Origin: a virus
Virus record (IMG/VR): IMGVR_UViG_3300032285_002860
Coordinates: 1 to 26,734 of that record
DNA: 26,734 bases
Direction: 5' to 3' (one strand)
Positions 1-26,734 of this stretch are shown piece after piece. The notes beneath the pieces were generated by a model. The model was not told the origin of the DNA, ran no database searches, and saw only the letters and a program-made list of their open reading frames with translations. Each line of letters starts with the position of its first letter. Within the stretch, counting starts at the first letter, position 1. A program made the position numbers and the translations under genes.

Positions 1-531
1 AACCGCCGTGTGGCTAACGGTTACTTGGTGGCTATGAGCGCAGACCCAGCGACCCGTCAGGCTCTCGCCGCGCAAGGCGTAGATTTCGGTCACTTGCTGG
101 CGTACTACCTTGACCCCAAGAAGGCTGAGCCAATGCTGACCAATAAAGCCAACCAAGCCCAGTTGCAAGGTTACGCCCAGAAGGTAGGCATTGCCAACCT
201 GACTCCCACAATGGCGCAGGAACTCACACAGCAAGCCAAGTCCACAGCCAACCTTGACGGCACCTTCACCACCGCTGAGGAACAGAAGGCACTTGACGTT
301 GCCGCTCAAGGCCAAGGTCTGACCGCTACCGCACCCGGTGGCAACGCCCCGACTGTGGACACCAACCAGTTGATCGGTACGAAGTTGGCTGGCTTTGGTG
401 GCACCACCCAAGCCGAAGCCCAGCAAGCCGTTCAGCAAGCCGTACAGGGTCAAGCAGCCCCGTTTAACAAGGCTGGTGGCTACTCCAGTAGCACCCAAGG
501 TGTTACGGGTATTGGTCCCGCACCACAGTAA
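1..531 (+). CDS. Phage head/structural protein, C-terminal fragment
   Basis: The frame is open from the first base, with an in-frame GTG at 10, so this is probably the 3' end of a longer gene entering from the left; if the GTG were the start it would be 173 aa. The product is rich in Ala, Gln, Thr and Gly. A Gln/Ala run (about residues 135-150) precedes a Gly/Ser/Thr-rich tail ending in Pro-Gln, typical of low-complexity ends of phage structural proteins. I recognise no catalytic motif. It lies immediately before scaffold and major capsid genes, so a head-associated role (portal end or minor head protein) is inferred from position only. Confidence 0.5.
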   Translation, partial: NRRVANGYLVAMSADPATRQALAAQGVDFGHLLAYYLDPKKAEPMLTNKANQAQLQGYAQKVGIANLTPTMAQELTQQAKSTANLDGTFTTAEEQKALDVAAQGQGLTATAPGGNAPTVDTNQLIGTKLAGFGGTTQAEAQQAVQQAVQGQAAPFNKAGGYSSSTQGVTGIGPAPQ

Positions 532-552
532 TACCTGCTACACTTAAGCATA
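530..552 (+). promoter_or_regulatory. Candidate extended -10 promoter for the capsid genes
   Basis: TGCTACACT at 536-544 gives a -10 hexamer TACACT (539-544) preceded by TGC. The same core recurs, mostly as GTGCTAnnnT, upstream of the tRNA-like genes, the minus-strand operon and the RNA units in this window. No convincing -35 is found at 16-18 bp. The expected start is near 551, giving a leader of about 140 nt before the scaffold gene. Confidence 0.4.
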
Positions 553-562
553 GGCGTTCGGC

Positions 563-667
563 CCCGGTAGCTCCGGGTGAGCTGTACGTATTCTCCGTTT
601 AGGCCCGCACAACCCTGAACGCGTACATCGTGCGCCCCCTATCCGTTTCAACCCCTCTTGTTGAAAC
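563..667 (+). other. Structured leader before scaffold gene (two hairpins)
   Basis: Two perfect hairpins lie between the candidate promoter and the scaffold gene. The first is CCCGG-TAGCT-CCGGG (563-577). The second is GTTTCAA with TTGAAAC (645-667) around a 9-nt loop. Neither is followed by a T tract, so they look like 5'-leader structures that could stabilise the late mRNA rather than terminators. The rest of 532-692 shows no coding signal. Confidence 0.45.
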
Positions 668-692
668 GCGTACCCGCTAAGGAGCGATTGTT

Positions 693-1184
693 ATGTCAGA
701 AGATTTTGATTACTTGGACGACGAACCAACCCAGACCCAGCCACTTGATCCGAACATTCGGAAGCAGTTGCGAGAGGCTGAGAAGGCTCGTAAAGAACTT
801 GAGGCTGTCCGCGCCGAACTCGAAGCCGAGCGTCGCGAAGTCCAGTTCAGTCGTGCTGGTATCCCAGAGTCAGGTGTTGGAGCCCTTTTCCGCAAGGCAT
901 ACGACGGTTCAGCAGATGCTGAGGCGATTCGTAAGGCCGCTGAGGAATACGGAATCCTAGGTTCACCTACTCAGGCCCCAGTCCAAGAAACTTCTAATGG
1001 CGAACTAGAGGCTCTACGTCGCGCCCAAGGTGCGACTATCGGTACGTCAGGCGCAATGCCCGATCCCGGTCAGGAGTACCTAGCCGCGCTTTCAGAAGCC
1101 AAGTCACCAGATGAGGTCATGGCAATCATTCAGAGCCAAAGTGGTCAATCACTCGGTCTCTGGTCCTCGCGGGGAGCGTTCTAA
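693..1184 (+). CDS. Capsid scaffold-like protein
   Basis: This 163-aa protein has the composition of a phage scaffold: an acidic N-terminus, then a highly charged predicted coiled coil (about residues 22-50, runs of Glu/Arg/Lys/Ala), a variable middle and a C-terminal segment likely to contact capsid subunits. It lies directly upstream of the major capsid gene, the usual position of a scaffold. A strong Shine-Dalgarno (AAGGAG, 679-684) sets the ATG start. It would act inside the assembling procapsid and then be lost. No protease motif is seen. The assignment rests on composition and synteny, as scaffolds diverge rapidly. Confidence 0.65.
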   Translation: MSEDFDYLDDEPTQTQPLDPNIRKQLREAEKARKELEAVRAELEAERREVQFSRAGIPESGVGALFRKAYDGSADAEAIRKAAEEYGILGSPTQAPVQETSNGELEALRRAQGATIGTSGAMPDPGQEYLAALSEAKSPDEVMAIIQSQSGQSLGLWSSRGAF

Positions 1185-1221
1185 CTAGAGGTCTTAAACC
1201 CTCTATCCGAAAGGACCCCCC

Positions 1222-2502
1222 ATGGCGACTGACGCCTACAACGTCACAGGGACCGATGCGTACACCACGCAAGGATCTCTTGACTTTTCCAAGGCCGCTT
1301 ATGACCGCATGGCTTACTTTGCCCTGCGTCCTGAGCTGTACTTTGACCAAGCTGCCGATGTTCAGCCGACTGCCCAGAGCATGCCCGGTTCATCGGTTGC
1401 CTTCACCATTGTTAACGACTTGAGCATTGCTTCAAGCGCACTCACCGAGAGCAACGACGTTGCTACGGTTGCCTTGAGCGACTCACAGGTCACGTTGACC
1501 CTTGCTGAGTACGGTAACGCCGTTCTCACCACCGCCAAGCTCCGTGGAACCTCGTTCGTGGACATTGACCCAGTAGTCGCCAACGTAGTTGGTTACAACG
1601 CTGGTGTGTCGCTCGACACGATTGCTCGCGCTGCTTTGGACAGTGGCTCAAACGTCATGTACGGATCGGGCCTCGGCGCTACCACGCTGAACTCGTCTGT
1701 CACTGCCCGTTCGGGTGTGACCGCAAGCACCACGCTGTCCTCGCTGGACATTCGTGCCGCTCGCGCTCGTCTGCGCTCGCAGAACGTACCTACCTTTGGT
1801 GGCTACTACGTCGGTTACATTCACCCAGACCTCGTTGCTGACCTTCAGGGCGAGTCAATCTCTGGCTCGAACGTACAGGGCTGGCGCGCACCTCACGTGT
1901 ACTCGCAGCCGGGTGAAATCTGGACCGGTGAACTCGGTGCCTACGAAGGTGTCCGTTGGATTGAAACCCCACGTGCCCCTGTATTCCAAGGTGCTGGTGC
2001 CTCAGCTACGGCTGGTGTGTACACCATGAACACCGACGGTGTGAGCGGAACCTTCACCGGCAACGCCCCACAGGTTGGCGCCGCACTCTCCACGAAGTCG
2101 GGCGGTTGCTCGGTTTCGGGTACGGTCACCATTGCCACCGTTGCTTCCAACACCTTCACCGTTTCGGGTACGGGTACTGTCACCGTTTCAGGCGACAAGA
2201 CCGTCACCGTTGCTGCCGCTGGTGTGAACGTGTACGGCACGATCATCATTGGTCGTCAGGCACTCGCCAAGGCCCACTCCTACGTGGACGGCAACGGCGC
2301 GTTCCCTCACGTCGTTCCCGGTCCTATCACGGACCGTCTGCGCCGCTTCGTGCCAATGGGTTGGTACTGGCTCGGTGCTTACGGAATCTTCCGTCAGGCG
2401 TCGGTCATGCGCATTGAGAGCGCCTCGCTCCTCGGTGCTGACCTCAACACCAACTTCAACCCCGCTGTTGACGACGGCGAATCCGGCAACCCACAGGCTT
2501 AG
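1222..2502 (+). CDS. Major capsid protein, N4-gp56-like family
   Basis: The 426-aa product fits the N4-gp56 type of major capsid protein, an HK97-fold family. Family-like segments are YDRMAYFALRPELYFDQ near residue 30, PGSSVAFTIVNDL near 55-67, a Gly/Ala-rich centre, and a C-terminal GRQALAKAHSYVDG followed by an aromatic WYWLGAYGIF. Between the late core (about residue 255) and the GRQALAKAH segment (about 340) is a Thr/Ser/Val/Gly-rich stretch with repeated TVTV and SGT patterns, which reads as an inserted beta-rich domain, perhaps exposed on the capsid surface. AAGGA at 1211-1215 precedes the ATG. It forms the icosahedral shell. Confidence 0.85.
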   Translation: MATDAYNVTGTDAYTTQGSLDFSKAAYDRMAYFALRPELYFDQAADVQPTAQSMPGSSVAFTIVNDLSIASSALTESNDVATVALSDSQVTLTLAEYGNAVLTTAKLRGTSFVDIDPVVANVVGYNAGVSLDTIARAALDSGSNVMYGSGLGATTLNSSVTARSGVTASTTLSSLDIRAARARLRSQNVPTFGGYYVGYIHPDLVADLQGESISGSNVQGWRAPHVYSQPGEIWTGELGAYEGVRWIETPRAPVFQGAGASATAGVYTMNTDGVSGTFTGNAPQVGAALSTKSGGCSVSGTVTIATVASNTFTVSGTGTVTVSGDKTVTVAAAGVNVYGTIIIGRQALAKAHSYVDGNGAFPHVVPGPITDRLRRFVPMGWYWLGAYGIFRQASVMRIESASLLGADLNTNFNPAVDDGESGNPQA

Positions 2503-2532
2503 TCAGCCTTAGTCACTGAAAGAGGAACGGTT

Positions 2533-2685
2533 ATGCCTTGGCCCTACGCATGCGCGGTCTGCGGATCACGCGACATTCAGGCTTCTGCCGATGAGATTCA
2601 ATGTCTCATCTGTGGTCGCTTGACTGACAAGGACGGCATAGCCGTTCCTCTTAAGGTGCAGTTCACCACAGAGGAAAAGCAGTAA
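2533..2685 (+). CDS. Small zinc-ribbon protein (50 aa)
   Basis: A 50-aa ORF starts at ATG 2533 behind AGAGGAACGG and ends in TAA that overlaps the next ATG (TAATG). Four cysteines in two knuckles (C7-A-V-C10 and C24-L-I-C27) predict a single zinc ribbon, followed by a short tail ending EEKQ. The codon style matches the surrounding late genes, and the tight coupling on both sides supports expression. Its function is unknown; small zinc ribbons in this position may be minor virion or assembly factors, but that is inference. Confidence 0.7.
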   Translation: MPWPYACAVCGSRDIQASADEIQCLICGRLTDKDGIAVPLKVQFTTEEKQ

Positions 2686-2864
2686 TGACAATCCCTACCG
2701 GACAAGGACTTACTCAGGGCATTGACGCCGCCGATCTCCCCGGCTCGCCACTCGCCCGTCGCACCGCACGTGCCGCTTCTAACGACAGCAAGTTTGGCAA
2801 GTTGGGCAACACGCCTGACCCCTGCTACTGCGGTTGTTGCAAAATGGGTGAGGGTTGCTGCTAA
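2685..2864 (+). CDS. Small Cys-tailed protein (59 aa)
   Basis: A 59-aa ORF is coupled at both ends by TAATG overlaps. The body is polar and Arg/Ala-rich with no clear fold. The last 13 residues carry six cysteines (CYCGCCKMGEGCC), the only Cys in the protein, which suggests metal binding or disulfide cross-linking. Its place between capsid and tail genes suggests a minor structural or assembly role. I recognise no family. Confidence 0.65.
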   Translation: MTIPTGQGLTQGIDAADLPGSPLARRTARAASNDSKFGKLGNTPDPCYCGCCKMGEGCC

Positions 2865-3121
2865 TGAACTCACGCAACTTTCCCACCGTTGACATGAAGC
2901 TGTTTCGCGGCGATGCCGAACACAACGACACTGGCTACATTCAGCAAGCCATGACCGCCGGTAACCCCGGTGCCACCCGCAACCTTCGTGGCGTCGAGCG
3001 CAACACTGCTCGCGGCGTTAAGGAAGCACCAATGATTATGGGTCTTACCCCAGTGGAACACGCTCCCGCAACGGACGCCCCGCCGGTTGACCCCTTTGAT
3101 ACGTATGAGGACGAGGACTAA
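2864..3121 (+). CDS. Small late protein of unknown function (85 aa)
   Basis: The start at ATG 2864 overlaps the previous stop (TAATG). An upstream in-frame TTG (2855) is possible but would break the coupling pattern. The 85-aa product is hydrophilic with an acidic end (DTYEDED). It contains no cysteine or membrane segment. It belongs to a run of six coupled small genes after the major capsid gene, a place where phages often encode head-tail connectors or decoration proteins. No motif allows a more specific call. Confidence 0.65.
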   Translation: MNSRNFPTVDMKLFRGDAEHNDTGYIQQAMTAGNPGATRNLRGVERNTARGVKEAPMIMGLTPVEHAPATDAPPVDPFDTYEDED

Positions 3122-3411
3122 TGGCCTACCCCGGCGAAGAAATCCAGTCACGCGAGGACGCTGCCAAGCCGCAGATTACGTCTTACCGTGAGAGCGCAGT
3201 AGATCGTGCCACCCGCGGTGACGTTTCTTTCTACGTGGACATGACCCCTACGACGCTTCTTGAGCAGTCGCAGATGCGCGGTTATGACCGTACTACCAAG
3301 CCTGTCGGCATGGCTGACCCAGCTCCTACCCGTTGGGAGACTGTCGGTGGTCGTGCAAGCAACGACGTTCTCGCTGCTCGTCAACTGGGGTCACTGGGCC
3401 GAGACGACTAA
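3121..3411 (+). CDS. Small late protein of unknown function (96 aa)
   Basis: A 96-aa acidic-to-neutral protein whose ATG overlaps the preceding TAA. It is rich in Arg/Asp/Glu/Thr, with segments such as SREDAAKPQITSYRESAVDRA and a short aromatic patch FYVDMTP. It has no Cys, signal peptide or membrane helix. It ends nine nucleotides before the next gene. Position suggests a head completion or connector-type protein, but this cannot be shown from sequence. Confidence 0.65.
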   Translation: MAYPGEEIQSREDAAKPQITSYRESAVDRATRGDVSFYVDMTPTTLLEQSQMRGYDRTTKPVGMADPAPTRWETVGGRASNDVLAARQLGSLGRDD

Positions 3412-3420
3412 GCGGGCAAC

Positions 3421-3804
3421 GTGCCAACGTTCACGCCGCCTACCGTTTACGACAACCCACCGATCCTGCCAGATGCTGGCATAGCCAACCGCCTGTTTCG
3501 GTACTTCCCGAACCGGCCCCGCTATGTCGCCGTGTTTGCGCTGTCTGACGGCACGTTTGTGCAGGACACTCCCACCCCGGAGAACTCCAACACGAACGTT
3601 CCATACCCGTACAACCCTTGGTTGCCGGACTCGCCGTATGCCACGTCTTACTACGTGGATTACAGCGTGACCCCGCCACAGCCAACAGTCAGTAACACCA
3701 GCCACGAAGTGTGGATAACTACTGTTTATCTCGCTCCTACTTATGTGAGCGATGAGCAAGCGGCGGCTCTAACCCACGCCGGATACGGAGACTTGATTTC
3801 ATAA
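3421..3804 (+). CDS. Late structural-type protein of unknown function (127 aa)
   Basis: It starts at GTG 3421 with only a weak GCGGG upstream and ends at a TAATG overlap with the FmdB-like gene. The 127-aa product is rich in Pro, Tyr, Thr and Asn, with beta-type segments (YVAVFALSDGTFVQD; EVWITTVYLAPTYVS). The aromatic, Pro-rich character resembles small virion proteins. No enzyme motif is visible. A minor capsid or tail-completion role is inferred from its neighbours. Confidence 0.6.
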   Translation: MPTFTPPTVYDNPPILPDAGIANRLFRYFPNRPRYVAVFALSDGTFVQDTPTPENSNTNVPYPYNPWLPDSPYATSYYVDYSVTPPQPTVSNTSHEVWITTVYLAPTYVSDEQAAALTHAGYGDLIS

Positions 3805-4205
3805 TGCCACGCTACGACTACAAGTGCGACACCTGCCGAACCGTCACCGAGGTACGCCAGAGCTTCACCGATGATGCCCTGACTACCTGCGATGTATGTG
3901 GTGGCGCTATTCAGCGCACCTACGGCAGTGTCCTCATTGCCCCTTCTTCCATGCCCACTCGATCTGAGGCGGCGCGTGTGGAGAAGGAGACTGAGGTTAT
4001 GCACAAGGACGTAGCGGCCTACAAGCGTATGCGCAAAGACGGCGTTCAGCCCAAGACGATTAAGGGCGCAGCCGAACTTGAACAACGTGCGGGCTCTCGC
4101 TGGGAAGTAGAGACTGGCATGAACCTTGGTGGCAATGAAAAACTGGGTCGTCGCTTTGACGAGGCTCAGTCCGCTATTCAATCAGGACAGGTAGCAGAAC
4201 TCTAA
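3804..4205 (+). CDS. FmdB-type zinc-ribbon protein
   Basis: The N-terminus MPRYDYKCDTC is the hallmark of the FmdB/CxxC-CxxC small zinc-ribbon family. Ligands are C8, C11, C29 and C32, followed by GG and a Ser-rich stretch, as in that family. The remaining ~90 residues are charged and helical (EAARVEKETEVMHKDVAAYKRMRK...), probably a coiled coil. FmdB-like domains are often called regulatory, but in phage late operons the role is unknown. It is coupled by TAATG on both sides, so it is translated with virion genes. Confidence 0.75.
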   Translation: MPRYDYKCDTCRTVTEVRQSFTDDALTTCDVCGGAIQRTYGSVLIAPSSMPTRSEAARVEKETEVMHKDVAAYKRMRKDGVQPKTIKGAAELEQRAGSRWEVETGMNLGGNEKLGRRFDEAQSAIQSGQVAEL

Positions 4206-5962
4206 TGGCAATCACCCTTGACGGCGTAGTCTCAGGTCCTAGTGGCTTTCTCAATGGCGCACAGGTGGACGCGTGGTATGCCTCACGCTTCACGTCTATC
4301 CCCGCCGCTGGAGACACCCCGCCAGCCGGTCTGCCCGATGCCGGCCCTGTTCTCACCGGCACAGACTTTGGTGGCCCCGGTCAGTGGCAACTAAGCGTTC
4401 CCTCAGTCGCCGCCTACTACGTGCGCGTTACCTACCCGGTGGGTGCCACCAACGCTAAGTCCTACTGGGCTTACGACAACTCACTCGTTCTCACTCAAGG
4501 CAACCAAGGAGCGCAGGGTGTCCAAGGATCGCAGGGCTACCAAGGGGCTACCGGCCCTCAGGGAAGTCAGGGTACTCAGGGTGTACAGGGGAGTACTGGT
4601 GCGCAAGGATACCAAGGCCCTCAAGGAACTCAAGGACTTACTGGCGCACAGGGAACGCAGGGCGTTCAGGGCTCGCAAGGCTCACAGGGCACACAGGGCT
4701 ACCAAGGCAACCAAGGTCATCAGGGTACTCAGGGCTCCGCTTCGACTGTTCAGGGTCCGCAGGGATACCAAGGTTTCCAAGGACTAACCGGCTCACAGGG
4801 TACTCAGGGCGTAATCGGCAACACTGGTGCGCAGGGTCCGCAGGGATACCAAGGTCTGACTGGGCCACAAGGCACACAGGGTTATCAGGGCGACATGGGC
4901 AACCAAGGTGCGCAAGGCTACCAAGGTGTTCAGGGCGCGACTGGACCGCAGGGCTCGCAAGGTAATCAGGGTTTCCAAGGCACACAAGGCAATCAAGGTT
5001 TTCAAGGAACTCAAGGTAACCAAGGCGTACAAGGCTCTATTGGTAACCAAGGACCACAGGGTTATCAGGGCTACCAAGGCGCAGCCTCAACCGTACAGGG
5101 CCCACAGGGTTTCCAAGGTTCTACCGGCGCACAGGGCTCTACCGGCGCACAAGGATCAACCGGCGCACAAGGAGCTACGGGTTCGCAAGGACCACAGGGC
5201 TATCAGGGTAATCAGGGCTTCCAAGGAACACAGGGGAACCAAGGTGTTCAGGGTCCGTTCCAAGCCACCCTTGGTCAGAACCTAAGCGCCAACGGCTTCC
5301 GCATCACCAACCTTGTTGGCGCACAGTCAAGCACCGATGCTCCGCAAGCCATTGCCATACCTGCAATCTTAAACCCTTCAGTTCATGGTGGTATCTCTGG
5401 TGGCTTTGGTGCTTACAAGGCTTGGAACTTTGATGTGACGGCTATGACTGGTGGTTCTACTCAAGGAACTACATCGGGTATTGCATTTTTCACCGCCATT
5501 TCAATCCCTTACACAGCAACCATTAACCAGATTTCTATTTGGCAAACTACTGGTGCTGCTCCCTCAACGGGATACACGATTGGGCCTTACTACGGTTTGG
5601 GCATTTACTCAACTTCGGGAACGCTATTGGCAACTACCGGAAACCTTTTTTCTACTGGTCTTACAGGCTCCACGGGTATTTTGAGTTGGACTTTATCAAG
5701 TTCCTACTCACTCCCTGCCGGTAACTACATGATTGGTTTTCTTTGGTATGCCGGTAACGGCACAGGTGGAACTGCTCCTGCGTTTGCTAAACAGGCTGGT
5801 GCTGCTACTGCCGTTATTGCCAACGCGAACTGCCCCACACCTTCATCGGGCAAGTTAGACCAGCGGTGCGCTCAGTTCAACGGTGCTTACACCAGTTTGC
5901 CTTCACCATTTGCCAATACGCCTACTACTAACACTGGCTATTACTGGGCCGCACTTATCTAA
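4205..5962 (+). CDS. Collagen-like tail fibre / receptor-binding protein
   Basis: This 585-aa protein has three parts. Residues 1-98 form a beta-rich N-terminal domain, probably virion-attaching. Residues 99-351 are about 84 uninterrupted Gly-X-Y triplets, overwhelmingly Gly-X-Gln with X often Tyr, Phe, Val, Asn or Ser. Then comes a short link (NGFRITNLV...APQAIAIPA), a motif seen after the shaft in many phage fibres, and a C-terminal ~195-aa Gly/Thr/Ser/Ala-rich beta domain likely to carry receptor binding. Proline, the usual Y residue of collagen, is nearly absent. It lies between capsid and tail genes, consistent with a trimeric fibre. Codon choice along the repeats is varied, limiting exact DNA repetition. 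Confidence 0.8.
4499..5260 (+). repeat. Gly-X-Gln triplet repeat tract (collagen-like shaft)
   Basis: About 84 consecutive 9-bp units encode Gly-X-Y, mostly Gly-X-Gln, in the fibre gene. Recurring longer blocks include [13 protein letters not shown] and GSTGAQ. Glutamine and glycine codons alternate among synonyms (CAA/CAG; GGT/GGC/GGA/GGG), so the DNA repeat is degenerate although the protein repeat is perfect in phase. Confidence 0.9.
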
Positions 5963-5972
5963 AGGATCATAA

Positions 5973-6986
5973 ATGGCAACTCTTATTACAGTTGGTGGCT
6001 CAGCCAGTACCGGAAACGGCACTACGTTTGGCGACCTCATTGAGAAGGTCTATCGCCGTGTCATGGGTGGTATCCGTGAGCGTACCGTCCAGCTCACCAA
6101 CGCCATTACTGACGTTCAGCACACAGTCGTAGTCAACGGCTCACAGGCTGGCTCGATTGCCCCCGGTGTAATCCTTTCGGTGGAACTTGAACTCATGTAC
6201 GTGACCGCGTGGGACGCCGCCAACCTGACCGCCACCGTCACCCGTGGCTACTACGGCTCGGTGCCAAGCAACCACGATGCCAACGTCATTGTCTATTTGA
6301 ACCCCCGCTACTCTCGCTACGACATCGGTGTGGCAATCAACGACGACCTGCGCTCGCTGTCCAGCCCTACCAACGGACTGTTCCGCGTAGGCGTGGCAGA
6401 ACTCACCTACAACCCCGTGTACGCCGGTTACGACCTTGGCGCACTGCCCAGCAACTTCACGGACATCTTGGAGATTCGCTACCGCATCGCCCCGCCGTAC
6501 CGCACCTTTCCGCCAATCAAGAAGTGGAAGATCATTCGCTGGGAATCAGACGGCGGTGTGACTGACCCCGTGTTCCCTTCGGGCCGTGGCTTGGTTATTT
6601 ACGAGAGTGGTTGGCCCGGTCTGCCTATCTACGTGACCTACTCAGCCCCCTTCGTGCGCTTTGTGGACACCGCAGACAGCGTTCTAAACACGCCTTCGAC
6701 CAACGATGAAGCCCCACCCTACGACGGCTACTCCACCGCCACAGTTCAGAACCTGACCCCCACGATGTTGGACTTGCCACCGCTGGGCGCAGAGATTGAC
6801 CTGACCCTGCCGCGTGAAATCAGCCGTAACTTTATGGAGTCACAGCCTGACCCCCGCAAGGCTCAAGAAGTCGCGCCGGGTGCTGTGGCTGGCTCGGCTA
6901 ACGCCCTTATCAACCGCCGTATGGCACGTATGACTGAAGAAGCAGACCGACTCCAGCGCCAGTACACCAAGGTTCGTAGCTGGTAA
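5973..6986 (+). CDS. Tail/adaptor structural protein (337 aa)
   Basis: A 337-aa protein with a start at ATG 5973 after AAAGGATC and a TAATG junction with the next gene. The sequence is beta-rich with mixed alpha segments. FGDLIEKVYRRVMGG near the N-terminus, a middle with YSRYDIGVAINDDLRSL, and a C-terminal charged helix (NRRMARMTEEADRLQRQYTKV) suggest a head-tail adaptor. No catalytic motif is seen. Position before a ~790-aa protein parallels the small and large tail-tube genes of T7-like phages (gp11-gp12), supporting an adaptor role by synteny and size only. Confidence 0.55.
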   Translation: MATLITVGGSASTGNGTTFGDLIEKVYRRVMGGIRERTVQLTNAITDVQHTVVVNGSQAGSIAPGVILSVELELMYVTAWDAANLTATVTRGYYGSVPSNHDANVIVYLNPRYSRYDIGVAINDDLRSLSSPTNGLFRVGVAELTYNPVYAGYDLGALPSNFTDILEIRYRIAPPYRTFPPIKKWKIIRWESDGGVTDPVFPSGRGLVIYESGWPGLPIYVTYSAPFVRFVDTADSVLNTPSTNDEAPPYDGYSTATVQNLTPTMLDLPPLGAEIDLTLPREISRNFMESQPDPRKAQEVAPGAVAGSANALINRRMARMTEEADRLQRQYTKVRSW

Positions 6987-9355
6987 TGGCGGGCTCTGTC
7001 TCCACCACCACCCCACAGGGGCTTCACGCGATCCTGTTTGGCCGTTCAATCTGGTCATCAACGACCACGACTGCCAACATCACTGCCGTTAGTGGAACTG
7101 GTGGACCGCCTAGTAGCGCAATCGTCACAGTAACCGCAAACAATAGTTTTACAGTTGGTCAGAATGTATCGCTCGTTGGCACGACCAACTATGACGGCAT
7201 CTACACCATTCTCACGGCGACTAGCACTCAGTTCACTTTCTCAAGTGGCAAGACCGGCGCAACCTCAACAGGCACAGCGGTCATCGTCACCCCACCCGGC
7301 ACCGCCGGTTCTGCCGATGCCTACGACAGCAACTACGCCTCAAGCGATGTTACCGCCTCACTGCTGTTTAATCTCGGTCCTAACGCTGTGGCAATCGGTG
7401 GACGACAGTTCATCGTAGATACCTCTGCTGACCCTTACCGTCGCGACTCGTTTAAGCACAAGTCCGTTCCCGCTCAGCGCCAGTCAATCAACCTCACCAA
7501 CATTGCCGGTGAAGGCACGATTAACACTGAGGGTCTGTGGCGCCGTGGTCAGGTGGACTGGTCAACCGGCGCAGGGCAGAAGTACCTTGACCGTAAGGCA
7601 ACCTCTGACGAGTCTCGCTTCTACCAGAGCAAGGGCGTGGACGTATTCGCCAGCCCTAACCAAGTCACCCTGCTGAACGCTACCAAGGCGATTCGCAGCT
7701 CAACCAACACCAACCTCAAGGTGACTCGCTGTGACGGCTACACCTACATCATTGACGGCAACGCGGTCTATGAGTGCGCCGACATAACCGTTGCCAGCCC
7801 CACGTGGACGACAATGACCTTCCACAACGCCACTGGTCACCCCACCCCTAGTTCGTTCTACTCCATTGACGCCAACGGATCATTCGTGTTCGTGGCAACC
7901 GACACCGGCATTTGGTACTACCGCGCTGGTGGCACAGGTGGCACAGTCCACCGCTTTGAGTGCTACGCCGAAAACGACACCGGCACCCAGTTCACCGGCT
8001 ACAACTTAGTGCGCTGGTGTAATGACCGCGTAGTCGCGGCATCGGGTATTCAGTTGTACTGCTTTGCCACTAACCATGTCACATGGCCCAATGCTGGTAA
8101 CGCCCCTACTACTGGCGCCGACAACCTCTATGCCATGAGCAACAACTTGGCATGGACGTGGAGTGACGCCTGTGCTGGTCCGTCCGCTATCTACTTTGGT
8201 GGCTACTCCCAGACCAACAGCGGTGGTTACAACGGCGGTGTGTTCAAGTCTGGCATCACCGTCAGCGGTACTACCGTCACGGTTGCCGTCCCCACACAGG
8301 CGCTACCAATGTCTCCCGATGAGTACCCCACCTGCTTACAGGGCTACTTGGACTACATTTTCATCGGCACCAACCGCGGTATCCGCATGACCCAGCCCGA
8401 CAGTCAGGGCGGTCTGACTAGCGGTGCCTCTCTGCCCACCATTGTCCAGCCGGTCAGCAAGCCGGTTCGAGCGATCACTGGTGACGGGCGCTTCGTGTGG
8501 TTTGGCTGGTCTAACTACGACACCGCCAGCACAGGTCTGGGCCGACTGAACCTGACCAACAACATCGCCAACCTAGCCTTGACCCCGGCGTATCAGTCCG
8601 ACCTTATGGTGGGCGGTCCCGGTGAAGTGCTAGACGCATCGTGGGACCCCAGCCTTGGTCAGCCCCTGTTCGCCGTTTCGGGCAAGGGCTTCTACACCAC
8701 CGACACCAGCAAGTATGTCACTCAGGGCTACATCAAGTCCGGCGGCATCACCTACGGCGTACCCGACCACAAGATTCCGGTGTTCTTTGACTACGGCGTG
8801 GACCAGCCCGACAACACCCCAGCCGGTGCCAGCGAAGGCTACGTCAGCGCAGAGCTTGAGATTGAGCCCTTTGACCCGTCACAAAAGCAGACCCTTACTA
8901 TCGCCCCCGCCAGCGAAGGTCAGAGCCAAGTCTCGATTCCGTCAGGTTCGGCCTACAAGAGCGAGATGTTCCAAGTCAATGTCTATCTAAACAGCGACAG
9001 CGCACAAGCGACCACGCCCACCCTGTACCGCTACACGCTTCTGTCGTGGCCCGCAACCGTCTCTGAGACGCAGATTATTGTGCCGATACAGTTGCACCTA
9101 GTCAATGTCGTGGACGGCTTAGAGACGTATGTGGACCCCTATGAAGCCTTTATGTACTTCGAGGACCTGCGCCAGAGTCAGACGATCATCACCTACCAAG
9201 AATCAACCCTCACGGCAAATGTCGTCATCACCCTGATTGACTGGCAACCTCACAAGCGACAGGGCAACTACGAGTCCGGCTTTGAGGGCAACTGCATCGT
9301 GTATCTACAAACGGTGGGCGGTTACAACCCCTACCCCGGAATCCCAACCAACTAG
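6986..9355 (+). CDS. Large tail protein, probable beta-propeller-type tail tube/nozzle
   Basis: The 789-aa product has an N-terminal low-complexity Thr/Ser-rich beta region (to about residue 110). A conserved-looking core follows (RRDSFKHKSVPAQRQSINLTNIAGEG...LWRRGQVDW). Repeated segments of blade-like pattern (YTYIIDGNAVYECA; FVFVATDTGIWYY; YIFIGTNRGIRM; FVWFGWSNYD) suggest a beta-propeller in residues ~240-560. The C-terminus is a beta domain. Size, propeller-like blades and position after the 337-aa protein resemble short-tailed phage nozzle proteins such as T7 gp12 (794 aa). No tape-measure gene is present in the window, consistent with a short tail. Confidence 0.55.
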   Translation: MAGSVSTTTPQGLHAILFGRSIWSSTTTTANITAVSGTGGPPSSAIVTVTANNSFTVGQNVSLVGTTNYDGIYTILTATSTQFTFSSGKTGATSTGTAVIVTPPGTAGSADAYDSNYASSDVTASLLFNLGPNAVAIGGRQFIVDTSADPYRRDSFKHKSVPAQRQSINLTNIAGEGTINTEGLWRRGQVDWSTGAGQKYLDRKATSDESRFYQSKGVDVFASPNQVTLLNATKAIRSSTNTNLKVTRCDGYTYIIDGNAVYECADITVASPTWTTMTFHNATGHPTPSSFYSIDANGSFVFVATDTGIWYYRAGGTGGTVHRFECYAENDTGTQFTGYNLVRWCNDRVVAASGIQLYCFATNHVTWPNAGNAPTTGADNLYAMSNNLAWTWSDACAGPSAIYFGGYSQTNSGGYNGGVFKSGITVSGTTVTVAVPTQALPMSPDEYPTCLQGYLDYIFIGTNRGIRMTQPDSQGGLTSGASLPTIVQPVSKPVRAITGDGRFVWFGWSNYDTASTGLGRLNLTNNIANLALTPAYQSDLMVGGPGEVLDASWDPSLGQPLFAVSGKGFYTTDTSKYVTQGYIKSGGITYGVPDHKIPVFFDYGVDQPDNTPAGASEGYVSAELEIEPFDPSQKQTLTIAPASEGQSQVSIPSGSAYKSEMFQVNVYLNSDSAQATTPTLYRYTLLSWPATVSETQIIVPIQLHLVNVVDGLETYVDPYEAFMYFEDLRQSQTIITYQESTLTANVVITLIDWQPHKRQGNYESGFEGNCIVYLQTVGGYNPYPGIPTN

Positions 9356-9371
9356 AAAGTAAAATAAGTTC

Positions 9372-10385
9372 ATGGCACTTACCTACCCCCAACGCGGTTT
9401 CGCTGGAGCGGCGGTTGCTGGCACTCTCGCTTCGCCGGGTCTGACCTCAACCGACGGCGCTGGCGTTACCTTCACTTCTAGCACCACCCTGACCGGCTGG
9501 ACTGAGATTCCCCGTGGATCGTGGTCTGGCGACAACATCTGTGTGACCTTTGGCTACGGAACGGCGAGCGAAGAGAAGATTCTCTGCACCTTCAACGCTT
9601 CGACCAACACCTTTACCATTGTCACCCGTGGCTATGACGGCACTAGCGCCGTGGCTCACACCACCGGCTCGCTGTTCGTCAATGCCTTCACGGCTACCGA
9701 GGCCGCGGAACTCAATGCCGTTACCCAGTCAATGAAGAACCTGTTGCTGACCAACGGACTGAGCGCACTGCCCGCCGACATCTCCACCAGCGCCGCAGCC
9801 CTTGGCACCTCAACCAACCCCGCCGCCGCTGACCACACCCACAAGTTGAGCAACAGCACCCTAAACAACTGGCTGTCTGGCTCAGCATCGGGCCAGATGA
9901 ACGCCGCTGTGACCGTGTACACCTCAAGCATTGGCGCTGGTGTTTTGCCTAGTGGCGTGACTATCCCCTTGGCGCAGGTCACCAACCCCCCAGCCGCCGA
10001 CTCCGCTGACAGCTCGGCTAACTACGCCACGACCAACACCGGCACCGCCAACGCCCTGTCCGCATCGGTCAACCCTGCCGGTAGCCACAAGCAGTATGTA
10101 TGGCGCGTGAACTTGACCCAGCAGGCTAACGCTTCGGCGGCAACTGTAGACATTACCGCCATTATCCGTTACCGCGTTGTTGGCGCTGCCACTTGGACTA
10201 GCGGTTCTGGCGCAAACATCGGCACCTGTGTTGCGACTAACGACTACCGCACCCTCAGCGGTGGTGGCGTGGTCACCCTCGGAACCGCAGACAACTACGA
10301 GTTTCAGATCGGTTTTCAGACCGGCGCCTCTGGACAGACAGTATCCCTCAACCGTATTCGCCTAGTAGTGGAAGGACTCAACTAA
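9372..10385 (+). CDS. Tail-associated virion protein (337 aa)
   Basis: This 337-aa Ala/Thr/Ser/Gly-rich protein starts at ATG 9372 and is coupled to the endolysin by TAATG. Residues 1-110 contain an SGDNICVTFGYGTASEEKILCTF...FTIVTRGYDGTSAVAHTTGS pattern typical of phage fibre or baseplate N-terminal domains. Residues ~115-175 include AAADHTHKLSN, like a spacer between beta domains. The C-terminal ~100 residues are a beta-sandwich-like domain ending VSLNRIRLVVEGLN. A second fibre or tip protein is the best guess. Confidence 0.55.
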   Translation: MALTYPQRGFAGAAVAGTLASPGLTSTDGAGVTFTSSTTLTGWTEIPRGSWSGDNICVTFGYGTASEEKILCTFNASTNTFTIVTRGYDGTSAVAHTTGSLFVNAFTATEAAELNAVTQSMKNLLLTNGLSALPADISTSAAALGTSTNPAAADHTHKLSNSTLNNWLSGSASGQMNAAVTVYTSSIGAGVLPSGVTIPLAQVTNPPAADSADSSANYATTNTGTANALSASVNPAGSHKQYVWRVNLTQQANASAATVDITAIIRYRVVGAATWTSGSGANIGTCVATNDYRTLSGGGVVTLGTADNYEFQIGFQTGASGQTVSLNRIRLVVEGLN

Positions 10386-10864
10386 TGGCTGGCAAGGACG
10401 TATCTAACGACATCGGCTGGTTTGCAGTCTGGGCCGTTCATAACAAGAACCGCTTTCACTACCTGCAATACCGCCCAGTTCAGTACGCCATTACCAAGGT
10501 GATGAAGTACGACTGCTCAAGTTTCGCTGCCCTCTGCTACCGAGTGGCGGGTGCTGGCGACCCTAACGGCCCCGTGTATCACTACAACGGCTACGGCAAC
10601 ACCGAGACACTTGCTCGGAATGGGCGCAGGATTCCAGCGTTTATGGCTCGCCCCGGTGACCTTGCGATCTTTAACGTAGGCAAGCCCCTCAGCACCCAGC
10701 ACGTGGCAGTCGTGGTTCAGAAGGACGCCAAGAACCCCCTGCTCGTCAGCATGGGTCAAGAGGGTGACCCGTCTTTCTGTCACGCGAGTGACGACCACCG
10801 CCCTGTGACCTACTACCGGTTCGACACCACCCAGAAGTGGCCCAAGCTGGACTACGCCGCATGA
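10385..10864 (+). CDS. Endolysin, NlpC/P60-like peptidoglycan hydrolase
   Basis: A 159-aa cysteine-peptidase-type cell-wall hydrolase. Tyr-Asp-Cys44-Ser-Ser-Phe is the NlpC/P60/CHAP nucleophile motif, RPGDLAIF (89-96) is the strand before the catalytic His, and Gln-His106-Val-Ala-Val-Val supplies the His. The predicted target is a peptide or amide bond of host peptidoglycan. There is no separate wall-binding domain and no signal peptide, so release through the holin-like product of the next gene is likely. The gene sits between tail genes and the holin-like gene with 4-nt overlap, a standard lysis cassette order. Confidence 0.75.
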   Translation: MAGKDVSNDIGWFAVWAVHNKNRFHYLQYRPVQYAITKVMKYDCSSFAALCYRVAGAGDPNGPVYHYNGYGNTETLARNGRRIPAFMARPGDLAIFNVGKPLSTQHVAVVVQKDAKNPLLVSMGQEGDPSFCHASDDHRPVTYYRFDTTQKWPKLDYAA

Positions 10865-11100
10865 TTGCCTCACTTCACTGGGCAGACCTAGCCAACTATT
10901 CCACGGCTACGGCCCCTGCGCTCGGTCTGACCGCATGGCTAGGGCGGGTGTTGTGGAAGAAGATTCGCCACGAACTGACCCCTAACTCTGGCACCAGTCT
11001 CCGCGACGCCGTGGATCGCATTGAGGGCATGGTGACCGAAACCAAGCACGAACTTGAAAAGCACATCTCCTACCACAAAGGACAGGAATCGCAACAGTGA
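10861..11100 (+). CDS. Holin-like small membrane protein
   Basis: The start at ATG 10861 overlaps the endolysin stop (ATGA); an upstream GTG at 10837 is possible but less likely. The 79-aa product has one moderately hydrophobic segment (about residues 11-31, ATAPALGLTAWLGRVLW) followed by basic residues. A polar C-terminal half has NSGTSLRDAVDRIEGM and a short coiled coil. That pattern resembles actinophage holin-like proteins of the DUF2746 type, from memory. It lies between two wall hydrolases, supporting a lysis role. The single hydrophobic segment is weak, so confidence is moderate. Confidence 0.55.
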   Translation: MIASLHWADLANYSTATAPALGLTAWLGRVLWKKIRHELTPNSGTSLRDAVDRIEGMVTETKHELEKHISYHKGQESQQ

Positions 11101-11621
11101 AGCAGGGTGACATTGTTATCTGCACCAGCAAAGGTCTAATCGGCGCCGGTATCCGCTGGGTACAGCACCGCAGCCGTAAGCACTACCTGATTCCCCCGAT
11201 TGACGGACGCGACAAGTGGTGGCGATACAACCACATCGCCGTAATCAACGCCGACATGGGCAACGGACAATGGACTATCTTCCAAGCCGAGGCTCGCGGC
11301 GTGACCGACTACCGCCTACTCAGCACTGTTGCCCCCGGTGGGCACTACCAAGTTATATCCCTGCCCGACAGCGTAGATCGAGACAAGTTCTTGGAGTTTC
11401 TGCGCGGTCAGGTGGGCAAGCACTACGGCTACATGTCTATCCTGTCCTGCTTCGTGGACCTCATTCTCCCCGACAAGATTTGCCTACGCCAGAGCGACAC
11501 ATGGATTTGCTCAGGGCTGGTGGCTGGCGCCCTCTGGTACAGCGGTTTCCCCAGTGCCTACAAGTGGCCCGATCTCTACACCGTTGTCCCCGCCGAAATA
11601 GCCGAGGCGTGTTCTAACTAG
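11097..11621 (+). CDS. Permuted NlpC/P60 (YiiX-like) hydrolase
   Basis: The start at GTG 11097 overlaps the previous stop (GTGA). The 174-aa product has the order expected of circularly permuted papain-fold enzymes: MKQGDIVICTS at the N-terminus, His46 in YNHIAVI, a Gln-Ala-Glu65 strand, and Cys138 late in TWICSGLVAGAL. This is the reverse of the Cys-before-His order in the endolysin. The family cleaves peptide or acyl amide/ester bonds, often in cell envelopes. Its position makes a second lysis or envelope-remodelling enzyme likely. The 3' end abuts a minus-strand tRNA-like gene. Confidence 0.65.
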   Translation: MKQGDIVICTSKGLIGAGIRWVQHRSRKHYLIPPIDGRDKWWRYNHIAVINADMGNGQWTIFQAEARGVTDYRLLSTVAPGGHYQVISLPDSVDRDKFLEFLRGQVGKHYGYMSILSCFVDLILPDKICLRQSDTWICSGLVAGALWYSGFPSAYKWPDLYTVVPAEIAEACSN

Positions 11622-11686
11622 TCCCTATGGGGGATACGAACCCCCTACTCCGGTTGCAACCAGCGTGTCGCCCACACTGCTAGGGA
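11622..11686 (-). tRNA. tRNA-like gene, possible tRNA-Cys(GCA), degenerate
   Basis: Read on the minus strand, the 65-nt element has a 5' TCCCTAG / 3' ATAGGGA acceptor (6 of 7 pairs), a short D-like arm (GTGT-GGGCG-ACAC), an arm CTGG-TTGCAA-CCGG whose 6-nt loop would present GCA, and a perfect T arm (GGGGG-TTCGTAT-CCCCC). The T arm is convincing. The total length, 5-nt D loop and 6-nt anticodon loop are below standard, so it may be a decayed or atypical tRNA. No CCA is encoded. Its 3' end touches the stop codon of the hydrolase gene on the other strand. Confidence 0.45.
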
Positions 11687-11688
11687 TA

Positions 11689-11776
11689 CCCCGTTGGCAG
11701 GATTCGAACCTGCACCTCATGATCCTCAAGACGTTTTTCAGGCGTCTTGAGATGCTCCCACTTACACCACAACGGT
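11689..11776 (-). tRNA. tRNA-like gene, possible tRNA-Phe(GAA), 88 nt with extended anticodon stem
   Basis: On the minus strand the acceptor is ACCGTTG with CAACGGG (6 of 7 pairs) and the T arm is GCAGG-TTCGAAT-CCTGC. The central hairpin carries CTGAAAA, the loop typical of tRNA-Phe, with GAA as anticodon. The stem around it is unusually long: nine perfect pairs plus a C.A mismatch (CTCAAGACG / CGTCTTGAG). The variable region is about 16 nt, giving class-II length. The identity is therefore uncertain. Only 2 nt separate it from the next tRNA-like gene, so both probably come from one transcript starting near 11,806. Confidence 0.5.
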
Positions 11777-11812
11777 GAATCCTTCCACACGTCTGCTTCA
11801 GAATCTAACCCT

Positions 11813-11841
11813 AGAGTAGCACGTCTAAAAGTGTTCGTAAA
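11813..11841 (-). promoter_or_regulatory. Minus-strand promoter for the tRNA-like pair
   Basis: On the minus strand TTTACG (11836-11841), a 17-bp spacer and TACTCT (11813-11818) preceded by GTGC form a sigma70-like promoter. Its 11-nt core GTGCTACTCTA is identical to that of the minus operon promoter near 24,170. Transcription would start near 11,806, about 30 nt before the first tRNA-like gene. Confidence 0.6.
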
Positions 11842-11847
11842 TAATCC

Positions 11848-11876
11848 TTGACACGTCAAAGTTGATGTGTAAGATG
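11848..11876 (+). promoter_or_regulatory. Plus-strand early promoter (TTGACA / TAAGAT)
   Basis: A perfect TTGACA -35 (11848-11853), 16-bp spacer and TAAGAT -10 (11870-11875) precede the HTH gene by about 35 bp. The -35 lies inside the inverted repeat TTGAC-AC-GTCAA (11848-11859), which could be a repressor site. This promoter is divergent from the tRNA promoter. Confidence 0.65.
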
Positions 11877-11883
11877 TTCTTGA

Positions 11884-11897
11884 TGTTCAGATGAACA
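11884..11897. promoter_or_regulatory. Perfect palindrome, candidate operator
   Basis: TGTTCA-GA-TGAACA is a perfect 6-bp inverted repeat lying just downstream of the expected start of the TTGACA promoter and upstream of the ribosome site (AAAGGA, near 11,900). A direct repeat GATGTTC also overlaps it. This is a natural place for repression of the early operon, perhaps by the HTH protein encoded next. Confidence 0.45.
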
Positions 11898-11909
11898 GAA
11901 AGGACAACC

Positions 11910-12137
11910 ATGGATTTAGCGGAGTTTCTAACAACGAGTTCGCCGTGGCATAAATGCCCGGTGAGCCACGCCTTGGAGAAGTTGGACAAGGCTCAAGCTG
12001 AAAAGACCGTCGCCGCATTTGCCCACAAGGAAGTGCTGGCGTCGCGTATTGCTGAGTTGCTGACCAGTTGGAGTGGCGTGAAGGTGACTGCTTCTGCGGC
12101 CCGTCGTCACCGCCGTAAGGAGTGTTCCTGTGACTGA
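11910..12137 (+). CDS. Small helix-turn-helix DNA-binding protein
   Basis: The 75-aa product is the first gene of the early operon, with AAAGGA before ATG. Its pattern, LDKAQAEKTVAAFAHKEVLASRIAELLTSWSGVKVTASAARRHRRKECSCD, resembles actinophage small HTH proteins in which two helices lead to a recognition helix ending RRHRR-x-C-x-C. The basic end and two Cys suggest DNA contact with possible metal support. It overlaps the phosphoesterase gene by 8 nt. An autoregulator binding the adjacent palindromes is a reasonable hypothesis. Confidence 0.6.
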   Translation: MDLAEFLTTSSPWHKCPVSHALEKLDKAQAEKTVAAFAHKEVLASRIAELLTSWSGVKVTASAARRHRRKECSCD

Positions 12138-13182
12138 GATTAACGAGTTCCTAGTGACCAAGGACGAGCGCCTGAAGTCTGAGCGTGACAACCTCAAGCG
12201 TGAGAATGACCGCTTGCTCAAGTCCATTGCCGACCTAGAGCGCCGGTATGACATGGTGAGTGCCATTGACGGTATCCGCGCCACTAGCACCAACCTATGG
12301 CGTCTGCCTAAGCCTAAGAAGGGCGAACACCGGGGCATCGCTAACACGGTGGCGTCTGACCAGCACTTCGGTGAGGTGGTCAATCCTGACGAGGTTCAGG
12401 GCGTTAATGCGTACAGCATGTCCATTGCCAAGATGCGCTGGCAGACCCACATTGAGAAGTTCATCAGCCTGTCCAAGACCCAGCTGGGCTACCTGACTTA
12501 CGACGGTGCCCACATTTGGTGGAACGGCGATGCCTTCTCTGGTGACATTCACGAAGAGTTGGCTAAGTCCAACGAGATGAGTACGCTCGCCACCGTTGAG
12601 GCGATGATTGACCCTATCGTGTCTGGTCTGCGCACTGCCGCGGCTGAGTTCCCACGCCTTGTCGTGTCAGCTCGACGGGGTAACCACACCCGCACCAGCA
12701 AGAAAACGCCGTCTAAGGGCCGTGTGCGCGAGTCGTTTGACTGGCTGTTCATGCGGATCATTGAGCGCGAACTCCGCGGGGTCAGCAACATCGTCTTTGA
12801 CATTACCGAGTCAGATGACGGCATTGTCCAGCAGTACGACCATCGCTTCTTGGCTACCCACGGTGACCAGTTCCGTGGTGGTGGCGGTATCAGTGGCATT
12901 ATGACCCCGCTGGCGCTGGGTAACTACCGCAAGTTGCGCCGCAACGTGTCCATTGGCAATCACCTTGCCTACGACACGATGATCTTGGGTCACTTCCACC
13001 AGTACCTGATTATCCCCGGTGTCATCGTTAATGGCTCGCTCAAGGGCTATGACGAGTACGCCTACACCAACAACTTTGGCTTTGAGACTCCACGCCAAGC
13101 GTTCTGGGTCACCACGCCGGAACACGGGCCGAGTTTCCACACGGCAATCGAAGTGATGAACAGAAAGAATGAGGGCTGGTAA
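12130..13182 (+). CDS. Calcineurin-like metallophosphoesterase
   Basis: The 350-aa protein has all metal-binding blocks of the calcineurin-like phosphoesterase superfamily in order: Asp77-Gln-His79 (SDQHFGE), Gly133-Asp134, Gly-Asn185-His186, His244 (THGDQF) and Gly-His288-Phe-His290. An N-terminal coiled coil (residues 10-40) precedes the fold. Substrates in this family range from nucleic acids (Mre11, SbcD) to nucleotides and phosphoproteins; a DNA role fits the replication context but is not proven. Start is GTG 12130, overlapping the HTH gene, with AAGGAGTG as ribosome site. Confidence 0.8.
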   Translation: MTEINEFLVTKDERLKSERDNLKRENDRLLKSIADLERRYDMVSAIDGIRATSTNLWRLPKPKKGEHRGIANTVASDQHFGEVVNPDEVQGVNAYSMSIAKMRWQTHIEKFISLSKTQLGYLTYDGAHIWWNGDAFSGDIHEELAKSNEMSTLATVEAMIDPIVSGLRTAAAEFPRLVVSARRGNHTRTSKKTPSKGRVRESFDWLFMRIIERELRGVSNIVFDITESDDGIVQQYDHRFLATHGDQFRGGGGISGIMTPLALGNYRKLRRNVSIGNHLAYDTMILGHFHQYLIIPGVIVNGSLKGYDEYAYTNNFGFETPRQAFWVTTPEHGPSFHTAIEVMNRKNEGW

Positions 13183-13382
13183 TGAGTATTGAGGACCCAC
13201 GGGTATTCAACGAGCCATGGTGTTTGGAGTGTGAGGCGAACAGCCCCCGCTCCTGCAAGTGCGAGACAGAGGAAGAGGTCAGCTTTTACAGCGAGGACCC
13301 TAACGACCACCCTTTGACCCGCAGCGAAACGGCTCGCCTGTACCGCACCAACCGTGACTACATAGACGATGAGCCGTTCTGA
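13182..13382 (+). CDS. Small Cys-containing protein (66 aa)
   Basis: ATG 13182 overlaps the previous TAA and the stop overlaps the next ATG. The acidic 66-aa product has four Cys near the N-terminus (WCLECEANSPRSCKCETEEE), likely one metal site, and a polar acidic C-terminus ending DDEPF. An acidic tail ending in Pro-Phe is reminiscent of the partner-binding tips of SSB proteins; that resemblance is only suggestive. No family is recognised. Confidence 0.6.
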   Translation: MSIEDPRVFNEPWCLECEANSPRSCKCETEEEVSFYSEDPNDHPLTRSETARLYRTNRDYIDDEPF

Positions 13383-13567
13383 TGAAGGCGCTCAAGTGCC
13401 AGTGCAGTCACACGGTTGCTTCCCACGATGACGGCGTATGCAACGCTATGGTCTTTCTTGGGGAGAACCAGTGGATCAAATGCCACTGCCGTGAGGTAGT
13501 AATACAGATAACAAGCAACCCAGCCGTCACAGGCTGGCTGCGTAGTATGCGCAGAAGGGGGAAGTAA
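13382..13567 (+). CDS. Small Cys/His-rich protein (61 aa)
   Basis: The 61-aa product has CQCSHTVASHDDGVC near the start and KCHC in the centre, giving a Cys/His set able to bind zinc, then a basic end (RSMRRRGK). A very similar CxCxHxxxxH...C pattern recurs in the next gene (CVCGHNRVFHAF...CFASDCRCQDF), so the two may be related. Both are coupled by TAATG. Function unknown. Confidence 0.6.
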   Translation: MKALKCQCSHTVASHDDGVCNAMVFLGENQWIKCHCREVVIQITSNPAVTGWLRSMRRRGK

Positions 13568-13800
13568 TGAAGTGTATTTACTGTCAGCGCGAAATCTATT
13601 ACATGGACGCTCAGAGTTTCTGGGTACATGTAGAGACGCGAGACGAGCAGTGCCGTCCGACCTTTGCCACGCCCGGCGAGGCTGAGACAACCTGTGTCTG
13701 CGGACACAACCGGGTGTTCCACGCGTTCACCGACGATGCAGTACCATGCTTTGCCAGCGATTGTCGCTGCCAAGACTTTCAGGGAGAAACCAATGATTAG
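13567..13800 (+). CDS. Small zinc-binding protein (77 aa)
   Basis: The 77-aa product begins MKCIYC and contains a second set, CVCGHNRVFHAFTDDAVPCFASDCRCQDF, which resembles the CxCGHxxxxH...C..CxC pattern of many small actinophage proteins. Two metal sites are possible. It overlaps the glycosyltransferase gene by 8 nt. The AGGGAG serving the next gene lies inside its 3' end. Confidence 0.6.
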   Translation: MKCIYCQREIYYMDAQSFWVHVETRDEQCRPTFATPGEAETTCVCGHNRVFHAFTDDAVPCFASDCRCQDFQGETND

Positions 13801-15040
13801 TATTTTTACCGCAAGCCATGACACCAAGTTCCTTCACCGGGCTGAGTGGTCACTCATTGAGCAGACCGAGCAGGACTGGGAATGGATCGTGCTGTTGAAC
13901 GGCCCAGCGATTGACCAAGAGTGGGAGCGCAGCGACCACCGCACAATCGTGCTTCACTCCAAGCTGACCGACAACATCGGGGCGTTGAAGCAAGAGGCCG
14001 TAGCGCACTGTAAGGGTGACATCATCATCGAACTAGACCACGACGATGAACTGGCGCCAGATGCGCTGGAGAAGGTCAAGTGGGCCTTTGACATTGACCC
14101 CAGTATCGTGTTTGTCTATTCCGACACGGCGCAGATTGACGAAGAGAGTAAGCCCGACATGAGCGAGTTCTCAGCAGAACACGGCTGGCTGTACTACACC
14201 GAGGGTGAGTACAAGGCCGCCATGTCCTTTGAGCCGTTCCCGCACAACGTGTCCTACATCTGGTACGCGCCTAACCACCTGCGAGCGTTCAGGGCATCTG
14301 CCTACGATGCGGTGGGGGGCTACAACCCTGAGCTGAGTATCTTGGACGATCAAGACCTTATGGCGCGGCTGTACCAACACGGCGAGTTCTACCACCTGCC
14401 CTACTGCCTGTACTTTCAGCGCATACACACAGGGAACACACAACGTGACCCTGAGAAGAACGCCCGGATTCAGACTGAGACACAGATCATGTACCACAAC
14501 ACCATTGAGGCCAACGCCTTGGCGTGGGCTAAGCGCCGGGGGCTGTACGCCCTTGACCTTGGTGCCTTCCACAACAAGCGTGAGGGCTACATCGGGGTGG
14601 ACTTGCGCCACGGCAACAACGTGGACATCGTGGCGGACTTCTTGGAACTAGACCTGCCCGATAACTCCGTAGGCGTGATTCGAGCGGTGGACTTCTTGGA
14701 ACACACGCCTGACCGCATCAGGGTCATGGAGAAGATTTGGCGCTTGCTGGCACACGGCGGCATGTTGCTCAGCGACACGCCCAGCTCAGACGGACGCGGG
14801 GCCTTCCAAGACCCCACCCACATCTCCTACTGGAACGAAAACAGTTTTTGGTACTTCACCGATCCCAACTACCGCAAGTACATTGAGTGCGAGGCCGACT
14901 TCCACACGTCGCTGCTCTACACCTACTTCCCGTCAGAGTTCCACCAAGTACGCCAGATTCCATACGTCCGGGCGAACCTAGTGGCGATGAAGAACTACAA
15001 GGCGCGTATCCACCCATTCGGTGGGCTACGCCACATCTGA
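13793..15040 (+). CDS. GT2 glycosyltransferase fused to a methyltransferase-like domain
   Basis: ATG 13793 follows AGGGAG; the reading frame is open further upstream but homology begins here (MISIFTASHD). Residues 1-~235 form a GT-A family 2 glycosyltransferase with EL-Asp82-His-Asp84-Asp85 as the DxD-type nucleotide-sugar/metal site, and LDDQDLMARL as the acceptor-side ED-type motif. Residues ~250-400 read as a class I SAM-methyltransferase-like domain (LDLGAFHNKREGYIGVDL..., DIVADFLELDLPDNSVGVIRAVDFLEH, then LLAHGGMLLSDTPS). The 415-aa fusion could modify phage DNA, virion proteins or host surface glycans. It ends the first early operon. Confidence 0.75.
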   Translation: MISIFTASHDTKFLHRAEWSLIEQTEQDWEWIVLLNGPAIDQEWERSDHRTIVLHSKLTDNIGALKQEAVAHCKGDIIIELDHDDELAPDALEKVKWAFDIDPSIVFVYSDTAQIDEESKPDMSEFSAEHGWLYYTEGEYKAAMSFEPFPHNVSYIWYAPNHLRAFRASAYDAVGGYNPELSILDDQDLMARLYQHGEFYHLPYCLYFQRIHTGNTQRDPEKNARIQTETQIMYHNTIEANALAWAKRRGLYALDLGAFHNKREGYIGVDLRHGNNVDIVADFLELDLPDNSVGVIRAVDFLEHTPDRIRVMEKIWRLLAHGGMLLSDTPSSDGRGAFQDPTHISYWNENSFWYFTDPNYRKYIECEADFHTSLLYTYFPSEFHQVRQIPYVRANLVAMKNYKARIHPFGGLRHI

Positions 15041-15041
15041 T

Positions 15042-15076
15042 TTGCAAATGTCATAACTGGTCACTAAAGTGGTGAC
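15042..15076 (+). promoter_or_regulatory. Promoter with overlapping palindrome before the recombination genes
   Basis: TTGCAA (15042-15047), a 17-bp spacer and TAAAGT (15065-15070) form a good promoter. An inverted repeat GTCAC-n7-GTGAC (15060-15076), with an inner CAC-TAAA-GTG, is centred on the -10, so a repressor there would block RNA polymerase. The next gene has a strong AAAAGGGGG ribosome site. Confidence 0.55.
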
Positions 15077-15099
15077 TAGACAGAAAAGGGGGTTTCCAA

Positions 15100-15993
15100 A
15101 TGGAACCGATTAAGAACCCGCTGATTACTCAGCTTCTTGCTGAGGAAATGTGGGGTAAGGCACAAACGCCTAAGCCAACTGCACTGGGTACGCCATTGCG
15201 TTACAGCTCTGCTTACGGGTGCGCTCGACAGCAAAGTTACGCCGCTTTTGAGGCACAGCCAACCGAGCCAGTTGACGAGGCGGGCGCATGGGTCATGGGC
15301 GTAGGCACGTTGATCCACGAAGCGTTACAGGAAGCGATTGCACGTCGCTACCCAAATGCCAAGTTTGAGTTGGGCACTGCTCACGGCGAGTACCTGAGCG
15401 GGTCATGCGACGCGTTCATTCCGTCCACCGACTTCGCTGGACACAACGGCGACATCTTTGGCAATGTCCTGTACGAACTCAAGACCATGGGCACCTACTC
15501 ATTTGACAAGCAGGTGGGCTGGAACCGCATGCGCGGCGAGTACAAGTACCCAGAAGGCCCAGCGCAGAAGGCAATCGCTCAGGCTGGACTCAATGCCCTT
15601 GGCGTAGAGAAGCACCTTGGCGTGAACATCACCTACGTGGTGCTGGGGTCAATCACCTTTGAGGCACTCAGCGTTCAGAAGGCTCAGAAAATGGGCGTTG
15701 AGAAGTACAACCGGGTGCTGGCAGAGTTTTGGATTCCCCGCGAGCAGTGGGAACCATTGGCGCTTGCTGAACTTGAGCGCATGGAAGCACTGGGCGAACT
15801 TGTTACCAACGGCTATCTGGGGGCGCGTGAAGCCCGTGATGACGAAGGTAACACCACGATCTTGGACCCATTGGGGCGTGACTGGCAGTGTGCTTACTGC
15901 TCGTTCCGCACCGTCTGCACTCAGGACGGTTCCGGGATTATCCGTATCACGGATAGTAATGCAGTACCAACTAGTCAGGAAGGAAACCTGTAA
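15100..15993 (+). CDS. Cas4/RecB-like PD-(D/E)XK nuclease with Fe-S cluster
   Basis: The 297-aa protein has the Cas4-type layout: Cys41 (GCARQQ), His73 (GTLIHEAL), Asp104 (SGSCDAF), Glu126-Leu-Lys128 (YELKTMG) and a C-terminal Cys cluster C264-x2-C267-x5-C273. These are the nuclease residues and four Fe-S ligands of the family. Such enzymes resect DNA ends and in phages usually work with an annealing protein, here the adjacent ERF gene, which starts immediately at its stop (TAATG). It probably produces single strands for recombination or replication. No CRISPR array or cas1 is nearby, so an adaptation role is unlikely. Confidence 0.8.
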   Translation: MEPIKNPLITQLLAEEMWGKAQTPKPTALGTPLRYSSAYGCARQQSYAAFEAQPTEPVDEAGAWVMGVGTLIHEALQEAIARRYPNAKFELGTAHGEYLSGSCDAFIPSTDFAGHNGDIFGNVLYELKTMGTYSFDKQVGWNRMRGEYKYPEGPAQKAIAQAGLNALGVEKHLGVNITYVVLGSITFEALSVQKAQKMGVEKYNRVLAEFWIPREQWEPLALAELERMEALGELVTNGYLGAREARDDEGNTTILDPLGRDWQCAYCSFRTVCTQDGSGIIRITDSNAVPTSQEGNL

Positions 15994-16670
15994 TGAAGTC
16001 AACAGAAATCAACGAACTAGCCGCGGCACTTGTCGCAGCTCAAGCGGAGTTCTCCGCAGTTCCGAAGGGGTCAGCTAACCCTTTCTTTAAGAGCAAGTAC
16101 GCCGCCTTGCCCGATGTGGTGCAACACACCAGCCCGGTCTTGGCGCGTCACGGCCTTGCAGTCTCTCAGTTCATTGAATCGGGAGTGGACGCTAACGGTG
16201 CGGTCTATGACGGACTGACCACCTACGTCATTCACAAGTCAGGTCAGTTCATCGCACACACGATGCGCTTGCACTTGGTCAAGGACGACCCACAGGGTCA
16301 GGGATCGGCAGTCACCTACGCTCGCCGTTACTCCTACATGGCGGCCCTTGGTCTGGTGGCAGACGAGGACGATGACGGCAACAGCGCCAGCAAGCCACAA
16401 GCTCGCCCGCAGACCACTAACACGGCACCTAAGCCAGCGGTTGAGGCTACTGGGGCTATCAAGACCATTATCGAAGCGGCAGAACAGTTCCCCGATGATG
16501 AGTTTCTGAACTCACTGGCAACGCAGTACGCTCAGCGTGGCTCGCTCAGTGAGAAGCAGATCAACGCAGGGCGCAAGGCCGCCTACGCGTTGCTCAAGAA
16601 CGCCGGGGCATCTGTGACCGACGTATTCCCCAACGCCACGGAGTACGCTCCCGGCGAAGAGCCGTTCTAG
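15993..16670 (+). CDS. erf: ERF-family single-strand annealing protein
   Basis: The 225-aa product matches the ERF superfamily: NPFFKSKYAALPDVV followed by a P-L-x-x-HGLA segment near residues 28-56, a central VIHKSGQF region, and GSAVTYARRYSYMAALGLVADEDDDGN around residues 102-130. These are its signature blocks. A Pro/Gln/Thr linker and a C-terminal helical domain follow, ending in an acidic GEEPF tail that could contact SSB or partners. The family anneals complementary single strands (as P22 Erf does in genome circularisation). It is coupled to the Cas4-like nuclease. Confidence 0.85.
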   Translation: MKSTEINELAAALVAAQAEFSAVPKGSANPFFKSKYAALPDVVQHTSPVLARHGLAVSQFIESGVDANGAVYDGLTTYVIHKSGQFIAHTMRLHLVKDDPQGQGSAVTYARRYSYMAALGLVADEDDDGNSASKPQARPQTTNTAPKPAVEATGAIKTIIEAAEQFPDDEFLNSLATQYAQRGSLSEKQINAGRKAAYALLKNAGASVTDVFPNATEYAPGEEPF

Positions 16671-16682
16671 AAAGGAACGAAC

Positions 16683-16850
16683 ATGCAGAACAGCGAAGCG
16701 CGTAAGCGCCACGAAGAAGCGATGTACCAACTGACCCCGGCACAGGCGCTAGACGCCGTAATCGGCAGTCTTGAAGGCACGATTGCTATCGTCAAGAAGA
16801 TTGTCGAAGCACTAGAAGGGCGCTCCAATGAGAGCGAACAACAGGCGTAG
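16683..16850 (+). CDS. Small helical protein (55 aa)
   Basis: A 55-aa ORF starts at ATG 16683 behind AAAGGAACG. The sequence (MQNSEARKRHEEAMYQLTPAQALDAVIGSLEGTIAIVKKIVEALEG...) is almost wholly helical with a hydrophobic face. It has no Cys. Its 3' end overlaps the next gene by 23 nt in another frame. Function unknown; a small accessory factor of the recombination operon is possible. Confidence 0.6.
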   Translation: MQNSEARKRHEEAMYQLTPAQALDAVIGSLEGTIAIVKKIVEALEGRSNESEQQA

Positions 16851-17214
16851 GAGCATCGGTGCGCTGGTTCTGGTGGCGGCAGGAATACTTGTCGCACCAG
16901 AGCCAGCACTGGCACCACCGGCACAGGCGGTCACTGTACGGCCCCAAACCACGACTACGACAACGCTTGTCCCCAGCTCCGTAATGGCGAAGTGGAACAA
17001 GGTGGCGTGGTGCGAGACACACGGCAACTGGAAGATGCAGGGCCCCACCTTCTCAGGTGCGCTCGGTATCTCCAACGTGGTGTGGAACGAATACGGTGGG
17101 CGACAGTTCGCTCCTAACGCTGGACTTGCTACTCCACAAGAGCAAGTGCTAGTGGCAATACGGATAAATGGAAACTATGTACCGGATCAAAACGGCTGTA
17201 ATGGCGGCTGGTAG
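16828..17214 (+). CDS. Secreted Rpf-like lytic transglycosylase
   Basis: The 128-aa protein begins with a Sec-type signal peptide: basic MRANNRRR, hydrophobic core 10-24, and a probable cut after Ala-Gln-Ala34. A Thr-rich linker follows. Residues 55-120 match the resuscitation-promoting-factor/transglycosylase-like domain: WNKVAWC62-E63-THGNW with catalytic Glu63, GALGISNVVWNEYGG and a LATPQEQ helix. C62 and C124 would form the family disulfide. It should cleave peptidoglycan glycan strands outside the membrane. Its location in the DNA operon, away from the lysis cassette, is unusual and suggests an early or non-lytic role. Confidence 0.8.
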   Translation: MRANNRRRSIGALVLVAAGILVAPEPALAPPAQAVTVRPQTTTTTTLVPSSVMAKWNKVAWCETHGNWKMQGPTFSGALGISNVVWNEYGGRQFAPNAGLATPQEQVLVAIRINGNYVPDQNGCNGGW

Positions 17215-18806
17215 TGCTAAGTTTGTCCGATTACTTCAACTATGTAGTACCAATGACAGAGGATCAAATGACCAAATACAAGACAAACCTCACGGCAGTT
17301 TCATTATTTGCCGGTGTAGGTGGCTTTGACTTAGCAATGGAGCGCAACGGCATCAACGTTGTAGCGTCCGTTGAGATTGACAAACACGCCGCTGGCATAC
17401 TCGCCAAGCGGTTCCCCAACAGCACGATCTTGAACGATGTGCAGAAAGTGAGCGGTAATGAGTTACGGAGCGCAGGGTTCATTTCAGATAGAGGCGTACT
17501 TACAGGTGGGTTCCCCTGCCAAGACCTTTCGGTTGCCGGAAAACGCGCAGGGTTGGCTGGAGCGAGAAGCGGCCTCTACTGGGAAATCGTCCGCATCATC
17601 GAAGAAACGGGGCCGGAGTGGGTCGTCCTTGAGAACGTTCCCGGACTACTCAGCTCAAACAATGGAAACGACTTTGGGGTCGTTATCGGAGCGTTGGTTG
17701 ACCGGGGGTATGGCGTCAGCTGGCGTGTGCTTGACGCTCAGCACTTTGGAGTACCCCAGCGGCGGCGCCGTGTCTTCATCGTTGCGCGACGTGCTGGAGA
17801 CACAGCCAGTTGCGCCAAAGTACTATTTGAGCGAACGAGCGTGCAGCGGGATTCTGCGTCGAGCGGAACGCCGGGGCAAGAAACTACCGGAAGCGTTGGA
17901 CAGGGCGTTGAGGTTTCAGGCACTCTCACAGCCAACGGATTCAGATGCGATCTAAACAAGGCTGAGAACGGTCACTTGACCATTGAGCCGGTGGTGTTTG
18001 ATGAGATGAACTTCACGACAACGGAGACACATCAGACACTACGAGCCGGGACACCTCAGTCCACGGGCGTAGTGGAGCCCACGCTCTATGAGCCCCACCA
18101 CGGTGACGGACGAGCCACAGAAGGCGTAGCCAACACTTTGGCAGCACGAATGGGCACTGGTGGAAACAACACCCCAGTGCTTGTAGAGCCTATTGGTTTC
18201 AGCCACACTCAGGGGCTAGACGCACAGCCCTCTGCTGATGCATTCCCCACGTTGCGTAGTGGTGGTGCTGGTCATGCAGTCATGGAGCCTATCGTCAATC
18301 GCATGACCGCCATAGGTCAGTACGCTGAGGACGATGACACTGGGAGTTCGCTGACTGCCGTTGGATACAAAGAGGCCAAAGACTTAGTGATTGAGCGGAC
18401 ATGGTGGGACGGTAGCGACACCGCCGGATCGCTGACAGTAAACTCAGACAACCAACGCATGCCAGATAAAAGCAATTTCCAAGCAATCATTGAGCCGGTG
18501 GTGTTTGTCAAGGCTAAGCGGGCACAGAGCGACCAAGACGATGAGACTTGGAAGGCTGACGCCCCGCACCCGACCTTGAATCAGTTCGACCAAGGTGACA
18601 GTCGGACTGTCACCGCTGTGGTCGTTCCCGGTACTGTTCGACGCCTGACTCCAACCGAGTGCGAGCGCCTGCAAGGGTTTCCTGACGGGTGGACAGAAGG
18701 TCAGGCGGACTCTCACCGCTACAAGCAGATGGGCAACGCTGTGGCAGTGCCAGTCGTCGAATGGATCATGCAGGGAATTGTTGAGGTTATGAATGACGAG
18801 CAATAA
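17214..18806 (+). CDS. DNA cytosine-5 methyltransferase
   Basis: All key C5-methylase blocks are present: motif I LFAGVGGFDLA (31-41), the catalytic GFPC102-Q loop (IV), ENV (140-142, VI), QRRRRVF (182-188, VIII), and at the C-terminus LTPTECERLQGFPDGWT (IX) and YKQMGNAVAVPV (X). Residues ~210-480 form a very long target-recognition insert made of diverged units ending in EP(V/I) (see findings). GTG 17214 overlaps the previous stop; ATG 17253 or ATG 17268 (with AGAGGA nearby) are alternatives. It probably marks phage DNA against host restriction. No cognate endonuclease is recognised. Confidence 0.85.
   Translation: MLSLSDYFNYVVPMTEDQMTKYKTNLTAVSLFAGVGGFDLAMERNGINVVASVEIDKHAAGILAKRFPNSTILNDVQKVSGNELRSAGFISDRGVLTGGFPCQDLSVAGKRAGLAGARSGLYWEIVRIIEETGPEWVVLENVPGLLSSNNGNDFGVVIGALVDRGYGVSWRVLDAQHFGVPQRRRRVFIVARRAGDTASCAKVLFERTSVQRDSASSGTPGQETTGSVGQGVEVSGTLTANGFRCDLNKAENGHLTIEPVVFDEMNFTTTETHQTLRAGTPQSTGVVEPTLYEPHHGDGRATEGVANTLAARMGTGGNNTPVLVEPIGFSHTQGLDAQPSADAFPTLRSGGAGHAVMEPIVNRMTAIGQYAEDDDTGSSLTAVGYKEAKDLVIERTWWDGSDTAGSLTVNSDNQRMPDKSNFQAIIEPVVFVKAKRAQSDQDDETWKADAPHPTLNQFDQGDSRTVTAVVVPGTVRRLTPTECERLQGFPDGWTEGQADSHRYKQMGNAVAVPVVEWIMQGIVEVMNDEQ
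17458..17955 (+). CDS. Nested alternative-frame ORF inside the methyltransferase
   Basis: A 165-aa ORF in another frame lies wholly within the methylase gene. Its translation looks protein-like: SPAKTFRLPENAQGWLE near residue 18, SLSERWLTGGMASAGVCLTL near 93-112, then SSLRDVLE and GILRRAERRGKKLPEAL near the C-terminus. From memory, stand-alone phage proteins with a SPA(R/K)T start, a W-x(3)-GM centre and a YxLS-x-(K/R)AC-x-GILRRAE-RGK end exist. If so, this may be an overprinted gene. There is no strong ribosome site before ATG 17458, and the methylase frame alone explains much of the open frame. Treat as tentative. Confidence 0.35.
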   Translation: MSYGAQGSFQIEAYLQVGSPAKTFRLPENAQGWLEREAASTGKSSASSKKRGRSGSSLRTFPDYSAQTMETTLGSLSERWLTGGMASAGVCLTLSTLEYPSGGAVSSSLRDVLETQPVAPKYYLSERACSGILRRAERRGKKLPEALDRALRFQALSQPTDSDAI

Positions 18807-18912
18807 GTGCACGCACATTGCGTTCAGGCTTGAAGAGTCCAGCGAAGAAGAGACATGGGACTTAGTTGAGGTTGACAACGATTACTGCCCCAAATGTGGG
18901 GAGAAATTGTGA
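18793..18912 (+). CDS. Mini zinc-ribbon protein ending CPKCGEKL (39 aa)
   Basis: A 39-aa ORF starts at ATG 18793 inside the end of the methylase gene and stops at a GTGA overlap with the nuclease gene. C6-x-H8 and C32-x2-C35 can bind one zinc, and the end YCPKCGEKL matches two other mini proteins near 26,400 and 26,700. The acidic middle (EESSEEETWDLVEVDND) is unlike theirs. It is probably a real paralog of that set. Function unknown. Confidence 0.6.
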   Translation: MTSNKCTHIAFRLEESSEEETWDLVEVDNDYCPKCGEKL

Positions 18913-19244
18913 CGAGCGCTAACAAGGCCAAGGGCTCGCAGTGGGAGCGAGACGTGGCGGCCTATCTCCGTGAGAACGGGTTCCCAATGGCCGACCGACG
19001 TTACGGCGCTGGGGTCCGTGAGGACAAGGGCGATCTCGTAGGTGTGCCACGGTTCGCTCTGGAGTGCAAGAACCAAGCGAGCATCAACCTTGCCCAGTTT
19101 CTTGAAGAGGCGCTGATTGAAGCGAAGCATGCCAAGGCACAGTTCGGGGCCGCCATTATCAAGCGTCGTCGCAAGGCAACCAAAGACGCCTATGTGGTAA
19201 TGTCTCTCGAACAGTTTGCTGAGCTGATACGAGAACAGTTATGA
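18909..19244 (+). CDS. Hjc-like PD-(D/E)XK nuclease / resolvase
   Basis: GTG 18909 overlaps the mini gene stop and follows GGGGAG; an in-frame ATG at 18894 is possible. The 111-aa product has the archaeal Hjc/phage resolvase pattern: KGSQWERDVAAYLRENGF with Glu13, RRYGAGVREDKGDLVG with Asp42, and LE52-C-K54-N. These are the catalytic Glu, Asp and Glu-x-Lys of the PD-(D/E)XK fold. It would cut Holliday junctions or branched replication DNA, fitting the nearby ERF, Cas4-like and SSB genes. A general endonuclease of the same fold remains possible. Confidence 0.7.
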   Translation: MTSANKAKGSQWERDVAAYLRENGFPMADRRYGAGVREDKGDLVGVPRFALECKNQASINLAQFLEEALIEAKHAKAQFGAAIIKRRRKATKDAYVVMSLEQFAELIREQL

Positions 19245-19369
19245 AACGGTGGGTCTGCCCACATTGCAAGATCGTGGTGGAAGCGATAGCGGTAGAAGTA
19301 GCGCATCGTTGCCCAGCGAAAAAAAACCAAATAGTGGCCTTTAGGCCGGAAACCAAGAAAGAAGATTAA
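19241..19369 (+). CDS. Small zinc-binding protein (42 aa)
   Basis: A 42-aa ORF whose ATG overlaps the nuclease stop (ATGA). MKRWVCPHCKIVVEA contains the first CPHC knuckle and VAHRCPAKK supplies a His and Cys, enough for one zinc site. The C-terminus is basic and polar. It lies two nucleotides before the SSB gene, whose weak AAGAAAGAAG ribosome site it contains. Function unknown. Confidence 0.6.
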   Translation: MKRWVCPHCKIVVEAIAVEVAHRCPAKKNQIVAFRPETKKED

Positions 19370-19371
19370 CC

Positions 19372-19704
19372 ATGTATGCACCTCTGATTGGCAACGTAGT
19401 TGCTGACCCAGAACTGAAGTTCACCGAAAAGGGTGGCGCAGTCGTATCATTCACCATTGCAGTCAAGGAGAAGCGCGGCGAAGAAGAGTACACCTCATTC
19501 TTTGACTGCTCGGCGTGGGGAACCATGGCTGAGAACATCGCCAACTCATTCCACAAGGGTGACCGGGTAGTTTTAGTCGCCAAGCCGAAGCAGCGTTCCT
19601 ACACCGATAAGGACGGAAACAAGCGTTCGGCTATTGAGTTTCAGATCGAAGGCGCCGGACACGACCTTCGTTGGCAGACAACCTTTGCTACCAAGAACCA
19701 GTAA
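19372..19704 (+). CDS. ssb: Single-stranded DNA-binding protein
   Basis: The 110-aa protein follows the bacterial SSB OB-fold: GNVVADPELKFTEKGGAVVSFTIAV (residues 7-31), the Tyr-x-Ser-Phe-Phe-x-Cys-x-Ala-Trp-Gly block near 40-50 and GDRVVLVAKPKQRSYTDKDGNKRSAIEFQIE in the C-terminal half. It lacks the usual flexible linker and acidic tip that recruits partners, ending shortly after the fold (FATKNQ). It would coat ssDNA made during replication or by the Cas4-like nuclease. Coupling to the WhiB gene (TAATG) suggests co-expression. Confidence 0.85.
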   Translation: MYAPLIGNVVADPELKFTEKGGAVVSFTIAVKEKRGEEEYTSFFDCSAWGTMAENIANSFHKGDRVVLVAKPKQRSYTDKDGNKRSAIEFQIEGAGHDLRWQTTFATKNQ

Positions 19705-19946
19705 TGTCTGAGACTTGGCGGGAGCTGGCGGCGTGTCGTAATGCCGATGTCAATCTGTTCTTTATGGAGCGGGGAGACAACGGCGACAACGAGCGCATGA
19801 ACCAAATCATGGCGTTCTGTGGCCCATGCCCAGTACGCCAAGAGTGCCTTCACTACGCCGTGGACAACCACATTGAGTACGGCGTGTTTGGGGGCGTTGC
19901 AACAAGAGGCCGCAGGAGTGTCCGAAAGGCACGACTGGGTTATTGA
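19704..19946 (+). CDS. WhiB-family Fe-S regulator 1
   Basis: The 80-aa product has the WhiB signature: WRELAAC11-RNADVNLFF, then FC39-GPC42-PVRQEC48 (spacing C-x27-C-x2-C-x5-C) and the turn GVFGG, followed by a basic end RGRRSVRKARLG that binds DNA. The four Cys hold a 4Fe-4S cluster and WhiB proteins bind the host primary sigma factor. This family is confined to Actinobacteria and their phages, so it is strong host evidence. ATG 19704 overlaps the SSB stop; upstream in-frame codons are unlikely starts. Confidence 0.9.
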   Translation: MSETWRELAACRNADVNLFFMERGDNGDNERMNQIMAFCGPCPVRQECLHYAVDNHIEYGVFGGVATRGRRSVRKARLGY

Positions 19947-19978
19947 CTTTGCGTGGCATCTGTGGCAGGGTGTAGTGA

Positions 19979-20386
19979 GTGGTTACTACTCCGTCACAGG
20001 TGCCATGCAAGGGGTTGCTTGATCTATTCTTTGACGAGCAACCTGAGAGCATTAGCGCAGCGAAGTCTCTATGCGAGACGTGCCCGCTGTGCGCTGAGTG
20101 CCTACTAGGTGCCCTAGACCGCGCAGAAGCGTATGGAGTCTGGGGTGGCACCGATTACGAAGAGCGAGTGGACATCGCCATTCAGTTGGGATTCACTCCA
20201 CCGAGTCGCAAACCTTCAGTCGCCCACGGCACGAACCGAGGTTACGACTGGCACCAACGCGAGGGCGTACCCATTGAGTATGACGAGAACGGCATAGACA
20301 TCTGTGGTTGCCGTACTGCTTACTTAGCCGACGCGCGTAAGCGTGTTGCTAGATACCGAGCGCGTAAGCGGGCTGAGAAGAAATAG
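19979..20386 (+). CDS. WhiB-family regulator 2 with C-terminal extension
   Basis: GTG 19979 is the first start after an in-frame stop, with GGCAGGG as a weak ribosome site; GTG 20000 is an alternative. The 135-aa product retains C10, C32, C35 and C41, plus an extra C38, and GVWGG. It lacks the usual Trp-rich N-terminal helix. Instead of ending after the turn, it has ~65 more residues with DICGCRTAYLAD and a strongly basic coil RKRVARYRARKRAEKK. It lies 32 nt after WhiB 1, so this is a tandem pair, perhaps diverged duplicates. The extension may add DNA binding. Confidence 0.8.
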   Translation: MVTTPSQVPCKGLLDLFFDEQPESISAAKSLCETCPLCAECLLGALDRAEAYGVWGGTDYEERVDIAIQLGFTPPSRKPSVAHGTNRGYDWHQREGVPIEYDENGIDICGCRTAYLADARKRVARYRARKRAEKK

Positions 20387-20387
20387 C

Positions 20388-20502
20388 GCAACCTCAAGAT
20401 TATCTGAGTGCAACTCCGAGATTATCGGAAGAGCCGGATCGGGAGCCACCACCGGGAGTTAATGGGGCTCATTACGCGCTGACTAGACGCACCGATCCGG
20501 CA
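20388..20502 (-). ncRNA. Candidate minus-strand structured RNA
   Basis: The expected start of the minus-strand promoter at 20509-20537 falls at the edge of a perfect 10-bp stem (GCCGGATCGG, 20433-20442, with CCGATCCGGC, 20492-20501). It encloses a second stem (GAGCC 20443-20447 / GGCTC 20466-20470) and a short third arm (GCG/CGC), giving a three-way junction. Downstream on the same strand two more hairpins follow: TCCGA-TAATC-TCGGA (20415-20429) and CTCAG-ATAATC-TTGAG (20393-20408), both with TAATC in the loop. No ORF with a ribosome site explains the element. The 3' end is uncertain. Confidence 0.5.
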
Positions 20503-20508
20503 CTGTTG

Positions 20509-20537
20509 AGAATAGCACGACCCCGGCGGCGTTGCAA
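20509..20537 (-). promoter_or_regulatory. Minus-strand promoter for the structured RNA
   Basis: TTGCAA (20532-20537), an exact 17-bp spacer and TATTCT (20509-20514) preceded by GTGC form one of the best promoters in the window. The -35 is the same as in the promoter at 15042 and the -10 core (GTGCTA) as in the tRNA promoter. The start would be near 20,502. Confidence 0.6.
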
Positions 20538-20611
20538 GTAGGCCACAATCGAACGCGAGCGCGGCCCGTTGATCGTCCTGAAGTGAGCTCTAAAGTTTTT
20601 TAGAACATGAC

Positions 20612-20641
20612 TTGACGCGGGCGCGGGAGTGGTGCTAAACA
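20612..20641 (+). promoter_or_regulatory. Plus-strand promoter for the clamp operon
   Basis: TTGACG (20612-20617), an 18-bp spacer and TAAACA (20636-20641) preceded by GTGC lie upstream of the 20,704 gene. The expected start is near 20,648, at the edge of two leader hairpins. The -10 is poor, but the GTGCTA core and -35 support it. Confidence 0.5.
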
Positions 20642-20648
20642 TTCTCTA

Positions 20649-20683
20649 AGGCCGTGACTGGCCTAGGCGCTAACAGTGGCGCC
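20649..20683 (+). other. Tandem leader hairpins of the clamp operon
   Basis: Two perfect stems follow the expected start: AGGCC-GTGACT-GGCCT (20649-20664) and GGCGC-TAACAGTG-GCGCC (20666-20683). The ribosome site GGGAG (20692-20696) lies just after and is flanked by TAA/TTA, a weak version of the Shine-Dalgarno hairpin at 22,237. The minus operon has a similar two-hairpin leader, so this may be a shared expression design. Confidence 0.5.
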
Positions 20684-20703
20684 GCTATTAAGGGAGTTAC
20701 CTT

Positions 20704-21288
20704 ATGAGTAGTACGGGTAAGGGCGCATTAGCGCCAACTTGGGGCCGCGTGTCCTATTGGGTAGAGCTGGGGCATGATTTCACGCCGGGCAAAATAGACG
20801 TTTATGTCGAAGTGTTCACCCATTGGCGCGGGCAGTTGGTCCGAGCAGAATTTAAATTCAACCGTTACACGGTTTCACGTTGGAACGATGACGGCAGCCG
20901 GGCGGGGCATGAGCTCTCCGAGTGGCGCGGCTATGTCCACACGGCGGGAGAAGTTGAGTCAATCGAACAGCACTACGGCGCTAACACGTTGACCGATACG
21001 GCCCGCCGTCGCATTGGTGAGGCATTTTCTGAAGATGCCTTAGAGATTGTCAAGGGCGCTAACGGTGCATTTGAGGGCGCAATTGTGCGGGCTATGCGTG
21101 ATCTCTTGGCTAAGTCCTACGATCCTTTGACCGATTACAACCGGTTTAGCCGGGCCTACGATGATTCAGCCGCACTGGGGGGCGATGCTTTTGATGTTCT
21201 CCGGTCCTATGCCGTAGCTCTTGAGTCTGCCAAGGCCGCCGCCGTTGCCGTTACTGAATACTGCGATTTGGTCAAGGCGGGCGCATAA
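20704..21288 (+). CDS. Unknown protein, first gene of clamp operon (194 aa)
   Basis: The 194-aa product has no recognised family. The N-terminal half is beta-rich (RVSYWVELGHDFTPGKIDVYVEVFTHWRGQLVRAEFKFNRYTV), and the C-terminal half is helical, Ala-rich and charged. No Cys cluster or membrane segment is present. It starts behind AGGGAG and is coupled to the next gene (TAATG). Codon use appears to shift here towards more GCG/CGG and GGC/GGG than the late genes, by eye, so the operon may have a separate history. Confidence 0.7.
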   Translation: MSSTGKGALAPTWGRVSYWVELGHDFTPGKIDVYVEVFTHWRGQLVRAEFKFNRYTVSRWNDDGSRAGHELSEWRGYVHTAGEVESIEQHYGANTLTDTARRRIGEAFSEDALEIVKGANGAFEGAIVRAMRDLLAKSYDPLTDYNRFSRAYDDSAALGGDAFDVLRSYAVALESAKAAAVAVTEYCDLVKAGA

Positions 21289-21995
21289 TGACTACGCGAG
21301 ACCTGAACTATCCCAGCGTTTTGGAGATTCGACACGGCGCCTATGCGCTAACGATCTCTTACGATGAATCGCCAGAATCGCCGCGTGAGTGGTCGTCGTT
21401 TGGCACGTTCTACCTATGGCAGCGCGGCTACGTCTCGCCGGATAAATGCGAGTACGGGAGTTTCGAGCGGTTCATAAATGAGTGGGCCGGTTTGGAGTGT
21501 GTGAATTGCGGCTACCTGTCCGGGGACCATGCGGTTTGGCGTACTGGTTGCGCCGGGTACACGCCCGATAAGGCCGCGCCGGGTGCCGATCCTGACGCGG
21601 TGCTATTCCTAGTAAGTCACGATGACGGCTATTTGCGGCACCGGTTCACGGTAGCGGACCTGTTAGCAGATTCGGACGATCTAGAACGATACGACGGCGT
21701 ACTATTCGCCACGGGTGAGCAGGTCCGCGCTGAATGGGCCGGCGATACGGCAGCGGCGATTAGTTGCCTATTGGGTGAGTTAGAGACGTATTCGGCCTGG
21801 GCTAATGGCGAAGTGTTCACGGCGGGTTGGTCCCGTTTCGATACTTGCGGCGCCTGTTCTCATGAGTCCGAGACTTACCTAGAGTCGGTAAGCGGGTTTT
21901 ATCGCCCATTTGATCCGGCAGACTACGCGCCAGAAATGCCGGGCGCGGAGCTGGTAGCGATTCTGGCAGAGTTCTATGAATGGAGCGGTAACTAA
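21288..21995 (+). CDS. Unknown protein (235 aa)
   Basis: The 235-aa acidic protein is rich in Glu, Asp, Tyr, Trp and Ala. Four Cys occur as C-x2-C pairs (LECVNCG near residue 76 and DTCGACSH near 188), which could bind one metal between distant segments. The pattern YLRHRFTVADLLADSDDLERYDGVLFATG reads as alternating strands and helices. I recognise no family. It is coupled to both neighbours by TAATG, so it belongs to the clamp operon. Confidence 0.7.
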   Translation: MTTRDLNYPSVLEIRHGAYALTISYDESPESPREWSSFGTFYLWQRGYVSPDKCEYGSFERFINEWAGLECVNCGYLSGDHAVWRTGCAGYTPDKAAPGADPDAVLFLVSHDDGYLRHRFTVADLLADSDDLERYDGVLFATGEQVRAEWAGDTAAAISCLLGELETYSAWANGEVFTAGWSRFDTCGACSHESETYLESVSGFYRPFDPADYAPEMPGAELVAILAEFYEWSGN

Positions 21996-22186
21996 TGCGG
22001 CGCGGGTTCTGTGCGGTCCTAAGCGGACTAACGGCGTATTTCATCGCGTTGGCGGTGTATCGTTGGGAGTCGCAGTATTCATGTCCCGCGAGTGTTTGCG
22101 GTCCTGATGAGTTGCCTACATGGGTTTTCATTTGCTCGTGGGGCGCGCTGTATCTGTTAGCTTGTAAGGGTACTGGGCGCCGATAG
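21995..22186 (+). CDS. Small two-helix membrane protein (63 aa)
   Basis: The 63-aa product has two hydrophobic segments, about residues 5-22 (FCAVLSGLTAYFIALAV) and 42-57 (TWVFICSWGALYLLAC), joined by a polar loop with two Cys. Basic residues at both ends (MRR, KGTGRR) suggest both termini inside. It is coupled by TAATG to the previous gene. Small membrane proteins like this may serve superinfection exclusion or lysis control; here the role is unknown. Confidence 0.6.
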   Translation: MRRGFCAVLSGLTAYFIALAVYRWESQYSCPASVCGPDELPTWVFICSWGALYLLACKGTGRR

Positions 22187-22236
22187 GCGAACGGGAGTGA
22201 TGAAGTACCCCGGCGGGGCGGTCCCGTTGGGTTTGA

Positions 22237-22252
22237 CTAGTTGGGAGACTAG
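22237..22252 (+). promoter_or_regulatory. Shine-Dalgarno presented in a hairpin loop (clamp gene)
   Basis: CTAGT-TGGGAG-ACTAG is a perfect 5-bp stem whose 6-nt loop contains the ribosome site GGGAG, four nucleotides before ATG 22257. The same hairpin precedes the minus operon at 24,108 with the outer pair changed from C-G to G-C. This covariation suggests a conserved RNA control element. Confidence 0.55.
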
Positions 22253-22256
22253 AAAC

Positions 22257-22910
22257 ATGTTCAGATTTACTATTAACGCCAGTGATTGGGCCGATCTCGT
22301 AACGGCGGCGGCATTTGCCGGTACCGATTTGGCGCGGCCCATTCTCATGGGTGTTTTCTTTGAGATCACCCGCACCGGGGACGAAGTGACGGTTAAGGCC
22401 ATTGCCACTGACTCTTACAAGTTGGCAACAATCGAGCGCGGCGGCACCACCTACGCGGGCGAGAGTAACACGCTTGAGGGTATCGCGGACGGCGAGACGG
22501 TGACGGCGCTAATCAGTGCTAAGGGACTGACTGCGGCGAGTAAGGCGGCTATTAAAGACGCTGGCAAGAACGGCGGCCTACGCGTGACGGTGGACCCTGA
22601 ACACGGGCGCGCGGTCATTGCGGGCTATTACGGCACGTCGCTTGAGTATCCCGCCGAGCTGGTGGACGGCACCTATCCGGCGATTAGTAACGCTATCCCC
22701 GCGGACTCGTTCTACCTGAACAGTAACGGCGTCACGGGCATTGGACTTAACCCGCACTTCGTCGGACTGTTTGCGAAGTTGGCACCTTGGAGCGCCAAGA
22801 GTCCTACGGATTCGGCGCGCTTCGAGTTCATTGATGAGAGTAGGCCCATTCGCGTGGCTTCGCGTGACGGGCGTACGAAGGCGTACCTAATGCCGGTTCG
22901 GGTGATGTAA
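22257..22910 (+). CDS. Two-domain sliding clamp (beta-clamp-like)
   Basis: From ATG 22257 the 217-aa product resembles bacterial DnaN from its second domain onward: FTINASDWADLV...RPILMGVFFEI...VTVKAIATDSYKLATIERG (Ala50-Ala57 matching the ATDGHRLA block of domain II), then YPAELVDGTYPAISNAIP near 140 and a C-terminal KAYLMPVRVM like the DnaN end. The usual first domain (~120 aa) is absent. Two domains per subunit would need a trimer to make a ring, as in PCNA or T4 gp45. The frame is open to ATG 22200, but similarity begins at 22257. It ties the polymerase to DNA. Confidence 0.8.
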   Translation: MFRFTINASDWADLVTAAAFAGTDLARPILMGVFFEITRTGDEVTVKAIATDSYKLATIERGGTTYAGESNTLEGIADGETVTALISAKGLTAASKAAIKDAGKNGGLRVTVDPEHGRAVIAGYYGTSLEYPAELVDGTYPAISNAIPADSFYLNSNGVTGIGLNPHFVGLFAKLAPWSAKSPTDSARFEFIDESRPIRVASRDGRTKAYLMPVRVM

Positions 22911-22942
22911 CAGATTCACGCGGCGCCATTGGCGCGAGATTA

Positions 22943-22972
22943 GGCCCGGTCCCGTAATGGGGGCCGGGTTTA
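22943..22972 (+). terminator. Rho-independent terminator after clamp operon
   Basis: CCCGG (22947-22951 region, starting at 22945) and CCGGG (22964-22968) with inner CCC/GGG pairs form a strong GC stem with loop GTAAT, followed by TTTAAT. It lies 33 nt after the clamp stop. Confidence 0.65.
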
Positions 22973-22982
22973 ATCATGTCCG

Positions 22983-23098
22983 GGTGCAACTTACGGCGGC
23001 GAAGTGGTGCAACTTAGGGCGCCTAGGTATTTGATCTGGAGCGCGTGACTGTTTGAGCTGGTCCCCGGTTTGATCTTGGGGCGGTGCAACCTTGGGCG
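22983..23098. repeat. Three copies of a 16-bp direct repeat in non-coding DNA
   Basis: GGTGCAACTTACGGCG (22983-22998), GGTGCAACTTAGGGCG (23006-23021) and GGTGCAACCTTGGGCG (23083-23098) are direct repeats. The interval 22,973-23,309 is G+C-rich, has short CCTAGG and CCCGTAAT hairpin motifs and no credible gene. The repeats could be protein-binding sites between the two converging operons; nothing else is visible there. Confidence 0.5.
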
Positions 23099-23261
23099 GC
23101 ATGGTGTCGCGGGCGCCCGTAATCGGGTAGGGCGTACCATGGGCGGGACTGTTTGCGGGCGTGAGACGGCACCTAGGCGGGCGTGATTCAAGCAACTTAA
23201 TGCGCCATTGGAGCGCGGGCGGGTATCGGCGGTCATGAGCATGGCGGGCGGGTGCCAGAAA

Positions 23262-23290
23262 CGAAACTACCCGCCCATTACGGGCGGGCA
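23262..23290 (-). terminator. Terminator of the minus-strand operon
   Basis: CCCGCCC (23270-23276), loop ATTAC and GGGCGGG (23282-23288) form a perfect 7-bp stem. On the minus strand it is followed by TAGTTTCGTTTC. It lies 20 nt after the last minus gene. Confidence 0.65.
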
Positions 23291-23309
23291 GAATCGGGGC
23301 GGGGGCGGG

Positions 23310-23420
23310 CTATTCGTTAGTGTCCTCGCAATCGTGGCCGTAGTAGTACTCGTTCGCATCGTCCTCGTTCAGTAGGTCGAATACGCGCGAGCATTCAGGG
23401 CACTTGGCGCGGGTCCGCAT
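23310..23420 (-). CDS. Mini zinc-binding protein (36 aa)
   Basis: On the minus strand the ATG overlaps the stop of the membrane gene (TAATG). The 36-aa product MRTRAKCPECSRVFDLL... has a C-x2-C knuckle (C7, C10) and a late His-Asp-Cys, so one zinc site is possible; the rest is acidic with a YYY patch. It is the last gene before the minus terminator. Small size lowers confidence, but coupling and composition support it. Confidence 0.6.
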   Translation of the reverse strand: MRTRAKCPECSRVFDLLNEDDANEYYYGHDCEDTNE

Positions 23421-23629
23421 TAGTACCATTCCTTGAGTTCAGTCACCACGATGACGGCACCGTAGGCGAGTATGGCGGGCACCGTTCCAACGATGAACGG
23501 CCACACACTACCGGGGTACGCGTTCCATATGGCGCCAGATACGCCTAGCCACGTTGCAAGGGCAATGAGAACGGCGGCAACGATCTGCGATTGTGTCGCG
23601 TCTTGAAGCGTTTCGATCAGTCGCCGCAT
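23420..23629 (-). CDS. Small two-helix membrane protein (69 aa)
   Basis: The 69-aa product has an N-terminal amphipathic segment MRRLIETLQDATQSQ and two hydrophobic helices (about 16-35 and 43-62, separated by WNAYPGSVWP), ending in KEWY. It resembles holin or membrane-modulator proteins in size and layout, but no family is recognised. It overlaps both neighbours by TAATG. Distance from the lysis cassette suggests a different role, such as exclusion of other phages. Confidence 0.65.
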   Translation of the reverse strand: MRRLIETLQDATQSQIVAAVLIALATWLGVSGAIWNAYPGSVWPFIVGTVPAILAYGAVIVVTELKEWY

Positions 23630-24105
23630 TAGTTCTGCTCCCCTGAGCTCGAAAGAAAGGTAACGCCTGAATAGATTTCGTCACCCGCCGTGATTGCGTT
23701 CCATTCTTCAACAGTCAGGACGTGGGCGCATGTGTGCCATTCGGGGTGCGTGTCGTCGACATAGCCGTCAGTAATGAGCAGGCGCATGTTTTCGATTCCG
23801 CCGTCGTAATGGCGTACTAGAACGGTTTCGACCGTGTATTCAGCGTCATTGCTCAGTTCAGTGATAATGCGAGACTCAAACACGCGGGCGTGTTCGATCG
23901 CGTCACGGGTGAACGTTTTGGTGTATTCGCTTTCGCCGCATGCGATAAGGACGGCTAGGCGCCCTACGGCAATGCTCAGCATTTCGTACTGCTCACTGTG
24001 CGCATTTGCTACGCCGTCGCTCCATTGGAGCGTGTAGCCGTTGTCGTCTCCAAGTATTTGGATAGACACGTCGCCGTAGGCGGTGTCAATAACGGTGTGT
24101 GCCAT
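23629..24105 (-). CDS. Unknown protein, first gene of minus operon (158 aa)
   Basis: The 158-aa acidic protein begins MAHTVIDTAYGDVSIQILGDDNGYTLQWSDG and contains alternating beta and helical segments; a C-terminal HVLTVEEWNAI helix is visible. No catalytic or metal motif is seen. Its ATG lies two nucleotides after the Shine-Dalgarno hairpin at 24,108. It is transcribed from the promoter near 24,170 against the direction of nearly all other genes, which often marks an early or lysogeny-independent control module in phages. Confidence 0.7.
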   Translation of the reverse strand: MAHTVIDTAYGDVSIQILGDDNGYTLQWSDGVANAHSEQYEMLSIAVGRLAVLIACGESEYTKTFTRDAIEHARVFESRIITELSNDAEYTVETVLVRHYDGGIENMRLLITDGYVDDTHPEWHTCAHVLTVEEWNAITAGDEIYSGVTFLSSSGEQN

Positions 24106-24107
24106 GT

Positions 24108-24123
24108 GTAGTCTCCCAACTAC
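24108..24123 (-). promoter_or_regulatory. Shine-Dalgarno presented in a hairpin loop (minus operon)
   Basis: On the minus strand GTAGT-TGGGAG-ACTAC is a perfect 5-bp stem with GGGAG in its loop, just before the ATG. It differs from the clamp copy (22,237) only in the outer pair, G-C for C-G, a compensatory change. Confidence 0.55.
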
Positions 24124-24127
24124 TTAC

Positions 24128-24160
24128 GGCGGGACTGTTCCCGCCTAGCCCGTCATGGGC
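24128..24160 (-). other. Tandem leader hairpins of minus operon
   Basis: Two hairpins follow the expected start: GCCC-GTCAT-GGGC (24148-24160) and a perfect 7-bp stem GGCGGGA / TCCCGCC with a 4-nt loop (24128-24145). No T tract follows the second, so it is not a typical terminator. The arrangement parallels the clamp operon leader. Confidence 0.5.
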
Positions 24161-24168
24161 GTACCGTT

Positions 24169-24197
24169 AGAGTAGCACACTCTCACGCCATGCGTGG
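24169..24197 (-). promoter_or_regulatory. Minus operon promoter with overlapping palindrome
   Basis: TACTCT (24169-24174) preceded by GTGTGC forms an extended -10 identical over 11 nt (GTGCTACTCTA) to the tRNA promoter. No good -35 is present; instead a perfect palindrome CACGC-CAT-GCGTG (24184-24196) covers that position and could bind an activator or repressor. Confidence 0.55.
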
Positions 24198-24249
24198 CAT
24201 TTCACTAGATCAGAATGGAGCAGGGTTAGAAGTGACTTAGCCCATCTCC

Positions 24250-24435
24250 CCACTTATCCACTTACTTTACACAGGTTCCCCCACAACCCCCAAACTCTGA
24301 CCCGGTGTGTGCCCAGAGGGGGTGTGTTTCCTATATATGTTATCTCTTCGCTGGGAAACTATCACTTTTTGCCTGATGAGGTGGGTTGAACGGGGTGTGG
24401 GTAACCATGTGGGTACAGCTGTGTGGAACAGATCG
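24250..24435. other. Candidate replication origin (DnaA-box-like cluster)
   Basis: TTATCCACT (24254-24262) is one base from the DnaA box TTATCCACA. Three reverse-orientation, box-like copies lie about 12-14 bp apart: TGTGGGTAA (24396-24404), TGTGGGTAC (24408-24416) and TGTGGAACA (24422-24430). An A+T-rich stretch with TATATATG (about 24,334) lies between. The segment has no credible gene and sits between the minus operon promoter and the RNA block. A phage initiator binding these as iterons is also possible. Confidence 0.4.
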
Positions 24436-24551
24436 CGGCGGGCGTGGGGCTCAAGAATGGCTGTCATCAGCGGTGTCAATCAGTGCTGTAAAAACTGGTG
24501 TCAAAGGGGGTCAGGTTGGTCTGGTTATTTGATGCCGTGAGAACGCCACAC

Positions 24552-24626
24552 AGACCCCTTAGCGACCAGCCTAAGAGAAGCCACAGCGCACCCCGCGGGG
24601 GCTCGAACTAGACACCTTGGCGACCA
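24552..24626 (-). repeat. Pair of 17-bp direct repeats within unit D
   Basis: AGACCCCTTAGCGACCA (24552-24568) and AGACACCTTGGCGACCA (24610-24626) match at 15 of 17 positions and lie 58 bp apart near the 3' part of the RNA candidate. They could form alternative pairings with the GACCCCCTT segment at the 3' end. Confidence 0.5.
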
Positions 24627-24652
24627 ACTACACGCCTGAGCATCTTCGCCTG

Positions 24653-24705
24653 ACAAGCAAGTATCGTTTCTAAGTCACCACAAGACAAGTATCCCGGCAG
24701 TCACC
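24653..24705 (-). repeat. Tandem imperfect repeat inside unit D
   Basis: Two directly adjacent units of 27 bp (24653-24679) and 26 bp (24680-24705) share, in minus-strand sense, GGTGACT, then a variable 5-7 nt, then GATACTTG and CTTGT. The tandem copy is consistent with a repeated RNA substructure. Confidence 0.55.
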
Positions 24706-25028
24706 AATGGTTTTACCCACGCCAATCCACCCGGCTTGTTTCAGCAGCTTCTCTCATCTGCGCGAATCTCAGAACAATGAGCCCACTTCTTCCGTCGCAC
24801 GAAGTGGTTGCCTGTGAAGTCTCGATATCGCCACCGGGGTGTCCGGTTGTTCGGCGGGTCATTTCCACCAGTACGGTGATCATTGCGTACTGGGCACAGG
24901 CTACTGAACTCAGCTCTAACCTGAGTACACCGGAGATAGTCACTGGCCCAAGTTCCCGCGAGTATGTGGCGGCAGGTCAATCTCTTCCGGTGGGGCCCCA
25001 GCCCTATGGACGCTTTCGCGTGACCTCA

Positions 25029-25038
25029 AGTGTAGCAC
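25029..25038 (-). promoter_or_regulatory. Extended -10 promoter of unit D
   Basis: Minus-strand GTGCTACACT gives -10 TACACT (25029-25034). The expected start at about 25,022 coincides with the GNRA-capped hairpin. No clear -35 is seen at 17 bp. Confidence 0.45.
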
Positions 25039-25039
25039 A

Positions 25040-25138
25040 TACTGTGACGCACCAATGCCACCCTTACCCGATCCTGCTTCCCAGCGGTATCGAATACGGG
25101 TGGCGTCCTTGAGTGTGCCGGGTTAGAAGTTCCCCGAC
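25040..25138 (-). ncRNA. Candidate structured small RNA (unit C)
   Basis: From the promoter at 25145-25154 the minus strand encodes a CGGG/CCCG hairpin, then a perfect 7-bp stem (GGGTGGC 25098-25104 with GCCACCC 25057-25063) enclosing GTAT-CGA-ATAC (25087-25097) and a GCT/AGC hairpin. No T tract is seen before the next promoter, so it may read through into unit D. Confidence 0.4.
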
Positions 25139-25144
25139 GAGCTC

Positions 25145-25154
25145 ATCGTAGCAC
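25145..25154 (-). promoter_or_regulatory. Extended -10 promoter of unit C
   Basis: Minus-strand GTGCTACGAT gives -10 TACGAT (25145-25150), identical over 11 nt (GTGCTACGATG) to the unit A promoter at 25238. It abuts the unit A terminator's T tract directly. Confidence 0.5.
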
Positions 25155-25190
25155 AGAAAATCCCCCCCGGCGGCAACCGAGGGGGATTCT
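25155..25190 (-). terminator. Rho-independent terminator of unit A
   Basis: An 8-bp GC-rich stem AATCCCCC / GGGGGATT with a loop containing a further CGG/CCG pairing, and a T run on the minus strand. On the plus strand it lacks a T tract, so it mainly serves minus transcripts. Confidence 0.75.
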
Positions 25191-25231
25191 TGGCGAGGAT
25201 TTTGCATTACCGTTCGCCCTTAAATGAACAC
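25155..25231 (-). ncRNA. Candidate small RNA with terminator (unit A)
   Basis: The promoter at 25238 would start a ~75-nt minus transcript near 25,231 that ends in a textbook terminator: AATCCCCC (25159-25166) pairs with GGGGGATT (25181-25188) and is followed by TTTTC on the minus strand. No ORF with a start and ribosome site fits. It contains GGTAATGCAA (minus sense, 25202-25211), the exact complement of a segment of unit B. Confidence 0.5.
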
Positions 25232-25237
25232 GACTAC

Positions 25238-25247
25238 ATCGTAGCAC
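25238..25247 (-). promoter_or_regulatory. Extended -10 promoter of unit A
   Basis: Minus-strand GTGCTACGAT, -10 TACGAT (25238-25243). The two 18-bp direct repeats at 25266 and 25306 lie upstream, where control proteins would bind. Confidence 0.5.
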
Positions 25248-25265
25248 TTTTGTCGTTATCTCCCT

Positions 25266-25323
25266 AACCTTTAACACGGGCCGTCGCTATTAAAGTTTAA
25301 GGCGCAACCTTTAACACGGGCCG
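25266..25323. repeat. Two perfect 18-bp direct repeats upstream of unit A
   Basis: AACCTTTAACACGGGCCG occurs at 25266-25283 and 25306-25323, 40 bp apart (about four helical turns). Between them is the perfect palindrome TTAAA-G-TTTAA (25290-25300). Such spacing suggests operator sites for a looping or cooperative regulator, or a pair of phage-specific promoter elements. Confidence 0.6.
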
Positions 25324-25326
25324 ACA

Positions 25327-25342
25327 ATACCGAAAACGGTAT
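25327..25342. other. Perfect hairpin with A4/T4 loop
   Basis: ATACCG-AAAA-CGGTAT is a perfect 6-bp inverted repeat. Around it GCCAAATC occurs twice (25349-25356 and 25372-25379, 23 bp apart). On the minus strand TATTAT (25359-25364) is a possible extra -10. No T tract follows, so its role is unknown. Confidence 0.4.
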
Positions 25343-25401
25343 GGTTCTGCCAAATCAGATAATAGATCGCCGCCAAATCGCATAACTAAAGTTGAGCCGT
25401 C

Positions 25402-25496
25402 TCAAAAGCAAAGTCCCCGCCAGCCAAGGGGGGGAGCTGACGGGGACTTCGTTCGCAGGGTAATGCAACGCCGGGAAACGCTCCCGGTTAGGTAAG
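25402..25496 (-). ncRNA. Candidate small RNA with terminator (unit B)
   Basis: Minus-strand CTGCTACTAT (-10 TACTAT, 25503-25508) would start an RNA near 25,496. It carries a TAGGT-AAG-ACCTA arm near the start (25489-25501), a perfect CCGGGA/TCCCGG hairpin (25471-25487), then a terminator stem AAGTCCCCG (25411-25419) / CGGGGACTT (25441-25449) with inner CAGC/GCTG, followed by TGCTTTTG on the minus strand. It contains TTGCATTACC, complementary over 10 nt to unit A. No coding potential is evident. Confidence 0.45.
25411..25449 (-). terminator. Strong terminator hairpin of unit B
   Basis: A 9-bp perfect stem plus a 4-bp inner stem separated by a one-base mismatch, with a T-rich flank only on the minus strand (TTTGCTTTT). 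It also shields the RNA block from the peptidase gene to the right. Confidence 0.6.
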
Positions 25497-25502
25497 ACCT
25501 AC

Positions 25503-25512
25503 ATAGTAGCAG
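25503..25512 (-). promoter_or_regulatory. Extended -10 promoter of unit B
   Basis: Minus-strand CTGCTACTAT, -10 TACTAT at 25503-25508. It faces the plus promoter at 25516 so the two overlap, which would make them compete. Confidence 0.4.
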
Positions 25513-25515
25513 GTG

Positions 25516-25521
25516 TAGAAT
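25516..25521 (+). promoter_or_regulatory. -10 box placing transcription start at the GTG (leaderless)
   Basis: TAGAAT (5 of 6 with TATAAT) ends six nucleotides before GTG 25528, so the expected +1 is the start codon itself. No Shine-Dalgarno lies between. Leaderless mRNAs are common in Actinobacteria. The -35 is not clear. Confidence 0.5.
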
Positions 25522-25527
25522 CGCGGC

Positions 25528-26001
25528 GTGACAGTTATCGCAGGATTTACCAACGGCAAGGACTACGCGATTGGCGCGGACAGTGGTGCCTTTGAGGACG
25601 GTTCGTATCTCTACGCTCAGACCAAAACGCCCAAGGCGTGGTCAGTCGGCGGTACGCTCATCGGCGGGGTGGGCTCGTTTCGATCTATCCACATCGCCAA
25701 GAGTTCCGGTCTTGATGATCCCCACAAGTTGCTCACCCACCTTCTTGAGCAATCAGCCCCAGCGGGCTGGAGTTTGTTGCTGGTGACCCGCAAGGCGATT
25801 ACTGAGGTATCGGACGAAGGCGGGGTCACGGTGTACCGGGCACACTACGGCGCAATCGGGGCCGGTGCTTCAATCGCTATCGGTGCTATGGCGGCGTCAG
25901 ACAAGTTTGCACGTAGTGCAGACGTAGTACGTCGAGCCATGGAAATCACCGGCAACCATTCCCTCTACTGTGTGCCGCCATACCTGTATTTTTCTAAATA
26001 A
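25528..26001 (+). CDS. Proteasome beta / HslV-like Ntn-hydrolase
   Basis: The 157-aa product begins M-Thr2-VIAGFTNGKDYAIGADSG. Removing Met exposes Thr1; then Asp17 (GADSG) and Lys32 fall at the places of the proteasome catalytic Thr1-Asp17-Lys33. Next come GGTLIGGVGSFR, as in the G-x-x-G-x turn of HslV and beta subunits, and YGAIGAGASIAIGAMAAS..A..VVRRAMEITGNHS, as in their late segment. It is short (HslV is ~175 aa). It may form a ring with ATP-dependent unfoldases of the host or act alone. It appears expressed from a leaderless mRNA. An inactive relative is possible, but the triad argues otherwise. Confidence 0.75.
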   Translation: MTVIAGFTNGKDYAIGADSGAFEDGSYLYAQTKTPKAWSVGGTLIGGVGSFRSIHIAKSSGLDDPHKLLTHLLEQSAPAGWSLLLVTRKAITEVSDEGGVTVYRAHYGAIGAGASIAIGAMAASDKFARSADVVRRAMEITGNHSLYCVPPYLYFSK

Positions 26002-26037
26002 CTTTTTAGGGGTGCAGCGAGACTAGTATGAAGGACT

Positions 26038-26175
26038 ATGACGCACACCCACCAATGGCAACTACTCGTTTCTACCAAGGCGTGGGTCTATTGCAGTTGT
26101 GGTGCGAAGTTCAAGCTCCCAGCAGACGCCACCGGATCACGCTACAATGGACCTGTACCTGCGGAGTTCCAATAA
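26038..26175 (+). CDS. Mini zinc-binding protein (45 aa)
   Basis: A 45-aa ORF at ATG 26038 behind AAGGA (26030-26034). MTHTHQWQLLVSTKAWVYCSCGAKFKLP has His residues near the start and a C-x-C-G-x-K-F knuckle, so one zinc site is likely. It is the first of a series of mini genes with zinc motifs. An overlapping frame from ATG 26028 is less convincing, as it lacks the motif. Function unknown. Confidence 0.6.
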   Translation: MTHTHQWQLLVSTKAWVYCSCGAKFKLPADATGSRYNGPVPAEFQ

Positions 26176-26184
26176 GGGGGAACC

Positions 26185-26448
26185 ATGAACACTGAACAAC
26201 GTATCGTCCAATCGCTTATGTTTGAGCTGGACGAAGCCAAGGCCAAGATTGCTGCGCTTGAGCAGTCACAAACAACTGAAGGCACACGTAGTGAGCCACC
26301 AGTCACAGAAATCGGTGCAAGTGGCATTTCTGACGTGATGCCCACAAATGAGTGCGACCACTTGGTCTACATGAGCGAAGGCCGACCTGCACGGATGCAC
26401 GCCCGACTGCGCCTGACCTTCTGCCCGAAGTGCGGAGTGAAATTGTGA
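26185..26448 (+). CDS. Mini zinc-ribbon protein with coiled coil (87 aa)
   Basis: Start at ATG 26185 behind AAGGGGG. Residues 1-30 form a short coiled coil (EQRIVQSLMFELDEAKAKIAALEQ), then a Thr/Ser/Gly/Glu linker, and the C-terminus has ECDHLVYMSEGRPARMHARLRLTFCPKCGVKL. C-x-H and C-P-K-C are the zinc ligands, shared with the 39-aa protein at 18,793 and the next gene. The paralogs imply a small gene family spread by duplication. Confidence 0.7.
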   Translation: MNTEQRIVQSLMFELDEAKAKIAALEQSQTTEGTRSEPPVTEIGASGISDVMPTNECDHLVYMSEGRPARMHARLRLTFCPKCGVKL

Positions 26449-26717
26449 CCCCCAAAGAACGTCAAGCCCTGCGAGAAAAGCATGTGCCTTGTACCTGCGG
26501 AGCTTGTTATGACGAAGGGCCGGAGTGCGTTTGGTGCGCCGAGATGGACTACCCCTGCGATGTAATCAAGTTGCTAGACGCTACCGAAAACCTAAAGTCC
26601 AGCGACCTCAAAGATGAAGTTGAGTGCGACCACCTCAAAGGTGGCGAAATTCACGAATGGGAACGCAATGTCTGGGTGTGGTTTACCTACTGCCCTAAGT
26701 GTGGAGAGAAACTATGA
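26445..26717 (+). CDS. Two-module mini zinc-ribbon protein (90 aa)
   Basis: GTG 26445 overlaps the previous stop (GTGA). The N-terminal half MTPKERQALREKHVPCTCGACYDEGPECVWCAEMDYPCDVIKLLDATE matches a pattern common in actinophage small proteins (x-ERQALREKH...C..C...YPCDVIKLLDA). The C-terminal half ECDHLKGGEIHEWERNVWVWFTYCPKCGEKL matches the mini ribbon of its neighbours, so this is a fusion of two modules. Its stop overlaps the next ATG. Confidence 0.7.
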   Translation: MTPKERQALREKHVPCTCGACYDEGPECVWCAEMDYPCDVIKLLDATENLKSSDLKDEVECDHLKGGEIHEWERNVWVWFTYCPKCGEKL

Positions 26718-26734
26718 GCGCCGAAGAACGCCAA
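26714..26734 (+). CDS. Start of another mini protein (truncated by window edge)
   Basis: ATG 26714 overlaps the previous stop (ATGA) and reads MSAEERQ to the end of the window, similar to MTPKERQ of the preceding gene. It is probably the next tandem paralog; only seven codons are visible. Confidence 0.45.

Follow-up and report, generated by a model that had tools for sequence, protein, structure and literature searches.

The question raised by this locus is whether a gap without genes in a phage genome encodes a dedicated RNA and, if so, what that RNA might do. The linear IMG/VR record IMGVR_UViG_3300032285_002860, analyzed here over its entire 26.7 kb (26,734 nt; referred to below as the window), contains a 1.4-kb (1,422-bp) gap between a leftward gene (24105-23629) and its divergent neighbor on the plus strand, a gene for an HslV-family peptidase-like protein (25528-26001; PHROG 1040, E = 1e-9). 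An earlier, sequence-only reading had described this kilobase as devoid of genes, and it is indeed non-coding: codon scores are negative for all ORFs of the gap, and most real genes score positive. The capsid protein encoded in the window is ∼40% identical to the capsid proteins of Streptomyces phages of the Beephvirinae and is also related to that of the LanE43-AprE7 record, a phage of “Candidatus Planktophila”; because of these relationships, a freshwater actinobacterium is the likely host. A WhiB-like protein is also encoded by one relative, and the capsid protein was not found in the bacterial and archaeal genome collection. Relatives of the HslV-like gene occur in many freshwater phage contigs of up to 121 kb, in other genomic settings as well.

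Searches with blastn of the gap sequence, and of the corresponding RNA from the contig L163, against 50,697 phage records gave no match; the capsid protein (80 loci), the HslV-like protein, and DNA motifs served to identify relatives. Units of the window type were found in four records, referred to here as L121, L118/G051, L288, and L120. L121 has counterparts of all four proposed units, arranged as in the window (B, A, C, D), with D 86% identical over ∼430 nt. In L118/G051, unit B and a repeat pair are followed directly by D, which is 81% identical over 206 nt; the HslV-like neighbor protein of this phage is only 42% identical, so the core of D is better conserved than the adjacent protein. 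L288 has B directly followed by D, without A or C, and L120 has B and C, after which the contig is cut off.

The four leftward extended -10 boxes reported at 25503, 25238, 25145, and 25029 are all present on the minus strand. The unit B box is TGCTACTAT (25503-25511), with a TGCTA box in the same place in L118 and L120. Units A (25238-25246) and C (25145-25153) share the box TGCTACGAT, whose counterparts are TGCTATCAT for unit A of L121 and, for unit C, TGCTAGAGT in L121 and TGCTATGGT in L120. The unit D box, TGCTACACT (25029-25037), is identical in L288 and reads TGGTACAAT in L121. A fifth box, TGCTACTCT (24169-24177, minus strand), precedes the next leftward gene, which starts at 24105. Five TGCTANNNT boxes on one strand of 1,422 bp are about twenty times the expectation of 0.24 (Poisson P ∼5e-6); the window as a whole shows no excess of the motif (11 found, 9.0 expected). 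An operator-like pair of 18-bp direct repeats, CGGCCCGTGTTAAAGGTT (25266-25323, minus strand), precedes the unit A promoter, and both L118 and the record G004 have a 52-bp match to this region, 81% identical, upstream of the promoter of D. Pairs of 10- to 18-bp direct repeats precede RNA-unit promoters in the window, L121, L120, L222, and L163, and their sequences differ from phage to phage, as would suit a rapidly changing regulator encoded by the phage.

Two of the units were said to end in clear terminators, and these are B and A. Unit B (25405-25497, minus strand) is predicted to fold into a 5′ hairpin and a strong terminator hairpin (arms 25449-25436 and 25424-25411) with a T run; this two-hairpin layout beside the HslV-like gene is seen in the window and seven relatives. 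B is predicted to be a separate, terminator-ended small RNA of ∼90 nt with a conserved layout. In the window and L120, its terminator has a C-rich loop reminiscent of 6C RNA (RF01066), an actinobacterial small RNA with C-rich loops, but this loop is lost in L121, and the identification was rejected at a score of 21.5 bits against the 47-bit Rfam gathering cut-off. Unit A (25157-25232, minus strand) is predicted to be a short RNA ending in a strong terminator hairpin (∼25188-25157) with a T run, and this T tract directly adjoins the promoter of unit C, in line with the earlier description. The terminator has a counterpart with 93% identity over 28 nt in L121, the sole relative that shows unit A, which is absent from L288. 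Unit C (25057-25104, minus strand) is a predicted hairpin with a UGGGAA hexaloop whose stem is maintained by different bases in L120 and L121; in L118 and L266 the same hairpin sits inside helix P3 of the RNA described below. Neither C nor D has a clear terminator. By these comparisons, only B and D are conserved, A and C being accessory units that vary among the phages, and the notion of four equivalent units in tandem does not hold. Antisense pairing between B and A was also rejected, as it is not conserved: the two are complementary at 13 of 15 positions in the window (10 perfect pairs), and the longest match in L121 is 6 nt.

Unit D (24240-25022, minus strand; the 5′ end, at P1, is placed from the promoter, and the 3′ limit is provisional) is the predicted large RNA of the locus, with an estimated length of roughly 0.35 to 0.8 kb. 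The block first delineated at 24490-25508 is real, but sequence comparison extends the conserved region beyond 24490, to ∼24240. The description of the units as densely folded does not hold for unit D in terms of energy: its folding energy is unremarkable against shuffled sequence (z = +0.73), and neither strand folds better than shuffled. Single-sequence folding could not decide on a structure, and the evidence for structure, which does stand, is therefore comparative. Sequences related to unit D were recognized, by eye and with nhmmer, upstream of the HslV-like gene in L149-L157, L163, L129, and L116. The motif AGTTAGCCGGTTAGAGCGG of this wider family was detected in 28 viral contigs and was absent from the bacterial and archaeal genome collection; a pattern match in L205 was discarded as a single motif match within unrelated sequence.

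The predicted order of elements in the family starts with the P1 hairpin, which has an 8-nt loop, often ending in UGGGA. It is followed by P2, a T-loop-like hairpin of the form GGG-UGNAAGU-CCC that is found in most relatives and of which the window keeps the stem but not the loop; P3, which encloses a variable hairpin; P4, with an invariant GUYAGAG loop resembling the tRNA D arm; P5, which encloses P6 and P7; and P8, whose loop in L273 and the window type reads UGCGA..GAA. The core of the window RNA, with helices P3 to P8 supported by covariation, occupies positions 24783-24992 of the minus strand, with P4 at 24925-24909, P5 at 24901-24895/24816-24810, P6 at 24893-24868, P7 at 24856-24829, and P8 at 24807-24783. 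After P8 come short conserved elements, in the family notably AATGACAGTT and CTCGGCACACACCCGGTCA and in the window, by sequence comparison, AGTGATAGTTTCC, CTCTGGGCACACACCGGGTCA, and GATGGGCT (24240-24370, minus strand). A form of the second 3′ element is also present in G014, a record without a match to the family model, and these elements could be either a 3′ domain of the RNA or a DNA site. In two relatives, type II hammerhead ribozymes (RF02276; 40 to 41 bits, cut-off 37) are found ∼1 kb downstream of the RNA and on the same strand (L264:570-631 and L266:537-598, both minus), which suggests long leftward transcripts there; the Rfam search detected no hammerhead in the window.

Covariance models were built in both directions, and the E-values of these models, made in the course of this analysis, are rough. 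The first model, R1, represents the 5′ part of the wider family and was derived from ten sequences, none of them of the window type; its alignment has 97% paired cells and 23 double-change cells, versus 8 in shuffles. R1 matches 15 of the 34 capsid-related records and 8 of the 33 HslV-related records, mostly with E below 1e-20, as well as the bridging phage L118 (E = 1.2e-7), and has no match in the HslV-bearing records above 60 kb of the HslV-related set. Unit D of the window and that of L121 are not found by R1 directly; the link runs via L118 and the reciprocal model, R2, made from the four window-type sequences only. R2 matches members of the other lineage, L273 (E = 1.4e-7) and L257 (E = 3.3e-4), and 12 of the 12 non-window matches listed fall, in the correct orientation, on sites also found by R1; its match at 24781-24928 of the window is to a sequence of its own training set. 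Of the other R1 matches, one at 7161-7251 of the window (E = 0.14) falls inside a structural gene and was taken as chance, and those in the Streptomyces phages Kumquat and Abafar overlap annotated tRNA genes.

Compensatory covariation exceeds the controls at each level of comparison. The window-type alignment contains 12 double-change cells versus 4.8 in its control, and the enlarged alignment, which was fitted to the model, contains 86, versus 28.7 in shuffled and at most 8 in slid alignments. Helix P5, which lies outside R1, is fully paired in all nine distinct sequence combinations, the window included, versus 69% in shuffled ones. A descriptor combining the P4 stem and its GTYAGAG loop with a subsequent 7-bp P5 has a single site in the window, at unit D, against 0.04 expected. 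Given that an alignment fitted to a model leans toward it and that kinship makes the sequences non-independent, most weight falls on the reciprocal search and on P5, and on these comparisons the homology of unit D with the wider RNA family can be regarded as established. A coding gene in unit D can be ruled out, as the codon scores are negative and there is no codon-phase signal; in addition, every frame has stops in at least one relative.

On the other side of the RNA, the relatives encode the terminase large subunit (PHROG 38) and the portal protein (PHROG 104). The terminase is present in 23 of the 23 model-positive records, with the RNA upstream of it, divergently oriented, at a distance of 0.9 to 2.3 kb (median, 1.1 kb), and also in twelve further contigs carrying the RNA (in L120, units B and C); the window contig ends before the terminase. 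Most of the records without an R1 match lack the region, and G010 has another gene there. G014 and G018 (61% terminase identity) have neither an R1 match nor a detectable version of the RNA, which is therefore not universal. In the Streptomyces relatives, genome ends with direct terminal repeats fall in the corresponding gap. The terminal-repeat boundary of Kumquat and the GATGGGCT element are alike over a few bases only, and this similarity was not used as evidence. Two contigs have unusual layouts: the 65-kb G007 (IMGVR_UViG_3300025400_000015) carries two different copies of the RNA, at 23107 and 62799, and two terminase genes ∼39.5 kb apart, and possibly consists of two genomes joined in assembly; G015 (41,069 bp), whose terminase is split across both contig ends, is for that reason probably a complete, circularly assembled genome of ∼41 kb.

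None of the Rfam 15 families matches the RNA in the window or in the relatives searched, where the only matches above the gathering cut-off were the window tRNA and the two hammerheads downstream of the RNA. The models of GOLLD, ROOL, and OLE, proposed earlier as a check, gave no match, with E values of up to 5 considered for the window block and of up to 0.2 to 2 for the relatives. There is no tRNA or tmRNA in the block. P4 (GCCGGUUAGAGCGG) resembles a D arm and P2 (GGGUGNAAGUCCC) a T-loop hairpin, but, unlike tRNA, the RNA has neither an acceptor nor an anticodon arm. The Rfam models of group I and group II introns matched neither the window nor the relatives, and the RNA, which has a promoter box of its own, lies between genes. 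The tRNA-Phe-like gene of the window (11688-11777, minus strand) has an unusually long anticodon stem; a TGCTACTCT box is located upstream of it, at 11813, and the region 11610-11821 (minus strand) includes, after this gene, a second tRNA-like stretch not called by ARAGORN.

With its own extended -10 box, an order of helices supported by compensatory changes, and a fixed divergence from the terminase-portal genes, unit D very probably represents a standalone, non-coding, conserved structured RNA gene of phages, from a family absent from Rfam. The earlier suggestion of a dedicated RNA module or a large ornate RNA has thus been borne out for a conserved, covarying, non-coding unit seen in dozens of related phages. 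This degree of confidence applies to the identity of unit D as a conserved structured RNA gene and not to its function.

As for the function, a phage regulator might act on the repeat pair upstream, and the transcript would fold into a compact particle displaying the D-arm-like P4 (GUYAGAG) and, in most relatives, the T-loop-like P2. Such an RNA would act in trans, presumably late in infection, and its most plausible partner would be the adjacent packaging and head-assembly machinery. A late role tied to packaging or assembly is proposed here tentatively. The obvious precedent is the pRNA of phage phi29, the gene for which adjoins a genome end and the working form of which is ∼120 nt. Both are phage RNAs encoded near packaging functions, and genome ends fall in the corresponding gap of relatives of the window phage; however, pRNA is far smaller than the unit D RNA, the relatives of the window phage carry a conventional terminase large subunit, and the pRNA family had no Rfam match in the window, where the tRNA alone reached the gathering threshold. 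The more specific notion of a pRNA-like partner working with a conventional terminase outside the phi29 group, and encoded divergently from it throughout a whole lineage of freshwater actinophages, is doubtful.

About as probable as a role in packaging or assembly is that the RNA belongs with GOLLD and ROOL as an RNA-only structural or host-directed molecule, its proximity to the terminase being incidental. It could then self-assemble or use the hairpins that resemble a D arm and a T loop to bind the ribosome or tRNA-handling enzymes, and it would lie where it does because the genome offers no other large gap. GOLLD and ROOL, both phage RNAs, assemble into homo-oligomeric cages and are still without a described function (PMC12286853); the new RNA is likewise large, multi-helix, phage-encoded, and non-coding, and its size and complexity, the resemblance of P4 and P2 to tRNA arms, and the R1 cross-matches to tRNA genes in the two Streptomyces phages all fit this possibility. 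However, GOLLD and ROOL are reported to occur near tRNA islands (PMC12286853), whereas the new RNA is always found beside the terminase, the only tRNA of the window being that at 11688-11777. Many GOLLD RNAs, at more than 800 nt, are also longer than the new RNA (PMC12286853), and no tested member of the new family has an Rfam match.

Ranked below both of these is an unlikely third possibility, a transcript acting in cis at a genome terminus or replication origin, where it would, for example, open the DNA or mark the packaging site, with the conserved 3′ elements serving as DNA sites. It draws on the terminal repeats of the Streptomyces relatives and on the occurrence of the CTCGGCACA..GGTCA element in G014, which has no R1 match. 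The cumulative GC skew of the window, with a minimum at ∼11 to 15 kb, turns a second time at ∼24 kb, adjoining the RNA block, which is compatible with a replication or packaging boundary. Nevertheless, compensatory changes in a folded core of 250 nt call for a function as RNA, and the contig ends give no fixed terminus. It is highly improbable that unit D is a 5′ leader, acting as a riboswitch or attenuator, of the leftward operon that begins at 24105: the next gene does follow downstream on the same strand, but it has its own TGCTACTCT box at 24169, the genes located downstream differ among G083, G024, G026, and the window, and the closest long downstream ORFs of G083 that match a family are encoded by the opposite strand. 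That the hairpins and the boxes resembling promoters are a chance pattern in ordinary spacer DNA, with which the lack of window-wide box enrichment and the folding z score of unit D (+0.7) would agree, is contradicted by the conservation, reciprocal model matches, and covariation and can be dismissed.

Whatever its function, the RNA adds a probable new family, from little-studied freshwater viruses, to the few large structured RNAs of phages. Its strict genomic partner, the terminase-portal genes, together with the conserved promoter and clear covariation, makes the function directly testable. Should the role in packaging prove true, the phi29 group would cease to be the only one with RNA in its packaging motor.
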